In this document: one piece after another, positions 1 through 64,000 of the stretch
Layout: each line of letters starts with the position of its first letter
Numbering within the stretch: the first letter of the stretch is position 1
From: Chloroflexus aggregans DSM 9485
GTDB taxonomy: Bacteria > Chloroflexota > Chloroflexia > Chloroflexales > Chloroflexaceae
Length of the DNA stretch: 64,000 bases
Direction of reading: 5' to 3'
Assembly: GCF_000021945.1 (NCBI RefSeq)
Contig: NC_011831.1
Span: 4,415,353-4,479,352 of the forward strand
Made by a program: the position numbers and the translations under genes
Notes under the pieces: model-generated
Seen by the model: only the letters and a program-made list of their open reading frames with translations
What the model was told of the DNA's origin: nothing
Database searches by the model: none

Positions 1-1
1 A

Positions 2-1567
2 GTGTTGCCATCCGGGAAGGTCTGGGAGCATTCGGTAGCAGTAATGGGCGAACTTTCGCGGCGGCTCCAGATTCCACCGCGGCAATTGATCTCATTCCAT
101 CGAGATTACACTAATCAAAAAAGCTGTCCCGGCTGGGCCGTTACCAAAGAATGGGTTTGGTCACAGGTAGAGGCATATCTCAACAATACTACCCCGCCGC
201 CACCACCACCCCCTGGCCCCATCGGCGATCCGACCCCCGACGAGGAGCGATTGATCGAGGCTTTGCTCGAAGAGGGGTACAAGCCGAAAACGAATGGTCA
301 GGGTTACAATGCCGATTGGGCGTTTCATCAGTATGCCCTCGAGCATCAGCTCGGCATGCCAATGGGACCAAGCACGCGGATAACGGTCGGTGGCAAGGTC
401 TATAATTACCAGCCATTCGCCCGTGATACGCTCTACTGCGAAGTCCCTAATTGGGGTGATGTGAAGACGCTCAGCGATCTACTTGGTGGGAGTATCCCAC
501 CGAATGGGTTGGGGCGTGCCTTGCTCGAAGCGACGTATCAGGCCGGTGGTTCACCGTTCCGCCCCGATTGGGCCTTTCACCAATATGCGGTTATTAACCG
601 GTTGGGGCCACCGGTTGGCAAAAGCGCTCAAATTACCGTTGACGGCAAGCAGTATGCGTATCAAGCCTTTGCCGTCGATACACTGTACAACCTTGTGCCG
701 AATTGGCAAGATGTGCGCCGGTTGAGTCAGCTCACGGCTACCGATCCGGCAACCGTCAAGTTGCGCGATGCATTGCTCACCGAGACGTACAAGCAAGCTG
801 GTACGACGTATCGTCCCGACTGGGCCTTTCACCAACTGGCCCGTCAGTGGGCGATCGGTGTGCCATTGGCCAATAGCTATCAGATCACTATTGAAAAGAC
901 AACCTACGCGCTGCAACCATTTGCGCTCGATGTGCTTTACAACGTGGTGCCAAAATGGAGTGAGGTGAAACGTCTCAGTGAGTTGGCACGCCGGCATGGG
1001 ATGCCGATCCTCGGTGTAGCTATGGCTGCGCCGGTTGTGGAGATACCGAGACATGCTTTAACCCCGCCAAGTGATGGCGATTTTACCATTACACAGATCA
1101 CACCGCCGGCGCAAGCCTTCGGTGAGCGTAATGGTGAGCGAGTCAGTCTGGTCATTCTCCACGCTATTCCCGGCCCTGTCAAAGAGATAATTGAGACCAT
1201 GACCGACTTCAATGCGCGGTTTGCTACTCATTATCTGATCGGGCTTGATGGGCGTATCTACCGGCTTGTCGATGAGGCAAAGGCGGCATGGCATGCCGGG
1301 TTTGCCACCGGCGGCGGCACCCGCTACAATCTCAACCGGATCAGTATTGGCATTGCCCTTGAGCGTCCGGCGGGATGGCCGGCGTCGTGCGTCGCCGGTG
1401 ATACCGATGCGCAGGTACGTGCGTTGCGCTGGCTGCTGCGCCAGCTCGATGGCCGTTACCGGCTCGATCCCGATGCGATTGTGCTCTGGTCGAGTCTGGC
1501 CGGTAGCGATGAAGAGGCGTTGGCCGGATTGCCGCTCGGTGCGTTACGCGAGGCGTTGATGGGCTGA
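2..1567 (+). CDS. N-acetylmuramoyl-L-alanine amidase-like protein with three internal repeats (5' end outside window)
   Basis: The frame is open from the first bases, so the true start lies upstream. The visible N-terminus looks like the end of a PGRP/Amidase_2 domain, with a zinc-ligand-type His33 and Cys42 in an FHRDYTNQKSCPG context. Residues 80-355 hold three repeats of about 90 residues, each with a DWAFHQ motif and a DxLYxxVPxW motif; they may bind cell wall, but I do not recognise the family. Residues 365-520 form a second Amidase_2-like domain. It keeps two His (LHA near 390 and AWHAG near 430) but has WSS where the third zinc ligand is expected, so it is probably inactive. The likely role is peptidoglycan binding or hydrolysis. 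Nothing in the visible part shows a secretion signal. Confidence 0.7.
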   Translation: MLPSGKVWEHSVAVMGELSRRLQIPPRQLISFHRDYTNQKSCPGWAVTKEWVWSQVEAYLNNTTPPPPPPPGPIGDPTPDEERLIEALLEEGYKPKTNGQGYNADWAFHQYALEHQLGMPMGPSTRITVGGKVYNYQPFARDTLYCEVPNWGDVKTLSDLLGGSIPPNGLGRALLEATYQAGGSPFRPDWAFHQYAVINRLGPPVGKSAQITVDGKQYAYQAFAVDTLYNLVPNWQDVRRLSQLTATDPATVKLRDALLTETYKQAGTTYRPDWAFHQLARQWAIGVPLANSYQITIEKTTYALQPFALDVLYNVVPKWSEVKRLSELARRHGMPILGVAMAAPVVEIPRHALTPPSDGDFTITQITPPAQAFGERNGERVSLVILHAIPGPVKEIIETMTDFNARFATHYLIGLDGRIYRLVDEAKAAWHAGFATGGGTRYNLNRISIGIALERPAGWPASCVAGDTDAQVRALRWLLRQLDGRYRLDPDAIVLWSSLAGSDEEALAGLPLGALREALMG

Positions 1568-1577
1568 ACCCATCCCA

Positions 1578-1678
1578 ATCCCTTCGCGCCCTTCGCGGTC
1601 TTTGCGTCTTTGCGTTACCGGCCTTTGCGCTCTTTGCGCCCTTTGCGTCTTTGCGTTAGCGTCCTTTGCGTTACCGTT
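1578..1678. repeat. CTTTGCG-type short tandem repeat between genes
   Basis: About nine degenerate 8-12 bp units built on CTTTGCG or CTTCGCG fill the gap between the amidase-like gene and the beta-helix gene. The units are imperfect and not in a coding frame. Short repeats of this kind are dispersed in many bacterial genomes; a role is unknown. Confidence 0.6.
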
Positions 1679-1691
1679 TTTTACGTAACCT

Positions 1692-3659
1692 ATGTTGACC
1701 ATCTTTCGTCACACTTCCATCAACGCTCCGCGCTACCGGTTCATCCTTTGGCTAAGTGTAGTCGTGCTCATCTTCATCGGTCAGCCGACACCACCGGTCG
1801 GTGCGCAATCGAAGGTCGTCGGCAATGGCACGCCGGCCAGTTGCACCGCTACCGCACTGGCCGCGCAAGTGGTCGGCGGTGGTACCATCAACTTCAACTG
1901 CGGACCTAACCCGCACACTATCGTCCTCTCTGCGCCATTGATCATCACCGCACCGCAGACAATCATTGACGGTGGTGGACGGATCACGTTGCAAGGCAAC
2001 AATAGTCGGCTCATCGACCACTACACCACCGGTTTTATCGGAGCGAGCCGGCTAGAAGTGCGCAACCTGACCATCATTGGCGGCAGAGCCAGCGGCGGCG
2101 GCACCGATGAATCGGCCGTCAATGGCAGCGGTGGCGCGATCCGGAGCTACTTCGCGGCGGCGAACCCTACGTTTACCCCAACGTTGGTGATCGATCGCGT
2201 GACCTTTCGCGATAATCAGACGACGCTCAATTCGGTGCCGGCGGGCCGCGATGCTTACGATTACGGCGGCGGCGCGATCTATAGTCGCGGCGGGGCCGTG
2301 ATTGTCACCAACAGCCGGTTTGAAAGCAATCACGCCAACAATGGCGCCGGCGGCGCGATCCACCTGTTGCAAAGCAGTTTGTCGGTGGAGGATACCGTCT
2401 TTGTGGGTAACACCGCCATCGGCGCCCGCCCGCAAGATAGCTTTGGCGGCGCGATTTCGGCTGATGGCTTGGGCGGCGCTAACCGCCGTTTGCGGGTGGT
2501 GCGCTGCCTGTTTCAAGATAACCAAACCTACAATTCTGGCGGCGCGATTCACGCCAATATGTACGAAGACAGCAGCGGCCTTGAGGTGATTGATAGTGCA
2601 TTCCTCAACAACGCGGTGATCGGCGGTAGTCGCGGCCAAGGTGGCGCGATCGGCGGCGGCGGATCAGCCAATGGCTCCGGCACTGGCAACCCTAGCGTGT
2701 TGATCAGTGGCAGCCTGTTTCACGCCAACCGCGCCCGCCGCACGCCGGGGGCTGATGGCAATCCGCGCGAAGATGGCTCTGGCGGCGCAGTGGCGTTTCC
2801 CCAACAAGTTACCCTGCGGATCGTCAATACAACCTTTGTGGCGAATCGGGCAGAAGGTAGCGGGTTCAATGCGAATGGTGGTGCATTATACGTGATCAAC
2901 AGTCGGCCTGCGCCATTTGTTATCGAGACAAGTACCTTCGCCGAGAACTATGCCGGTTGGGTTGGAGGGGCAATCAGCCATTCCGGTAACGGCAGCGTGA
3001 GCAACAGCCTGTTTGTCAATAACACAGCCGGCAATGGTGGCAATGGCTGGAACATTCAGCAACACTGTTCGCGCGAGCTGACCCACGATGGTCGCAGTTT
3101 GCAGTACCCGCCGCGCTTGACCGGTGCGAATTTCTGGAATGATGTCACCTGTTTTGCCGGTAAGAGCGCGCCTAACCAAACCAATGACCCACAGTTTCGC
3201 GATCCCATGCTGCGTGCGCTGGCCAACAACGGTGGGCCAACCCAGACGATGGCGATTCCCGCCGATAGCCCGGCCCGCGATGCCGGCGCTGCCTGTCCGG
3301 CAACCGATCAACGTGGTGTTACTCGCCCGCAGCTTGCAGCCTGCGATCTAGGTGCGTTCGAGGTGCAAGTATCATTGGTTGCTACACCATCGTTGCTCGC
3401 CCGTAATCAATCGGCGCTGTTGCTCCTCCTTCACGGGGTTGATTTCGCAGCGACGACCCAGGCATTGGTAAACGGTCAACCTCGTCCAACGACCCTGATC
3501 GATGAGCAGACCTTGCGTGTCGCACTGGTGGCGAGTGATGTTGCCGATCTCGGCACGCTCACCATCAGTCTCAGTGGGCCGGGTAGCGTTGTGGGAACGA
3601 CGCAGGTACGAGTCGTCGAAACAGTCTTTACCGTCTATGCGCCGCTGACATCTCGGTAG
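1692..3659 (+). CDS. secreted right-handed beta-helix protein with choice-of-anchor Q-type tail
   Basis: A 655-residue exported protein. Residues 1-38 look like a signal peptide (basic start, hydrophobic run, cleavage near VGAQS). Residues 40-450 are rich in G, N, S and in turns of the type GGAI, each followed by a short beta segment (VIVTNSRFESN, LSVEDTVFVGN), which is the pattern of a parallel beta-helix as in pectate lyases and polymorphic outer-membrane proteins. Residues about 500-555 (NNGGPTQT, SPARDAG, DQRGV, CDLGAFE) match the choice-of-anchor Q signature. Residues 560-650 resemble an IPT/TIG immunoglobulin-like domain. The likely role is a surface or extracellular adhesin or polysaccharide-binding protein. 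No catalytic residues are recognisable and the ligand cannot be guessed. No clear Shine-Dalgarno precedes the ATG. Confidence 0.75.
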   Translation: MLTIFRHTSINAPRYRFILWLSVVVLIFIGQPTPPVGAQSKVVGNGTPASCTATALAAQVVGGGTINFNCGPNPHTIVLSAPLIITAPQTIIDGGGRITLQGNNSRLIDHYTTGFIGASRLEVRNLTIIGGRASGGGTDESAVNGSGGAIRSYFAAANPTFTPTLVIDRVTFRDNQTTLNSVPAGRDAYDYGGGAIYSRGGAVIVTNSRFESNHANNGAGGAIHLLQSSLSVEDTVFVGNTAIGARPQDSFGGAISADGLGGANRRLRVVRCLFQDNQTYNSGGAIHANMYEDSSGLEVIDSAFLNNAVIGGSRGQGGAIGGGGSANGSGTGNPSVLISGSLFHANRARRTPGADGNPREDGSGGAVAFPQQVTLRIVNTTFVANRAEGSGFNANGGALYVINSRPAPFVIETSTFAENYAGWVGGAISHSGNGSVSNSLFVNNTAGNGGNGWNIQQHCSRELTHDGRSLQYPPRLTGANFWNDVTCFAGKSAPNQTNDPQFRDPMLRALANNGGPTQTMAIPADSPARDAGAACPATDQRGVTRPQLAACDLGAFEVQVSLVATPSLLARNQSALLLLLHGVDFAATTQALVNGQPRPTTLIDEQTLRVALVASDVADLGTLTISLSGPGSVVGTTQVRVVETVFTVYAPLTSR

Positions 3660-3720
3660 AGCAGCGGTGATGGATGTTCTACCCTACGATGTATGCGCAG
3701 TCGTGCTCTTTCCCCGAACG

Positions 3721-3748
3721 TTTACCTTAATTTAACATCATCTTAATA
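3721..3748 (+). promoter_or_regulatory. candidate Pho box upstream of the pst operon
   Basis: Three hexamers, TTTACC, TTAACA and TTAATA, recur with exactly 5-nt spacers (11-bp period) at 3721, 3732 and 3743. This is the arrangement of PhoP/PhoB-type binding sites (TTAACA-like repeats every 11 bp). It lies about 170 bp before the pstS start. A perfect 9-bp hairpin (CCGGGCAGA, 3847-3867) sits in the presumed leader. Confidence 0.6.
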
Positions 3749-3918
3749 ATTCAATGATGCGCTCTTAACTCGTCCCTTGTATCGTATCCCTGCAAGCGTT
3801 GTTCTTTGCATGTCAGTAAGAGTGTTACACCACGATGTGTTCGTAGCCGGGCAGACGTTCTGCCCGGTAAGGTATGCTTGCGGTTCGCAGATTGTAGTGG
3901 TAAGGAGAAAGAACACGT

Positions 3919-5997
3919 ATGGTAAGTGGTACGAAACGGTGGGTCTATGGCCTTATGCTCATGGCGCTGATCATTCCAATGATCGCAGCGTGTGGTGGAC
4001 AACCGGCGGCGCAGCCGACGGCAGCCCCGGCTCCGACGGCAGCCCCGGCTCCGACGGCGGCACCGGCAACTCAGGCAACAACAGCCCCGGCTCCGACGGC
4101 GGCACCGGCTTCTGATCTTGCTACACTCAGTGGCGACATCCTGATCGACGGGTCATCGACGGTGTACCCGGTGACGGCGGCAGCGGCGGAGGAGTTTTCC
4201 AAAAAGGCACCGAATGTGCGGGTGAGCGTCGGTATTTCGGGTACCGGTGGTGGGTTCAAGAAGTTCTGCAACGGCGAGACGGACATCTCGAACGCCTCGC
4301 GCCCAATTCGGGAGGAGGAGCAGGCAATCTGCGCGCAGAACGGGATCGAGTTCATCGAGCTGCCGGTGGCGTATGACGGGTTGTCGGTGGTGGTGAACCC
4401 GCAGAACGACTGGGCGACCTGTCTGACGGTGGCCGAATTGAAGAAGATGTGGGAGCCGGATGCGCAGGGGAAGATTACGAACTGGAACCAGATTCGGGAC
4501 GGCTTCCCGAACCGACCGCTCGTGCTGCTGGGTGCCGGTACCGACTCGGGGACGTTCGACTACTTCACCGAGGCGATTATGGGTAAGGCGAAGGCGAGCC
4601 GAGGCGACTATCAGGCGACCGAAGACGACAATGTGACGATTACCGGGGTCAGCGGTGACCTGAACGCACTCGGTTATCTGGGCTACGCCTACGTCGTAGA
4701 GAACCCGGGCAAGATCAAGCCAATCGCGATTGACGGCGGCAAGGGGTGTGTGGAGCCGAGCTTCGAGACGATTGCCAACGGTACATACGTTCCACTGTCA
4801 CGGCCGTTGTTCATCTACGTGCGCAAAGAGGCGGCGGAGCGGCCAGAGGTACAGGCATTCATCAACTTCTACCTCGGTGAAGAGTTCACGCCGCTGATCC
4901 AAACCCCGCAGGTTGGCTATGTCGCGCTGTCGCAGGAGCTCTACCGGGCAATTGCCAAGCGCTTCAACGACCGTGTCCTCGGTACGTTAGTTCGCCCCGG
5001 TGAAGAGGTTGGTCTGACCCTGGATCGCTATCTTACCGGTCAGTTGCCGCAGTCGGGACCGACCTTTGATTACGCAGCACTCAGCGGTGATATTCTGATC
5101 GACGGGTCATCGACGGTGTACCCGGTGACGGCGGCAGCGGCGGAGGAGTTTGCCCAGAAAGCGCCGAATGTACGGGTGAGCGTCGGTATTTCGGGCACCG
5201 GTGGTGGCTTTAAGAAGTTCTGCAACGGCGAGACGGACATCTCGAACGCCTCGCGCCCAATTCGGGAGGAGGAGCAGGCAATCTGCGCGCAGAACGGGAT
5301 CGAGTTCATCGAGCTGCCGGTGGCGTATGACGGGTTGTCGGTGGTGGTGAACCCGCAGAACGACTGGGCGACCTGTCTGACGGTGGCCGAATTGAAGAAG
5401 ATGTGGGAGCCGGATGCGCAGGGGAAGATTACGAACTGGAACCAGATTCGGGACGGCTTCCCGAACCGACCGCTCGTGCTGCTGGGTGCCGGTACCGACT
5501 CGGGGACGTTCGACTACTTCACCGAGGCGATTATGGGTAAGGCGAAGGCGAGCCGAGGCGACTATCAGGCGACCGAAGACGACAATGTGACGATTACCGG
5601 GGTCAGCGGTGACCTGAACGCACTCGGTTATCTGGGCTACGCCTACGTCGTAGAGAACCCGGGCAAGATCAAGCCAATCGCGATTGACGGCGGCAAGGGG
5701 TGTGTGGAGCCGAGCTTCGAGACGATTGCCAACGGTACATACGTTCCACTGTCACGGCCGTTGTTCATCTACGTGCGCAAAGAGGCGGCGGAGCGGCCAG
5801 AGGTACAGGCATTCATCAACTTCTACCTCGGTGAAGAGTTCACGCCGCTGATCCAAACCCCGCAGGTTGGCTATGTCGCGCTGTCGCAGGAGCTCTACCG
5901 GGCAATTGCCAAGCGCTTCAACGACCGTGTCTTGGGTACGCTTGTAAAGCCCGGTGAGGAAGTTGGCTTGACCCTCGATCGGTACTTGGGCAAGTAA
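3919..5997 (+). CDS. pstS: phosphate ABC transporter substrate-binding lipoprotein, tandem duplicated (two PstS domains)
   Basis: Captures phosphate at the cell surface for the PstCAB transporter encoded next. The lipoprotein signal ends at Cys25 (MIAACGG), followed by an A/P/T-rich linker with PAPTAA repeats encoded by an 18-bp tandem repeat. Two complete PstS domains follow, about residues 70-370 and 388-690. Each has the phosphate-loop motifs [20 protein letters not shown] and [13 protein letters not shown] normal PstS has one domain of about 300 residues, so this 692-residue protein is an in-frame tandem duplication with a 318-codon period. The start is supported by AAGGAG 11 bp upstream. 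The pst genes follow in the same direction, and the Pho-box-like repeats upstream suggest induction by phosphate starvation. Confidence 0.95.
4132..5931 (+). repeat. 954-bp in-frame direct duplication inside pstS
   Basis: The two PstS domains are direct repeats offset by 954 bp. I compared them line by line: 4258-4977 and 5212-5931 (720 bp) show no difference, while the flanks (for example 4198-4257 against 5152-5211) differ at several mostly synonymous sites. The identity including third positions means either a very recent duplication or continuing gene conversion. Confidence 0.9.
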
Positions 5998-6011
5998 CGT
6001 TCTCAGTGTGT

Positions 6012-6049
6012 GCAGTATGAGTAAGGGCTTCTGCTCTTGCTCATACTGC
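6012..6049 (+). promoter_or_regulatory. intercistronic hairpin between pstS and pstC
   Basis: Arms GCAGTATGAGTAAG (6012-6025) and CTTGCTCATACTGC (6036-6049) form a 14-bp stem with one G-U pair and a 10-nt loop, starting 15 nt after the pstS stop. No U-run follows. It probably stabilises the pstS 3' end or attenuates readthrough, so the binding protein is made in excess over the membrane subunits. This is inferred from position. Confidence 0.6.
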
Positions 6050-6097
6050 CTCTCTATGGTAGGCTAGAAGCGGGCATAGCTTGATCGTGAAGGAGAG

Positions 6098-7018
6098 ATG
6101 TTCGTGGCTGTTACCGATCTCCGCAAACCAATTAATCCCCTGCGTGCGTTTGGCGAGCGTCTTATTCAGGTTGCTCTCTTAGGTGCTGCTACGGTTTCAA
6201 TTCTGACGACAGCGGGTATTGTCTTCTCTCTACTATTTGAAACGATTGCTTTCTTTAGTGAAGTTTCAATTATTGAATTCTTGACTGAAACTGAATGGAC
6301 ACCACTTTTTTCAATTAAGAAGTACGGGATTTGGCCACTGCTATCGGCAACAATATTGACCTCAGCCATCGCAATGTTAGTGGCAGTCCCGCTCGGTCTG
6401 ATCGCAGCTATTTTCCTAAGTGAATTTGCCTCTGATCGTATTCGGCGCACGGTCAAGCCACTGCTTGAGATTCTGGCCGGTATTCCTACCGTCGTGTATG
6501 GTTATTTTGCCTTAACTGTGGTGACACCGTTTCTCAAGAACTTTATTCCAACACTAAGCATCTTCAATTCATTAAGTGCCGGCTTAGTGATGGGAGTGAT
6601 GCTAATCCCGTTCGTTGCCTCTCTCAGCGAAGACGCTCTGTCGGCGGTACCGAACTCGTTGCGTGAAGCAGCGTATGGGTTGGGTTCCACTCGGTTCGAA
6701 GTAGCCACGCTCGTAGTTGCACCGGCAGCGATTTCGGGTATTGTGGCATCGATAGTACTCGCTTTCTCACGCGCAGTTGGTGAGACAATGATCGTCGCAA
6801 TTGCCGCCGGTCAGAACCCACGACTCACCTTTGATCCAACCGTACCGGTCATGACAATGACCTCATACATTGTGCAAGTCAGTCTCGGCGATACACCCTA
6901 CGGCTCCTTGAGCTACTACACACTCTACGCTGTTGGGTTTACTCTTTTCCTCTTTACCTTCGTGTTAAATATCTTCAGCTTCTGGATGGTACGTAAGTTC
7001 CGGGAGGTTTACGATTAA
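6098..7018 (+). CDS. pstC: phosphate ABC transporter permease PstC
   Basis: Inner-membrane permease subunit that pairs with PstA to form the phosphate channel. The 306 residues hold about six hydrophobic segments. The family's coupling region reads [14 protein letters not shown] near residue 188 (the EAA loop that contacts the ATPase), and the substrate-path region has [11 protein letters not shown]. Length is normal for PstC. The start is set by AAGGAGA just upstream. Its TAA overlaps the pstA ATG by one base (TAATG), so translation is probably coupled. The reading frame looks less GC-rich than pstS, but there is no other sign of transfer. Confidence 0.95.
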
Positions 7019-7953
7019 TGTCTGCCCAAGAACAAATCGGAGTGAAGACTCAATCGGTTGAGAGAGTCATTGATCGGGGTGGTGGTAACCTGAAGTGGCG
7101 TCATTTCAAAGGTACCATATTAACTATTCTAGGATGGTTTAGTATTGTTTTCGGTTTGGGTATACTCGTTGTACTCATCTTCGATGTTACCAACAAGGCA
7201 ACGGGCATCTTCACCGGTGGTACAAACTGGCTGACGTGGGAATTTTTTAACAATTTCGACTCGCGGTTTCCGGAACGAGCCGGTGCTAAGGCTGCTATTG
7301 TCGGTACCCTGTACACGATCTCTCTTACGATCCTCTTTGCCTTTCCCCTTGGTGTTGCGGCGGCTATCTACCTCGAAGAATATGCACGCGATAATTGGTT
7401 TAGTAAGTTAGTCGAGATCAATATCAGTAACCTTGCCGCAGTACCCTCCATTATTTACGGTTTACTCGGTCTGCAAGTCTTTGCCCGCTGGCTGTTCCTT
7501 GGTCGCAGTATTATTACCGGTGCATTAACATTGGCCTTGTTGGTTGTCCCAATTATCATAGTTGCATCGCGCGAATCGATTCGGGCCGTCCCGTTGAGTT
7601 TACGTCAGGCTAGTTATGCGCTTGGCGCAACGCGCTGGCAGACGGTATGGCATGTGGTATTGCCGCAGTCAATCGGTGGGATCTTGACCGGTAGCATTCT
7701 TGCTGTATCACGCGCAATCGGTGAGACGGCACCACTGATTACGATTGGCGCCCTGACGTTCGTTCCATTCTTGCCTCGCAGTGTGTTCGATATCTTTACG
7801 GTGCTGCCTATCCAGATTTTTAACTGGACGTCTCGTCCGAATGATGATTTTCGGGCATTGGCGGCTGCCGGTATTCTCGTGTTGCTGACCATTTTGTTGC
7901 TCATCAACGCGCTCGCGATTTATCTCCGTAATCGGTATCAGAAACGCTACTAA
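7018..7953 (+). CDS. pstA: phosphate ABC transporter permease PstA
   Basis: Second permease subunit of the phosphate transporter. The 311 residues begin with a hydrophilic stretch of about 35, then about six membrane segments. The EAA-type loop reads [14 protein letters not shown] (near residue 198), and [12 protein letters not shown] near 143 is typical of the family. It starts one base inside the pstC stop and ends 17 bp before pstB, in one operon. Nothing unusual is seen. Confidence 0.95.
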
Positions 7954-7970
7954 TCCTGTGAAGGTATACA

Positions 7971-8774
7971 ATGACAGTTGTTCATGATATGGACCGGAAC
8001 AATCCAAATGCACTTGAAGCGCGCAATATGAACGTTTACTACGGTTCATTTCGCGCAGTCAAGAACGTCAATCTGGCGATTGAGAAGAACCGTATCACTG
8101 CTCTGATCGGGCCTTCGGGTTGCGGCAAGAGTACGGTTTTGCGTTCGTTCAATCGTATGAACGATCTGGTGCCTTCGGCTCGGGTTGAGGGTGAGATCCT
8201 CTTCCACGGCGAAAATATCTACGCCCCGGGTGTTGACCCGGTGAACGTTCGTCGTCGGATTGGGATGGTGTTCCAAAAACCGAATCCCTTCCCCAAGAGT
8301 ATCTACGATAATGTGGCGTATGGTCCACGTATCAACGGCTGGAAACTGTCTAAGCGCGAGATGGACGAACTTGTTGAACGAGCGCTGCGCGGTGCTGCAC
8401 TGTGGGATGAAGTGAAGGACAAGCTTCACCAGAATGGTTTGTCACTTTCAGGTGGCCAGCAGCAGCGCCTCTGCATTGCCCGTGCGCTGGCGGTCGAGCC
8501 GGAAGTGATTTTGATGGACGAGCCGTGTTCGGCGCTTGATCCTATCTCAACTCTCAAGATCGAAGAGTTGATGTTCGAGTTGCGCCAGAACTATACGATT
8601 ATTATCGTGACGCACAATATGCAGCAGGCGTCACGCGCCTCTGATTACACGGCGTTTTTCTTGATGGATAGTGACCGCGCCGGCCAGCTTGTCGAGTATG
8701 GGCCGACAGCGCAGATTTTCCAAAACCCGAAGGACGAACGCACCGAGCAGTATATTTCGGGCCGGTTCGGATGA
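7971..8774 (+). CDS. pstB: phosphate ABC transporter ATPase PstB
   Basis: Cytoplasmic ATPase that drives phosphate import. The 267 residues are the usual length. Walker A is GPSGCGKST at 47-55, the ABC signature LSGGQQQR is near 159, and Walker B with catalytic Glu ([11 protein letters not shown]) is near 180; the switch His follows in VTHNM. GTGAAGG lies before the ATG. It is the last gene of the operon: no phoU follows, although pst operons often end in phoU, so signalling to the Pho regulator must use a gene elsewhere or a different route. Confidence 0.97.
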
Positions 8775-8799
8775 TGGCTGTCTACTGAATGGGAGCTGG

Positions 8800-8828
8800 A
8801 TCGCCGGAAGGGCTGCCTATCCGGCGAT
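8800..8828 (+). terminator. hairpin after pstB
   Basis: A perfect 9-bp stem (ATCGCCGGA / TCCGGCGAT) with an 11-nt loop begins 25 nt after the pstB stop. The tail ATTGTGTTG is only weakly U-rich. It probably ends the pst operon. Confidence 0.55.
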
Positions 8829-8962
8829 ATTGTGTTGATCTGCCATTGGGCAAGTAGAACGACGGATACTGTTATCCACGCCGCCTGATCCCTCTTACCC
8901 GCAACCTGATGTACCTCCCGTGCTGTTTGCTCAACTTTGGACTTGTCCTCCGGGCTGATTGT

Positions 8963-8991
8963 TTGCGTATCGTGTTGGTCTGGGCTATAAT
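8963..8991 (+). promoter_or_regulatory. strong sigma-70-type promoter with no gene downstream on its strand
   Basis: TTGCGT (8963-8968), a 17-bp spacer and consensus TATAAT (8986-8991). Transcription would start near 8998, run directly into the hairpin at 9004-9036 and then antisense to rpmB. The rest of 8829-9062 holds no convincing gene. Confidence 0.55.
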
Positions 8992-9003
8992 GAGCGAAAG
9001 CGC

Positions 9004-9036
9004 AGAGGCCAGCGTCCCTGCCGGACACTGGCCTCT
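9004..9036 (-). terminator. strong hairpin downstream of rpmB
   Basis: Arms AGAGGCCAG (9004-9012) and CTGGCCTCT (9028-9036) plus an inner GTCC/GGAC make a 13-bp stem with one mismatch. On the minus strand it lies 27 nt after the rpmB stop and is followed by GCGCTTTCGCT, so it probably ends rpmB. On the plus strand it could instead be the body of a short RNA from the promoter at 8963. Confidence 0.5.
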
Positions 9037-9062
9037 CCTAATGGATACGTGCGCATCCTGGC

Positions 9063-9248
9063 CTAGCGCGTCTTCGCGAGTGTGCGCATGCATTGGGTGC
9101 AGATGCGCACCTGTACCGGCTTACCACCGGGCGCCATTAACGTCGTCTTCTGAATATTGGGCTGCCAGACCCGATTGGTCCGGCGTTTGGAGAAGCTGAC
9201 ATTGTGACCAAACGAAGGTTTTTTACCGCAGAGTTCACATTTTGCCAT
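9063..9248 (-). CDS. rpmB: 50S ribosomal protein L28, zinc-ribbon form
   Basis: Structural protein of the large ribosomal subunit. The 61 residues start MAKCELCGKKP and carry the L28 pattern GHNVSFSKRRTNRVWQPN. Two Cys pairs, CELC near residue 4 and CTQC near 52, make this the zinc-binding (C+) form. The frame is open for ten more codons upstream, but the family start MAKC at 9248 is chosen; GGAG lies about 10 nt before it. It stands alone on the minus strand between the pst operon and degV with its own promoter. Confidence 0.95.
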   Translation of the reverse strand: MAKCELCGKKPSFGHNVSFSKRRTNRVWQPNIQKTTLMAPGGKPVQVRICTQCMRTLAKTR

Positions 9249-9295
9249 AGGACTACACTCCGAATAGATACATCTCAATAGTCATACTTTGCGAG

Positions 9296-9324
9296 ACTAT
9301 ACCATATTGTATTCGCTTTGGCAA
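9296..9324 (-). promoter_or_regulatory. promoter of rpmB
   Basis: On the minus strand TTGCCA (9324-9319), a 17-bp spacer and TATAGT (9301-9296) lie about 50 bp before the rpmB start. Both boxes are close to the sigma-70 consensus. Confidence 0.6.
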
Positions 9325-9349
9325 ACCGCTCTGTATTGTAGGGCACACC

Positions 9350-10204
9350 ATGGCACTGATGAAAGTTGTTACCGACGGCGCTAGCGATATTCCGTTTGAC
9401 GTAACGCGTGAGCTAGACATTGAAGTCGTTCCGCTGTCGGCGCGGATCGACGATCGGTTGTACCGTATCGGAATTGATATCAGTGAGGATCAGGTTTACG
9501 ATCTCCTGTTCAACGGCCATGACCGCGTCGAGATCGTCAAACCAACGGCAACCACTTTCGAGCAACTCTACCGTAGTTTGTTAGGTCGTTATGATTACGT
9601 GTTTTCGATCCATCTCAGCCATCGGTTGGGAACGATCCTGAGCGAGGCACAGGCCGGACGGTCACGCTTGCCGGCATCGAATACTCGGATCGAAATTATC
9701 GATAGTAAACTGGTTGGGATGGGGCTGGGGTCAATCGCTATCGCTGCGGCCCGCGCAATTCGTGATGGTCATACTCCGGCTGAGGTGAGTGAGTTAATTG
9801 GGCAGACGATTCGTCACACGCATACTGCCTTTTTCGTTGATACGATGGAGTATCTCGAACAAAGTGGCTTGCTTACCTTTAGCAGTTCCCTGATCGGGTC
9901 AATGCAGCGTATTAAACCACTAATGATCCTCGATGAGGGAGAAATTGTACCCTACGAGCGCACGCGCACCCGCGCTAAGGCTATCGAGGGTCTCTTTACC
10001 TTTGTCGAAGATTTTCCGCATGTAGAAGATGTGATTATCCATTACGCTACTACTCCAGAAGATGTTGAAAAATTGCTCGAGAAGCTCGATCCAATTTTCC
10101 CACGTGATCGGGTGCAAGTCTCTCGGATGGGGCCGGCAATTGCCTCCCGTCTTGGCCCCGGTGCGATGGCCGTAACTGTCTTTGAAGGCTTCGATGAGGA
10201 ATGA
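9350..10204 (+). CDS. DegV family fatty-acid-binding protein
   Basis: The 284 residues match the DegV family, cytoplasmic proteins that hold a fatty acid (FakB in Gram-positives, where it presents fatty acids to the kinase FakA). Seen: the opening VVTDGASDIPFDV, the central KPTATTFEQLY and FSIHLSHRLGTILSEAQ, and the C-terminal IHYATTPEDVEKL. No fakA-like kinase lies next to it, so the partner cannot be named. Its TGA overlaps the recG ATG (ATGA), which suggests coupled translation. Confidence 0.88.
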   Translation: MALMKVVTDGASDIPFDVTRELDIEVVPLSARIDDRLYRIGIDISEDQVYDLLFNGHDRVEIVKPTATTFEQLYRSLLGRYDYVFSIHLSHRLGTILSEAQAGRSRLPASNTRIEIIDSKLVGMGLGSIAIAAARAIRDGHTPAEVSELIGQTIRHTHTAFFVDTMEYLEQSGLLTFSSSLIGSMQRIKPLMILDEGEIVPYERTRTRAKAIEGLFTFVEDFPHVEDVIIHYATTPEDVEKLLEKLDPIFPRDRVQVSRMGPAIASRLGPGAMAVTVFEGFDEE

Positions 10205-12789
10205 CCGAGTCTGAGCAACAGCAGGTGACGGTGCTCGGTAAGATGTTGTCTGCCGAGCGCCGTGATGGATGCGCCGATCGCGTAGCTGACAGTGGTTTGA
10301 GTGCGTTTATTCGGCAGTGGTCGGCCACTGCCGGCAGTGCGGCGACCTTGCCGGCCGTGCAACGCGCAATTGGCTTGCTCGTTGGCTACGAACGTATGAC
10401 GCATGCCGAACGCGATCAGGCGCTTGCCACAGCCATCGAAGAGTTACGCTCACTGTTTCGGACCAACCACCCCACTCCTGCACTTGCCACCACTGCACCG
10501 GTTACGCTACCGTCGCTTGCCCCTCGCCGAACCTCTTCGCGGCAGGAGCGTCAACGATTGGCGTCCGATAAGCATCCCTTAACCGATCTTGATCTCGACG
10601 CTAAACTCGACCAAATCGCCGGTGTCGATTCACGTACAGTAGCCAGTTTTCGCCGGATCGGTGTCGTGACGATTCGCGATCTCCTGTACCACTTTCCCCG
10701 TCGCTACGACGATGTTAGAAGTCGTCGCACGATTGATGAGTTGCAGGTAGGGGCTGAAGAGACGGTGATCGGTGAAGTAACCGACGTGCGCACCATCGGT
10801 ACCGGCCCCAAATTGCGAGTGCGGGTGGAAGTGAGTGATGAGACCGGCTCGATTGAAGCGATTTTCTTTAACCAGCGTTGGATTGCACAGCAGATTCGGG
10901 TTGGACAGACAATTGTGCTCAGCGGTAAGGTGACGGTCTTCGGTGGGAAGCGGCAATTCACCAGCCCGCGTTGGGAACGTTATACCCCCGACCCCGACGC
11001 ACTGTTGCATACCGGGCGGTTAGTACCCATTCATCCGCTGACACAGGGGTTGCACGAGAATCAGGCTCGCCGCTTGATCAAACAGGTGGTTGATACTGTA
11101 GCACCGCGTATACCCGATCATCTACCGCCGGAGCGGTGTGCGCAGGCGGGCTTACTGCCACTCGGTGAAGCACTGACTCAAATCCATTTTCCTACCAATC
11201 ACGAATCATTGGCGGCTGCCCGTCGTCGGCTCGGTTTTGATGAGTTTCTCTTTATTCAGCTCGGCGTTTTGCAACGTAAGCGGCTCTGGCAACAAGAAAT
11301 GGGTTTGCCATTTACAATTGATCTGCAGGTGCATGCCGAATTACTACGGCTGCTCCCGTTTCGATTGACGGCAGCCCAGCAGCGGGCGATCAACGAGATT
11401 TTTGCCGATTTACAGCGCCCGTCGCCGATGGCGCGTCTGTTGCAAGGTGATGTCGGTAGTGGTAAGACGGTGGTAGCAGCGGCGGCATTGTTGCAAGCAG
11501 TGGCTAACGGTTTTCAAGGGGCGTTGATGGCGCCAACCGAGATTCTGGCTGAACAACACGCCAAAAATCTCAAGCAGTTGCTGAGCCGGGTGCCGGTGCC
11601 GCGTCGGTCAAGCGAGGCAATGGACGGTGAACAGTATCGGCAGACCGATTGGCGTGCGCAACTTGATCCCGAAGAGGCGGCACGGCTGAACGAGATCGTC
11701 CAGATCATCGGTATGACGCCGGAAGAGGATATGGGTGGGCATGGTGTGCGGGTTGCCTTACTCACCGGTAGCCTGGGTACGCGCGAACGACGGCGAGTAC
11801 TGGATGGGATTGCCCGTGGTGAGATCGATGTCGTGGTCGGAACGCATGCCCTTATCACCGAGACCGTCCAGTTTGCTCGGCTAGGACTGGTTGTGGTTGA
11901 TGAACAGCACCGGTTTGGGGTCGAACAGCGATTGCGGCTGAAGAACAAAGGGTGTAACCCACACATGCTGGTAATGACGGCAACCCCTATCCCGCGCACG
12001 CTAACTCTTACCATCTACGGTGATCTCGATGTTTCAGTGCTCGATGAGCGGCCACCGGGACGGCAAGAGATTCGTACCCGTCGAATTAGCCGTTTGGAAC
12101 GCGAAAAGGCGTATCGCCATATTCGTAAACAGGTCGCCGAGGGGCGACAGGTATACGTGATTTGTCCACTGGTCGAAGAGAGTGAGAAACTCGACCTGCC
12201 TTCCGCCGAAGAGATGTACGAAAAACTGCAACACGAGGTCTTTCCCGACTTGCGGGTAGCATTGTTGCACGGTAAGATGTCGGCTCGCGAGAAAGATGGG
12301 GTGATGCGTGCATTCCGCGATCATCAGTACGATATCTTGGTCTCGACGGCGGTTATCGAGGTCGGGATTGATGTCCCTAATGCGACAACTATCGTGATCG
12401 AGGGGGCAGAACGGTTTGGATTAGCCCAGTTGCACCAGTTTCGTGGTCGGGTTGGGCGTGGTAGCCATCAGAGTTACTGCATCTTGATCAGCGATAGTGA
12501 TAATCAGCAGTCGAAAGAACGGTTGGCTGCGCTCGAACAGACTAACGATGGTTTTCAGCTCGCCGAGTTCGATCTACAATTGCGCGGACCGGGTGAGTTT
12601 TTCGGTACACGCCAGAGTGGAACGCCCGATCTGAAAATGGCTCGACAGGGTGATACCCGCTTACTGAGCGAAGCACGGCGCATGGCCGAAGCCATTCTGT
12701 CTGATGATCCGGCCTTGGAACGCCCAGAACATGCGTTATTGCGCCGGCGTGTCGATGCGTTTTGGACGGAGGCGATGCGTGCAGGATAG
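10201..12789 (+). CDS. recG: ATP-dependent DNA helicase RecG
   Basis: Branch-migration helicase that rescues stalled replication forks. Order: an N-terminal extension of about 130 residues not shared by typical RecG, a wedge/OB domain (about 135-330), then the two motor domains. Walker A GDVGSGKT is at about 417, the DEQHRFG box at about 567, motif III VMTATPIPRTL follows, and motif VI QFRGRVGRG is near 750. At 862 residues it is longer than the usual 680-780. The extra length is the N-terminal segment plus an insert of about 50 residues (about 460-515) between motif Ia and the LLTGS motif. The start overlaps the degV stop. Confidence 0.96.
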   Translation: MTESEQQQVTVLGKMLSAERRDGCADRVADSGLSAFIRQWSATAGSAATLPAVQRAIGLLVGYERMTHAERDQALATAIEELRSLFRTNHPTPALATTAPVTLPSLAPRRTSSRQERQRLASDKHPLTDLDLDAKLDQIAGVDSRTVASFRRIGVVTIRDLLYHFPRRYDDVRSRRTIDELQVGAEETVIGEVTDVRTIGTGPKLRVRVEVSDETGSIEAIFFNQRWIAQQIRVGQTIVLSGKVTVFGGKRQFTSPRWERYTPDPDALLHTGRLVPIHPLTQGLHENQARRLIKQVVDTVAPRIPDHLPPERCAQAGLLPLGEALTQIHFPTNHESLAAARRRLGFDEFLFIQLGVLQRKRLWQQEMGLPFTIDLQVHAELLRLLPFRLTAAQQRAINEIFADLQRPSPMARLLQGDVGSGKTVVAAAALLQAVANGFQGALMAPTEILAEQHAKNLKQLLSRVPVPRRSSEAMDGEQYRQTDWRAQLDPEEAARLNEIVQIIGMTPEEDMGGHGVRVALLTGSLGTRERRRVLDGIARGEIDVVVGTHALITETVQFARLGLVVVDEQHRFGVEQRLRLKNKGCNPHMLVMTATPIPRTLTLTIYGDLDVSVLDERPPGRQEIRTRRISRLEREKAYRHIRKQVAEGRQVYVICPLVEESEKLDLPSAEEMYEKLQHEVFPDLRVALLHGKMSAREKDGVMRAFRDHQYDILVSTAVIEVGIDVPNATTIVIEGAERFGLAQLHQFRGRVGRGSHQSYCILISDSDNQQSKERLAALEQTNDGFQLAEFDLQLRGPGEFFGTRQSGTPDLKMARQGDTRLLSEARRMAEAILSDDPALERPEHALLRRRVDAFWTEAMRAG

Positions 12790-12837
12790 ACCGGAGAGAA
12801 CATCGTTTCCTGTGTAGGCAAGCAATGAGGCTTAGCG

Positions 12838-13950
12838 ATGCAAACCCAGACCATCACGTTGCCCGCTGCCCTCGGTGAGGCGACTTTACTGGAATGGTTG
12901 GCAACTGTTGGTGAGACGGTAACACCCACAACACCGCTAGTACGAGTGTTAACCGCCGATGCCGAATGGGCGGTCCCGGCACAGGTGGCCGGAGTGCTGG
13001 TTGAGCAGTTGGCGTCAGCGGGTGCGCGATTGTCTGGTGGTGCGGCTCTCGCCCACTACGTCCCTCCCCGTCGAGTACGAGCAACACCGCTGGCTCGACG
13101 GATCGCGGGTGCTTTGGGGATAGACCTTGCAACGTTGAACGGGAGTGGACCGGGTGGTCGTATCGGTCGAGCTGACGTGCTCGCCGCAGCCGGTATGCTC
13201 GTAGAGGCAGCAGCAGCTCCCGCGGCTAACGTCTCTACCCCGACAGATGCATTGGCGCCGATTGCGCAGCCTGTTGCGTCTGACAACGGATCGGTTCAGA
13301 TGGCGCCGATGTCAACGGAGGCGGTAGCTACCTTGTCGCAGGTGGTTACGTCAGACCGTGTGCCGCTTGCCGGTGCCACCATTGCCGTCAATCTTCAACC
13401 ACTCCTGCAACGTTGTGCAACGCAAACGGCAGAGTTTGTCACGCGCGGTCTCCAAGCGACGCCGCTTAGTGCATTGGTCGCCGCCGCAGCCGCTCTCTTT
13501 CCGCTCCACCCTTTTCTCAATGCAGCGTGGGCTGAGACAGCAATTATGCTGCGACATCGCTATCACACTGCTGTCTGTTTATCCGATGGCCGATGGGTTC
13601 TGATCCGTGACGCCGGCGATCTGACCGAACGTGGTATCGCACGGATGTTGGCCCGCACCGATACGACCAACGATCTCGCAGAGGCTACGTTCAGTATCGT
13701 GGCAACAACCGGTTGGTGGCGGTTTGCACCACCGTTACCGGGAACGGCGGCGGCCCTGACGTTGAGTGAAGCGCAACGACAACCGATTGCCTTCAATGCG
13801 ACGACATTGGTCGTTGGGGCAGTGGCTCAGCTTAGCCTGTGTTACGATGCCCGTATCCTCGACCATCTAGCCGCGATGGCCTTTCTACGCGATCTGTGTC
13901 ACCGGCTCGGTGTCGAGACGCTGTCTTCATGCACCGATCCCAATCGTTGA
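12838..13950 (+). CDS. degenerate 2-oxoacid dehydrogenase E2-like protein (pseudo-acyltransferase)
   Basis: The 370 residues keep the three-part plan of dihydrolipoamide acyltransferases but have lost both catalytic features. Residues 1-78 are a lipoyl-type domain in which the lipoylated Lys of the usual TDKA turn is Asp41 (TADAEW). Residues 82-118 are an intact E1/E3-binding domain (ATPLARRIAGALGIDL, GSGPGGRIGRADV). Residues about 170-360 resemble the acyltransferase core, but the catalytic His of HxxxDG is Ala338 (DARILDH). It probably cannot carry or transfer acyl groups and may be a scaffold. No E1 or E3 genes are nearby. A recent frameshift is unlikely because the frame is clean over its whole length. 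Confidence 0.8.
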   Translation: MQTQTITLPAALGEATLLEWLATVGETVTPTTPLVRVLTADAEWAVPAQVAGVLVEQLASAGARLSGGAALAHYVPPRRVRATPLARRIAGALGIDLATLNGSGPGGRIGRADVLAAAGMLVEAAAAPAANVSTPTDALAPIAQPVASDNGSVQMAPMSTEAVATLSQVVTSDRVPLAGATIAVNLQPLLQRCATQTAEFVTRGLQATPLSALVAAAAALFPLHPFLNAAWAETAIMLRHRYHTAVCLSDGRWVLIRDAGDLTERGIARMLARTDTTNDLAEATFSIVATTGWWRFAPPLPGTAAALTLSEAQRQPIAFNATTLVVGAVAQLSLCYDARILDHLAAMAFLRDLCHRLGVETLSSCTDPNR

Positions 13951-14065
13951 TTCAACACCACGAATAGCTGCCATACATTCTCCGCCATGCTATAGTTGCG
14001 AGTAGTATAATTTGATTGTCTAGCCGGTAACTGTTTTAATCGTAATACACCCGAGGGGGTTAGCC

Positions 14066-15136
14066 ATGGCGAGTAAGAAGCAGCGGATTGGCGTGCTCAC
14101 GAGCGGTGGTGATGCGCCAGGGCTTAATGCTGTCATCCGTGCGGTCGTCAAGTCGGCGTCCAGTCTCGGTTGGGAAGTGATCGGGATTCACGACGGGTTT
14201 GAGGGATTGTTGGGGACGAAGAGCTATCGTGTGCTGACCAACGCTGATGTCCAGGGGTTGTTACCACGCGGTGGTACGATTTTGCGTACCACGAATAAAG
14301 GTCATTTTGGCCCACGCCGCAGTGATGAATTATCAGAAGCCGATCCGTATGTACGTGCCGTCAAGGCGATCGAGGAGATGGGCTTGCGTGCGCTGATTAC
14401 CATTGGCGGTGAAGGTACACAGCGGATTGCCTTAGAACTACACAAGTTGGGCGCACCGGTCATTGGTGTGCCGAAAACGATTGACAACGATCTCGCCGGG
14501 ACCGATCGCACCTTCGGGTTTGATACTGCCTTACAAGTAGCGACCGATGCGATTGATCGTCTGCACACGACAGCAGCCAGTCACAATCGGGTAATGGTGC
14601 TCGAGGTTATGGGTCGGCATACCGGCTGGATTGCGCTGCACGCCGGTTTGGCCGGTGGGGCCGATGTGATCCTCATCCCTGAGATTCCGTTTACAATTGA
14701 ACGGGTTGCAGAAAAGGTGCATGCACGTGATGCCCAAGGTAGCGCTTTCAGTATTATTGTTGTCGCCGAAGGTGCGCGTCCGCGCGGTGGTAGCGAAATG
14801 TACATTGCCGAGGGGCGCCTTGGCGGGATCGGGCATTGGGTTGGTGAGCAACTCGAACGTCTAACCGGCAAAGACGTCCGGGTCGTTGTCTTGGGGCATT
14901 TGCAACGTGGCGGTTCGCCTTCACCATACGACCGCTTGCTCTCGACGCGCTACGGTGCTGCTGCCGTGCAAGCTGCGGCTCGTGGCATCTACGGTGAAAT
15001 GGTGGCGTTGCGCGGGCAAGATATTGTGACCGTGCCGCTCGCCGAGGCGTGTGGCTATCTCAATCGGGTGCGTCCGCATAGCGATCTGGTGCTCTGCGCG
15101 CGCAGTTTGGGAATAGTGTTTGGTGATGAACTCTGA
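14066..15136 (+). CDS. pfkA: 6-phosphofructokinase
   Basis: Phosphorylates fructose 6-phosphate in glycolysis. The 356 residues show TSGGDAPGLNAVIR at the start, the nucleotide site GGEGT (115-118) and the catalytic loop PKTIDND with Asp140. At the two positions that separate donors, this protein has Gly117 (ATP-like; PPi enzymes have Asp) and Lys137 (as in PPi and some ATP enzymes). I therefore predict ATP use, with less certainty than for a classical enzyme. A strong GAGGGGG lies 6 bp before the ATG. A TATAAT at 14006-14011 could be the -10 box, but no good -35 is seen. Confidence 0.92.
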   Translation: MASKKQRIGVLTSGGDAPGLNAVIRAVVKSASSLGWEVIGIHDGFEGLLGTKSYRVLTNADVQGLLPRGGTILRTTNKGHFGPRRSDELSEADPYVRAVKAIEEMGLRALITIGGEGTQRIALELHKLGAPVIGVPKTIDNDLAGTDRTFGFDTALQVATDAIDRLHTTAASHNRVMVLEVMGRHTGWIALHAGLAGGADVILIPEIPFTIERVAEKVHARDAQGSAFSIIVVAEGARPRGGSEMYIAEGRLGGIGHWVGEQLERLTGKDVRVVVLGHLQRGGSPSPYDRLLSTRYGAAAVQAAARGIYGEMVALRGQDIVTVPLAEACGYLNRVRPHSDLVLCARSLGIVFGDEL

Positions 15137-15178
15137 TACCGCTCTCGTTGCCGGTATCGGGGCAGAGGTGATGAAACG

Positions 15179-15667
15179 ATGATCCGTTATGAGATTGCGG
15201 CGACGACGGTAACCACCGCGCCGCCGGAGCGGGTATTTGCCGTTCTTGACGATTTCAGTAATTGGCCGCGTTGGATGCCTTCTCTCGAACGAGTACGGAT
15301 TGAGTTACCGCCGAACGACCATCCGCGCCAAGGCTATCGTTTCAAACTGCATGGGATGTTTGTCCATGCCGAGATGGAAGTGATCGACTATACGCCACTG
15401 AGTCGCGCAACACGCTTTCGGATCAGTTTTCCACCGTTTCAAGGAATTAACCGCTGTCGGTTGGTCCCACTCGATGATGGACGTTACCGGATCGAGCGAC
15501 TCGATCAGCTCGAGTTGCCCGATCTGGTAGCGCACGTAATCGATGCAACGCAACGTAAACGTTTTGAACAGCTTGCTCTAGAATTTCTGCATGCTCTTCG
15601 TCGGGTCGTTGAGCAGACACCAAATGGAACCATCACCTCCTCTTCGCCAACTGGCCAATCAGATTGA
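15179..15667 (+). CDS. SRPBCC (START-like) domain protein
   Basis: 162 residues in a helix-grip pattern: an N-terminal strand (YEIAATTVTTAPPERVFAVLDDFSNWPRWMP), a long beta section and a C-terminal helix. This is the SRPBCC/polyketide-cyclase-like superfamily, which binds hydrophobic ligands. The ligand cannot be read from sequence. It follows pfkA by 43 bp with GAGGTG before the ATG, and may be co-transcribed. Confidence 0.75.
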   Translation: MIRYEIAATTVTTAPPERVFAVLDDFSNWPRWMPSLERVRIELPPNDHPRQGYRFKLHGMFVHAEMEVIDYTPLSRATRFRISFPPFQGINRCRLVPLDDGRYRIERLDQLELPDLVAHVIDATQRKRFEQLALEFLHALRRVVEQTPNGTITSSSPTGQSD

Positions 15668-15869
15668 GCAGGCCGGCTTTAGCGTGCCGGTGGCGATTGT
15701 GTTGCAAATCGTTGCACCGCTAGATGTGGTATGTAGTCAAGGCGCACAGGCTCTGCTGCCACTGGTGCGCGGTACCCGCTGGGCGGGTGTTGTTGAGTCG
15801 TTGACTATCCCCGAACATTGGCCGGCGCTGCGTGATCTCTTGTTAGCGCGCTTACAGGAACGAGGTTAA
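15624..15869 (+). CDS. small hypothetical protein overlapping the SRPBCC gene
   Basis: An 81-residue frame starting MEPSPPLRQL inside the last 44 bp of the SRPBCC gene. The composition is protein-like (amphipathic LANQIEQAGFSVPVAIVLQIVAPL and WPALRDLLLARLQ), but I recognise no family. An earlier start at 15591 is possible. The overlap suggests coupled expression. It could also be spurious. Confidence 0.5.
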   Translation: MEPSPPLRQLANQIEQAGFSVPVAIVLQIVAPLDVVCSQGAQALLPLVRGTRWAGVVESLTIPEHWPALRDLLLARLQERG

Positions 15870-15991
15870 TGGGGACTGTTTCCGGGAAGATACTGAGAGT
15901 ATGTGGGGCAGTGCGGCAGATACTGTGCCGCAGAAGTTTACTATTCAATATCGTTTTACCGCTTCCTAAACCGTTATTTCAGTTCAAATAA

Positions 15992-16020
15992 TTGACAAAG
16001 CCGATCTGGTGGGTTACACT
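15992..16020 (+). promoter_or_regulatory. near-consensus promoter of the PxWL/MutL-like operon
   Basis: Consensus TTGACA (15992-15997), a 17-bp spacer and TACACT (16015-16020), 67 bp before the first gene. A 6-bp hairpin (TGCGGC/GCCGCA, about 15912-15932) upstream may end the preceding transcript. The rest of 15870-16086 shows no gene. Confidence 0.75.
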
Positions 16021-16086
16021 CAATACGATTGTAAGATTGTTCATCTCGAAGAAGGTTGCTTGTCGCGGGAGGAAAGGGAATACGGT

Positions 16087-16881
16087 ATGACCTTGCCGGC
16101 AATCTTTTTGCTAGTTGCGCTTGCGATTGTCGTAGCATTTGTCTGGCTTCATCACGCGCGCGTTCTCGCCGGTCGTTTGCCGGTGAGGCGGTCGTTGCCG
16201 GCGCTAGACGCATTGCGGATGGCGCTCGCTCGTAGTGCCGAAACGGGTCGTGCGGTTCATCTTTCTCCCGGTGCAAGTACAATCGGTGCCGGTGAAGGTC
16301 AACGGGCGAGTACGGCAGAGCTGCTTGCCGGTTTACAGGTGGTTCGGCAGGCTGGCGAACAGGCTGCGGCAAGTGGGTCGGCTGTTGTGATTAGCTCGGC
16401 TGACGCCGTTGCCTATTTTTCCTTGCGTGGCGCCATACGACAAGCGTACCGCGGAGTTGGTCAGCCGCAGGCGTTTGATCCGCGTCGGATCGAGCTGTGG
16501 GCGCATGCCGATCCGTTGGCGTATGCGGCGGCTGTGGCAGCGCACTATCATCGTGAGCCGTTGGAAGCCAGCACGATGGTTGGGGTGTTCGGACCTGAGG
16601 TCTTACTGGCCGCTGAGATTGGCGCCCAACAGCAGATTCCGCAAGTGTTAGGGAGTACCAATCCGGCATCGCTAGGTGTGATGTCTGTGGTTACGCCCTA
16701 TGTGCTGATCGGCGAAGAGATCTTCGTCACGGAAGCCTATTTGACAACTGCGTCTGCGCCACAGGCCCGTTTGCTTACGCATGACACGTTGCGTGTAACG
16801 GTGATCGGGTTGATGGTGCTGGCGTTTGGTTATGGTGTGATCCGAGCTGTATTCGGATTGCCGGCTTTGCCGGGGTGGTAA
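16087..16881 (+). CDS. DUF6754-like membrane-anchored protein
   Basis: The 264 residues have one N-terminal membrane segment (about 4-22), a soluble central domain (about 45-225) and one C-terminal membrane segment (about 238-256). The central domain has recurring G/A-rich helices (TAELLAGLQVVRQAGEQAAASGSAVV) and GVFGPEVLLAAEIGAQQQIPQVLGST. I associate this pattern with DUF6754 from memory; the function is unknown. The longer frame from 16009 is rejected because GGAAAGGG sits before the ATG at 16087 and the hydrophobic start follows directly. It is the first gene of a five-gene operon and is followed 4 bp later by the next. Confidence 0.7.
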   Translation: MTLPAIFLLVALAIVVAFVWLHHARVLAGRLPVRRSLPALDALRMALARSAETGRAVHLSPGASTIGAGEGQRASTAELLAGLQVVRQAGEQAAASGSAVVISSADAVAYFSLRGAIRQAYRGVGQPQAFDPRRIELWAHADPLAYAAAVAAHYHREPLEASTMVGVFGPEVLLAAEIGAQQQIPQVLGSTNPASLGVMSVVTPYVLIGEEIFVTEAYLTTASAPQARLLTHDTLRVTVIGLMVLAFGYGVIRAVFGLPALPGW

Positions 16882-16885
16882 GTGT

Positions 16886-17554
16886 ATGTCATCGCTATTG
16901 CGCAATCCTCGTCAGTTAATTGCGGTATTAATTGCCGGGGTGAGCGGGTTAATCGTACTCCTTGATTTTGTCGGCTCTGGCCCGGTTGTGAAAGCGCTGG
17001 CGATGGTGCTGGTGCAGTGGGCGGCACTCATTACAGCCTTTGCGGTCGTTATTGGGGCGGTAAGCGTCTTCAGTGCTCATCTCCGTCGTGTGCGTGCGCG
17101 CGCACCAGAAGCCGGTTATAGCCTTGTCTTGATCATCGGTATGGTGATCGTGATCGTGGCCGGTATCTTTTATCCAACTCGCACTGCCACGGGGTTGACC
17201 CTTCCGATGACGCTAGCCGCTCCGCCGATCCGTACCGTCTTTCGTCTGATCTATGAACCGCTGGCTGCCAGTTTGCTGGCATTGCTCGCTTTTTTTGCCC
17301 TCAGTGCTATGTTACGTGCTCTGCGCAGTGGACGGACTGAAGCGATTGTCGTTGTTAGCATAGCGCTGTTGGCTTTGGTGATCCAGTTGCCACCATTGAC
17401 CTTCATTCCTTTTATTGGCCAGATGGTACAGTGGCTGAATGACTATCTTGTAGCCGCCGGCGCACGTGGCCTGCTGTTGGGGTCGGCAATTGGTGCATTG
17501 ATCGCCGGCGTGCGTCTGCTGATTGGCTTTGATATGCCGTATGCCGATCGTTAA
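16886..17554 (+). CDS. hypothetical polytopic membrane protein
   Basis: 222 residues with about five or six hydrophobic segments separated by short charged loops (one reads HLRRVRARAPEAG). No family is recognised and no catalytic residues stand out. It starts 4 bp after the DUF6754-like gene and 31 bp before the giant repeat gene, so it belongs to the same operon and may form a membrane complex with its neighbours. Confidence 0.7.
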   Translation: MSSLLRNPRQLIAVLIAGVSGLIVLLDFVGSGPVVKALAMVLVQWAALITAFAVVIGAVSVFSAHLRRVRARAPEAGYSLVLIIGMVIVIVAGIFYPTRTATGLTLPMTLAAPPIRTVFRLIYEPLAASLLALLAFFALSAMLRALRSGRTEAIVVVSIALLALVIQLPPLTFIPFIGQMVQWLNDYLVAAGARGLLLGSAIGALIAGVRLLIGFDMPYADR

Positions 17555-17585
17555 GGGGATCGGCACCGGCGTTTGATGTGCCACT

Positions 17586-20500
17586 ATGGAACACTTACCG
17601 CCATGGCTTCGTAACGTACCGTTGCCACCGGCGCCGGATGAAGATGACTCAACTCCGGCATGGCTGCGTGGTATCGATAGCTTGACTCCCCCACCACCGC
17701 CGGCAGCGGCAGCACCACCGGATTGGCTGACCGCCGATGAACCGACGGCTGAAGCGACAAGTGTGCCAGACTGGTTGGCGGAGTTGCAGGCAGAGGTGAG
17801 CGATCCGCTGGCCGATGCTCAATCGGCAGCATGGCTTCGTGATGCCGATTCAGGCTCATCGGGAGAGGCTGTGCCACCGGTAGAGCCGCCGCTGACAACG
17901 AGTTCGCGCCTCCGTATGCCGATTGGACCAACCGATCTGCTGCGCAGTATCGGGTACGAAGAAGCGCTCGAACCGACATCAGAACCACCGCTAGAGCCAG
18001 AAGCACCGGTAGATGCAGATGTTGATACCGGTGTGCCTGATTGGTTGCGTGAATTGAGCGATGAAGAGATTACGGAGGCATTTGCTACTACGCCGTCCGA
18101 ACCATCTTTGTCGACGAGTGAGCCGGCAGCGGCAGTAGATTCGGTTTCTGAGCCGGCCCTTGATGACTGGCTGAAAGAGTTGGATCGGATCGTCCCTGAA
18201 ACTAGCTCGACTGATTGGTCAGCCGGTGTAGCTCCCGGTGACGAGACGGTCTTTTCCCCTGATGCACCGGCATGGTTGGACTCGGATCAATCCGCTGCGG
18301 GTGGCGCGTCTGCGTTTGATCTACCGCCATGGTTGCAAAATGTAGCCGGTGATGAGCCGCCGGTTGTCGCCGGCTCGGTACGGCTTGATCTACCGACATG
18401 GCTGCTCGATGACAACATTATTGCTTCCGATCCATCCACGACCACGCCACCGGTGGCACCGGATGCGCCTACCTTGTTGGCTGATAGCAATGCCGTATCA
18501 CCTGATACCGGTGCCGTTGATCGCGGTAATGCCTCGTGGTCGCCAGATGAAGGTGTCGCCGATGCTGAAGATGTTCCAACGTGGTTGTTAGAAGCCGAGC
18601 GCCAAGTCCTACCTCCTGCCGATGCTGACGCTGCCCCGGCCTGGTTGCAGGCGGAGGAGCCGGCCGCACCGACCAGCGACGTACCGGCGTGGTTGCGAAC
18701 GGAGGAGCCGACGGCGCCGACCAGCGACGTGCCGGTGTGGTTGCAGGCGGAGGAGCCGGCTGACGCTGCCCCGGCCTGGTTGCAGGCGGAAGAGCCGGCC
18801 GCACCGACCAGCGACGTACCGGCGTGGTTGCGGGCGGAGGAGCCGGCTGACGCTGCCCCGGCCTGGTTGCAGGCGGAAGAGCCGGCCGCACCGACCAGCG
18901 ACGTACCGGTGTGGTTGCAGGCGGAAGAGCCGGCTGACGCTGCCCCGGCCTGGTTGCAGGCGGAAGAGCCGGCCGCACCGACCAGCGACGTACCGGCGTG
19001 GTTGCAGGCGGAGGAGCCGGCTGACGCTGCCCCGGCCTGGTTGCGGGCGGAGGAGCCGGCCCGTGATACATCTAGTGAAATACCGACGTGGTTACGGGAA
19101 GCTGACGCCAGTGATCTTTCTGCTTGGGAGAAAACTGAACCGGCGCGAGCTAGTGGTTTAGATTGGTTGCAGGCGGAGGAGCCGGCTGACGCTGCCCCGG
19201 CCTGGTTGCAGGCGGAAGAGCCGGCCGCACCGACCAGCGACGTACCGGCGTGGTTGCGGGCGGAGGAGCCGGCTGACGCTGCCCCGGCCTGGTTGCAGGC
19301 GGAAGAGCCGGCCGCACCGACCAGCGACGTACCGGCGTGGTTGCGGACGGAAGAGCCGACGGCGCCGACCAGCGACGTACCGGCGTGGTTGCGGACGGAA
19401 GAGCCGACGGCGCCGACCAGCGACGTGCCGGCGTGGTTGCAGGCGGAGGAGCCGGCCGCACCGACCAGCGACGTACCGGCGTGGTTGCGGGCGGAGGAGC
19501 CGGCTGACGCTGCTCCGGCGTGGTTGCAGGCGGAGGAGCCGGCCGCACCGACCAGCGACGTGCCGGCGTGGTTGCAGGCGGAGGAGCCGGCCGCACCGAC
19601 CAGCGACGTGCCGGCGTGGTTGCGGGCGGAAGAGCCGACGGCGCCGACCAGCGACGTGCCGGCGTGGTTGCAGGCGGAGGAGCCGGCCCGTGATACATCT
19701 AGTGAAATACCGACGTGGTTACGGGAAGCTGACGCCAGTGATCTTTCTGCTTGGGAGAAAACTGAACCGGCGCGAGCTAGTGGTTTAGATTGGTTGCAGG
19801 CGGAGGAGCCGGCTGACGCTGCCCCGGCCTGGTTGCAGGCGGAGGAGCCGGCCGCACCGACCAGCGACGTACCGGCGTGGTTGCGGGCGGAGGAGCCGAC
19901 GGCGTCGACCAGCGACGTACCGGCGTGGTTGCGGGCGGAGGAGCCGACGGCGCCGACCAGCGACGTACCGGCGTGGTTGCGAACGGAAGAGCCACCGGCG
20001 TCGACCAGCGACGTACCGGCGTGGTTGCGGGCGGAGGAGCCGACGGCGCCGACCAGCGACGTACCGGCGTGGTTGCGGGCGGAGGAGCCGACGGCGCCGA
20101 CCAGCGACGTACCGGCGTGGTTGCGGGCGGAGGAGCCGACGGCGCCGACCAGCGACGTACCGGCGTGGTTGCGAACGGAAGAGCCACCGGCGTCGACCAG
20201 CGACGTACCGGCGTGGTTGCGGGCGGAGGAGCCGACGGCGCCGACCAGCGACGTACCGGCGTGGTTGCGGGCGGAGGAGCCGACGGCGCCGACCAGCGAC
20301 GTACCGGCGTGGTTGCGGGCGGAGGAGCCGACGGCGCCGACCAGCGACGTGCCGGCGTGGTTGCAGGCGGAAGAGCCGGCCGCACCGACCAGCGACGTAC
20401 CGGCGTGGTTGCGGGCGGAGGAGCCGACGGCGCCGACCAGCGACGTACCGGCGTGGTTGCGGGCGGAGGAGCCGACGGCGCCGACCAGCGACGTACCGGC

Positions 20501-22436
20501 GTGGTTGCGAACGGAAGAGCCGACGGCGCCGACCAGCGACGTGCCGGCGTGGTTACGGGCGGAAGAGCCGACGGCGCCGACCAGCGACGTACCGGCGTGG
20601 TTGCGGGCGGAAGAGCCGACGGCGCCGACCAGCGACGTACCGGCGTGGTTGCGGGCGGAAGAGCCGACGGCGCCGACCAGCGACGTACCGGCGTGGTTGC
20701 GGGCGGAGGAGCCGACGGCGCCGACCAGCGACGTGCCGGCGTGGTTGCGGGCGGAAGAGCCGACGGCGCCGACCAGCGACGTGCCGGCGTGGTTGCGGGC
20801 GGAAGAGCCGACGGCGCCGACCAGCGACGTACCGGCGTGGTTGCGGGCGGAAGAGCCGACGGCGCCGACCAGCGACGTACCGGCCTGGTTGCAGGCGGAA
20901 GAGCCGACGGCGCCGACCAGCGACGTGCCGGCGTGGTTGCAGGCGGAAGAGCCGGCCGCACCGACCAGCGACGTACCGGCGTGGTTGCGGGCGGAGGAGC
21001 CGACGGCGCCGACCAGCGACGTACCGGCGTGGTTACGGGCGGAAGAGCCGACGGCGCCGACCAGCGACGTACCGGCGTGGTTGCGGGCGGAAGAGCCGAC
21101 GGCGCCGACCAGCGACGTACCGGCGTGGTTGCGAGAATCTGGCGCGAGTACTGCTGATACACCTGATTGGCTCATCGGGGGTGAGCAAACTGAAGACCTT
21201 CCATGGTTACAGGCTGAACCGTCCGCGCTATCGGTGACTGCCGAACCGTCAACAACGACGAGTTCAAGCAGTGACGAATTCTTTAGTGGGGCCGAGTTAC
21301 CGCCATGGCTACGTGCTTCCACGGAACGCATTGTGGAGCCGGCGGCTACTCCATCCCTAAGTTGGCTACAACGTTTGAGTAGTCGTGAAGCGGAGCTGGA
21401 AGACGAAGCTAGTGCTCCTGAGGTTGTGGTGGTTAAACCACCGCTGCCGATGCCGGCTCCACGCACTCCTGATCAGGTGGCGGCAATGGCCCTCCTTGAA
21501 CGTTTGATCCAGTCGCCATTGCCACAACCGGTACCGGTCGAGCAACCGACAGTTGTTCGTCGCCGATTACCGAAACTCGAGCATTGGTTGGCGTGGGTCT
21601 TGTTGGTTGCCGTGCTCGTCAGCTTGCTGATCCCCGGCTTACCCAATCCGCTGATGGGCCAAGTGCAGCCTTCTCCGACAGCAATTGCGTTGAGCGAGCG
21701 ATTGACCGCATTGGGTAGCGATGATGTGGTGTTGGTGGCCTACGAGTGGGGTGCCCAGCGAGTTGCTGAGTTGCGACCACTTGAACAGGCGCTCTTCAAG
21801 CAACTAACAGTTGATCGCACAAAACTGATCATCGTTAGTACCGATCTTCAAGGAGCGATACTCGCATTCGACCAACTTGGGCCGTTGCGCGCTGCTGGCT
21901 ACAACAACGAAAATGGGGTTACCTTTGGTGGTCGCGATTACGTGCTTCTCGGCTATCGTCCCGGTGGTGAACTGGCGCTGCGCAGTATTGCCGGTGACTT
22001 GCGCGCCCAGTTGCGTCGTGATTATACCGGTCAAGATGCTACTGCCGGCCTATTGGCGACACGCCCCGATGGTTCGCCACGGGTCGAGACCCTCGCCGAT
22101 CTGGCAATGATCGTCGTTATGGCCGATCAAGTGCAGGATGTACAGGCGTGGATGGAACAGATCCACAGTGCTGCTCCTCAAGTACCGATTGCTTTCTTGC
22201 TCCCCCAAGAGGTCTATCCGCAAGTGCTGCCCTATCTGCGCTTACCTAATGTGTATGCGGTGGCCGGCCAGCGTGGTGCGGCTGAGTTACGTGCTGCGAG
22301 CGGAACTGATGAAGTGGTCTCCACAATGGTGGCAAATCAGACGTGGGCTACGATCATGTTCGTGATCGTGATGATGGTTGGTGGTGTGATTGTCATTATT
22401 GAGCGGTTGCGGCGCCCAGCCCGCGGGAGCGCATGA
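17586..22436 (+). CDS. giant PxWL-repeat protein with membrane-anchored C-terminal domain
   Basis: 1616 residues. Residues 1-345 are acidic and disordered-looking, with diverged motifs of the form P/D-x-W-L (PPWLRN, TPAWLRG, VPDWLAE, DDWLKE). Residues about 348-1180 are about 53 near-identical repeats of 16 residues (VPAWLRAEEPTAPTSD) or 13 residues (AEEPADAAPAWLQ). Two more WL copies follow. A membrane segment at about 1333-1352 is preceded by RRRLPK. A soluble Rossmann-like domain spans about 1365-1580, and a second membrane segment lies at about 1586-1608, followed by ERLRRP. Charge rules put the repeats in the cytoplasm and the soluble domain outside. It may be a multivalent scaffold whose WL motifs bind a partner. 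The family is not recognised. Confidence 0.8.
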   Translation: MEHLPPWLRNVPLPPAPDEDDSTPAWLRGIDSLTPPPPPAAAAPPDWLTADEPTAEATSVPDWLAELQAEVSDPLADAQSAAWLRDADSGSSGEAVPPVEPPLTTSSRLRMPIGPTDLLRSIGYEEALEPTSEPPLEPEAPVDADVDTGVPDWLRELSDEEITEAFATTPSEPSLSTSEPAAAVDSVSEPALDDWLKELDRIVPETSSTDWSAGVAPGDETVFSPDAPAWLDSDQSAAGGASAFDLPPWLQNVAGDEPPVVAGSVRLDLPTWLLDDNIIASDPSTTTPPVAPDAPTLLADSNAVSPDTGAVDRGNASWSPDEGVADAEDVPTWLLEAERQVLPPADADAAPAWLQAEEPAAPTSDVPAWLRTEEPTAPTSDVPVWLQAEEPADAAPAWLQAEEPAAPTSDVPAWLRAEEPADAAPAWLQAEEPAAPTSDVPVWLQAEEPADAAPAWLQAEEPAAPTSDVPAWLQAEEPADAAPAWLRAEEPARDTSSEIPTWLREADASDLSAWEKTEPARASGLDWLQAEEPADAAPAWLQAEEPAAPTSDVPAWLRAEEPADAAPAWLQAEEPAAPTSDVPAWLRTEEPTAPTSDVPAWLRTEEPTAPTSDVPAWLQAEEPAAPTSDVPAWLRAEEPADAAPAWLQAEEPAAPTSDVPAWLQAEEPAAPTSDVPAWLRAEEPTAPTSDVPAWLQAEEPARDTSSEIPTWLREADASDLSAWEKTEPARASGLDWLQAEEPADAAPAWLQAEEPAAPTSDVPAWLRAEEPTASTSDVPAWLRAEEPTAPTSDVPAWLRTEEPPASTSDVPAWLRAEEPTAPTSDVPAWLRAEEPTAPTSDVPAWLRAEEPTAPTSDVPAWLRTEEPPASTSDVPAWLRAEEPTAPTSDVPAWLRAEEPTAPTSDVPAWLRAEEPTAPTSDVPAWLQAEEPAAPTSDVPAWLRAEEPTAPTSDVPAWLRAEEPTAPTSDVPAWLRTEEPTAPTSDVPAWLRAEEPTAPTSDVPAWLRAEEPTAPTSDVPAWLRAEEPTAPTSDVPAWLRAEEPTAPTSDVPAWLRAEEPTAPTSDVPAWLRAEEPTAPTSDVPAWLRAEEPTAPTSDVPAWLQAEEPTAPTSDVPAWLQAEEPAAPTSDVPAWLRAEEPTAPTSDVPAWLRAEEPTAPTSDVPAWLRAEEPTAPTSDVPAWLRESGASTADTPDWLIGGEQTEDLPWLQAEPSALSVTAEPSTTTSSSSDEFFSGAELPPWLRASTERIVEPAATPSLSWLQRLSSREAELEDEASAPEVVVVKPPLPMPAPRTPDQVAAMALLERLIQSPLPQPVPVEQPTVVRRRLPKLEHWLAWVLLVAVLVSLLIPGLPNPLMGQVQPSPTAIALSERLTALGSDDVVLVAYEWGAQRVAELRPLEQALFKQLTVDRTKLIIVSTDLQGAILAFDQLGPLRAAGYNNENGVTFGGRDYVLLGYRPGGELALRSIAGDLRAQLRRDYTGQDATAGLLATRPDGSPRVETLADLAMIVVMADQVQDVQAWMEQIHSAAPQVPIAFLLPQEVYPQVLPYLRLPNVYAVAGQRGAAELRAASGTDEVVSTMVANQTWATIMFVIVMMVGGVIVIIERLRRPARGSA
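18629..21130 (+). repeat. 48-bp and 39-bp tandem repeat array inside the PxWL gene
   Basis: About 53 units by my count. The 3' half (19829-21130) is almost entirely 48-bp units; the 5' half mixes 48-bp and 39-bp units. A higher-order block containing an ARDTSSEIPTWL segment occurs twice, 627 bp apart (from 19061 and from 19688). Unit lengths are multiples of 3, so length changes keep the frame. Units differ at few, often synonymous sites, which indicates recent expansion or homogenisation. Confidence 0.95.
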
Positions 22437-23083
22437 TGGATCTGGCAATCAATCTGATCCCGGTGTTGCTGACGCTGCTCGTGTTTAGCCGTCTGTTCGG
22501 CGATACACCGGCCTTCCGGCTTGTACAGTATCTGTTTGTTGGTGTAGCGTTAGGCTACGCGGTAGTTGTAATCTACCATCAGGTGCTGCGCCCGGCAGTC
22601 GTTGATCTTTTGTTAGCTAGTGGGCAGCCTGGTTTGGTGACGTTGCGTCTCATCCCATTTGTATTAGCCGCTCTCTTGCTGACGCGCGTTAGCGGTCAAC
22701 AAACGAATTCATGGCTGGCTAATCTGCCGCTCGCGTTAGTTTTTGGTGTTGGAGCGGCACTGGTGGTGGGCGGTGCATTGATCGGTACGATCATGCCTCA
22801 AGTCCTCGATGCCACTCGGCTTGATCTGAGTGCTCCGGCTGCAATACTGGGTAGTCTTGTTCTGTTTATCGGTTCTATCGTGACTCTGCTCTCGTTTTCC
22901 TTTACTCGGTCGGCCGATCCACGCCGCCAACGCTGGCTCGATAGCACCGCACGAGTAGGTCGTTGGTTCCTCCTGATTGCATTTGGTTTCTTTTTGGCCG
23001 GGAATGTGAGTTCTTATCTTGCTGCACTGAACGAACGGTTGTTGTTCGTTGTTGAGTGGTTTCGGGCGGTGCTGGGGGCGTAA
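22433..23083 (+). CDS. hypothetical polytopic membrane protein
   Basis: 216 residues with about six hydrophobic segments and few charged residues (one basic loop reads RSADPRRQRWLD). It overlaps the end of the giant repeat gene by 4 bp (ATGA), so the two are probably translated together. The MutL-like gene starts 10 bp later. No family is recognised; the context suggests a membrane partner in the same complex. Confidence 0.7.
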   Translation: MMDLAINLIPVLLTLLVFSRLFGDTPAFRLVQYLFVGVALGYAVVVIYHQVLRPAVVDLLLASGQPGLVTLRLIPFVLAALLLTRVSGQQTNSWLANLPLALVFGVGAALVVGGALIGTIMPQVLDATRLDLSAPAAILGSLVLFIGSIVTLLSFSFTRSADPRRQRWLDSTARVGRWFLLIAFGFFLAGNVSSYLAALNERLLFVVEWFRAVLGA

Positions 23084-23092
23084 GGGAGAGGT

Positions 23093-24925
23093 ATGTCTAC
23101 AGTGCGTGCTGTATTGGTAGTCGAGATCGGGAGTGTTACGACCCGCGTGTCGCTGATCGATCAGGTCGATGGCGAAAGCCGTTTGATCGGTCAAGCCGAG
23201 ACACTTACAAGCTGTGAATTGCCGTACCAAAATATCTTCTTCGCTATCCAAGAAGCAACAGCGCAGATTGCCGATCTCACCAGCCGTCAGCTCCTGCATG
23301 ATGGCCGTTTATTGATGCCCCAGACGATTGCCGGTGATGGGATTGATGCTGTTGTGGTTGTTGCATCAGCCCTTGAACCATTACGGGTGGTGGTGGCAGC
23401 GATTGCGGCTGATGTATCGGCCCGCAGTGCGTTGCACGCGGTACAGGGTGTGCCTGGCGTCGTGTTGGCGGTGATAACCCTCGATGATACGTTGGGGCAC
23501 CCGCCGGCTGTCGAAGATCGGTCGTGGCTCGAACGCCAACTCGAGACGCTCTTACCACTCTCACCTGATGTGATTGTTGTGACCGGGGGTGTGGAAGGTG
23601 GTGCGACGGATTCGGTCATACGGTTGGTGCAATTGGTGAATTTGGTATTGGCGTTCAAGCAGACCACCGGTGAACCGTTACCCACTATCGTTTATGCCGG
23701 GAATACTGCAGCCCAAGCGCAAGTGCAGGTGGCGCTTGCAGAGTACAAGAACAACGTTCTGATGGTCGCCAATGTGCGCCCGGAACTTGAACGCGAAGTG
23801 CTCGCGCCGCTACGTCGGGCACTGCTCGCCCGCTATGCTCGTCAGTTGACCGATCTGCCCGGTCTGAACGCATTGACGGTGGAGCATACGACGTTGCATA
23901 CCGTGGTTGAGGCTCAGTATCTGATGACCCGTTTCTGGGCTGAGCGACAACGGCAACCGGTGTTGTATGTGGATGTGGGGGCAACGACGACCACTCTGAT
24001 CGCCGCAGCTCCCGATCAAGTTCACGCGGCGATCCACGGTGTGCGTGGTACGGCCTATGGCGCAGCCCACGTGCTCAGTGAAATAGGTCCTGCCGCCCTG
24101 GCGCGCTGGTTGCCATTCGCAATGACCGAACAGGAACTGACCGAGCGCGTGCTCAATCGAGTGCTGCGACCGCAGACGATACCTGCTACACGTGAAGAAT
24201 GTTATCTTGATCTCGCGCTTACCCGTGCAGTACTGACGCTCGGAATGGCTGCTTTGCGTGATGAGGCGCCGACGTTGGAGTATAGCTATGTGATCGCGAG
24301 TGGTGGGGCACTGATCCACGCACCGCATCCCGGTATGGCCCTGTTGGCTTTGCTCGATGGGTTGCAGCCGGCTAATGAACTACCCGGTTTGCTCTTGCAC
24401 GTTCACCTCGATACGTTTGGTTTGATGTCGGTCTGCGGTGGTCTAGCCACGTTACATCCTGAAGCGGCCCTTTCCGTCTTCGATCACGATTTGCTGTTGA
24501 ATACCCCGTTGGCGACGTGTATCGTGTTGCAAGGGAGTGGCCGGCCCGGTGAACTGGTCGCCGAGGTCGAACTAATTGCAGTAGGTGGCGACACCGAGTA
24601 CGCACAGGTATGTTCGGGTGATCTGGTTCGTTTGCCGCTACCGATTGGCCGGTACGCGCAGGTCAAAGTCAAACTAACTCCCGGTGTGCGGGTAGGCCGT
24701 GATGTTTCCGGTGAGCCGGTAGCGAGTGATCCGGCGGAAGTGCCCGGTAGCCTCCTCGGACTGATCATCGATGCCCGTGGCCGTCCGTTATCGCTTCCTG
24801 AAGATGGTGCTGAGCGGCGACGGTTGCTGTGGTCGTGGTTACGAGCGTTGGACGCGGAACGGAGCGATAGTCCTTACCCTGAACCGGAAATAGCCTTACC
24901 CGAACATCGAGGCGTTGGAGGATAA
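23093..24925 (+). CDS. MutL-like (glutamate mutase accessory family) actin-fold ATPase
   Basis: 610 residues with the ATPase motifs of the actin/Hsp70/hexokinase fold: a phosphate-1-like VEIGSVTTRVSLID at 10-23 (Glu where Asp is usual), phosphate-2 DVGATTTT at about 294 and an adenosine motif ASGGALIHAP near 403. The layout matches the MutL family, named for a gene beside glutamate mutase, but no mutase genes lie here. It is longer than a typical MutL of about 460 residues, with a C-terminal extension of about 150 residues of beta-rich sequence. GGGAGAGG precedes the ATG. As the last gene of the operon with three membrane proteins and the PxWL scaffold, it may power or polymerise with that complex. 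The role is inferred. Confidence 0.75.
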   Translation: MSTVRAVLVVEIGSVTTRVSLIDQVDGESRLIGQAETLTSCELPYQNIFFAIQEATAQIADLTSRQLLHDGRLLMPQTIAGDGIDAVVVVASALEPLRVVVAAIAADVSARSALHAVQGVPGVVLAVITLDDTLGHPPAVEDRSWLERQLETLLPLSPDVIVVTGGVEGGATDSVIRLVQLVNLVLAFKQTTGEPLPTIVYAGNTAAQAQVQVALAEYKNNVLMVANVRPELEREVLAPLRRALLARYARQLTDLPGLNALTVEHTTLHTVVEAQYLMTRFWAERQRQPVLYVDVGATTTTLIAAAPDQVHAAIHGVRGTAYGAAHVLSEIGPAALARWLPFAMTEQELTERVLNRVLRPQTIPATREECYLDLALTRAVLTLGMAALRDEAPTLEYSYVIASGGALIHAPHPGMALLALLDGLQPANELPGLLLHVHLDTFGLMSVCGGLATLHPEAALSVFDHDLLLNTPLATCIVLQGSGRPGELVAEVELIAVGGDTEYAQVCSGDLVRLPLPIGRYAQVKVKLTPGVRVGRDVSGEPVASDPAEVPGSLLGLIIDARGRPLSLPEDGAERRRLLWSWLRALDAERSDSPYPEPEIALPEHRGVGG

Positions 24926-24974
24926 AGTAAGTTAGTGTGGCCTGTGCCTATCCGCCGTGTGCCTTTGGTCAAGA

Positions 24975-25145
24975 CACGGATAGAACGGATAGCCACGGAT
25001 GGTTCAGAATGGCGCGATAGATCCGTTGCAATCCGTGTACTCTTGGTCAGACCACGGATAGAACGGATAGAACGGATAGCCACGGATGGTTCAGAATGGC
25101 GCGATCCGTGACCATCCGTCAGATCCGTCGCAATCCGTGTGCTCT
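24975..25145. repeat. intergenic ACGGAT-type direct repeats
   Basis: Two copies of a unit beginning CACGGATAGAACGGATAGCC start at 24975 and 25053, the second carrying an extra 9-bp AGAACGGAT. Each continues through GGTTCAGAATGGCGCGAT to a CAATCCGTGT/CTCTT end. ACGGAT and ATCCGT occur many times in both orientations, so the region can fold. It fills the gap between the convergent MutL-like gene and korB and may also act as a terminator. Confidence 0.7.
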
Positions 25146-26179
25146 TACCTTTCACGCGTGAGATCGGCCATCACAGCGGCGAACGCCTCCCGGGTTGGAC
25201 GTAGACGATCTTCTGGCAATGCTGCGATTGGTGTCGGGCCGATACTCAACGTCTCGGCCAATGTCGGGCGTTGTTCGTTTAGATAGATCAAACCGGTCAC
25301 AAACTCGCCAGAAGCACGGGCCTGTTCCAGCAATTGTAGTGCCGCCATCCGATTGCTCGGATCGTGGTCGTGACTCAGTTTGCGCAATCGGATAACCGGG
25401 CCATCGTGGAGTTGGACATCGCGCACCTCGCCCGGTTCATAATCCACCGTCACCTCTTCGTAGTGCGGGATAAAGCTGATGTCGTGCAATGGCGACTCGT
25501 GCGTCTTCCCATAGGTATAACTCTTGGTCGAACGGTCGTGGTTGTTAAAGGTAACGCATGGACTAATGACATCGATCACGGCGGCACCGTGAAAATTGAA
25601 GGCAGCCTTGATCAATTCTCGTACCTGTTTGGCATCGCCGGCAAACGAACGGGCCACGAAACCACAGCCGGCCAAAATTGCTTCGGTACAGACATCAATC
25701 GGCGGTAAGTGATTAACACCGGCATGCTTCAGCTCTTGCCCCTCATCGGCGGTGGCCGAAAATTGACCTTTCGTGAGGCCATACACCCCGTTATTTTCCA
25801 CGATATACACAATCGGCACGTTACGCCGTAACAGATGGATAAACTGTCCCAAGCCGATACTGGCCGTATCGCCATCACCACTTACGGCGAGCGGGCGTAA
25901 CGTATGGTTGGCGAGATGTGCGCCGGTGGTTACCGATGGCATTCGGCCATGGAGTGAATTAAAACCGTGTGAACGACCCAAGAAGTAAGCAGCCGACTTA
26001 CTCGAACAACCAATGCCGCTCATGCGAATGACGGTATGCGGTTGGAGCGAAAGTTCAAACGCTGCGGTAATAATCTGGCTGGCAACCGAGTCGTGTCCGC
26101 ATCCGGCGCAGAGTGTCGATGGTGCGCCGCGGTAATCTGCCTTGGTCAGGCCAATTGCATTTATCGTTTGCTGGGTCAT
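25145..26179 (-). CDS. korB: 2-oxoacid:ferredoxin oxidoreductase, beta subunit
   Basis: Thiamine-diphosphate-binding subunit that works with KorA to convert a 2-oxoacid (2-oxoglutarate or pyruvate) and CoA to acyl-CoA, reducing ferredoxin. The 344 residues show the cluster-type CAGCGHDS near 24, ending in GIGCSSK, and the TPP motif SGDGDTASIGLG with NNGVYGLT further on. The substrate cannot be fixed from sequence alone. The gene follows korA by 90 bp on the minus strand. Confidence 0.9.
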   Translation of the reverse strand: MTQQTINAIGLTKADYRGAPSTLCAGCGHDSVASQIITAAFELSLQPHTVIRMSGIGCSSKSAAYFLGRSHGFNSLHGRMPSVTTGAHLANHTLRPLAVSGDGDTASIGLGQFIHLLRRNVPIVYIVENNGVYGLTKGQFSATADEGQELKHAGVNHLPPIDVCTEAILAGCGFVARSFAGDAKQVRELIKAAFNFHGAAVIDVISPCVTFNNHDRSTKSYTYGKTHESPLHDISFIPHYEEVTVDYEPGEVRDVQLHDGPVIRLRKLSHDHDPSNRMAALQLLEQARASGEFVTGLIYLNEQRPTLAETLSIGPTPIAALPEDRLRPTREAFAAVMADLTRER

Positions 26180-26269
26180 ACGGGTATCCTTATGGTAATG
26201 TGGGTTCCATTGAAGCCGGTTCGTCGTTGCAGACCCTTGCCGGCAATCATCTCCGCACCGGCTGCAATT

Positions 26270-28087
26270 CTACATAATAGGTGTAGTTACATGCATCTGC
26301 TCGAGCACATGCAACACCTGATCACGCACGAATGGTGCGGTAAGCGGCAAGCCATCGCACCACGCTACCGAGCCGAGCCTTGTTGCGTATGCCGGGCAGT
26401 GGAGTTGCAGTAATTGACGTAACTGACCATCGTGATTCTGTTCGATCACAACACAATACCGGTGACGGGCGATAAAATCGGTAACTTCCGGGCCGAGCGG
26501 TAAGGCCCGCACGCGCATACTACTGGTCACAATACCGGTAGCCGCCAACAAATCGCGAGCCTCGGCGATGGCCGGCGCCGTTGACCCAAATCCGATCAAA
26601 CCGATGGTAGCCTCTGGATGCGCATCGATCACCGGGCGGGGTACAAGACGGCGAGCTGTCTCGTGTTTCCGCCAGAGTCGTGCCATATTGCGCTGCCAAT
26701 CTTCCGGTCGCTCGCTATAGACATTACGCTCATTGTGCCCTGTACCACGGCTGAGCGTTGCCGCCAGCGGGTGAGGATTACCGGGCAACGTGCGGTAGCC
26801 AATCCCATCACCGTCAACATCGGCGAAGCGTGCATACGTAGTAAGCTTCGCTAAATCTTCAGCACTGAGCACCTTCCCACGTTGCAGCGGTTGCTCAGGG
26901 TACGTAAAGGGTCGGCTCATCCAGATATTCATCCCCAGATCAAGATCGCTTAGGACAAAGACCGGAGTCTGGAGATACTCGGCCAGATCAAATGCCTGTT
27001 GGGCATCGCTGTAACATTCTTCCATCGTGCCCGGCAGCAATACCACATGGCGGGTGTCGCCGTGGCCGAGGTAATAGACTGACAGGAGATCGCCTTGGGC
27101 GGTGCGGGTAGGCAAGCCGGTTGAAGGGCCAACCCGCTGAACATCCCAGATAACGGCAGGGATTTCGGCGAAAAAGCCTAATCCGGCGAACTCGGTCATG
27201 AGCGAGATACCCGGCCCCGAGGTCGCGGTCATTGCCCGCGCACCGGCCCAACCGGCTCCGATCACGATCCCCAACGCCGCGATTTCGTCTTCGGCTTGCA
27301 CAATCGCGCAGGTCGCCCCTTGATTATGATCGCGTAAACGGGGCAAATAGCTCTCTAGCGACTCGATCAGACTGGTTGACGGCGTAATCGGATACCACGC
27401 TACCACGCCAACCCCACCGGTAATCGCACCGATTGCAGCGGCAGTATTACCGTCGATCAACATCAGGTCGGTGGTAGCCGCAAGTGGCTCGACGCGAAAC
27501 CGCCCATGTGCGGGCGTGTCGGTGTTGCTCATCCATTCCTTTGCCGCCCGGATCACGGCCAGATTCAGCTCGACAGTGGTTGCTTTACCGCGAAACTGGT
27601 GCTGTACCGCCTTGACCAGTGCGGTATCGGTAATCCCCAGAAGTGCAGCCAATGCCCCGACGTACACCATATTAGCCGCGTAGGTTCGTAAGCGCTGGCT
27701 AACACCGGTTTGTTCGAGAAGCTGGCGCACCGGTAGGGCGACCGGGATAATATCGGAACGTTGCGGTTGCCATGGACCATCGGCGGGATAGAGGCAGATA
27801 CCACCGGTAACGAGATTGGCGAGGTCGTCGTTAGCCGTGCGCGGATTAAACGCGACCAATAGCTGCGATTGGGCAGGGCGAGCCGTGTAACCGGCTTGGC
27901 TGACGCGCAAGGTGTACCACGTCGGTTCACCTTGAATATTTGAGGGGAAGAGGTTCTTGCCTGAGACGGGAATACCCATTAAGAAAATGGCTCGCATCAG
28001 CACCATGTTTGCCGTTTGGCTGCCGGAGCCGTTGATGGTGGCCGCAGTAATCGCAAATTCATTGACGGTTGATTGGGAGAATTGCAT
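26270..28087 (-). CDS. korA: 2-oxoacid:ferredoxin oxidoreductase, fused gamma-alpha subunit
   Basis: Partner of KorB. The 606 residues begin with a gamma-type domain (about 1-190, INGSGSQTANMVLMRA) followed by the alpha pyrimidine-binding domain (GNTAAAIGAITGGVGVVAWYPITPST near 215) and a C-terminal domain, as in other fused KorA proteins. The frame extends 20 codons further upstream, but the ATG at 28087 follows AGGAGG, although the spacer is only 2 nt. A good promoter lies 45 bp upstream. With korB it supplies reduced ferredoxin or acyl-CoA in central carbon metabolism. Confidence 0.9.
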   Translation of the reverse strand: MQFSQSTVNEFAITAATINGSGSQTANMVLMRAIFLMGIPVSGKNLFPSNIQGEPTWYTLRVSQAGYTARPAQSQLLVAFNPRTANDDLANLVTGGICLYPADGPWQPQRSDIIPVALPVRQLLEQTGVSQRLRTYAANMVYVGALAALLGITDTALVKAVQHQFRGKATTVELNLAVIRAAKEWMSNTDTPAHGRFRVEPLAATTDLMLIDGNTAAAIGAITGGVGVVAWYPITPSTSLIESLESYLPRLRDHNQGATCAIVQAEDEIAALGIVIGAGWAGARAMTATSGPGISLMTEFAGLGFFAEIPAVIWDVQRVGPSTGLPTRTAQGDLLSVYYLGHGDTRHVVLLPGTMEECYSDAQQAFDLAEYLQTPVFVLSDLDLGMNIWMSRPFTYPEQPLQRGKVLSAEDLAKLTTYARFADVDGDGIGYRTLPGNPHPLAATLSRGTGHNERNVYSERPEDWQRNMARLWRKHETARRLVPRPVIDAHPEATIGLIGFGSTAPAIAEARDLLAATGIVTSSMRVRALPLGPEVTDFIARHRYCVVIEQNHDGQLRQLLQLHCPAYATRLGSVAWCDGLPLTAPFVRDQVLHVLEQMHVTTPIM

Positions 28088-28132
28088 AGCCTCCTCGCAA
28101 TGCAAAGCTCGACACTGAGCAACATACCCGTC

Positions 28133-28162
28133 ATTATACGCGACCAAAACCGATTATTGCAA
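28133..28162 (-). promoter_or_regulatory. promoter of korAB
   Basis: On the minus strand TTGCAA (28162-28157), an 18-bp spacer and consensus TATAAT (28138-28133), about 45 bp before the korA ATG. Confidence 0.65.
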
Positions 28163-28171
28163 TGCAGCGAT

Positions 28172-28233
28172 CCACGGCGCGGGTTACAGAGTTTGCCACG
28201 CCGTGGCGATGTACCGGTGCGTAGAACACCGGT
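28172..28233. terminator. paired hairpins downstream of the cyclophilin gene
   Basis: Two perfect stems: CCACGGCG/CGCCGTGG (28172-28206, 8 bp) and ACCGGTG/CACCGGT (28213-28233, 7 bp). They lie 13-75 nt after the cyclophilin stop on the minus strand and before the korA promoter. Neither has a strong U-run. Confidence 0.4.
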
Positions 28234-28245
28234 CTTACCTTTTAC

Positions 28246-28989
28246 CTATTCTTCGCTAATCGTAATGCCCAGAATCGTCTCACCCGGTGTTGCCAAATCG
28301 GCAGGATTGTTCGGATCGCGCAGCGGAATGCCGTCCACAATCTCCTGTCCTTTGATCACGCGCCCAAAGATGGTGTACTGCTCGTTAAGCCACGGTGCCG
28401 GTGCAGTCGTGATAAAGAATTGTGAACCGGCACTGTTGGGGTCAGTAGAGCGTGCCATTGCCACGATCCCGGGCTGGTCGAACAGGATTTTGTCGGTGAA
28501 CTCAGCAGGGATGGTATAGCCCGGCCCACCGGTGCCATCGCCGTTCGGATCGCCACCTTGTGCCATAAAGTTCGGCAGGACACGGTGCCACGTTAAGCCG
28601 TTGTAGAAATTCTGGCGGGCTAGAAAGACGAAATTGTTCACCGTTTGCGGCGCAATATCGGGCAACAGCTCAATCACTATCTCGCCGCGGGGTGTGTAGA
28701 TGGTCGCGGTGTACTTCTTGGCCGGATCAATTGTCATTGGGGGTGGGCTGTTATACCGGTAGGTCGTGGCGGTTGGCATGATCGGCATTGTGCTTGCCGC
28801 CGGTGTTGGAGTGGCAACGGGTGCAGCCGTCGGTGGGGCCGGTGGAGTGGTAGGAGACGGCGTCGCTGTTGGTGGTGCTGCACGGCTAATCAGTAGGCCG
28901 GCAACAAGACCAAGAATGATCAGCAGAATAGCAATGGCTATCAAGCCGGTCATTGGATTAGGTGTGGAAGATGGACGTTGTGTACTCAC
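28246..28989 (-). CDS. membrane-anchored cyclophilin-type peptidyl-prolyl isomerase
   Basis: Catalyses proline isomerisation during folding outside the cytoplasm. Of 247 residues, 13-36 form a membrane anchor (GLIAIAILLIILGLVAGLLI), 37-85 are an A/P/T-rich linker, and about 90-245 are the cyclophilin domain with FYNGLTWHRVLPNFMAQGGDP and GSQFFIT; the catalytic Arg of FxRV is present as HRV. The chosen start is the GTG at 28989, where GAGGTG lies 4 nt upstream; the longer frame to 29091 would run into uvdE. It has its own promoter. Confidence 0.9.
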   Translation of the reverse strand: MSTQRPSSTPNPMTGLIAIAILLIILGLVAGLLISRAAPPTATPSPTTPPAPPTAAPVATPTPAASTMPIMPTATTYRYNSPPPMTIDPAKKYTATIYTPRGEIVIELLPDIAPQTVNNFVFLARQNFYNGLTWHRVLPNFMAQGGDPNGDGTGGPGYTIPAEFTDKILFDQPGIVAMARSTDPNSAGSQFFITTAPAPWLNEQYTIFGRVIKGQEIVDGIPLRDPNNPADLATPGETILGITISEE

Positions 28990-29022
28990 ATGACACCTCG
29001 ATAACAATTCGATACCGCAGGC

Positions 29023-29052
29023 ATTATACCGGTGAGGATGCGATGGTGACAA
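29023..29052 (-). promoter_or_regulatory. promoter of the cyclophilin gene
   Basis: Minus strand TTGTCA (29052-29047), an 18-bp spacer and consensus TATAAT (29028-29023), about 33 bp before the GTG start. Confidence 0.65.
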
Positions 29053-29069
29053 GTGGATCCGGTCGTACC

Positions 29070-29969
29070 TTATTGCACACACGCTTCCCACTCTGGGGCG
29101 TAGCGATGGAGGTCATGGCGTAAGCGGAGGAGCGCGAGATCACCGGCTTTAGCTTCGAGCATAAGATCGAATGGCGGCAAGCCACGACTTGCCGCGAGTA
29201 GGTCGAGCGCGTCTTGGGCAACGATAAAATCGGCGTGTTGACCGGGGCGCGGTGGTAGAACGCGGGTCGTACCGTTGCGCCCCGGTAGCAGATGGGCCTC
29301 GCTCCGCTGACTGCTCAGATGCACTTCAGGGCGCACGTCGCGCGGCCACGTTGCCAGACTCAACCCGAGGGCAAGCGGCAAACTCCATCGGTCGGGATTG
29401 TGTAAATGAAAATGGAGGTAGTCGAAGACAATCGGTATCCCGATACGAGCGGCCAGAGTCAGCAGCAGGCGTAGTGATGGCCCACTACTGTTATGTTCGA
29501 TGGTGGTGCGTCGGCGGGCAGGCGCCGATAATGCCGACCAGCGCCGCGTGAGGCGGAGGAGTGCTTCGGCGTCGCCGGCTCCGGCATGGATAACCAGCGT
29601 GTGGGTGATCGTGTTGGGTTGATCGAGCGCAACGAGCAGATGAGTCGCCATCTCGATGGTGCTTATGGTTTCGGCGGCAACCCGATCATCAGGGTGACTC
29701 AAGTTGAGGTGCGGATCGAGATGGAGACCGAGGCGGATTTGCTGTGTGCTGAGGCGTTGGCTGAGTAGTGCGAGCTGGGTAGCGCAATCGGCCAGATCTG
29801 CCGGCGTGATGTGGCGCGGGGCAGCAAAACGGTAAAACCGAATTGCCCGTCGTTCAAGGTACGAGAGCAGATCACCGAGTTGCGTGAGTAAGACGCTTAG
29901 ATGGAGTGGTGCGCCACCGGCAAGACCGGGTTGTTGCACGGTGCGAACAGCAAAGCCTAGACGGATCAT
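29070..29969 (-). CDS. uvsE: UV damage endonuclease (UvdE family)
   Basis: Nicks DNA 5' to UV photoproducts in a TIM-barrel active site with metal ions. The 299 residues carry the family landmarks: IRFYRFAAP near 45, LHLDPHLNLSHPDDRV near 85, VIHAGAGDAEAL near 125, FDYLHFHLHNP near 180, HLSSQ near 219, HADFIVAQDALDLL and LEAKAGDLALLRL. The usual ENDD segment reads EHNSSG here, a substitution worth noting. The TTGACA-type promoter and a leader hairpin lie directly upstream. DNA repair fits an organism living in strong light. Confidence 0.85.
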   Translation of the reverse strand: MIRLGFAVRTVQQPGLAGGAPLHLSVLLTQLGDLLSYLERRAIRFYRFAAPRHITPADLADCATQLALLSQRLSTQQIRLGLHLDPHLNLSHPDDRVAAETISTIEMATHLLVALDQPNTITHTLVIHAGAGDAEALLRLTRRWSALSAPARRRTTIEHNSSGPSLRLLLTLAARIGIPIVFDYLHFHLHNPDRWSLPLALGLSLATWPRDVRPEVHLSSQRSEAHLLPGRNGTTRVLPPRPGQHADFIVAQDALDLLAASRGLPPFDLMLEAKAGDLALLRLRHDLHRYAPEWEACVQ

Positions 29970-30001
29970 GCCCGTGCCGCCTCTTCGGATATGCTTAAGT
30001 T

Positions 30002-30064
30002 AGCAGTGGATCGGTTTGATTATTCCACTGCTCGGAGTATAGTACATTTGTTCGATTTTGTCAA
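30002..30064 (-). promoter_or_regulatory. promoter and 5' stem-loop of the UvdE-family gene
   Basis: Minus strand: consensus TTGACA (30064-30059), a 17-bp spacer and TATACT (30041-30036). Transcription should begin near 30029, inside or at the edge of a perfect 9-bp hairpin (AGCAGTGGA/TCCACTGCT, 30032-30002). The hairpin would form the very 5' end of the mRNA, where it may stabilise the message, or it may end the upstream TPR transcript. Confidence 0.65.
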
Positions 30065-30086
30065 AAGAAGCGGTCAAGTTTGCACT

Positions 30087-31331
30087 TCAGAGCCGTGGTT
30101 TGGTCGTGGGTAGTAGACTGTTGATCGCCAACCGACGATGGTGGCGGGTATAGTAGCGAATCTGGCGAGGTAGATTCTCTTCACCGGATACGTATTGTAC
30201 TTGGGCGGCCAGCCGGTCGGCGATACGCTGGATCACCGTCATTTGTTCGGCTGAAGACAAGCCACGTAGTTCATCTGCCCACGGTACGGTACATACACCT
30301 TCTACCACTACCCCCACTACTTCAGGCCACAAAGGACTGTGTTTCATCCAATTGACGGCGAGGCAGAAGCCAGGACTGGGGATGGGTAATCGTTCTCGGG
30401 CGATGGTGAAGAGGTCGGCTGAGTGACCAACCGCGATGACGAGCAAGATCGGCGTCGTGATATTCGGGAGATGGTGTAAGTTCAACAGCGGTAGCTCGAG
30501 AAGCTGAGCCAGTGCAGCGGCGAGTGGTTTGCTGGTCAGATCAGGGGCAACAATCCCTCCCAACTGCCATTTGCTGCTGCGGGCAAGTGCGACGAAGCGT
30601 TGGATGGTACGCACAATATCGTGTTCACGCAGGTGATAATTGTGTAGTGGATGGATGGTGATGCCGTCATCCATCGCCGAACCGAGACAGATTACACCTT
30701 CGTGTACGTAGAGGTCATCTTTCAGCCCGGTGCATGTGTGAAACTCTCGCCGCCGCTCAATACTCTGCAAACACGCCAGCAGGTCAAATTGTGCTTCCGC
30801 GTGGGGAGCAAGTGCCAAAGCGTGTTGCCAGGCTTGTTGTGCTTCATCAAACTGTTGTAATTGAAAGAGACAACGCCCCAGCAGATGAAAAACCGCCCAG
30901 TCATCGTAGTAACGTTGGCGCGGCTTTTCAAGCATCGTCACTGCTTTGGCATATTCACCACGTGCTGCGTAGATGTAGGCTAATTCGAGTTGTGCAGCCG
31001 TATCATTCGGATCAAGCTCAAGACAACGCTGGAACTCTCGTTCCGCTTCGTCGTACCGTTCAAGTTCGATCAAGACGAAGCCGAGGTTGAAATGGGCAAA
31101 GTAATCGTCGGCAAGCGTAGCGACCGCCGCAAACGTGTCGGCCGCTTTTGCCAACAAGCCTTGCTGCTGATAATGGAAGGCCAGTGCGTTATGGGCGTCA
31201 CGCATCGTTGGGTCGGCGGCAATCGCTCGGCGAAACTGCTCGAGGGCCGCTAGCGGGCGTTGGGTGCGCTCGAAAGCCAAACCGTACCGTAAATGGCGAC
31301 GACTGGCGACGCGCTTCATCTCATCGGTCAT
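30087..31331 (-). CDS. TPR-repeat protein with unknown C-terminal domain
   Basis: 414 residues. Residues about 10-195 form five tetratricopeptide repeats (patterns such as ALEQFRRAIAADPTMRDAHNALA and DEAEREFQRCLELDPNDTAAQLELAYIYAARG). Residues 200-410 are a globular domain I do not recognise (GVICLGSAMDDGITIHPLHNYHL, LVIAVGHSADLF). It probably assembles protein complexes in the cytoplasm; no signal peptide is seen. The ATG at 31331 has AGGAGG six nt upstream. A GTG at 31409 overlapping the rph stop (GTGA) is the alternative start, but the extra 26 residues do not look coding. Confidence 0.8.
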   Translation of the reverse strand: MTDEMKRVASRRHLRYGLAFERTQRPLAALEQFRRAIAADPTMRDAHNALAFHYQQQGLLAKAADTFAAVATLADDYFAHFNLGFVLIELERYDEAEREFQRCLELDPNDTAAQLELAYIYAARGEYAKAVTMLEKPRQRYYDDWAVFHLLGRCLFQLQQFDEAQQAWQHALALAPHAEAQFDLLACLQSIERRREFHTCTGLKDDLYVHEGVICLGSAMDDGITIHPLHNYHLREHDIVRTIQRFVALARSSKWQLGGIVAPDLTSKPLAAALAQLLELPLLNLHHLPNITTPILLVIAVGHSADLFTIARERLPIPSPGFCLAVNWMKHSPLWPEVVGVVVEGVCTVPWADELRGLSSAEQMTVIQRIADRLAAQVQYVSGEENLPRQIRYYTRHHRRLAINSLLPTTKPRL

Positions 31332-31405
31332 CCTAAGCCTCCTCGCCCAACCGGTGTGGGCGATGGTTGCGCGTCGTGTCGTAGGCGGAGTACGCGCAAC
31401 CGTAG

Positions 31406-32158
31406 TCACGGTGAAGCTGAGCTGCTCATGGCGTTGTTGGGCAAAACGGTGGCGAGCGCCGCAGCTTGGGTTGCGAGAATCTGTTGAATACCACGTGCCG
31501 CAAGATCTAGCAGTGCATCGAGTTGGGCACGTGATACCGGTGTTCGCTCGGCTGTTGCCTGTACCTCGACAAACGCACTATTGATGTTCATCACGACATT
31601 ACAATCGAGATCGGCCTGACTATCTTCCTCATAGCAAAGATCAAGCAGGAGTGTGTCCTGAATCATTCCTACACTGACTGCGGCCAGTGGGGTGAGTGTT
31701 GGGTATGTTTCAACCGCGCCACTGCGTACCAGATGATCGACGGCGAGCGCTAACGCAACGTACCCACCGCTGATCGACGCAGTGCGGGTGCCACCATCAG
31801 CCTGTAGAACGTCGCAGTCGATGGTGATGGTTCGCTCACCGATCGCATGTAAATCAATCGCTGCCCGCAGTGCGCGCCCGATCAGGCGTTGAATCTCTTG
31901 GGTTCGCCCACTTGGCCCGTTACGTTCACGGCGAGACCGTTGTAATGTCGCCCGCGGTAGCATCGCGTATTCTGCCGTAACCCAACCACCCTGCTGACCG
32001 CGCATCCACGCCGGTACACCGTCTTCAATAGTTGCCGTACACAGGACGCGCGTATTGCCATACGCAATGAGTGCCGATCCTTCCGCGTAAGGAGCAGCAC
32101 CGATCTCGATGGTGATAGGACGCAGTTGATCTGGCGCTCGGCCATCACGTCGTACCAT
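31406..32158 (-). CDS. rph: ribonuclease PH
   Basis: Phosphorolytic 3'-5' exoribonuclease that trims tRNA 3' ends. The 250 residues begin [12 protein letters not shown] and carry [29 protein letters not shown] and the phosphate-site region [19 protein letters not shown] near 115. Length is normal. It lies upstream of the TPR gene in a minus-strand cluster; no specific promoter was picked out. Confidence 0.95.
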
Positions 32159-32226
32159 ACCGGTTTCTCACTCCTTCCTTTTGAATATCATACCACGTGC
32201 AACTACACCCAACAACGCACAATTGC

Positions 32227-32826
32227 TCAACTTTTCGACATAATGTGCCGAATTTGCCAAAGATACCAGCAGGCGATACTACGGTACGGTCGCCAACGTT
32301 CACCTAACGCACGTAGTTCACGCGGCGACAGTATCTGTGGTAATTGATAAACCAGGCGGGCGCCATCCCGCAGTCCGAGATCGTCAGCAGGTAAGATGTC
32401 AAGCCGGTTGAGTGCGAACATGAGATAGATTTCAGCCGTCCATCGTCCAATTCCGCGCACGTTGGTTAGCATTGCAATGGCCGTTTCATCGTCGAGCGTC
32501 GGGAGTAGTTCAAGGTTGATCTGCCCATACACGATGCGCTCGGCTAGATCTCGTAGGTAACCGCTTTTTTGCATCGAGAGGCCGGCAGCGCGTAGCGCAG
32601 TCGTGTCGGCAGCCAGTATCTGTTCCGGCGTCAGTTCACCGAGGAGGGTCGTTAGACGATCACGGATCGCACGCGCGGCATTCAATGAGAGTTGTTGGCT
32701 GATAATTGCATAGGCGAGGGTGGCAAAGCTGTGCGGTTGGCGTTGGAGTGCGAACGAACCAATCTGATCGATCCACGGTGCCAGTACCGGATCAACGGTG
32801 CAGAGATAGTTGAGAGCTTGCTCCAT
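32227..32826 (-). CDS. DNA-3-methyladenine glycosylase, AlkA-type (HhH-GPD)
   Basis: Removes alkylated bases to start base-excision repair. The 199 residues hold the alpha-helical HhH-GPD fold: SFATLAYAIISQQLSLNAARAI (20-50), the helix-hairpin-helix LTNVRGIGRWTAEIYLMFAL near 125 and the catalytic Asp in LPADDLGLRDG near 150. It lacks the N-terminal beta domain of E. coli AlkA, as in short thermophile homologues. The start at 32826 (MEQALNYL) is chosen on family fit; no strong Shine-Dalgarno is visible. It diverges from a small plus-strand gene 71 bp away. Confidence 0.85.
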   Translation of the reverse strand: MEQALNYLCTVDPVLAPWIDQIGSFALQRQPHSFATLAYAIISQQLSLNAARAIRDRLTTLLGELTPEQILAADTTALRAAGLSMQKSGYLRDLAERIVYGQINLELLPTLDDETAIAMLTNVRGIGRWTAEIYLMFALNRLDILPADDLGLRDGARLVYQLPQILSPRELRALGERWRPYRSIACWYLWQIRHIMSKS

Positions 32827-32897
32827 AGGAATACCACATGATAGTCCACGGCGATGATGGCTTCGCAGTGTCACGCCAAGACACGCTACAATGTAGT

Positions 32898-33116
32898 ATG
32901 ACCATTGTACTCGATGTTAATGAAAACGGCGATCGTGGCGATTGCTTTGGGATTGCGTCGTTGATGCCGCGCCCTCGCGAGCTATCGGTAACTCACCATC
33001 GGGTTGTGGCGCCGGGTAAAACCGATCTCACCTATAGCGATTGGCTCGTGCTGGTACGTGATACGATCCGGGTATTGGGCAACGATGGAGTGATCGGGAG
33101 CTACCGGTTGATCTAA
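32898..33116 (+). CDS. small hypothetical protein, possibly leaderless
   Basis: 72 residues starting MTIVLDVNENGDRGDCFG and ending in a helix, VLVRDTIRVLGNDGVIG. The sequence is protein-like but matches no family I know. A TACAAT box ends only 5 bp before the ATG and no Shine-Dalgarno is present, so the mRNA may start at the A of the ATG. Its stop overlaps the stop of the convergent gene on the other strand. Confidence 0.5.
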   Translation: MTIVLDVNENGDRGDCFGIASLMPRPRELSVTHHRVVAPGKTDLTYSDWLVLVRDTIRVLGNDGVIGSYRLI

Positions 33117-33442
33117 TCTGCGTGCAACTTTGACTGCGCTTTTGGCGTCGTACCATCACTGCTTTCCACTCCGGTAAGAAATGCCGTATGCAGAGGTTCG
33201 GTAACGGCTGGTTGGCGGGGAGGATTGGGCACGGCTGGATAACAATGACACAGCCAGAAAGTTGGCTGGCCGGTGATGAGATGGCGGTACATTTGGCTGA
33301 ATGCACCGCACTCGCCATTGAAACGCAAGGGATCATCTCGCTCGTCAAACCGCCAGGGTGACGTGCGTATCTCGATGTGATGCGTGCGACGATCCTCCGG
33401 TGCGGTTGGACAAGCGTAGATGAACCATGCTAGACTGTGCAA
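33113..33442 (-). CDS. hypothetical protein
   Basis: 109 residues from a TTG at 33442. The middle (WRFDERDDPLRFNGECGAF, HLITGQPTFWLCHCYPAVPNPP) looks like real coding sequence, with several Trp and Cys, but I know no family. The start is uncertain. Its stop codon overlaps the stop of the small plus-strand gene, a tight convergent arrangement. It could be spurious. Confidence 0.5.
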   Translation of the reverse strand: MHSLAWFIYACPTAPEDRRTHHIEIRTSPWRFDERDDPLRFNGECGAFSQMYRHLITGQPTFWLCHCYPAVPNPPRQPAVTEPLHTAFLTGVESSDGTTPKAQSKLHAD

Positions 33443-33473
33443 AAGATAGCCAACATACGGAAAGGAGATAACC

Positions 33474-34649
33474 TTGGTCGGTAATCAGAATGAATTACGT
33501 CGCTTCGGCGCCGCTCTGTTGATCGGAATAGCGGCCGGTTTAGCGGCGCGCTACTATTTCGACTCTCGTGCTCGTAATGAAAGTCGGGTGCCCACCGGCT
33601 TGATCGACTGGGAGCAGGCCCGTCAGGCGGCATTACGTTTGTCGCAGTGGGAGCAAGCCCCGGTTGACGATCGCCATTTTCGCCGCCAGCAGTACGCCCA
33701 GATGGTGGCGCAAAGTGAACCTCTCATCGCCGAGTATCTTGGCGTGCAATTACCCGAACCGGTCAATCGAATTTTTGTCTTCGACCGGCGGGAATGGCTC
33801 GAAGCGAATATTGTCTCATTTAGCCAGCTCTTCCGCCCCCTCGAAGAGGTGTATGAAAAGAATGGTGGCGGGCGTGGTGCATTGGGGGTGATGGTTAACG
33901 ACGTCAGCAGTAAGTTGCTGGGGATGCAGATCGGTGGTCTCCTTGGGTATCTGGCTCAGCGTGTGCTCGGTCAGTACGACTTAAGTCTGCTCTCGGCCGA
34001 AGCGACCGGTGGTTCGCTGTACTTTGTCGAACCGAATATTGCCCGTGTCCAGCAGCAACTCGGCCTGAACGATACCGATTTTCGGCTCTGGATTACGCTG
34101 CACGAGATGACCCACGCCTTTGAGTTTGAAGCGTATCCATGGGTGCGTCGCTATTTCCGTGAACTGATCGAGCAGAACTTTACGCTCATCAGCGGCCAAA
34201 TGCTGGGTAACGGCAATAATCTGATCGATATTATGATGCGGCTGGTGCAAGGGGTCGGGAGTGGTCAACATTGGATCGAATCGGTATTGACACCCGATCA
34301 GCGGGTGGTGTTTGATCGGATTCAAGCACTGATGTCAATTATTGAAGGTTACGGCAACCATGTGATGAACGCGGTTGGTCGGCGCTTGCTACCGAGTTTC
34401 AGCCAGATCGAACATCAGATCGCGCAGCGGCAGCGGCAGCGAACGTTACTCGATCAGATGGTCTTTCGCTTAACCGGCCTCGATCTCAAACTAGCCCAAT
34501 ATCAGCAAGGTGAGGCATTTGTCAATGCGGTAGTGGCCGCACGCGGGATCAGATTTGCCGGTCGCGTCTGGGAACGGCCCGAACATCTGCCGTCAATGGA
34601 AGAGATCCGCAATCCGGCGATGTGGATTGCCCGCATAGAACGTATGTAG
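33474..34649 (+). CDS. zincin-like metalloprotease-family protein (DUF2342 / F420-associated type)
   Basis: 391 residues with one N-terminal hydrophobic segment (about 10-26) and the zinc motif HEMTHAFEFE near 213. The preceding sequence, with GGSLYFVEPNI, and the later EGYGNHVMNAVG match the zincin-like family that in actinobacteria travels with coenzyme F420 genes. Whether it cleaves protein is not established for the family. No F420 genes are near. The start is a TTG at 33474 with AAGGAG 6 nt upstream. Confidence 0.8.
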   Translation: MVGNQNELRRFGAALLIGIAAGLAARYYFDSRARNESRVPTGLIDWEQARQAALRLSQWEQAPVDDRHFRRQQYAQMVAQSEPLIAEYLGVQLPEPVNRIFVFDRREWLEANIVSFSQLFRPLEEVYEKNGGGRGALGVMVNDVSSKLLGMQIGGLLGYLAQRVLGQYDLSLLSAEATGGSLYFVEPNIARVQQQLGLNDTDFRLWITLHEMTHAFEFEAYPWVRRYFRELIEQNFTLISGQMLGNGNNLIDIMMRLVQGVGSGQHWIESVLTPDQRVVFDRIQALMSIIEGYGNHVMNAVGRRLLPSFSQIEHQIAQRQRQRTLLDQMVFRLTGLDLKLAQYQQGEAFVNAVVAARGIRFAGRVWERPEHLPSMEEIRNPAMWIARIERM

Positions 34650-34713
34650 GAACGTTCGCGGCGATGGGTTGGCACGCTGCGATGACCGGAGGCGTGCCAA
34701 CCGCAGCTATCAT

Positions 34714-36801
<2,088 letters not shown>

Positions 36802-36878
36802 CTAAAACCTTCTGAAAGTAGTACTGTTGGGGGGTTGCGAAGAGGTAAAGAAAACGTTACCATGGAATCACCCCCCCC

Positions 36879-36916
36879 ACACGAGACCCGCTGGCAGTTG
36901 CCAGGGGGTTTCGTGT
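36879..36916. terminator. strong hairpin upstream of ligA
   Basis: Arms ACACGAGACCC (36879-36889) and GGGTTTCGTGT (36906-36916) form 11 bp with one G-U pair, enclosing an inner CTGGC/GCCAG stem. On the plus strand it is followed by TTCTAATAA, which is mildly U-rich. On the minus strand it starts 2 nt after the stop of a 22-codon ORF and is followed by a run of eight G. Confidence 0.6.
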
Positions 36917-36918
36917 TT

Positions 36919-36987
36919 CTAATAACGAGACACTCGAACATTCGTGCATAGTGTACCACAAGCTATGCCGATGAAATCGCTCGGCAT
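36919..36987 (-). CDS. possible 22-residue leader peptide or small protein upstream of ligA
   Basis: A short frame, MPSDFIGIACGTLCTNVRVSRY, has an ideal AAGGAGAG (minus strand 37003-36996) 8 nt before its ATG and a TATAAT box at 37058-37053. The ATG lies inside an 8-bp hairpin (TATGCCGA/TCGGCATA, 36964-36988). A second stem (CGGTAGC/GCTACCG, 37006-37050) covers the presumed 5' end. A strong hairpin follows the stop. The parts fit a leader-peptide or structured-RNA unit ahead of ligA. No family is recognised and coding is unproven. The rest of 37070-37255 shows nothing. Confidence 0.4.
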   Translation of the reverse strand: MPSDFIGIACGTLCTNVRVSRY

Positions 36988-37257
36988 ATGTCGTTCTCTC
37001 CTTATCGGTAGCCTTCTTCCTTTCAGGCTGAGATGGTGACATAGCTACCGCTATTATATGCCGATACATAATCCATCGTTGTGGCGGAGATACGGGATTT
37101 TTGTATTCACATCAAGTCATCAGACATACCTTCCTCACATCATAGTGCAGCTTGTGATTACAGCCTGTAGGGCGGTACGTAATCAATAGTTAATAGATCG
37201 CAACCGTAAATACTGCATTCCAACGCTGTAAAGTCTCGTTCGGTGTTGAAACGTCTA

Positions 37258-37287
37258 TTGTTGGGCAGCAGAGGTGCATGGTATAAT
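37258..37287 (+). promoter_or_regulatory. promoter of the COX2-like / ctaAB genes
   Basis: TTGTTG (37258-37263), an 18-bp spacer and consensus TATAAT (37282-37287) with an upstream TG (extended -10), about 50 bp before the small membrane protein gene. Confidence 0.65.
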
Positions 37288-37339
37288 TCCGTCAACATTA
37301 ATTTTAGTGAAAGAATCCACGAATTATTGAGGGTAACCG

Positions 37340-37552
37340 ATGGCTGCATGGTTCATCTTTTGGGTAACGGCGATCATCGCGATTGGTGGTCAAATCCCGT
37401 TGATCGTTGCGGCGTGGCGGCTGTACCGTCAACCACCGACGGCACCGGCTCACATACCGCGGAGCAATGGTCAGGCCGATCTCGCCTGGACACTGGTTAC
37501 GGCGTTGGCGACGGTCGTGTTATTTGGATTCGCGTATCTGGCACTACCCTAG
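37340..37552 (+). CDS. small two-helix membrane protein resembling the COX2 transmembrane hairpin
   Basis: 70 residues with two membrane segments, about 4-27 and 48-69. The segment before the second helix (NGQADLAWTLVTALATVVLF) resembles the E-x-x-WT-x-x-P region that opens helix 2 of cytochrome c oxidase subunit II. There is no CuA domain. GAGGGT precedes the ATG. It sits 100 bp before the heme A/heme O synthase fusion, so a role in oxidase assembly or as a separate subunit is likely but unproven. Confidence 0.65.
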   Translation: MAAWFIFWVTAIIAIGGQIPLIVAAWRLYRQPPTAPAHIPRSNGQADLAWTLVTALATVVLFGFAYLALP

Positions 37553-37651
37553 GCGCACCCTATCAGGATAGTTGCCGATGAGTTTTGAGGTACGTGCTGC
37601 ACCTCGCTAGCGTTACCACAACGCATTGATTGTATGAAGTCGGAGATGCAT

Positions 37652-39412
37652 ATGGCCGTGCGCACTGTTGTTCGATTGCTCATCGTTGGATTGCTGTTAA
37701 CGTTAGCAACCATCATCTCTGGTGCGCTGGTAACGGTATCGGCCAGCGCAGCAGCTTGTTCGTCGTGGCCGTTATGTCTTGAAATTGTGAGTGACGGTGG
37801 TAATCCCCTCGTTTGGATTGCAATGTCTCACCGCCTGATTGTTGCACCGGCGTTGTTGGTCGTCCTTGCCGGTACGTGGGCGGTATGGCGATCCACCGAA
37901 ATAGATGCTCCTCCACGTTGGACGGCACTGGTTGCCGTGTTCTTCTTCTTATCGCAAGCATTAGCCGGCGCTTTACTCGTCTGGGGTGTGCCGGCCATGG
38001 TGGCCGATGTCTGGCACCTTTCGGGTGCGCTGATGGCGTTCGGGGCACAGGTCTTAACCCTATTACTTATTGTTATTCCCGTTCCATCTGCGAACGAACG
38101 TTTGTCAGGGCGCGCTGCACAAACGCAGCGCCGTTTGCGCGGCTTAGCGGCATGGGCAGCGGCGGCTGCTGGCGTGGCCGCTCTGGCGATTGGGGCACGC
38201 AGTGTGGCTCCGGCAGTTGAAATGGCTGTTGGGTTGCCGGCAAATAGTGTCGGTGCATTGAGTTTTGCCGCATTGTTGTCGGGATTAATGGCAGTTGAGA
38301 TTCGACGGCGATTGCCGGTAGCAGCGCAATCTTCGGTAGTAGCGATGGCGTTGCCGCGCTATAGCCCGCTCTTGCCGATCTTAGCTCTCATCGCTCTCGC
38401 CGGTCTGTGGCTTCCTGGCGGACATCTGCTCAGCCTATCGGCAGCGTCATTGCTCTGGGCCGGTGCCTTAGCCGCCGCAGTCATCATCCACCGTACACCA
38501 CTCCACTTTATGACGGCGATAGCTCCGTCACGGACGGCATCTAAGTGGCGCACTGTGATCGCCGATTACATCAGTCTGACGAAGCCCAAGGTGATTTCAC
38601 TGTTGTTGGTGACAACGTTGACCACGATGTTCATCACCGAGGCCGGTTTGCCGTCGTGGTGGTTGGTCTTGTGGACAATGATCGGTGGCTATTTGGCAGC
38701 CGGTGGCGCCGGCGCGATCAATTGCGCGTTTGATAGCGATATTGACGTCAACATGGGTCGCACCAGTCGGCGACCGGTACCGAGTGGGCGCATCTCGGCT
38801 CGCGCCGCGTTTATCTTCGGCGTGATCCTTAGCGTGTTGTCGATCGTTGTACTTTGGGTCTTTACCACGCCGTTAGCCGCTTTCTTTGCCTTCCTCGGTA
38901 TCATCTACTACGCCTATTTCTACACGAGTCTGCTTAAGCGCAGCACATGGCAGAACATTATCATCGGTGGTGGTGCAGGGGCGATTCCGCCGCTCGTGGG
39001 ATGGACGGCGGTGACCGGTTCGCTCAGCCTGATGGCGGTGGTGCTGTTTGCGATTATCTTCTACTGGACGCCACCCCACTTTTGGGCTTTGGCGTTGGTT
39101 AAGCAGAAGGACTATGCCCGTGCCGGGGTACCGATGTTGCCGGTAGTGGCCGGCGAAGGTGAAACGCGCTGGCAGATTCTCGTCTACTCGGCTATCATGG
39201 TTGCGGTATCGCTGCTGCCGGTAGCAATCGGTGCGATGAGTTGGATCTATCTCGCCGGTGCGCTACTGTTTGGCCTGCGTTTTATGCGTGATGCCTGGGC
39301 AGTGTGGAAAGTTGGCGATCAGGCGGCGATCTGGGGCCTGTATAAGTATTCGCTGCTCTATCTGGCTCTGGTGTTTGCCGTCATGGTGGCCGATCGGTTG
39401 ATCCTTGGATAA
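37652..39412 (+). CDS. ctaB: fused heme A synthase (CtaA/COX15) - protoheme IX farnesyltransferase (CtaB)
   Basis: Makes heme O and then heme A for cytochrome oxidase. Residues about 1-290 are CtaA/COX15-like, with His in MSHRLIV and VWHLSGA in the first four-helix half; the second half has lost the obvious HR/H pattern, so its heme site may be altered. Residues about 300-586 are CtaB, a UbiA-type prenyltransferase with NCAFDSDIDVNMGRTSRRP near 365 (the prenyl-diphosphate site) and the second Asp-rich-type loop YARAGVPMLP. GGAG six nt before the ATG at 37652 favours this start over one six codons upstream. The fusion keeps the two sequential steps in one protein. Confidence 0.9.
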   Translation: MAVRTVVRLLIVGLLLTLATIISGALVTVSASAAACSSWPLCLEIVSDGGNPLVWIAMSHRLIVAPALLVVLAGTWAVWRSTEIDAPPRWTALVAVFFFLSQALAGALLVWGVPAMVADVWHLSGALMAFGAQVLTLLLIVIPVPSANERLSGRAAQTQRRLRGLAAWAAAAAGVAALAIGARSVAPAVEMAVGLPANSVGALSFAALLSGLMAVEIRRRLPVAAQSSVVAMALPRYSPLLPILALIALAGLWLPGGHLLSLSAASLLWAGALAAAVIIHRTPLHFMTAIAPSRTASKWRTVIADYISLTKPKVISLLLVTTLTTMFITEAGLPSWWLVLWTMIGGYLAAGGAGAINCAFDSDIDVNMGRTSRRPVPSGRISARAAFIFGVILSVLSIVVLWVFTTPLAAFFAFLGIIYYAYFYTSLLKRSTWQNIIIGGGAGAIPPLVGWTAVTGSLSLMAVVLFAIIFYWTPPHFWALALVKQKDYARAGVPMLPVVAGEGETRWQILVYSAIMVAVSLLPVAIGAMSWIYLAGALLFGLRFMRDAWAVWKVGDQAAIWGLYKYSLLYLALVFAVMVADRLILG

Positions 39413-39529
39413 CGGTTTGTTGATTTACGAAAGCTCCGACTAGCAATTTGGGTTGAGTTGGTGTATACTTCATCTATCGAAGCAGATAGCTACGCTGGTG
39501 GCTATGTAGTACCGGTAAGGAGTTTGTCC

Positions 39530-39976
39530 ATGACGATGATCGGTGTCGACCAGATTGGTGTGCAATCAACAAATCCACAACCACTGCTGATGATTAGCGA
39601 AGCGGCTGTTAACCGGTTGCTGAAGATGATGCAGGAGAAGCAATTGGAAGGATATGCCCTGCGCGTCTTTGTCGCCGGTGGTGGCTGTTCGGGTCTCCAA
39701 TATGGCATGACCTTCGATGATGAAGTGCGCGAGGGGGATAACGAGTTTTACGCCGGTAACCTGCGCGTATTGGTTGATCCGATTAGCGTCAACTATTTGA
39801 TGGGCGCGTCGATCGATTTTGTCGATACGCTGATGGGTGGCGGCTTCAAGATTGATAATCCGAATGCCGTTTCGTCGTGTGGTTGTGGCCATTCGTTCCG
39901 CGCCCGTGATACCGATTACAGTGAAGAAGATGATGATGCACCGGTTGGCGGTGGGTGCGGTACCTGTGGGTATTAA
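39530..39976 (+). CDS. erpA: HesB/ErpA-type iron-sulfur cluster carrier
   Basis: A-type carrier that delivers Fe-S clusters to apoproteins. The 148 residues carry ISEAAVNRLLKMM, GGGCSGLQYG with Cys53 and SSCGCGHSF with Cys117 and Cys119, the three cluster ligands. A C-terminal extension of about 28 residues ends GGGCGTCGY, adding two Cys (143, 146) that most ErpA proteins lack. AAGGAG lies 7 nt before the ATG at 39530; the upstream part of the frame is not used. The neighbouring molybdoenzyme with its Fe-S subunits would be a user of such clusters. Confidence 0.9.
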   Translation: MTMIGVDQIGVQSTNPQPLLMISEAAVNRLLKMMQEKQLEGYALRVFVAGGGCSGLQYGMTFDDEVREGDNEFYAGNLRVLVDPISVNYLMGASIDFVDTLMGGGFKIDNPNAVSSCGCGHSFRARDTDYSEEDDDAPVGGGCGTCGY

Positions 39977-39982
39977 TGAACA

Positions 39983-40013
39983 GGGGATGGATGGTGGTCA
40001 GCCATCCATCCCC
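39983..40013. terminator. bidirectional terminator-type hairpin
   Basis: A perfect 12-bp stem (GGGGATGGATGG / CCATCCATCCCC) with a 7-nt loop exactly fills the gap between the convergent erpA and FmdE-like genes. No strong U-run on either strand. Confidence 0.65.
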
Positions 40014-40014
40014 A

Positions 40015-40653
40015 TCATGCTTCCCTACTTGTCACGGTGTAATATCGATCCCCGGTGCAGGTGCGGCATAACGCCTGCCCATCGCGTAGTACCTCGCGGC
40101 CGTTAATAATTTCTTCCCCACAACGATTACACACTGCGCGAATTCCGTTACGGCTAATGATCGCCTTCAGATCGACGGTTAACGTTACCGGTTGGGCGAC
40201 TAGCAGGTCTGTCACTGGCATCAGTTGGTACGCGATCAGGTAGGCGTGCCAACGGCTACGGGCATCAGGTGCGTATTGGCGGGCCAATGTTCGCGTGTTA
40301 GGATGTGGTGCAATGCGCACGGCGTTGCCGGTCTGGGTATCAACAAACGTAGCCGCGACTTTCCCCTCGTCGATCAGCCGCATGGTTCGCCGCCCTAACC
40401 AGCAGCCGGTGGAAACACTTACGCCATCAGCAAAACAGCCGTCAGTCTCAACAAAGACGTACAGCCGTTTGTTAGTTTGCGGCAGCGCCAAGCCCAACAA
40501 CTCGCCGGCGTACATGCCCATTCGCGCCCCCAACACCTGCCGCGGGCAGAGGTGACGGTGCATTGCCGATGAACGGCGCAAGAACTCGGCGAGCGGTTCA
40601 GGTGCGACAAGCCATTGTAATGAAGTAGTGTCAAACCGCTCATCAACCGACAC
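40015..40653 (-). CDS. FmdE-family protein with C-terminal zinc ribbon
   Basis: 212 residues. The N-terminal domain (20-160) has the FmdE signature: HRHLCPRQVLGARMG (His34, Cys36) and ETDGCFADGVSVSTGCWLG (Cys73, Cys84). The C-terminus carries a four-Cys ribbon (CNRC ... CRTC, about 174-200). FmdE proteins accompany formylmethanofuran dehydrogenase and many other molybdopterin enzymes and may help with metal or cofactor insertion. Here it lies just downstream of a molybdopterin oxidoreductase on the same strand, which supports such a role. An extended -10 (TGG-TATGAT, minus strand near 40717) suggests its own promoter. Confidence 0.8.
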   Translation of the reverse strand: MSVDERFDTTSLQWLVAPEPLAEFLRRSSAMHRHLCPRQVLGARMGMYAGELLGLALPQTNKRLYVFVETDGCFADGVSVSTGCWLGRRTMRLIDEGKVAATFVDTQTGNAVRIAPHPNTRTLARQYAPDARSRWHAYLIAYQLMPVTDLLVAQPVTLTVDLKAIISRNGIRAVCNRCGEEIINGREVLRDGQALCRTCTGDRYYTVTSREA

Positions 40654-40801
40654 TGCCTATCCTCCCGGTGGTATTGCGCTCGATGCGGTACAGAAGTTGT
40701 GCTATGTCTGTATCATACCAGATTATGCTTATAGGTTTGCTACGGTATCGATAGACGATCACCGGCTGAATACTGAATATTGTGTGATAGCGACAGAGTA
40801 T

Positions 40802-40832
40802 AGAGGGGGCATAGCCCTGCTATGCCCCCTCT
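40802..40832 (-). terminator. hairpin downstream of the molybdopterin oxidoreductase gene
   Basis: A perfect 13-bp stem (AGAGGGGGCATAG / CTATGCCCCCTCT) with a 5-nt loop begins about 24 nt after the stop of the large catalytic subunit. It probably ends the reductase operon. The rest of 40654-40801 holds only the possible promoter of the FmdE-like gene. Confidence 0.65.
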
Positions 40833-40855
40833 GGGATTAGGAGCGGAATTGGCGT

Positions 40856-43800
40856 TTAGCCTACCTTTTCGAGTTTCACCTTCGAGTCATAGAACACTGC
40901 ACTCCCACCGACCAGATCGCTCAACGTCACATTCTTTAGCACCGGATCGACCCGCATTGCGGCGTTGGCATGCACACCGGCAGCACGACGTGGATCTGCC
41001 GGAATGGTGACACCATCAATCACAATTTCACCGGCGCCACTGGCAAAATGACCCCAGCCAAGTGGGAACGCGATCACACCGGGGCGGATGCCCTCGATCA
41101 CTTTCACTTTGCCAATCATTGGCTTGCGCGTGCCACTCTGCAGATCCCAGACACCCTCAGGGTTGCTAGCCGAGCTGATGCGTACACGGTCACCGGTGCG
41201 CAGACCGAGCCGTTCGGCATCGATGCGGTTTATCAAGATAGCGTTTTCTGGCATGAGCGACAGCAGCCAGTAGTCTGCAATACCACGCGCCTTGGCCATC
41301 ATTGCCTCTTTGTAGGTGATCAGGTGCAGATCGTAGCCTTCGTCAACAATCGGCGTACCGTCGGCGGCTAGGCCGGCGGGAACGTAGGTGGGATATCCGA
41401 TCAGATGTTCACCGGTCATCGAGTTGATAGTGCTCGCCGTCTTTTCTTGGTAGAGGTTGATCTGTTTGGCGTATGGATTGCCTGCCAAATGACCCTTCCA
41501 GCCCTTCTCGTAAGCTTGATAGCGTCCGCCACGGTTAAGGACGTAAACGGTTTGTCGCCAGAGCTGTTCGTTGTCTCCTACTGCTGCGCGCCACTTAGCT
41601 TCGTCGAACACGCTTGGCGGTAGGAAGCGACGGGCTTGTCGGAAAATGTCCAGCTCGTCATCATCAGCCGGTGGGACGCCGTCGCTACCGTCCTCTTTCT
41701 CGCCAAAGGCGATATTTGCGACCATTTTGAGATAGAGGTGTTCAGGTCGGGTAAAGGGAATACCTTCACCGAAGCCGTTAGGCCCGAAGCCGGGCAGGTC
41801 AAGCCGCTCGGCGATAGCGAGTACGAGTGCCTCGAAGCTAAGCGGAATCTCTTCGCCGAAGACCTTGACGGTCGGCCAGTGAGGCAGGCTCATTGCCGGC
41901 TGGCGAATGTTTTCTACCTTCCACGGCACGCTCGGATGCGATCCGTGGAATTCCCAGCGTTCGAGGAAGCTCAAGTCGGGAAAGATGTAATCGGCGTAGG
42001 TGCTGGTTTCACCGACCATAATATCACTCGTGATAATGAGCGGGATCTTCTTGGGATCGGCCAATATCTCGATCACCGTTTGTGCTGCCGGCAGTGCATA
42101 GTTGATCGCCGACATATAGAACATTGCGACCTTAATCTGGTATGGGTATGCGTCACCCATCGAGGGCACATCTTCCTGATAGACATCGGTTGCGAGTGGG
42201 AACCATGGCCGTCGTGCCGGATAACCGTTAAACAGCGTCGATTTCTCGTAAGCGGTGTTGGTGCGCAGCAGGTCAATGCCGAATGGCACGTTGGCGCCAT
42301 TGTTCATCTTTTCGATCAGGAATGGGCCTTTTGCCTTGCTCCCCAGTCGGTCATAGGTGGTAGGCTTGATCAGACCACCACGATGGTCAAAATTACCGAT
42401 GAGTGCATTCAAGGTGTAGAAGGCGAAATTGGTGTAGAAGCCGTTGGTATGTTGCGATGCGCCGCGGTGGATGTCGGCGACGGCACGGGTGCCGTGGCTG
42501 GTGAATTCACGTGCGACAATGATAATATCTTCCTCTGTTACATCGGCGATCGCTGCCCACTCTGCGATCGTATGCACGCTGGCCGCTTCATAGATAATCT
42601 GCAAGCTACTCTTGACCTGAATACCGTTGATCTCGGTATTCACCAGCAGATCACCCATCACCGGTGTAGCTTCGGGGTTGTTCGGGTCGATCGGGGTTGG
42701 AGCACCGTTGACTAGTGCGACGAAAGGATCAAAGGCGAAGATGGTGCCATCGGTAGTGACGTACTGTTTCGTCTTCTTCCCTTCGGCATCGGTCGTTTCG
42801 ACGACGGTTGTCAAACCGATGTCACTCGCGCGGAGGAACTTGCCCGGTGTACCGTCTTTGATCTTGACCAACCACGTTGCGTTCGTCCAGCTCGGCTCGC
42901 CGATGGCAGCAGCGGCAGCTTTGTTAGCAGCGGCGAGAAAAGTGGCGTTATAGCGTTGTTGCTCGATGATCCAGCGGATCATTCCCATCGCGAAGGCTCC
43001 GTCAGTACCCGGCTTGATCGGGATCCACTTCCACGCTTTGCTCGCCAACTTGCTCAGGCGTGGGTCAAGGACGACGTACCGCATGCGGTTGCTAATCACG
43101 CCTTGGGTAATACGAGGTGATTGCGGCGTCGGGCCATAATTGGCTTCAAAGTGATTCGTTCCGGCGAAGAGCACAAACTCAGCGTTCCCCAAATCGGCTT
43201 GCCAGTAGAACTTTTGACCACCGGTGAATTTACCGGTTGCCGGATCAAACTGTTCGCTCATGGCCTTACCGGTGAAGTAGAGCGAACCCTGGCAGACGGT
43301 AGTATGGCCGTTGGCATTGACCGAGCCAAAGCCACTCTTGACGAACCGCTGCACCAAATCACCACGTCCGTTCTTCAGGCGTCCCCAAATGAAGGCGAAT
43401 TGGTTATTCTTTGGCCCTAAATCAGGATGATCGGGGTCGATCAAGGCATCGAGATGCTCGGCAAAGTCACGCTTGAACTGCTCGACCAGTGCGGGCTTCT
43501 CTTCGGGCTTCGCGGCGAGAATATTGTTCACTGCGGCGGCCATCGCTTTGGCCAGCTTTGCATCTTTGAGTGCATACAGTGCGCGTAACCCTTCGACCGG
43601 CCCTTCGCCAAACAGATCGCCGCCTTCGACGATCTCGGTGATTGCCTGCTCAAAGTCAATCGTAATCCATTGACCGGCTCCGCGTGGTGTTCCCGGTTTG
43701 CGCTTGAGAACGCGGGTCAACCGGTACGGATCGTAGGCGGTCTGGATACCGGCCTGTCCTTTCGGGCAGAGTGCGCCATCAACCGACCCGATAGAGCTAA

Positions 43801-44110
43801 TTGGGGTCGTGTAGGGCAAGGGCGGTTCCATTGTCCAAGGGCTATAGGGGTTACCTTCAAGTTTGGCGGCCACACCATCGAGCAACTTGACCTTGAGGCC
43901 ACAGCCGGTATTGCACTGCAAACAAACGGTTTGGATCGAGTTAGCGGCATCGACCAGCGGCAGATCGATCGGTTCGCCGCGTGAGAGGCTAGCGAGCGGA
44001 CCACAGCCGGCCAAAGCTGCGCTGCCGCCGAGCAACGCCGAAACTTTGAGGAAATCGCGCCGGCTGATACCAGAGCCGGTAGGCGTTGGGGTGTCGTGCT
44101 GTCGTTTCAT
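40856..44110 (-). CDS. Tat-exported molybdopterin oxidoreductase, catalytic subunit (TtrA/Srr/Arr superfamily)
   Basis: 1084 residues. The Tat signal has SRRDFLKVSALLGG at 16-29, and a possible lipobox LAGC lies at 33-36. An N-terminal [4Fe-4S] site uses Cys63, Cys66, Cys70 and Cys115, followed by CPKGQAG. The predicted Mo ligand is Cys273 in GHTTVCQGS. The length and order fit DMSO-reductase-family enzymes of the tetrathionate, selenate, arsenate and polysulfide type; tetrathionate reductase TtrA is nearest in size. With the Fe-S and NrfD subunits encoded upstream it would form an outward-facing respiratory complex. The substrate is unresolved: the sensor genes and the arsenic genes nearby allow either a sulfur or an arsenic oxyanion. 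Confidence 0.85.
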   Translation of the reverse strand: MKRQHDTPTPTGSGISRRDFLKVSALLGGSAALAGCGPLASLSRGEPIDLPLVDAANSIQTVCLQCNTGCGLKVKLLDGVAAKLEGNPYSPWTMEPPLPYTTPISSIGSVDGALCPKGQAGIQTAYDPYRLTRVLKRKPGTPRGAGQWITIDFEQAITEIVEGGDLFGEGPVEGLRALYALKDAKLAKAMAAAVNNILAAKPEEKPALVEQFKRDFAEHLDALIDPDHPDLGPKNNQFAFIWGRLKNGRGDLVQRFVKSGFGSVNANGHTTVCQGSLYFTGKAMSEQFDPATGKFTGGQKFYWQADLGNAEFVLFAGTNHFEANYGPTPQSPRITQGVISNRMRYVVLDPRLSKLASKAWKWIPIKPGTDGAFAMGMIRWIIEQQRYNATFLAAANKAAAAAIGEPSWTNATWLVKIKDGTPGKFLRASDIGLTTVVETTDAEGKKTKQYVTTDGTIFAFDPFVALVNGAPTPIDPNNPEATPVMGDLLVNTEINGIQVKSSLQIIYEAASVHTIAEWAAIADVTEEDIIIVAREFTSHGTRAVADIHRGASQHTNGFYTNFAFYTLNALIGNFDHRGGLIKPTTYDRLGSKAKGPFLIEKMNNGANVPFGIDLLRTNTAYEKSTLFNGYPARRPWFPLATDVYQEDVPSMGDAYPYQIKVAMFYMSAINYALPAAQTVIEILADPKKIPLIITSDIMVGETSTYADYIFPDLSFLERWEFHGSHPSVPWKVENIRQPAMSLPHWPTVKVFGEEIPLSFEALVLAIAERLDLPGFGPNGFGEGIPFTRPEHLYLKMVANIAFGEKEDGSDGVPPADDDELDIFRQARRFLPPSVFDEAKWRAAVGDNEQLWRQTVYVLNRGGRYQAYEKGWKGHLAGNPYAKQINLYQEKTASTINSMTGEHLIGYPTYVPAGLAADGTPIVDEGYDLHLITYKEAMMAKARGIADYWLLSLMPENAILINRIDAERLGLRTGDRVRISSASNPEGVWDLQSGTRKPMIGKVKVIEGIRPGVIAFPLGWGHFASGAGEIVIDGVTIPADPRRAAGVHANAAMRVDPVLKNVTLSDLVGGSAVFYDSKVKLEKVG

Positions 44111-44153
44111 ATCAACACTCCTGTCGTAGTCGCAGGTGTTCTACTGCAATAAC

Positions 44154-45296
44154 CTAATCGGCTGTGCCGGCAGATTCGACCGGACGGCTAAAGAGCGGTA
44201 AGCGATCGGCACCTATAACGAAGCCAATAGTAGCGGCGCCGACAATGCCAGCGGTCACTGCCCATTCCATCAGGCTTGGGCTGTAGGTAAAGCTCAGGTG
44301 TGGGCCGTGGAAGGCTTCACCTAGACCTCGTAGTTCGGGCAAGGTAAGTGCTGGGAAAATAATATTGGCGCGGGCGACGGCCAAGCCGAGCAAGACACAG
44401 ACACCCATCAGTCCGGCAGCAAAGCCGTTGTTCCTTATCGGTGTCGTAAGAACGATCAATGGCAATAGCATACCAAGACCAATTTGCAGCAACCAGAAGG
44501 CCCAACCATAGGGGCCAAACAGCACCAGATTGATTGCCTCGGCACCGTGACTGCTATGCTGGTAAAGCGCCTGCGAGACGTCCGTCCACAGATAGTACCC
44601 TTTAACCAGCAGCAGTACCACCAGCCCTAACCCCAAGACATGCAACTGTTGCGAATGGCGCGGATCGCGTACCGGGCCAAACCAGCCGATGGCGATCAGC
44701 ATCAGGGCAACGCCAGAGGTGAGGTTAAAGACAGGAAATTGGGCCGGCAAGTTGCTGACGTGCCAGCTTACCCGGTTCTGGTTGACACCAAGCAGTGCTC
44801 CGATACCACCGCTGAGAAAAATTGCTAACACGAGACCAACGATCATGATCGGCTTCAGCCAGCGTGAGGGTTGGGGGCGGAAGCTGAGCCAGAGGCTGAC
44901 GATGACAATGATGAGAAAGATGGTATACCCCCAAACCAGTTGCGCCATCACTGACCCAAAGTTGGGCTGGAGGTAGACTTTCCAAATCCGCGTCATATGA
45001 CCAAGATCGAGACCGATAGCAGCCAGGCCGGCCGGTAGCGTGACCAATGATCCCCACAGGGCGATCCGGCCACTACCACGGAACAATGGCAGTTCAAACA
45101 ACAGATCGAGGGTTGCCAGCATAAAGCCGCCGGTGGCAATGCCGGCAAAAAACATATAGAGTGCTACCCACAGCCCCCATACCACATACGAGCCGTAGTT
45201 GGCGTTCATATGCCCGTAGACAAACCGGTCGTACAATCCCCACATGCCAATGAGCAGGCCAAGAAAGCCGGCTACATAGAGGAGTCGTTTTAGCAT
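44154..45296 (-). CDS. NrfD/PsrC-type quinone-interacting membrane subunit
   Basis: Membrane subunit that exchanges electrons between the quinone pool and the Fe-S subunit. The 380 residues have about nine hydrophobic segments. The family features GLWVALYMFFAGIATGGFML near 45 and GLDLGHMTRIWKVYL near 95 are present. A GTG at 45311 overlaps the stop of the Fe-S gene, but AGGAG lies 7 nt before the ATG at 45296, which I prefer. It sits between the Fe-S and catalytic subunit genes, the usual composition of polysulfide/tetrathionate reductase operons. Confidence 0.88.
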   Translation of the reverse strand: MLKRLLYVAGFLGLLIGMWGLYDRFVYGHMNANYGSYVVWGLWVALYMFFAGIATGGFMLATLDLLFELPLFRGSGRIALWGSLVTLPAGLAAIGLDLGHMTRIWKVYLQPNFGSVMAQLVWGYTIFLIIVIVSLWLSFRPQPSRWLKPIMIVGLVLAIFLSGGIGALLGVNQNRVSWHVSNLPAQFPVFNLTSGVALMLIAIGWFGPVRDPRHSQQLHVLGLGLVVLLLVKGYYLWTDVSQALYQHSSHGAEAINLVLFGPYGWAFWLLQIGLGMLLPLIVLTTPIRNNGFAAGLMGVCVLLGLAVARANIIFPALTLPELRGLGEAFHGPHLSFTYSPSLMEWAVTAGIVGAATIGFVIGADRLPLFSRPVESAGTAD

Positions 45297-45307
45297 AGGT
45301 CTGCTCC

Positions 45308-46264
45308 TCACTGCAAATAATACACACGCGGCTCAGTACCAAGTTCTTCTTTCAATCGCATCACATTCGGTTTCGCGATCAATTCGCTAACAAGGCTTTC
45401 GGGATCGTTCGCGTCGCCAAAGAAGGTTGCCCGTCCAATGCATGTCGTCACACAGGCCGGCAATTCGCCATTCAGCACGCGATGCATGCAGAAGTGGCAT
45501 TTGCGCACATTGCCAACCGGCGAGTCATGGGTGTCGCGACGAGCGTGCGATTTCCCGTACTCAAACGTGCTCACTTGCTCATAGCTCACTGCTTGCTCTG
45601 CCCCAAACATCACGCCGTGGGTGGTTGTATTGGCAGTGTAGGTATAGCCAAAGTCGAAGGTACGAGCACCGTAGGGGCAAGCGGCGATGCAGGCGCGACA
45701 GCCGATGCACTGCTCATAATCAACCGCAACGACGCCATGCTCGTTGGTGTATGTGGCCGAAACAGGGCAAACGCTCGTGCAGGGTGGATTATCACACTGC
45801 ATGCATGGTCGAGGGACAAAACGGCGGCTTACATTAGGATACCGTCCAATCTCTTCTTCTAACACCGGACGATAGACCACGCCGGGCGGCAGTTTGTTTT
45901 CAGCGACGCAGGCAATCGTGCAGCCGTGACAGCCAACGCAGGCGCGCAGGTCAATCACCATCACCCAGCGTCGTTCGCTGACCGGCTTGGTTAAGGCGCG
46001 CAACAGATCGGTGCGCATCCGTTCAAGGAGATCGACCGGCGTCCCGCTGAGGTTCGCAGCCCGTAAGCGGGCAATTTCGGCTTCATACGCCGCCAATGCC
46101 TCTTCGGGGGTTAAAATGTCGATCGATTCGTTCGATTTCCCGGTCGCGGCTGGTAAGCTCGCTTGCACCGAAGCCGCCGCAAGAGCGCCGGCGCCGGCCA
46201 CCAGCGCGCCAAGCAAGCCACGCCGACTGACCGGGGTGAGCGGAATGGTGGGTTGTCGAGACAT
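45308..46264 (-). CDS. four-cluster ferredoxin-like subunit (TtrB/DmsB type) with Tat signal
   Basis: Electron-transfer subunit between the NrfD protein and the molybdenum subunit. The 318 residues start with a Tat signal ([20 protein letters not shown]). Cysteine motifs for four [4Fe-4S] clusters follow: [11 protein letters not shown] near 107, [14 protein letters not shown] near 155, [15 protein letters not shown] near 187 and CHFCMHRV...CVTTC near 257-275. A helical segment of about 60 residues separates the signal from the first cluster. First gene of the reductase operon; a dyad-symmetric site lies about 100-120 bp upstream. Confidence 0.9.
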
Positions 46265-46362
46265 AGGCTACACTCCTCGTCACTCGCAGATTACCGCTAA
46301 GCGTACTGTACGGCGTTTCTTGTGCTGGCGATAGCAGGAAAAATATGGTACTGTCGGTATCG

Positions 46363-46383
46363 TTGTCGGGATTTTCCTGACAA
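46363..46383. promoter_or_regulatory. candidate operator upstream of the reductase operon
   Basis: A 21-bp near-perfect palindrome, TTGTCGGGATT followed by TTCCTGACAA, lies about 100 bp before the Fe-S subunit start and could bind the adjacent LuxR-type response regulator. The rest of 46265-46568 shows no convincing gene. Confidence 0.45.
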
Positions 46384-46568
46384 AGATGAGACATTGCGAC
46401 AATGAATGAACGAATCGCGGCTCACCACCCGCCCAACAACCTGACGACCCGCACGGGTGAGCGGCGAGCCGCCTGCCCGATGGGATGAATGCATGAATAG
46501 CCAGAACGGATGAACAGTTGTTCAGCACATCCATTCGTTGCCTATAGATTGACCGGCTGTAAGATGGG

Positions 46569-47210
46569 CTATGGGGGAACGAGCAAGTTGTGGTCGAGCG
46601 CAAACTGGACAAGCGCAGCTCGTGAGCGAAGGCCGAGCTTTTCCATACCGCGGGTACGGTAGGTTTCGACCGTTTTGGGGCTGAGGTTCAACTGACCGGC
46701 AATTTCGGCTGCGGTGTAGCCACGCGCAACTAATACCAACACCTCTCGCTCGCGCTCGCTCAGGCTTTCCCACGGATTAGTCGGTTGTGGTTGCGGCAAG
46801 ATATCCTCAAGCAAGCGACGGGTGAGGGCGGGATGGATATACAGCTCACCCCGCAATACAGCACGGATCGCTGCGATCAACTCGGCGTCAGCAGCACGCT
46901 TTAAAACATACCCATGCGCTCCGGCTGCTAATGCTTGTCGCACGTAGCCCTCGTCGTCGTGCATTGTCAATACGAGAATGCGCGCCTGCGGTGCAGCCGC
47001 TCGCAACGATTGGATGGCAGCAAGGCCACTGCTGTTGGTCAAGCTCAGATCGAGGAGAATCAGGTCAGGTTGGAGTGTGGTTGCCTGCGTGATCGCTGTG
47101 CGCGAGTCTTCTGCTTCGCCAACCACAACCATATCAGGTTGCGATTCGAGCAACAAGCGTAATCCGGCTCGCAAGACTGCATGATCATCGACCAACAGAA
47201 TGCCGCTCAT
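46569..47210 (-). CDS. NarL/LuxR-family response regulator
   Basis: 213 residues: a receiver domain (1-120) with acidic pocket DDH, phosphorylation Asp in LILLDLSL near 54 and the conserved Lys in YVLKRA, then a LuxR-type HTH (SLSEREREVLVLVARGYTAAEIAGQLNLSPKTVETYRTRGMEKL). AGGAG precedes the ATG at 47210, which lies 26 bp inside the end of the kinase gene, so the pair is co-translated. It probably controls the reductase operon, which starts 300 bp downstream on the same strand. Confidence 0.9.
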   Translation of the reverse strand: MSGILLVDDHAVLRAGLRLLLESQPDMVVVGEAEDSRTAITQATTLQPDLILLDLSLTNSSGLAAIQSLRAAAPQARILVLTMHDDEGYVRQALAAGAHGYVLKRAADAELIAAIRAVLRGELYIHPALTRRLLEDILPQPQPTNPWESLSEREREVLVLVARGYTAAEIAGQLNLSPKTVETYRTRGMEKLGLRSRAALVQFALDHNLLVPP

Positions 47211-48654
47211 GATGCTCCTCATTTGCTGCTGGCAGGGGAAATTCGACATAAAGAGTTGTACCACTACCGGGCGCTGACTCAATGATCAACTGACCGTTCA
47301 ACAATGCTGCCCGCTCGCGGATTCCATTCAAGCCGAGATGACCATCACCGCTGAGGCTAGCCGGATCAAAGCCACAGCCATTATCCTCAATAATGGCACG
47401 TAAGTGGCCATTCTGCCGCTCGATCACGACGCTCGCAGTTGTAGCATGAGCGTGACGGATTACGTTCGTCAGAGCTTCTTGCACGATCCGGTAGAGTGCA
47501 GTTTCGAGCGCCGGATCGAGCCGTTCATCGGTCAAGTCGGGCATAGCCAAATCAATCGTCAATCCGCTCCGAGCGCGGCAATCGGCAACGTAGCGTTGAA
47601 TGGCGGCAGCTAACCCTAAATCATCGAGCACGCTAGGTCGTAATTGGCGGGCGAGTGCGTGCAAGTCATGTAACACCTGCCCGACAATCCCACGCAGCTC
47701 GTCAACCTGCCGATGCAGTTCAGGTGAATGATGACGGTCGGCAAGTGAACGCAAACCAATCAGGAGAGAAGTGAGGGCTTGGCTTGTGCTGTCGTGGAGT
47801 TCGCGGGCAATTCGCTTTCGCTCCTCTTCTTGGGCGGTAATGATCTGGGTCACATACTGTGCTCGCATCTGCTCGCGTTCGGCGCGTTCACGTTCGGCCT
47901 GTGCTAGCGCTTCACTCATCGCATTGAACGCATCGGTCAGCTTGCCAATTTCATCGTTCGCCCAACGTTGGGCGCGCCGACTAAAATCGCCACTGGCTAC
48001 CGCTTTGGTCAACTCCACTAATTGTAAAATTGGACGGGTAAGGATCCACGTTAGCAAGGCGGCAGCCGTGATCCCAACCGCCGCTGCCATAATGGTTGTG
48101 ATGAGCAACTGACCGGTCACGGCGGCAACTGTTTGCTCACGGGTTGCTAACGATAAACCAACACGAGCGATACCGGCCCGCCCATCGAAGATCGGCACGG
48201 CAATATCCCAAATATCGCCTTCATCGGTGGTTAATAGCACACTGCGGTGATGTTCATTCGCTGTCACCGTGTTGGCATCGCGCAAGCCTACGGGAAAGCC
48301 GGTGCCGAATGTGTGAGCAACAATCGTACCTTCAGAGTCGACAACGAAGGCATAGCGGAGACCGGGGTTATTAGCTTGCGTGTCGCGCAAGAGACGAAAC
48401 AAGCCGTAGTAATCACGCATCAAGGTGAAATCGGTCGCGCGGGCTGCCATATCACGCGCAACTGCAACCGAGTGTTCGTAGGCCTGGTTGGTAAGCGTTT
48501 GTTCGAGTAACAGCCGCACTTCAATCGTTGCTGCTACTCCCATCAGCACCACCAACCCTAGCACAATGCCAAGAATCTTTGCTCGAATGTTGACTGCGCC
48601 AATCACTTGCCAGATGACCGCAGCCCATCGTTTCAGCCAGTGTTGTTCATTCAC
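47185..48654 (-). CDS. sensor histidine kinase (HisKA_3 type)
   Basis: 489 residues. Membrane segments at about 25-45 and 178-200 flank an extracytoplasmic sensor of about 130 residues with a dCache-like look (FVVDSEGTIVAHTFGTGFP). A HAMP domain (about 202-255), a coiled linker, the phosphoacceptor His in ARELHDSTSQALTSLL near 289 and an ATPase domain (EALTNVIRHAHA, EDNGCGFDP) follow. This is the NarX/DesK class that pairs with LuxR-type regulators, here the next gene. The lipoprotein gene ends 6 bp upstream, which suggests it supplies a ligand-binding partner. Confidence 0.92.
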   Translation of the reverse strand: MNEQHWLKRWAAVIWQVIGAVNIRAKILGIVLGLVVLMGVAATIEVRLLLEQTLTNQAYEHSVAVARDMAARATDFTLMRDYYGLFRLLRDTQANNPGLRYAFVVDSEGTIVAHTFGTGFPVGLRDANTVTANEHHRSVLLTTDEGDIWDIAVPIFDGRAGIARVGLSLATREQTVAAVTGQLLITTIMAAAVGITAAALLTWILTRPILQLVELTKAVASGDFSRRAQRWANDEIGKLTDAFNAMSEALAQAERERAEREQMRAQYVTQIITAQEEERKRIARELHDSTSQALTSLLIGLRSLADRHHSPELHRQVDELRGIVGQVLHDLHALARQLRPSVLDDLGLAAAIQRYVADCRARSGLTIDLAMPDLTDERLDPALETALYRIVQEALTNVIRHAHATTASVVIERQNGHLRAIIEDNGCGFDPASLSGDGHLGLNGIRERAALLNGQLIIESAPGSGTTLYVEFPLPAANEEHHERHSVGR

Positions 48655-48660
48655 GGTGTT

Positions 48661-49584
48661 CTATGGCGACAACCGACTTACTCGTGACCGTACAAGCCGT
48701 GCGCTGGCATAAGCCACATCATCAATCATTACAAACCGGTCAACGCCCAGCGCCGTCAACGCCTTCTCCGCCAGCGGCGATGGGTCATCAGCCATGCCGA
48801 GAAAGATGTTCTGTAATTCGGCACGTAATTGCGGACGTACCCCCGGCCCGATCACAACCGGCGGAATGCCAAACGGCGGCGAGGTGTGAATAACCTTCAC
48901 TTTCGTCGCCAATTCTGGGTCGCGCGCCAACGCAAACTCGAACACAAGGCTATCAACCGCTGCACCATCAGCCAGGCCGTTTGCCACTGCTTCAATCGCC
49001 TTATCATGGGTGTAGGTAAAGAAGATGTCATGAAAAAAGGTTTCCGGTTCGTCACCCAACTCATTCACCAACACCGTAGGGTAAACCCGTCCACTAAATG
49101 AAGTCGGATCAGTGAAGGCAAACACCTTCCCGCGCAAATCGGCCATCGTCTGTGCCGGACTAGTTGCTGGTACAATCAAGAGAGAGTGGTATGTTGTCGC
49201 CTCATTAACTTGTGGCGCTACCAGTAAGCTCATCCCATAGCGGTCGCGGCCATCGATATAGGCGCTGGTGCAAACAAAGGCAACATCGACCTCGTTACTT
49301 CCGATCAGTTCATTAGTTTCGGTATAAGTGCGACGTTGCACGAGTACCACTTGCCGGCCAAGCTTCGCACTGAGATAGTCGAGCAGGGGTTGGTAGCTTT
49401 GCACTGTACCTTGTGGTGAGATGACTGACGCCACCGATACGCGGAGCGGTGGTGACGTTACCGGTGTCGGCATTGGCAATGGCTGCAAATCGTTGAGCCG
49501 GATCATTGGCGTAGGCGTAGTTGAGACGCTGCATGCGCCGAGAAGAAAGATAGCAATAATGATGAGACCGAGACGCTGCGCCAT
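48661..49584 (-). CDS. PhnD-like substrate-binding lipoprotein, probable sensor partner
   Basis: 307 residues: a lipoprotein signal ending at Cys18 (LLGACS), then a periplasmic-binding fold of the PhnD type (SVASVISPQGTVQSYQPLLDYLSAKLGRQV, NEVDVAFVCTSAYIDG, LRGKVFAFTDPTSFSGRVYPT). No ABC transporter genes are near; kinase and regulator genes follow directly. Such triads are known as AioX/ArxX-AioS-AioR for arsenic, while in TtrS the same fold is fused to the kinase for tetrathionate. The mature protein has a single Cys, Cys105 in VAFVCTSAY. The likely role is to bind an oxyanion outside the cell and signal to the kinase. Confidence 0.8.
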   Translation of the reverse strand: MAQRLGLIIIAIFLLGACSVSTTPTPMIRLNDLQPLPMPTPVTSPPLRVSVASVISPQGTVQSYQPLLDYLSAKLGRQVVLVQRRTYTETNELIGSNEVDVAFVCTSAYIDGRDRYGMSLLVAPQVNEATTYHSLLIVPATSPAQTMADLRGKVFAFTDPTSFSGRVYPTVLVNELGDEPETFFHDIFFTYTHDKAIEAVANGLADGAAVDSLVFEFALARDPELATKVKVIHTSPPFGIPPVVIGPGVRPQLRAELQNIFLGMADDPSPLAEKALTALGVDRFVMIDDVAYASARLVRSRVSRLSP

Positions 49585-49619
49585 GGCATCCTCAAATTGG
49601 TCTGTCTGCTGCGTGAGAG

Positions 49620-49686
49620 TGTCACAAAGAGAAAGGTGATCGGGTTCTGCTGGCTAGGACGAACTGTACCTACATTCTTTGTGACA
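49620..49686. promoter_or_regulatory. inverted TTTGTGACA sites upstream of the sensor operon
   Basis: TGTCACAAAG (49620-49629) and CTTTGTGACA (49677-49686) form a 10-bp inverted repeat, 36-102 bp before the lipoprotein gene. The right copy extends to the palindrome TTTGTGACAAA. They may be a regulator site between the divergent sensor and arsenite-exporter genes. No other gene is seen in 49585-49803. Confidence 0.35.
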
Positions 49687-49803
49687 AATCGTACCATGCG
49701 AGGTTGAGGTGCATTAAAAAGAGTTCGCAACTGATAGTGAAGGTTAGGATATGCCGCACGATAAATCGCTCACACGCAGATGCATCGTTGTCTACCCTGA
49801 AGC

Positions 49804-50775
49804 GTGGAGTATGCCGTGGTGACAGTCTCTCGTCTTGAACGCTATCAAGCTACTATCTACCTCATAGCCATCGCCGCTGGGCTTGCTATTGGTCAACGTT
49901 GGCCTATCTTAGCTCCCATCGCAGACCAAGCCCTCTGGCCGTTGCTGGCTCTGTTGCTTACCGTCACCTTCCTCCAGATTCCGCTGCTGCATCTGCGCGA
50001 AGCGTTGGTTGACCGGCAATTGGTGATCCTATTATTTGTTGGCAATTTTATGCTCATTCCGGGCATCGTCTGGTTATTCCTCCACTGGTTGCCGCCTGAT
50101 GCAGCGTTACGGTTAGGAGTAGGGCTCGTCTTGTTAGTGCCCTGTACCGATTGGTTTATCGCCTTTTGCCATCTCGGCGGCGGCGATACGGCACGGGCCT
50201 TGGCGGTGACGCCGCTGTTGCTGATCGGCCAAGGTGCGTTGTTGCCGCTCTACCTCTGGCTGATGCTCGACGCGGCGACGCTCGATCTGGTTGCCGGTTT
50301 GAATCTCTGGCCGGCGCTGCTGATTATTTTCGTCCCGCTGGTGGTGGCGCTGCTTGGCGAGCGTTGGCTCGAAGCCCGGCCAGAGCGACAGGTGTGGCGG
50401 CAACGAAGTGCCGGGCTGACTGTGCCCCTGCTAGCATTGGTTGTGGGTGCAATTGCGGTATCGCAGGCTCAAGCGGCAATGGCGGCGCTCGCGGTTGTCC
50501 CGGTGGTGACACCGGTGTTTGTCGCCTTTCTGCTGTTCGCGGCAGTGCTGGCTCGCCTGCTAGCCGGGTTGGGCCGCTTGCCAGCGCGGCGCGGCAGGGT
50601 GTTACTGTTTAGTTTCAGCACCCGCAACTCGTTTGTGGTGCTGCCGCTGGTACTTAGCTTGCCGCCGGGGTGGGAGGCGACGGCGCTGGTGATTGTGGTG
50701 CAGTCGTTGGTCGAGTTGATCGGGATGGTGGTGATGGTGTGGGCCGGGCCACGATGGGTGATACTCCCACCGTAG
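49804..50775 (+). CDS. ACR3-like arsenite efflux permease (bile acid:Na symporter superfamily)
   Basis: 323 residues with about ten membrane segments in the BASS/ACR3 pattern. The motif VPCTDWFIAFCHLGGGDTARALAVTPLLL near 115-142 matches arsenic resistance permeases of the ACR3-related type. It would export arsenite using the proton gradient. A GTG at 49804 is taken as the start; nearby GTGs are alternatives because no clear Shine-Dalgarno is seen. It diverges from the sensor triad and converges on a TauE-type exporter. Confidence 0.75.
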   Translation: MEYAVVTVSRLERYQATIYLIAIAAGLAIGQRWPILAPIADQALWPLLALLLTVTFLQIPLLHLREALVDRQLVILLFVGNFMLIPGIVWLFLHWLPPDAALRLGVGLVLLVPCTDWFIAFCHLGGGDTARALAVTPLLLIGQGALLPLYLWLMLDAATLDLVAGLNLWPALLIIFVPLVVALLGERWLEARPERQVWRQRSAGLTVPLLALVVGAIAVSQAQAAMAALAVVPVVTPVFVAFLLFAAVLARLLAGLGRLPARRGRVLLFSFSTRNSFVVLPLVLSLPPGWEATALVIVVQSLVELIGMVVMVWAGPRWVILPP

Positions 50776-50797
50776 GAGGCACAGTGCTGCTGTGTCC

Positions 50798-51553
50798 CTA
50801 CCCCCCAACCAACAACCACGCTCGCTGCAACGCCAACGCCATCAGTGCCGCAGCAAAGATACGGGTCAACGTCAGGCTTTTGACCCGCCGTGCCATAAAT
50901 GCAGCACCAGCTTGTGCTCCGAGTACAGCCGAGATTGAGGTCAGGATCAATAACAACCAGTCGAAGCGAGCGTCAAGCAGATGGGTTGCAAACGCCGAAA
51001 AGGAGGGTAGTGTGACAATCACCGCGTTGGTTGCCGCAGCGATGCGGGCAGTGTAGCCTAGTAGCACCAATGTCGGCATCAGCAGAAAACCGGGGCCAAC
51101 CCCTAAGAAGCCGGCAAAAACACCAATGGCAGCACTGGCGAAGCCGGCCTTGACCCGTGTTGCGTCACTGATAACGGTGGGTTGGCTGTCGTCTTGTGTC
51201 GGTGGAAAGGCCATGCGGTAGGCGAGGAACACTAGTACCCCGACATAGATCCACCAGACGGTGGTTGTCGGGACAAATTGTAAAAGCCATACCCCGATTG
51301 GTGCAACGATGGTGGTAATGATCAGTAACGGAAGAGCGGTGCGCCAATCGACCATCCCTTTGCGTGCCAAGGTAACTGCGCCGGCAATGGCAGTGATGCC
51401 GTTGAGCCACAGTGAGAGCGGCATAATCTCGTGCTTGAGTTCGAGACCAAAGAGGCCAAGTACCGGTGTGGCGATAAATGCAACACCGAGACCCATCATT
51501 CCTGATAGAAACGACAATCCAAACAACAGTATGGTCAGGATGAGATAGAACAT
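50798..51553 (-). CDS. TauE/SafE family sulfite/anion exporter
   Basis: 251 residues with about eight hydrophobic segments in two halves, each with the family motif (FLSGMMGLGVAFIATPVLGL near 15 and FAGFLGVGPGFLLMPTLVLLGY near 145). The family exports sulfite and other sulfur or organic anions. Next to the reductase operon, sulfite or thiosulfate export is plausible but unproven. The start at 51553 has GAGG 6 nt upstream; the frame extends 16 codons further. It lies downstream of the ArsP-like permease on the minus strand. Confidence 0.82.
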   Translation of the reverse strand: MFYLILTILLFGLSFLSGMMGLGVAFIATPVLGLFGLELKHEIMPLSLWLNGITAIAGAVTLARKGMVDWRTALPLLIITTIVAPIGVWLLQFVPTTTVWWIYVGVLVFLAYRMAFPPTQDDSQPTVISDATRVKAGFASAAIGVFAGFLGVGPGFLLMPTLVLLGYTARIAAATNAVIVTLPSFSAFATHLLDARFDWLLLILTSISAVLGAQAGAAFMARRVKSLTLTRIFAAALMALALQRAWLLVGG

Positions 51554-51770
51554 CGCCAGCCTCGCTATGCTATACAAGTGGCTCAGGGATCGTTGTAACA
51601 TCTTATCGGAGATAGCACCTCGTCGGTCCGTAGCTGAGTGCTCATTGTGTGAGTCGGGGCAATACCCATCACTGCACCCTTCTTCGCCTTCTTCAGCGTA
51701 GTGTCTACGAGCCAGATCGTTGCGTGCGAGTCGTTAAGCGCACTGTACGGATCATTCCGTGACAAGCAGA

Positions 51771-51796
51771 TGCCCTTCCCCGCAAGGAGAAGGGCA
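51771..51796 (-). terminator. hairpin downstream of the ArsP-like permease
   Basis: TGCCCTTC (51771-51778) pairs with GAAGGGCA (51789-51796) over 8 bp, 10 nt after the permease stop. The rest of 51554-51770 shows no gene. Confidence 0.5.
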
Positions 51797-51805
51797 ATGG
51801 TACTG

Positions 51806-52861
51806 CTAGTTCGCCATCACCACATTAAACAAATACCCTACCAATACAATCCCGCTCGCCACAACGCCGACAAACACGGCAATCAATTGCGGCTTCAGCA
51901 CGCGCCGTAAAATAATCATCTCCGGCAAGCTGAGCGCTACCACCGCCATCATAAACGCCAGTACTGTCCCTAGGGCCGCACCCTTCGCCATCAACGCCTG
52001 CACGACCGGAATAATGCCGGCAGCATTCGAGTAGAGCGGTACACCTAAAGCAACACCTGCCGGTACCGACCACCACGCATCACGGCCTAGAATACCGGCC
52101 AATGCATCTTCAGGCACGTAACCGTGAATTCCGGCGCCGATGGCAATACCAATGACCACATAGAACCATACCTTGCCGACAATCTCGCGTGTATTCTCCC
52201 ACGCACCGGCAAACCGCTCGGCCCACGTTGGGTTCTCTAGCGCGACTGTACCGCCGCCGCCTTTGATCTGCCAAACGAACTCTTCGACGTAGCGTTCTAG
52301 CTTGAGCCGCCCAATAATGACCCCGGCCACAATAGCTACACTCATCCCAGCCACAAGGTAGAGCAGTGCCACCTGCCAGCCAAACGTCCCGAACAGCATC
52401 ACCAGCGCGACTTCGTTCACCATCGGCGCAGCGATCAGGAACGAGAAGGTCACACCAAGCGGGATGCCGGCCTCGACGAATCCGATAAAGAGTGGTACTG
52501 CCGAGCACGAGCAAAATGGCGTCAAGACACCTAATCCGGCAGCGAGGATATTGCCAACTCCCTCACGTTTGCCGCCTAGAAAGGCACGGGTACGCTCGGG
52601 GCTAAAGAACGAGCGCAACGTACTGATCACAAAGATCATCCCGCTCAAGAGCAAGAGAATCTTCGGCACATCATAAAGGAAAAAGGCGACCGATTCACCC
52701 AAATGCGAACCTTCGTCTAAACCGATCAGATCATAGGTTAGCCAGTTGGCTAAAGGCTGGATTGTGTTGTACGCGATGAGCCAGATGACTGCTGCCCCAA
52801 CGACGATCAGCCACGCGCGGCTGTCAGATTGACGAGAAGGTTTGGTAAAAATCTGTTCCAT
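51806..52861 (-). CDS. permease of the DUF318/ArsP type
   Basis: 351 residues with about eight membrane segments and the family hallmark LTPFCSCSAVPLFIGFVEAGIPLG near 115, plus SFLIAAPMVNEVAL and a second-half GVPLYSNAAGIIPVV. Members include ArsP, an exporter of methylated or aromatic trivalent arsenicals, and permeases linked to small thioredoxin-like proteins. Here the thioredoxin-like and ArsR genes lie just upstream, and the permease has its own copy of the arsR operator. The start MEQIFTK at 52861 follows GAGG. Confidence 0.82.
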   Translation of the reverse strand: MEQIFTKPSRQSDSRAWLIVVGAAVIWLIAYNTIQPLANWLTYDLIGLDEGSHLGESVAFFLYDVPKILLLLSGMIFVISTLRSFFSPERTRAFLGGKREGVGNILAAGLGVLTPFCSCSAVPLFIGFVEAGIPLGVTFSFLIAAPMVNEVALVMLFGTFGWQVALLYLVAGMSVAIVAGVIIGRLKLERYVEEFVWQIKGGGGTVALENPTWAERFAGAWENTREIVGKVWFYVVIGIAIGAGIHGYVPEDALAGILGRDAWWSVPAGVALGVPLYSNAAGIIPVVQALMAKGAALGTVLAFMMAVVALSLPEMIILRRVLKPQLIAVFVGVVASGIVLVGYLFNVVMAN

Positions 52862-52889
52862 TGCTATTGTCCTCATCGGTAGGGTTTAA

Positions 52890-52917
52890 CCGGATATGCA
52901 ATTTTTTGCATATCCGG
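52890..52917. promoter_or_regulatory. ArsR-type operator upstream of the permease
   Basis: A perfect palindrome: CCGGATATGCA (52890-52900), six bases ATTTTT, TGCATATCCGG (52907-52917). It lies 29 bp before the permease ATG. The core GATATGCAATTTTTTG is repeated with one change just before arsR (53593-53608). A hairpin in RNA is also possible. Confidence 0.65.
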
Positions 52918-52981
52918 GCGGAAGAAATTGGGCGTAACCGCCCAACCGTTGTACCTGCAAAGCCAATCCTGATTGCGGATA

Positions 52982-53218
52982 CTACTGCTTCAACCAGCCG
53001 GCAATCTCCTCTTCCGAGGGGATGCGACCAGCCGAAACCAGCACATCGTTGACCACCAAACCCGGCGTGCGCATCACGTTCCAGCGCATAATTTGCGCAT
53101 AATCGGTCACTTTCTCGACAGACGCTGCTAGTTGGTAGCGCTGGATCACGTTACGGACGCGCGCTTCTAGCTTTTGGCAGTTCGGGCAACCGGGACCAAG
53201 AACCTTTACGTCGACCAT
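52982..53218 (-). CDS. small thioredoxin-like redox-active disulfide protein
   Basis: 78 residues with the thioredoxin-like start VDVKVLGPGCPNCQKLEARV; the redox pair is Cys11 and Cys14. This matches the small redox-active disulfide protein family often encoded beside ArsP-like permeases. It may reduce or hand over the arsenical or a thiol. It starts 13 bp inside the end of arsR, so the two are co-translated. Confidence 0.88.
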   Translation of the reverse strand: MVDVKVLGPGCPNCQKLEARVRNVIQRYQLAASVEKVTDYAQIMRWNVMRTPGLVVNDVLVSAGRIPSEEEIAGWLKQ

Positions 53219-53583
53219 TGCTTTACTTCCCTTTCTGATACACTAACCTTCGTCTGACACTGAGGACACACACACCCCACCGGTATTGGTTGCCACGGCT
53301 CACTTTCGTCGATCATCGCACGTGCCATGTCGAGTAAGTCAAGCACCTCGCGCCGGAGAAGCCGGTAGTAGATATTCGGCCCATCGCGGCGATCACCGAT
53401 CAGGCCTGCTTTGCGCAAGACGGCAAGCTGTTGTGAGACATACGCTTGCCGCAGACCGAGGATTGCTTCGATATGGCACACGCATGACTCACCCTGCCGG
53501 AGGATCTCGATGATCTCTATCCGAACGGGATGCATCAGCGCTTTGAATAGGTGAGCCTGTTTGGTGGCGGTTGTGCTCCTCAT
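53206..53583 (-). CDS. arsR: ArsR-family metalloregulator
   Basis: Repressor that leaves DNA when it binds a metalloid. The 125 residues carry the winged-helix pattern (LFKALMHPVRIEIIEILRQGESCVCHIEAILGLRQAYVSQQLAVLRKAGLI) with the Cys34-x-Cys36 pair at the metalloid site. A C-terminal CVCPQC (Cys104, 106, 109) is an unusual extra Cys cluster. The start at 53583 is preferred over longer frames. Its operator lies within 10-33 bp of the start, which implies autoregulation, and a second copy precedes the permease. Confidence 0.9.
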   Translation of the reverse strand: MRSTTATKQAHLFKALMHPVRIEIIEILRQGESCVCHIEAILGLRQAYVSQQLAVLRKAGLIGDRRDGPNIYYRLLRREVLDLLDMARAMIDESEPWQPIPVGCVCPQCQTKVSVSEREVKQWST

Positions 53584-53592
53584 AGTTGCTAT

Positions 53593-53616
53593 GATATGCG
53601 ATTTTTTGAATGTATT
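53593..53616. promoter_or_regulatory. ArsR-type operator upstream of arsR
   Basis: GATATGCGATTTTTTG (53593-53608) matches the permease operator at 15 of 16 positions; the right arm continues GAATGTATT, an imperfect palindrome. It lies 10 bp before the arsR ATG. Confidence 0.6.
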
Positions 53617-53739
53617 CGTTAAGAGATCGCAACTGTCAGCATTGCAGTGTGACAACTCTTTGAGACTGTGATAAGATGAACCGGCTAGAACGGTGAGGTT
53701 ATTTTCGTGAAGCCCTTATATGGATGATAAGGAAACGGT

Positions 53740-54171
53740 ATGCACATTCGCGATCTAGCTCGTCAGACCGGCGTATCGCCTAAGACCATCCGTTACTACG
53801 AGCAGATTGGTTTGCTACCACCGCCGCAGCGTGCCGAAAATAACTACCGTTGCTATACCCAAGCCGATGTCGAACGGCTACGCTTTATCGTCGGTGCGCG
53901 TAGTCTCGATCTCTCATTACGCGAAATTGCTGCGATCCTCGCTATCAGCGATCACGGTGAAGCACCTTGCACCGAGATGATAAATACGCTCGATCACCAT
54001 ATCACGGCAATTGATCGACGTATCGCCGATTTGCAGGCATTACGCGGTTTGCTGATCGGGCTTCGTCAGCAGGGTGACCAGAACGCGACGCTTTGGGAAG
54101 ATTGTGTCTGTGCATTGGTGCGCGATCGGGTGTCCATCGCTGAGCGTAACGCTGGCTCAGACCGAGCATAA
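53740..54171 (+). CDS. MerR-family metal-responsive regulator
   Basis: 143 residues with the MerR HTH (IRDLARQTGVSPKTIRYYEQIGLLPPPQRAENNYRCYTQADVERLRFI), a dimerisation helix and metal-type Cys: Cys77 near the dimer interface and Cys122-x-Cys124 in the C-terminal loop. The pattern fits Zn/Cd/Pb/Hg-class regulators rather than drug sensors; the metal cannot be fixed. AAGGAA precedes the ATG. It diverges from arsR and converges on arsJ; its target promoter is not evident in the window. Confidence 0.85.
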   Translation: MHIRDLARQTGVSPKTIRYYEQIGLLPPPQRAENNYRCYTQADVERLRFIVGARSLDLSLREIAAILAISDHGEAPCTEMINTLDHHITAIDRRIADLQALRGLLIGLRQQGDQNATLWEDCVCALVRDRVSIAERNAGSDRA

Positions 54172-54236
54172 ACCCGCTGTGCCCGACGTGGTTCATGTCT
54201 CCTGTATCTCTTTCTCGACTGTATTCTATCTCCTTC

Positions 54237-55538
54237 CTACTCACCCGCAACTTTCCACTCACCGGTCACAACGCGCGTCGGGGTCGGTAACCTGATCGAA
54301 AGCAATCCGGCCATCAGCACAAACCCCGCTGAGGCCCAGAGACATGCAATGAGACCGCCGTACAGCCCGTTCTGCATCCCCCATTGGTACAGCGCACCCG
54401 ACAAGACAGTGCCGGCCAGCCGTCCTAGTGCGTTCGCCATGTAATAAAAACCAACATTCATCGCCACCTTGGCATCATCGGCGTAGGCCAGAATGAGATA
54501 GCTGTGTACCGCCGAATTGAGCGCAAAGATAACACCAAATGTGAGCAACCCGATCACCACCGCAGCAGTTGGCGCAAAACCGGTGCCAAGCGCCAACGCA
54601 ATTGCTGCCGGAAACGCGGCCAGCGCAAACGCTAACCACATCGCAGTGCGCCCATCAGGCGCGCGCGCATCGGCGACCCGCCGTCGGATAAGTGCTGGCG
54701 TGGCGGCTTGCACAAAGCCGTAGCCAATTGTCCAGGCTGCCATAAACCCACCGGCCAGCCAGAAATCCCAACCGAGCACGGTGATGAAAAAGACCGGCAC
54801 GCCGACCACAAACCAGACATCGCGTGCGCCGAACAAAAAGATCCGCGCAGCGGCCAGCAGGTTAACCGCCCGGTTGGGTGAAAACATCTGCTTAAACTTC
54901 GCCTTTTTATCGGCAGTTCCTAGATCGCCGCTGATCGCGCTGACCGCCCCGATCAGCGCCGCCAGCACCAGCGCCGCCAGCATCAGCAACGCGGTCTGAA
55001 AGCCAAATATGGTCAGCAAGAGCGCACCGACAAAGAAACCTAGTCCCTTAATCGCGTTCTTCGAGCCGGTGAGAACACTCACCCAGCGGTAGAGCTGTCC
55101 CTCGCCCTCGCCCACCACCAGTTTCACCGCGCTTTTCGACGACATCTTGGTCAAGTCTTTGGCAATACCCGACAACGCTTGAGCAGCCATCACGTAGGGA
55201 ACCACCAATAACGATGGTGGAGCAAAGGCAAGCATGCTGAGCGCCACCAGTTGCACGGTGAGACCGGCAAATAAGGTTATCTTCAGACCGAATCGCGCAC
55301 CAAGATAACCGCCAAATAGATTGGTGATCACACCAAAAATCTCGTAGAACAAGAAGAGCGAAGCCACAGCAAATGGCGAATACCCGAGCTGAGCAAAATA
55401 AAAGAGGACTAACATCCGAATCGCGCCATCGGTGAGCGTATCCGCCCAATACGCGACCGTAACCAAGAGGTAATTCCGGCGGTCGGCTTGTCGCTGGGTA
55501 GACGTTGTCGTTGTACCGGTCGATTGGACTGGTTTCAT
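54237..55538 (-). CDS. arsJ: ArsJ-type organoarsenical (1-arseno-3-phosphoglycerate) efflux MFS transporter
   Basis: 433 residues with about 11-12 membrane segments in the major facilitator pattern. Sequence such as [45 protein letters not shown] and the pairing with a GAPDH gene identify ArsJ. GAPDH makes 1-arseno-3-phosphoglycerate from arsenate and ArsJ exports it, after which it breaks down outside to arsenate. The start at 55538 overlaps the GAPDH stop (ATGA), with AAGGTGG upstream. Confidence 0.88.
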
Positions 55539-56542
55539 AGCGCCATTGCCACCTTTCGTGCTAATTCCACATACCGGTTGGCGTACCCCCACTCGTTGTC
55601 GTACCACGCATAAATCTTCACCTGTGTGCCGTTAGTCACCATCGTACACAGCGAATCGACAATTGCCGAATGGGGATCGGTGACAAAATCGATCGACACC
55701 AGCGGGCGCGTCTCGTAGGCCAAAATGCCCTTCAGCGAGCCTTCGGCGGCGGTGCGCAGCAAGTCATTCACTTCGGTGACGGTGGTTGGTCGTGTGACTT
55801 CAAGCACACAGTCGGTCAGCGAAGCGTTGAGTAGCGGTACCCGCACCGCTTGCCCATCGAGCTTTCCTTGCAATTCTGGGAAGATAAGACCAATCGCCGT
55901 TGCCGAACCGGTGGTTGTAGGTATCAGCGACAAGCTCGATGCCCGCGCCCGCCGCAAATCTTTGTACGGTTGGTCATGTACGCTCTGGGTGTTGGTCGAG
56001 CTATGGATGGTGGTGATCATGCCGTGGCGGATACCGATCCCCTCGTGGATCACCTTTACAATCGGCGCCAAACAATTGGTCGTACACGAAGCCGCCGTCA
56101 GCAGATGGTGGCGGGCCGGATCGTACCAATGATCGTTCACGCCCATCACCACATTCAGCGCCTCGCCCTTCACCGGTGCCGCCACAATCACCTTCTTGAC
56201 GCCAGCGGCAAAATAGGCCGCCAACTGCTCAGTGGTGCGAAACTTCCCCGTCGCCTCCAGCACGATCTCAACCCCGGCGGCTGCCCACGGCACCGCCGCG
56301 GGGTCTTTGATCTGGCTATAGCCAATCGCATGACCGTCGATAACCAACCGATCACCCTCACCGTGTACCTCGGGCGGCCAACGCCCATGCACCGAGTCAA
56401 AGGTGAGCAAATGCGCCGCTACCGCCGTATCGCCACCGATCTCGTTGATGTGGACAAACTCAAGTTCTGGCCAGCCCCACGCGGCCCGGAGCGCCAACCG
56501 TCCGATCCGGCCAAAGCCGTTGATCCCAACCCGCACCGCCAT
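55535..56542 (-). CDS. gap: ArsJ-associated glyceraldehyde-3-phosphate dehydrogenase
   Basis: Oxidises glyceraldehyde 3-phosphate; with arsenate in place of phosphate it yields the ArsJ substrate. The 335 residues have the NAD motif [11 protein letters not shown] (5-15), catalytic Cys153 in [10 protein letters not shown] and the His of [14 protein letters not shown] near 180 (HSYTN-DQ in most housekeeping enzymes). GGAGG lies before the ATG at 56542. The frame extends 22 codons upstream without a better start. Overlap with arsJ argues for the arsenate role rather than glycolysis. Confidence 0.9.
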
Positions 56543-56560
56543 TGCGTCCTCCCAATTTAT

Positions 56561-56576
56561 ATCATTCTGTATTGAT
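56561..56576. promoter_or_regulatory. candidate operator before the GAPDH-arsJ operon
   Basis: ATCATTCTGTATTGAT, an imperfect ATCAxT palindrome, lies 18 bp before the GAPDH start. It differs from the arsR/permease operator, so another regulator may act here. Confidence 0.35.
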
Positions 56577-56646
56577 GCAATTTTATGAGATACACATCGT
56601 TTTAGCAAGCGGAAAACCGTGCGTGGCTCACCCGGTGCGGTACCGG

Positions 56647-57258
56647 CTAGTCGAGATGAGTCGGTGCGATAATCCGATACACCGAATGACCGGCACGTTT
56701 CTTGATCTCTTTAAGGCGCAACTGATGGCGTGGGCCAAGGCGGGGAATCAGATGGTTAAGACCACTCACCACCACAAACCAGTACTCACCACCGGGGCGC
56801 AGATGGCGGAGTGGCGCAAGGATGAATTCATGCTCGATCGCGTAGTCACCGATCTTAGCCGGAATATTGGAGACGATCAGGTCATAGGGGCCGGGCGGTG
56901 CATCACTCAGCCCAACACTACCGAGCACGGTCACATTCGGGGTAGCGTTGAGGATGGCATTATGGCGGGCATAACGCACGGCAAGCAAATCTTTATCGAC
57001 GAGGGTTACATGAGCGTTAGGGAAGCGGCGGGCAAGACAAATACCGATCACCCCACAACCACAGCCAAGATCGAGGATGTGCTGTGGTGTGGTCATTGCC
57101 GGTTCGATCAATCGCAAGAGCAGATCGGTACCTTCGTCGATTTGAAATGACGAAAAGATTGTATGCCCAACATCAAAAGCGAATTGCTGACCGCGCAACG
57201 TATAGGTAATCCGCTTTTTGTAGTAGGGATCGAAAGGAATGTTTTCACTGTTCATCAT
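56647..57258 (-). CDS. class I SAM-dependent methyltransferase (RsmC/MTS-like)
   Basis: 203 residues with the SAM-binding loop [12 protein letters not shown] near 62, the acidic residue in VDKD and the catalytic-type loop SNIPAKIG near 128, where RsmC/HemK proteins have NPPF or NPPY. N-terminal sequence ([21 protein letters not shown]) matches the small MTS domain family that methylates rRNA or other substrates. It overlaps the end of rbfA by 14 bp, so it belongs to the nusA-infB operon and may act on ribosomal RNA. Confidence 0.82.
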
Positions 57259-57628
57259 CGATGCGCGGAGGATTTACCATCCGTTCGTGCTGAATTTGGC
57301 GAATAACATCATTAATATGCAGGCTATAATCAATCGATGTATCTTCGATCAAGTGCAATTCTGGAATAAAGCGCATATGACGCATCTCTTCTGCGACTCG
57401 TTTGCGCAGAAAACCGCGTGCTCGTTGCAATGCCGCCATCGTTGTTGCCCGTTCTTCTGGAGTACCCATGATCGAAATATACACTTTGGCGTGTTGTAGA
57501 TCGGCGCTCACCTCGACCTTCGTGACCGAAGCGAACCCAACCCGTGGATCCTTCAACTCTGTCTGGATCACTTCGCCGAGAATCCGCTGCATCGTATCGG
57601 CGACTTGTTGTAATCGTTGTTTAGCCAT
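57245..57628 (-). CDS. rbfA: ribosome-binding factor A
   Basis: Assists late maturation of the 30S subunit. The 127 residues carry [48 protein letters not shown], the KH-like core of RbfA, and the [24 protein letters not shown] segment. Normal length. The start at 57628 (MAKQRL) is chosen by family; the upstream ribosome site is weak. Gene order infB-rbfA is conserved in bacteria. Confidence 0.95.
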
Positions 57629-57735
57629 AGTTTGCACCCTTTGCGCAGTGGACAGAAGCACTCTCGAACCAGATCGGTCTACCGAACAATGGGAAGGTGA
57701 AAGGTTATGTATGATGATCTGGTGTCATGACATAG

Positions 57736-57769
57736 CCGGCAGAAGCGTTAGCGTGTGCGCTTCTGCCGG
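57736..57769 (-). terminator. hairpin between infB and rbfA
   Basis: A perfect 12-bp stem (CCGGCAGAAGCG / CGCTTCTGCCGG) with a 10-nt loop starts about 22 nt after the infB stop. No U-run follows. It may be a partial terminator or processing site, since rbfA follows 108 nt later on the same strand. Confidence 0.5.
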
Positions 57770-57791
57770 TAGATAGATCATCGAATGGCGA

Positions 57792-60053
57792 TCACAGTGT
57801 GGCTGCTACCTGCTCTTGGCGATAGAACTCGAGCGCATCACCGATTTCAATATCGTTAAAGCCCTCGACGATCAAACCGCACTCATAACCGGCCGTCACC
57901 TCGCGCACATCATCTTTAAATCGCTTGAGCGACGAGATCTTGCCGTCGTGGATCACCACACCGCGTCGCAACACGCGGACATTTTGGCCGGTGCGTGTAA
58001 TCTTACCGTCGGTGACATACACACCGGCGACCACCTCACGGGTAGGTAAGCGGAAGATATTGCGGACCTCGGCATAGCCCTCGACCACCTCTTTGAAGGT
58101 TGGTGCGAGCATACCGGCCATTGCCTTCTTCAAATCATCTTGCAACTGATAGATGATGTTGTAGAAGCGAATATCAATCCCATGCTGTTCGGCGTGACGG
58201 CGGGCCGCCGGGTCTGGCCGAGCGTTGAAGCCGATGATAATTGCATGGCTGGCGAGGGCAAGGTTCACATCACCTTCAGTAATGGCACCGACACCACGGT
58301 GAATGATGCGGGTTTGCACCTCGTTCTGCGACTGGTTCAACTGCTCGATCAGATGGGCAATCGCATCGAGTGAGCCCTGGACATCGGCTTTCAAGATCAG
58401 GTTCAACTCCTTCACCTGACCCTGTTTCACCTTACCGAACAGCTCTTCGAGGCTGGTACCGCGCGCGCTCGCTGCCATCGCTTCGGCCCGCTGCTGGCGT
58501 TGGCGTTGCAATGCGATCTCACGTGCCAGAACCAGATCGTCCATCACCTGCAAGATGTCACCGGCCTGTGGCACACCTTCCAACCCGATAATTTCCACGG
58601 GGGTTGACGGTTCGGCGTGGCGAAGGCGCTTCCCGCTGTCGCTAAACATTGATTTGATCTTGCCGGCGACACAGCCGACCAACACGTTATCTTCGAGGTG
58701 GAGCGTACCGTTTTGGATCAACACCGTTGCTACCGGACCACGACTCTTATCGAGTTTGGCCTCGATAATCGTACCGACGGCCGGCGCATTGGGATTTGCG
58801 CGCAGATCCTCGAGGTCGGCTACCAACAAGATCATTTCCAGCAACCCGTCAATATTAATTTTCTGGCGAGCCGAAACATGCACGCACGGCACATTACCAC
58901 CGTACTCTTCGACAATCACGTCCAGTGCGGCCAACTGTTGCTTGATCCGATCGGGATTCGCCGTTGGCAAATCAATCTTATTAATTGCCACAATCATCGG
59001 CACACCGGCCGCTTTGACGTGAGCAATGGCTTCTTCAGTTTGTGGTTTGACACCATCATCGGCGGCGACCACCAAGACAACGATATCGGTAACTTGGGCA
59101 CCGCGCGCGCGCATGGCGGTAAACGCCTCGTGGCCGGGTGTATCGAGGAAGGTAATCTTCCGGTGATTCACCTCAACCTGATACGCACCGATATGTTGGG
59201 TGATCCCACCGGCCTCGCCTTCTGCTACCCGTGTCGAGCGAATTGCATCAAGCAACTTGGTCTTTCCGTGGTCAACGTGACCCATAATCGTAACGACGGG
59301 TGGGCGAGGGCGCATCTCTTCCGGTGGTTGGGATCGTAGTACCTCTTTAACGTCTTCAACGATCCCAACCATTTGTTCAGGCATATTTTCGACCGTTTCA
59401 ATCCCAAAATCGGTCATGATAAGGGCAGCCGTCTCATAATCGATTTGCTGATTGATATTGGCAATCATGCCCGCTTTGAGCATGGTCTTCAAAATATCGG
59501 CAGCGCCAATACCGGTCGCTTCCGACAACTCGCGCACCGTCATGACCGGAGGTAATGCAACCGGGCCGCGCGGACGCATCACCGGGCGGGTCGTCGTTGG
59601 GGTGGGCGGACGGCGCAACACGGCCTCGCGTTCGCGTTCACGTTCTTCAGGTTGAGGACGGCCACGGGATTGTTGTGAGCGAGCATTACGGGTATTCGTA
59701 CCGCGAGCCGGGGCCGGTGTCGCACCACCGCCGCGCACCGGAGCCGGCGTACTGCCGCCACTCCGCGACGCAGCCGGCGCATTATTACCACGAGCGGGTT
59801 GGTTGCCACTCCGGGCATTTGCCGGTGCTGCCGGTCGCGCATTTCCTTGGTTGGTCGGTGTATTGCGTCCGCCGGTGGACGACGAACGCCCACCACCGGT
59901 CGATTGATTGGCCGGCTGCCGATGAGCACCGGTAGCAGTTGGAGTACGCCCCGTTCCTGTCTGTTGATTGCTTGTGCGATTCGTCGATTGGCCGGTGCTA
60001 CGCCCGCTACCCGTTCCCGTACCGCCTGTATCTCGTCGTGGCTTCTCACTCAT
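57792..60053 (-). CDS. infB: translation initiation factor IF-2
   Basis: GTPase that brings initiator tRNA to the 30S subunit. Of 753 residues, 1-160 are a low-complexity region rich in G, S, T, N and R. A short IF2-N domain (about 167-215) follows, then the G domain with MGHVDHGKT near 255, [15 protein letters not shown] and NKIDLP, then the C-terminal beta-barrel domains. The ATG at 60053 follows AAGGAAG; a TTG two codons upstream is not used. The N-terminal region replaces the usual longer charged N-domain of enterobacterial IF-2. Confidence 0.97.
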
Positions 60054-60154
60054 CTTCAACTTCCTTTCTGGAGAGCAGCCCGGCTCAGGGAAGCTCTCGC
60101 GTCATCAGGCGCACATACGTCAACGGTGCGTTGCGTAGAATCCACTGGAATCGG

Positions 60155-60481
60155 CTATTCAGATACCGCTGACGTTGTCGCCTGCAACAATTGTCGAGCC
60201 ATTTGTTCTATTGCCGCCCGATCATCGAGATGCAGCATCGAAATCTTCAATGCCCGTTCAATCGCATGGCGGCGCAAGGCTTGTGTCCAACATTCTGGGT
60301 TGTGGCATAAGTAAGCGCCACGGCCGGATCGTTTACCGGTTGGATCAATCGTTACTCGCCCTTGTGCATCGCGTACCAATCGGATCAGCGCACGTTTTGC
60401 ATCGCTGTGTCGACATACGATACACGTGCGTTGTGGGATGTGCCGTGGTCGCGGCGTACCGGTTTGAGCTTTGGCCGCCAT
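60155..60481 (-). CDS. ylxR: YlxR family RNA-binding/nucleoid protein (DUF448)
   Basis: 108 residues with the YlxR signature: RTCIVCRHSDAKRALIRLVRDAQGRVTIDPTGKRSGRGAYLCHNPECW. Cys20 and Cys23 and the later Cys pair may bind metal. The family always sits between nusA and infB and has been proposed as an RNA-binding or transcription-affecting protein. It starts 4 bp after the nusA stop, with GAGGAG and AAGG within the end of nusA. The longer upstream frame inside nusA is not used. Confidence 0.92.
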   Translation of the reverse strand: MAAKAQTGTPRPRHIPQRTCIVCRHSDAKRALIRLVRDAQGRVTIDPTGKRSGRGAYLCHNPECWTQALRRHAIERALKISMLHLDDRAAIEQMARQLLQATTSAVSE

Positions 60482-60485
60482 CGCC

Positions 60486-61814
60486 TTACTCCTCATCAGG
60501 CGAAGCCTGTCCACCTTCCAGCAAGATATAGGAGGCGAACAGGCGGTCATTATAGTAAATAAAGATCTTTTGCGATGTTGCCCGTACCTGCACCGTCTGT
60601 CCAACCAAATCGTTACCGAGTGGGCCGTAGCGATGACCGCGGTAGCGGATGGTGCCGTCAGCCTGTACGATGCGCTGTTCAACCGGGGCATGCGCCAATT
60701 CGGCTGCAATCACCATCTGTTCGGCCTCAGCTTCAGCGCGGGCCTCAGCAGCGGCCCGTTCCTCTTCGAGCAACGCCGACGCACTCTTAATATCGATCCG
60801 CCAACCGGTGAGCTTCGCTGCCAGCCGGACGTTCTGCCCTTCCTTACCGATTGCCAGCGAAAGTTGTTTGTCGGGGACAATCACCAGCGCGGTATGGTCG
60901 TGATCGTGGAGATGCACCTCAACCACTTGTGCCGGCGAGAGGGCGTTGGCGATATACTCACGTGGATCCGACGACCACTGCACCACATCGATCTTTTCGC
61001 CGTTTAGCTCATTAACAATATTCTGAATGCGGATACCACGCATGCCGACGCATGACCCGACCGGATCGATCCCCTCTTGGCGGGCCGCAACAGCGACTTT
61101 CGTGCGCAGACCGGGTTCACGGGCCACCGACTTAATCTCAACCGACCCGTTGTAGATTTCGGGAACTTCCATCTCAAACAGGCGGTTGATCAGATTCTTG
61201 TGCGCGCGCGACGCAATCAGGCGAGGGCCGCGATCATCCTTCTTGACCTCGAGCAGCAATACCTTGAGCCGCTGGCCGTGGTAATAGCGATCGTTTGCCA
61301 CTTGCTCTTTCGGCGGGATAATGGCCTCGGCCTTCCCTATCTCAAGGATCACGTTGCCGCGTGGCCCGTTGTTGCGCTGTACCGTCGCCGTCACCAACTC
61401 GCCTTCGCGATCTTCAAATTCGCTATAGATATAGCTCCGTTCGATCTCTTTAATCCCTTGCAACACCACTTGCTTCGCAGTTTGGGCGGCGATCCGGCCA
61501 AAATCACGCGGTGTGCTCTCGACCAGCACCGTCTCGCCGATCTGAACGTCGGGCTTGATTTGGCGCGCACTGTTGAGGTCGATCTCAAACCGCTCGTCGT
61601 ACACTTCATCGACCACTTGCTTCTCGGCGTAGACCCGCGCCATACCGCTGACGGGATCGAGCTTCACCGTCACTTCTACCGCCGGTGGATTGGGGCCGAG
61701 TAAGCGCTTGTATGCGCTCACCAATGCCCGTTCCATCACGTCAATGATGGCCTCTTTTGGAATACCGCGTTCAGACGCAATCTGAGTAATTGCCGCGTAA
61801 AAATCGCTTTTCAT
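60486..61814 (-). CDS. nusA: transcription termination/antitermination factor NusA
   Basis: Binds RNA polymerase and nascent RNA to control pausing and termination. The 442 residues comprise the N-terminal polymerase-binding domain (1-125), S1 (about 130-198), KH1 and KH2 (about 200-345; [18 protein letters not shown] and [18 protein letters not shown]) and a C-terminal tail of about 95 residues not seen in short NusA proteins. First gene of its operon: promoter, structured leader and terminator-like hairpin lie upstream, and rimP, which precedes nusA in most bacteria, is absent. Confidence 0.96.
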
Positions 61815-61839
61815 CGCTGTAACTCGCCTGACAATAAGA

Positions 61840-61860
61840 AAAGTGGGTTTGACCCACTTT
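61840..61860 (-). terminator. terminator-like hairpin (candidate attenuator) just before nusA
   Basis: Minus-strand RNA AAAGUGGGU-CAA-ACCCACUUU is a perfect 9-bp stem with a 3-nt loop, followed by UCUUAUUG. It ends 25 nt before the nusA ATG and lies inside the transcript from the promoter at 62054-62082. Confidence 0.7.
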
Positions 61861-62046
61861 CCACCCGAACCACGCAGACTGCTGCGCTAGACCACTGCTC
61901 TGGCAGCGGAAGCGGCTTGCTAGCGGTACTCACAGACGGTTCATTGCGCTTCCCTGAACGGCCTGATGAGACTGTCGCCCATTTCGACAGCAGCGAGTGT
62001 CAAGCAGGTGGTTGCACCTTCCCACCATTTGTGCAACCTTACGTCA
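61861..62046 (-). ncRNA. structured 5' leader of the nusA-infB operon
   Basis: The region between promoter and terminator-like hairpin folds in at least three further stems on the minus strand: GGTTGCAC/GTGCAACC (62038-62010), CTGTCG/CGACAG (61990-61972), and CGCTAG/CTAGCG (61925-61885) enclosing CCGCTGC/GCAGTGG. The last inner stem needs a G-U pair that works only on the minus strand, which supports an RNA from that strand. No tRNA or known riboswitch is recognised. No coding sequence is seen in 61815-62255. Confidence 0.5.
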
Positions 62047-62053
62047 CACGTCA

Positions 62054-62082
62054 AGTATATCACCTCCAACCGGCTTTTGCAA
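62054..62082 (-). promoter_or_regulatory. promoter of the nusA-infB operon
   Basis: Minus strand TTGCAA (62082-62077), a 17-bp spacer and TATACT (62059-62054). The start would be near 62047, giving a leader of about 233 nt. Confidence 0.65.
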
Positions 62083-62241
62083 ACCATTTTTGAACGGATT
62101 TTCGAGAAGCCATTCGTTTACCGGTAGCTGTCTATCCGAGTCATCGTTTCATCGTTGTTGATGGTGAGCCGGTAGGTTGAGCCTCGTTGAGTTTCTCGAA
62201 CATGTGTGCAAAGATTGGCAATGGAGGGTGTTGATCTGTGG

Positions 62242-62247
62242 TATAAT
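62242..62247 (+). promoter_or_regulatory. extended -10 promoter for a leaderless transcript
   Basis: TGG-TATAAT places transcription start near 62254, two bases before the ATG at 62256. There is no Shine-Dalgarno and no well-spaced -35 (a TTGGCA lies 21 bp upstream). Confidence 0.55.
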
Positions 62248-62255
62248 ACGGGCTG

Positions 62256-63137
62256 ATGAAACGAGCAAACGAGTGGGCAAAACTCATGCGCCAACCGGTA
62301 TCGCCGATCGATGCGCTGACGGACGGATTTGCGACTATCCACCGTCAGCCGTTTATTCTGCTGTTCTCGATAGGGTTGAGCGCGTATGTATGGTTAGGTA
62401 GCGCAATTACTCTCGCCCTGCCGCCGTACACGGATCAAGGTCTGATCGGTTCGTTCCTTGGGACCTTACACGCCATTGATGCTCGCACATTCTTGGTGCC
62501 GACCAACCTGATCCCGATCCTCACGCCTGGCGTTGAGACGATCATACCACCACCGTTGGTGTTATCTGTCGAGCAGTATATACTTGCGTTGATCGGCCTG
62601 AATCTGGTGGCGCTGGTCGTGAGTAGTGTATTTTTGGCGAGCCTGTATCGTCTGATACGGCCAAGGCCGGTGGCGCAACCGACACTTTTTCATCACAGCC
62701 TCGCGATTGCCGTCCGGCTCGCCGGGGTTCTTGGCTTGATCGGGAGTGTGGTCGTACCCCTGCTGATCTGTTCGGTTGTCATTATCTGGTTGATGCCAAC
62801 CACATTCTCGCTTGTATATACTGTCTGGATCGGGTTAGGGCTGGTTGGGTTGGTTGTGTTTGGCTTTGCGCCGGAAATTATCGTTTTCCATAATTACGGG
62901 CCACTGATGACGTTACAGGCGAGTTGGCGCTTTGCTCGCCAACGGTGGTTCTCGATTGCAACATTTCTTGCACTCTGTGTCATTATTGAAATTGGCTTCG
63001 CCGGTCTCTGGCGCGCTGTTGCCGTTCAACCGGGCTGGCTGGCTCCGGCAATTGTCGGTCAGGCTTACATCGGTAGCGGCCTACGCACTGCACGCCTACA
63101 GTTCTATCGGCGATATGCCAATGTGACGGTTAGCTAA
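62256..63137 (+). CDS. hypothetical polytopic membrane protein
   Basis: 293 residues with about six hydrophobic segments and a larger outer loop (about 60-110, GTLHAIDARTFLVPTNLIPILTPGVETIIPPP). The order of helices resembles glycerophosphoryl-diester-phosphodiesterase-type or DUF-type membrane domains, but no motif allows a name. The mRNA appears leaderless. gyrB starts 41 bp after the stop on the same strand. Confidence 0.7.
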   Translation: MKRANEWAKLMRQPVSPIDALTDGFATIHRQPFILLFSIGLSAYVWLGSAITLALPPYTDQGLIGSFLGTLHAIDARTFLVPTNLIPILTPGVETIIPPPLVLSVEQYILALIGLNLVALVVSSVFLASLYRLIRPRPVAQPTLFHHSLAIAVRLAGVLGLIGSVVVPLLICSVVIIWLMPTTFSLVYTVWIGLGLVGLVVFGFAPEIIVFHNYGPLMTLQASWRFARQRWFSIATFLALCVIIEIGFAGLWRAVAVQPGWLAPAIVGQAYIGSGLRTARLQFYRRYANVTVS

Positions 63138-63178
63138 ACTGGCATGCCTTTTGCGTGGCCGATAAAGGAATAGTCCTC

Positions 63179-64000
63179 ATGACGAACGAAACTCCGACAA
63201 CCTACGACGAAAGTCAGATTCAAGTGCTGGAAGGCATGGAAGCCGTCCGCAAGCGCCCCGGTATGTATATCGGTCCTACCGATATCAACGGCCTCCACAC
63301 GATGGTGCGCGAGGTGGTTGATAACTCGGTCGATGAGGTGATGGCCGGACGGGCGACGAGTGTCAGTGTGACTATTCACCGCGACGGTTCGGTGACGGTG
63401 AGTGATGATGGTTCCGGGATTCCGGTTGGTATCCATCCGAAAGAGGGTATCAGCACCCTCACACTGGTCATGACGCGCTTGCACGCCGGCGGTAAATTCG
63501 GTAGCGGCGGCTACAAGGTCTCTTCCGGCCTGCATGGCGTTGGTGTTTCGGCAGTCAATGCGCTTTCGTCGTATATGCGGGTCGATGTGTATCGTAATGG
63601 TCGTCATTACTACCAGGAGTATCGGGCCGGTGTGCCGGTGACGGATGTGATCGATCTGGAACCAACCGATCGTCACGGTACGACGACGCGCTTTTTACCC
63701 GATACCTCGATTATTCAGACGCTCGACTACAATTTCGATACGCTCGCCCAACGTTTCCGCGAGATGAGCTATCTCAACAAGGGGTTGCGGTTTAAGTTTG
63801 TTGATGAGCGTACCAATCGCGAACTGAACTTTTACTTCGAGGGCGGGATTGTGTCGTATGTCCGCCATCTCAATAAAGATAAGGTTGTACTCCATCGCCA
63901 GCCCTTCTATGTCGAGCGGGTGGTTGATGAGGTGATGGTGGAAGTGGCGTTACAGTATACCGATACGTTTGACACGGATAATGTTTATACTTTTGCAAAT
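63179..64000 (+). CDS. gyrB: DNA gyrase subunit B (3' end outside window)
   Basis: ATPase subunit of gyrase. 274 codons are visible and no stop is reached. The GHKL ATP site is complete: EGMEAVRKRPGMYIG near 18, EVVDNSVDEV with the catalytic Glu near 45, SDDGSGIPVG near 78, and HAGGKFGSGGYKVSSGLHGVG near 105. Sequence alone does not separate gyrB from parE here; gyrB is preferred because most Chloroflexota have it. AAGGA precedes the ATG. Confidence 0.92.
   Translation, partial: MTNETPTTYDESQIQVLEGMEAVRKRPGMYIGPTDINGLHTMVREVVDNSVDEVMAGRATSVSVTIHRDGSVTVSDDGSGIPVGIHPKEGISTLTLVMTRLHAGGKFGSGGYKVSSGLHGVGVSAVNALSSYMRVDVYRNGRHYYQEYRAGVPVTDVIDLEPTDRHGTTTRFLPDTSIIQTLDYNFDTLAQRFREMSYLNKGLRFKFVDERTNRELNFYFEGGIVSYVRHLNKDKVVLHRQPFYVERVVDEVMVEVALQYTDTFDTDNVYTFAN

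Follow-up and report, generated by a model that had tools for sequence, protein, structure and literature searches.

What do the membrane proteins and the ATPase encoded by one gene cluster of Chloroflexus aggregans DSM 9485 do together, and does this cluster hold all the parts of the system to which they belong? We analysed a window of 64,000 nucleotides from the genome of this bacterium, which comprises 4.68 Mb on one contig. An earlier note had described five tightly packed genes here, and both their coordinates and the gaps between them (4, 31, -4 and 9 bp) were reproduced. All five lie on the forward strand and are referred to below as A (16087–16881), B (16886–17554), C (17586–22436), D (22433–23083) and E (23093–24925). 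The ATG at 16087, which stands behind a good ribosome-binding site (GGAGGAAAGGG), is the more likely start of gene A; the alternative GTG at 16009 is less likely because it overlaps the −10 box of a promoter-like sequence (TTGACA-17-TACACT, 15992–16020, forward strand). That site is present as the note had said and matches 10 of 12 consensus positions, but it is weak evidence for a promoter, sites of this type occurring at chance level (2 found against 2.7 expected). A further conserved gene, Z (15624–15869, forward strand), is found immediately 5′ of A and encodes a helical protein of approximately 81 amino acids.

Gene A proved to be a member of DUF6754 (PF20539), as had been supposed, with a score of 92.8 bits where the cut-off is 27. 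Its product is modelled as a helix, a Rossmann-like domain and a second helix (pLDDT 94.8). The mean number of K+R residues is 3.4 after TM1 compared with 0.9 before it, and this charge pattern predicts that the Rossmann-like domain lies on the cytoplasmic side. Each of the two polytopic proteins that the note had recognised, B and D, has approximately six predicted TM segments; the idea that they are paralogues was rejected (hhalign probability 1%). The topology of C is predicted to be opposite to that of A, the charge pattern placing its repeat-bearing tail inside and its Rossmann-like domain (21675–22301; AF2 pLDDT 88), which is flanked by two TM helices, outside. Fold searches with the domains of A and C returned only generic Rossmann matches; Foldseek gave none with an E of 0.001 or better, and the RCK/TrkA-N entries, with Z of approximately 8 to 9.7, were tied with other Rossmann folds. 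Searching the PDB by sequence gave no convincing relative of E, A or C.

The presence of two six-TM proteins and of Rossmann-like domains on both faces of the membrane, and the generic likeness of these domains to RCK/TrkA-N among other Rossmann folds, could point to a solute or lipid transporter formed by A-B-C-D and energised or gated by E, in which the Rossmann-like domains (outer in C, inner in A) would bind a substrate or regulator. We regard this as unlikely, given that B and D matched no transporter family above cut-off, that the RCK scores are shared with many other Rossmann folds, and that we know of no actin-fold ATPase acting as a transporter motor.

E had been assigned to the MutL family, and it does match PF13941 (236 bits, cut-off 27) over residues 7–467; this is the single MutL match in the genome. 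The family name comes from glutamate mutase, for which GlmL is thought to be a reactivase. When scored against the GlmL equivalog NF040745, E reached 66.8 bits where the cut-off is 475, and the tested members of the E family from other phyla were also below the GlmL and glmL_fam cut-offs. In line with the note's statement that glutamate mutase genes are absent, PF06368 had no match in the window genome and none over cut-off in 65 genomes of the class. The mutase link was probed further with PF09043 and PF01642, and by tblastn of methylmalonyl-CoA mutase over 155 loci; the PF09043 search shows little, having given no match in any control either. Mutase-like DNA was found near only three of the 155 loci, in a divergent neighbouring operon. 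At these Anaerolineae-type loci (L038, L039 and L046) the operon encodes the B12 subunit of methylmalonyl-CoA mutase and a MeaB-like GTPase.

Taken with the profile match and the methylmalonyl-CoA mutase genes present in the window genome, these three loci would suit a reading in which E is the reactivase of a B12-dependent mutase encoded elsewhere and its linkage to A-D is incidental. This is very improbable indeed: E lies far under the GlmL cut-off and is constantly linked with membrane genes, glutamate mutase gave no match over cut-off in the 65 class genomes, and the few loci with mutase-like DNA already have a MeaB-like protein, which is the usual partner of methylmalonyl-CoA mutase. The Pfam name may mislead for E.

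An extra C-terminal domain of E contains an almost invariant D-[AG]-R-x-R-P motif (IIDARGRPL in the window protein). We examined the phosphate-1 (DxGSxxT), phosphate-2 (DxG) and adenosine (GG) motifs of the actin fold. Outside Chloroflexota the sequences DCGSTTTK and VDIGGATTD are well conserved, the first Asp being present in 81 of 82 proteins. Within Chloroflexota, the phosphate-1 Asp has become Glu in 21 of 59 proteins, that of the window included, and the Asp with which the phosphate-2 motif usually ends in other phyla is lost; because of this drift, ATP hydrolysis by Chloroflexota E is not certain. Short direct repeats (ACGGATAGA and longer units) occupy positions 24926–25144, directly 3′ of E, and since the window protein is without the basic RRxWFGRRK-type C-terminal tail of three sister species, they may have replaced it.

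The note had proposed co-occurrence of the five families across Chloroflexota as a check on the system, and this held. In a sample of 60 loci from across the phylum, distant classes included, the order and strand of A-B-C-D-E are kept in nearly all. Both DUF6754 and full-length MutL are encoded by 52 of 100 class genomes, with one having DUF6754 only, three MutL only and 44 neither (Fisher p ~1e-23, a value that is too small given the relatedness of the genomes). Genes of the Z family, encoding helical proteins of approximately 80 amino acids, stand directly before A in approximately 40 loci. In classes other than that of the window genome, a further gene, F (approximately 350 amino acids), lies directly 3′ of E. 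F gave weak barrel-sandwich and KOW matches, which are below the Pfam cut-offs in the member shown, and, when compared with the PDB by sequence, mainly matches to KOW proteins and over short stretches. The F gene of the window genome is unlinked to the operon (genome positions 1226267–1227349), where it adjoins a response-regulator gene and is near ATP synthase genes. Across the Chloroflexales loci L179, L180, L181 and L189, F lies outside the cluster, next to response-regulator genes, with ATP synthase genes nearby in three genomes. A single-TM, Thr/Pro-rich protein of approximately 190 amino acids is encoded 3′ of F in 14 Anaerolineae-type loci (L038–L046 and L070–L074).

Scanning 84,980 species with a profile of E gave at least 593 pattern matches, at least 574 of which encode relatives, and the best 80 loci of these relatives were compared across phyla. 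Their source phyla include Chloroflexota, Armatimonadota, Planctomycetota, Cloacimonadota, Eisenbacteria, Zixibacteria, Poribacteria, Edwardsbacteria, WOR-3, Bdellovibrionota and Bacillota. The set of Z, A-D, E and F is found again in Armatimonadota, Planctomycetota, Zixibacteria, Bdellovibrionota and Bacillota, among others, and the order outside Chloroflexota is often Z-E-F-A-B-C-D. In these phyla C is a tail-less protein of approximately 280 amino acids (TM, outer domain, TM), and A appears by eye to have an N-terminal signal peptide and an Fn3-like ectodomain on the outer side, for which a Pfam search gave no match. Armatimonadota have A-B-C, often with Z, located apart from E, and full-length MutL was found there in 20 of 20 genomes with DUF6754 compared with 4 of 14 without it. 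Such joint inheritance of unlinked genes is the best indication that the parts function together. In a quick tree of E, a single branch with support 100 sets the Chloroflexota proteins apart, in keeping with ancient vertical descent. The existence of a Z-A-B-C-D-E-F module is well supported.

Some loci carry duplicated parts: E, F and Z are each present twice within one cluster at the Symbiobacterium-type loci L156 and L172, and L134 has two A-B-C-D sets, which hints at paired or heteromeric forms. A gcvPB-like gene (glycine decarboxylase subunit 2) is positioned 5′ of Z-E-F, adjacent or a few kb away, in ten loci from several phyla (L128, L136, L141, L144, L152, L157 and L173 among them). In addition, a small membrane protein of approximately 150 amino acids adjoins Z or A at L101, L104, L134, L135, L145, L151, L156 and L168, and is possibly an eighth member of the module outside Chloroflexota. 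These two are the clear recurrent neighbours outside that phylum, and neither points to a function.

The distribution of the module also bears on whether it could have a part in gliding, in the growth of filaments or in cell-cell connection among filamentous Chloroflexota. It is common in Chloroflexales, and no genes are known for the gliding and the septal channels of these bacteria (PMC7332563). However, the module is also found in Armatimonadota, Planctomycetota, Cloacimonadota and other phyla where such traits are not general, and we consider a role of this kind very unlikely.

We turn now to the tail of C. A tandem array of 52.3 copies of a 48-bp unit (18636–21133, forward strand; TRF) encodes the main PxWL repeats. 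Where the note had given approximately 53 tryptophan-leucine repeats, the protein as a whole has 62 PxW[LM] and 70 W[LM] motifs, and 41 of the PxW[LM] spacings are of 16 residues. The tail is strongly acidic (253 D+E compared with 57 K+R), and the paired-PxWL pattern clusters in the window genome only in gene C. An antisense ORF of 1059 amino acids (18287–21466, reverse strand) is purely a shadow of this array. Most Chloroflexota C proteins have one or two zinc ribbons at the N-terminus followed by PxWL linkers; those of Chloroflexaceae are without the zinc ribbon and have expanded repeats, the number of PxWL copies within the genus being 62, 63, 49 and 19. Four loci have PxWL in the tail of E itself. 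Fewer than two PxWL occur at five Chloroflexota loci that do have the core and E. Outside Chloroflexota the tail was seen in none of 36 loci. It is thus a Chloroflexota addition to the module, which C lacks in every other phylum seen, and as the system exists there without it, the tail cannot define the system.

A number of Chloroflexota lineages (families f7 and f10, Ktedonobacteria-type genomes and two genomes of family f3) have E and no core. Their loci are without A, B, D and the outer domain of C, and encode a separate zinc-ribbon/PxWL protein, several of which have a C-terminal TM or amphipathic end; DUF6754 gave no match in the three Ktedonobacteria-type genomes checked. The zinc-ribbon/PxWL gene is kept directly 5′ of E in nine of ten loci without A-D, a figure obtained by manual reading, with five cut contigs set aside and L185, which is beyond the automatic distance limit, added. 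The exception, L159, keeps E and F and has neither A-D nor the tail nearby. Since the tail is retained beside E where A-D are lost, it goes with E (and F) and not with A-B-D, and offers an example from nature of repeated motifs that follow one partner after the rest of the complex has been lost.

The copy number differs widely between close species, DNA repeats expand easily, and other phyla have no tail, all of which would be accommodated by a neutral or selfish expansion of the array, the membrane anchor being the one part of C that counts. Such an explanation concerns the tail only and is compatible with any other reading of the module. We judge it somewhat unlikely, as the motif, on linkers that vary, is still found through most of Chloroflexota and PxWL is kept next to E after the loss of A-D. 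It can be seen that the note was right in outline, in that there is a membrane-associated module with an ATPase of the actin-fold family and a cytoplasmic PxWL tail; its part list was incomplete, missing Z and F from a module of at least seven parts, and the tie of the tail to E was overlooked.

The reading that we favour, at somewhat less than an even chance, is that Z-A-B-C-D-E-F form an ancient, undescribed envelope complex with an actin-fold ATPase working on it, to which a multivalent cytoplasmic docking tail was added in Chloroflexota. Its computed basis is a set of linked or co-inherited genes encoding two six-TM proteins, two TM-anchored Rossmann-like proteins, the MutL-family protein E, and F. 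E would switch with its nucleotide state, dock, with F as adaptor, on A-B-C-D from the cytoplasmic side, and drive or gate work across the membrane, which might be assembly, transport or force. The Chloroflexota tail, usually a zinc ribbon plus PxWL, may act as a multivalent docking strip that raises the local concentration of E or its client at the membrane, and would be functionally paired with E/F rather than with A-B-D. Against this reading stand the drifted nucleotide motifs of Chloroflexota E, the lack of a specific fold match for A and C, and the arrangement at L159; docking of E on PxWL is further opposed by the E proteins of other phyla, which have no such tail, and by the five Chloroflexota loci with core and E and fewer than two PxWL. 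Somewhat less probable is the broader proposal of an unnamed, phylum-spanning class of actin-fold-driven envelope machines, whose Chloroflexota branch would have gained a multivalent PxWL strip, tethered to the membrane, for recruiting the ATPase or its cargo, perhaps into a membrane-bound condensate.

Most of the sampled Armatimonadota have the module, which is also common in Chloroflexota; for this membrane ATPase system, which has at least seven parts and is found in many phyla, we came across no name or assigned function. A literature search on DUF6754, PF20539 and PF13941, most subscription journals being outside its reach, returned no paper. Given this result, the failure of E to reach the GlmL cut-off and the absence of glutamate mutase, we rate it an undescribed kind of system. 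As a defined module, it is directly testable by knockout and pull-down.

Comparison with known systems places the module as follows. Gene A belongs to DUF6754 (PF20539), a family without a described function. E resembles the MutL/GlmL reactivase family (PF13941; NF040745, TIGR01319) in matching PF13941 over its whole length, but differs in its extra C-terminal domain, its membrane partners and the lack of a glutamate mutase. The weak matches of F recall RnfC/NqrA-type barrel-sandwich domains and KOW domains, whereas no redox partner genes are seen. In PilM-PilN and FtsA, an actin-fold protein docks on a short peptide of a membrane protein. The module contains no recognised genes for pili, secretion or division and membership is not claimed; by analogy only, it shares with these systems an actin-fold protein in the cytoplasm, neighbouring membrane proteins whose cytoplasmic tails are disordered, and polytopic partners.

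Follow-up and report, generated by a model that had tools for sequence, protein, structure and literature searches.

The stretch of DNA analysed here, referred to as the window, comprises 64,000 nucleotides of the Chloroflexus aggregans DSM 9485 genome (NC_011831.1, positions 4,415,353 to 4,479,352). At 17586-22436 of its forward strand lies an open reading frame of 1616 aa, whose product combines a long tail rich in W-L pairs with a C-terminal membrane core, and which is embedded in a cluster of five genes. The features of the locus are the following:

16009..16881, + strand: DUF6754 protein, conserved neighbour (PF20539, E 2.5e-26; synteny)
16886..17554, + strand: 222-aa membrane protein, conserved neighbour (synteny; weak Pfam match to DUF2304 only)
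17586..22436, + strand: whole gene, with PxWL tail, transmembrane helix, Rossmann-like domain and transmembrane helix (ORF, motif count, structure prediction)
17586..18605, + strand: N-terminal section of the tail (residues 1-340), diverged, with 11 WL motifs
18606..21134, + strand: tandem array, residues 341-1183, 53 WL motifs, mainly with a 48-bp unit
21135..21381, + strand: motifs after the array (residues 1184-1265), ELPPWLR and LSWLQRL among them
21558..22433, + strand: membrane core, common to tail-less relatives (AlphaFold, homologues)
22433..23083, + strand: 216-aa membrane protein, conserved neighbour (synteny; weak Pfam match to DUF998)
23093..24925, + strand: MutL/GlmL-like ASKHA-fold protein, conserved neighbour (PF13941, E 8e-70; AlphaFold; PDB matches)

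The protein contains 69 WL pairs, 63 of which take the form [PD]xWL. The sequence-only reading had placed about ten motifs in the N-terminal part, about 53 in the array and more just after it, with spacers of varying length, and both the counts with their coordinates and the varying spacers are essentially correct. When each tail region was compared with 5000 composition-preserving shuffles, residues 1-340 held 11 WL and 10 [PD]xWL against shuffle means of 1.26 and 0.34, and the array (residues 341-1183) held 53 and 51 against means of 3.8 and 0.9, with 0 of the 5000 shuffles reaching the observed numbers in either region. Residues 1184-1290 contain 4 WL and 2 [PD]xWL (means 0.42 and 0.07, reached by 0 and 10 of the 5000 shuffles, respectively). 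The last pair, WL number 69 at residue 1334, falls within the first of the two transmembrane helices, and we do not count it as a motif copy. At the DNA level, TRF places the array at 18636-21133, with about 52 nearly identical copies of a 48-bp unit, and the distance from one WL to the next is 16 aa in 41 intervals, 13 aa in 8 and of other lengths in the rest. Sequence similar to the post-array region is retained throughout the class. Large ORFs of 1059, 461 and 426 aa overlap the gene in other frames, since the array generates them as by-products. The tail is acidic, with a net charge of -197, and 79% of its residues are disorder-promoting, disorder being judged here from composition alone.

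The full motif is longer than PxWL and reads [DE]-[VLIM]-P-x-W-L-[RQ]-[ED]. In a profile of 546 distinct W contexts from tails of the family, P is found at position -2 in 76% and L at +1 in 89%, with a preference for [DE] at -4, [VLI] at -3, [RQ] at +2 and [ED] at +3. The aromatic residue is W in 487 of about 510 distinct strict motif contexts, F and Y being nearly absent from this position, and the F versions amount to six, confined to one family (f5). In the non-array part of the tail, W and P both have a within-genus identity of 1.00 and L one of 0.93, compared with 0.52 for other residues. Across 40 units of the array, no amino-acid change is seen at D, V, P, W or L, although the codons for V and L vary synonymously, and pN/pS within the array is about 0.26 overall, a value that is indicative only as the copies are not independent. 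Constancy in the array alone is weak evidence because its copies are related by duplication.

Comparison between relatives separates the motif from the repeat that carries it. Within Chloroflexus, the period of the array is 16 aa in C. aggregans, 16, 17 or 22-23 aa in a second genome (L039) and 14 aa in a third (L040), and a fourth (L041) has little array. The unit consensus of C. aggregans and that of L039 have identical codons at positions S(-5) through R(+2) but differ in most spacer codons, and the copy number of array units also differs between species. Tails from other genera and families are for the most part free of repeats, with 10-40 motifs usually still present, and the motif is likewise retained in other Chloroflexota families and classes. 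Thus, rather than homologues that keep the repeats and lose the W-L pair, the opposite is seen: the motif stays and the repeats change. The proposal in the sequence-only reading that selection targets the motif and not the length is therefore supported by the residues kept in the non-array tail and by the period, spacers and copy number that differ among species and families.

Certain tails depart from this pattern. Few or no motifs are present in some Chloroflexota tails (L171, L173, L183, L187 and L190), a zinc ribbon without any WL being seen in two of them (L171 and L173), and two loci of another Chloroflexota family (f22) have no tail. A zinc-ribbon-like CxxC...CxxC module opens many tails of other families and classes (L074-L088 and L174-L189) and is not found in Chloroflexaceae. 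At four loci (L047, L049, L067 and L070), the tail ORF is far shorter than that of sister species and begins 1.7-2.7 kb from the upstream genes, as if the frame had been broken or misassembled within the repeat.

The motif DNA patterns were also searched in the whole C. aggregans genome, a single contig of 4,684,931 bp. The strict pattern occurs at 46 sites, 43 of them in the tail gene, and the reversed control gave 2 and 2. Strict sites outside the tail gene are thus at control level, which rules out a proteome-wide address label. The loose codon pattern for PxWL shows no genome-wide enrichment (654+639 sites against 1107+1035 in the control), and a genome search with the diverged N-terminal part of the tail yielded no second gene.

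In the membrane core, an alpha/beta domain lies between a helix at residues 1331-1348 and a long helix at residues 1578-1609, as predicted by AlphaFold with a mean pLDDT of 90. By the positive-inside rule, the basic residues that precede the first helix and follow the second would place the tail in the cytosol. Fold searches with the core domain returned generic Rossmann matches, the best VIA Z being 8.9, with many unrelated Rossmann families tied, and the best Foldseek match having an E of 3.3e-3; the core is therefore assigned to no family of Rossmann-type proteins, such as those with RCK domains. A low-complexity match of the array to Cornifin/SPRR (PF02389) reached 26.0 bits, below the Pfam gathering cut-off of 34.8, and was rejected. 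The core is present in 36 of 41 genomes of the family, 71 of 158 of the class and 86 of 400 sampled genomes of the phylum. In phyla other than Chloroflexota, among them Marinimicrobia, Zixibacteria and Bacillota, the core ORF measures 276-361 aa and has neither tail nor motif, with the neighbour genes retained beside it. As other phyla have a tail-less core, the tail seems to have been added to an older membrane protein specifically in this phylum.

The five genes keep their order in the loci of the class with enough flanking sequence, as they do in most of the loci sampled from other Chloroflexota classes, and their products probably form one membrane complex. In Marinimicrobia and Bacillota (L140 and L144) a conserved protein of about 370 aa follows the MutL-like gene and may also belong to the complex. 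Literature searches found no paper mentioning DUF6754, and those on a Chloroflexus repeat protein and on a Chloroflexota MutL context returned nothing relevant. With regard to the MutL-like neighbour, its PF13941 match relates it to GlmL/MutL, the accessory proteins of B12 mutases, but its score of 66.8 bits is far under the NCBIfam equivalog cut-off of 475 for the methylaspartate mutase accessory protein GlmL. The protein adopts an ASKHA fold in the AlphaFold model (mean pLDDT 93.7), and its profile found no credible relative among solved structures by sequence. Its C-terminus varies between lineages. In at least three of them (L078-L081, L088, and L063 with L126) the C-terminal tail contains the PxWL motif one to three times, and in most other Chloroflexia MutL-like proteins (L039-L127) the C-terminus is a conserved stretch of basic and aromatic residues, for example KKRGLFGRKK or KKRGFFRRK, which is sometimes repeated, KPRQGWFGRKK being present three times in L091. 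This basic aromatic end may bind the membrane or the acidic tail. The C. aggregans protein has no C-terminal extension, hence there is no clean co-variation and the extension was rejected as the receptor of the motif. Downstream of the gene, at 24960-25150, there is a short direct repeat of ACGGATAGA units, with copies spaced at 87 bp, and partial copies are found at four other places in the genome.

Our preferred explanation, to which we give a probability of about 0.62, is that the tail is a Chloroflexota-specific multivalent docking tail of linear motifs, borne by the two-helix membrane protein of a conserved cluster. The N-terminus of this protein would have grown, in Chloroflexota, into a long cytosolic tail, acidic, proline-rich and probably disordered, on which [DE]-[VLIM]-P-x-W-L-[RQ]-[ED] is displayed many times. 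The motif has the look of an N-capped short helix, so that a docking peptide is the natural way to read it, and it would most likely form such a helix and dock into a groove of a cytosolic partner. With roughly 10 to 69 copies, which in Chloroflexus are gained by tandem duplication, the tail would provide avidity and concentrate the partner at the complex, and with so many near-identical docking peptides one complex could hold or concentrate many copies of that partner. A docking tail had already been proposed in the sequence-only reading, and the part of it that stands is the architecture expected of a multivalent motif tail, namely many copies of a conserved motif in an intervening sequence that is free to change; the docking itself, with its partner and purpose, the helix on binding, the disorder and the topology, is what we infer beyond it. 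That reading had not noticed the extended form of the motif, the anchoring in the membrane, the conservation of the operon or the relatives without a tail in other phyla. Tails with many copies of a single short motif in a disordered chain are found in AP180 and Eps15 (for clathrin adaptors), in Pex5 (WxxxF/Y) and in EPYC1 and CsoS2 (for Rubisco). The PxWL tail resembles them in its many motif copies and probably in its disorder but differs in motif and receptor, and no sequence relation is expected.

Other explanations share part of this evidence. Neutral expansion, in which the array is a product of replication slippage and WL has no function, would fit the near-identical DNA copies and the copy number that differs among species, but the motif persists in the diverged non-array parts and in families without such arrays; this conservation across families largely contradicts it, and we consider it extremely improbable. 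A tail that is long, acidic and of low complexity, with many regularly spaced Trp, could also behave as stickers and spacers, the W residues mediating self-association or contact with the membrane non-specifically, in a condensate-like state that has no dedicated receptor, and the basic tails of some Chloroflexia MutL-like proteins could pair with it. Such stickers would need no P(-2), L(+1) or R/Q(+2) and should tolerate F or Y, whereas both constraints are strict here; the constant flanking positions, together with the almost complete lack of F and Y, thus argue against generic sticker behaviour, which seems very unlikely. The receptor might instead be the MutL-like ASKHA protein itself, gripping the motif as PilM grips the N-terminus of PilN or FtsA the tail of FtsZ. 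It is a conserved neighbour of the tail gene, PilM:PilN and FtsA:FtsZ complexes are among the PDB matches of its fold, and, as in the PilM-PilN pair, the genes for an ASKHA-fold protein and for a membrane protein that has cytosolic peptides lie next to each other. Nevertheless, these matches span many ASKHA families and are unspecific, the fold match being common to all ASKHA proteins, and the PilM-PilN system has another membrane partner and another motif, the PxWL cluster having no pilus genes. Furthermore, the MutL-like protein bears the motif itself in several lineages, and it is of similar length in the same cluster of tail-less phyla; that it adjoins tail-less proteins equally counts against it as the receptor, and we regard this role as quite unlikely.

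A special case of the docking model is that the motif imitates the C-terminal peptide of FtsZ, the tail binding FtsA or receptors of the ClpX/MinC type and linking the complex to division or to FtsZ filaments. The C-terminus of Chloroflexota FtsZ, (L)DIP[PA]FLR, agrees with the motif at positions -4, -3, -2, +1 and +2, and both share [DE]-hydrophobic-P-x-aromatic-L-R, whether at the terminus of the disordered FtsZ linker or inside the probably disordered tail (the FtsZ peptide of Chloroflexus being DLDIPPFLR). With F in place of W, the strict pattern has only 10 sites in the C. aggregans genome, two of which are the C-termini of both its FtsZ proteins. These are encoded outside the window, at genome positions 2787028-2787963 and 3510288-3511241, and end in a DIPPFLR/DLPPFLK peptide; the second gene is below the TIGR00065 cut-off and is also present in both other Chloroflexus genomes searched. 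Residues I374, F377 and L378 of FtsZ, which are key ZipA contacts (PMC8669495), correspond to motif positions -3, 0 and +1. FtsA, which is also bound by the FtsZ tail (PMC4383033), was found in 22 of 22 Chloroflexota genomes searched, and Pfam SepF (PF04472) had no match in any of the 22. Measured against [DE]-[IVL]-P-x-F-[LI]-R, the tail motif agrees at the other positions but has W as its aromatic in nearly all copies, with F versions limited to f5. FtsZ has a single copy with F and a basic flank, whereas the membrane protein has tens of copies with W, followed by acidic flanks, and there is no division gene near the locus. As FtsZ was singled out for the comparison, the resemblance may be due to chance, and the mimicry is an unproven minority hypothesis that we consider unlikely. 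Equally doubtful, if not slightly more so, is the proposal that a tail imitating the FtsZ peptide as many as about 65 times recruits or titrates FtsA or another receptor of the FtsZ tail. If it were true, a complex with its own actin-fold protein and imitations of the FtsZ peptide would be a phylum-specific division or filament regulator of Chloroflexota.

Under the preferred docking explanation, tens of copies of one strict motif, spread phylum-wide on a bacterial membrane protein, are unusual. The core gene cluster is widely distributed, being present also in Marinimicrobia, Zixibacteria and Bacillota, and no paper on it was found. The existence of natural tail-less relatives makes the role of the tail testable, and the motif offers a ready bait for the partner and thereby for the function of the complex.
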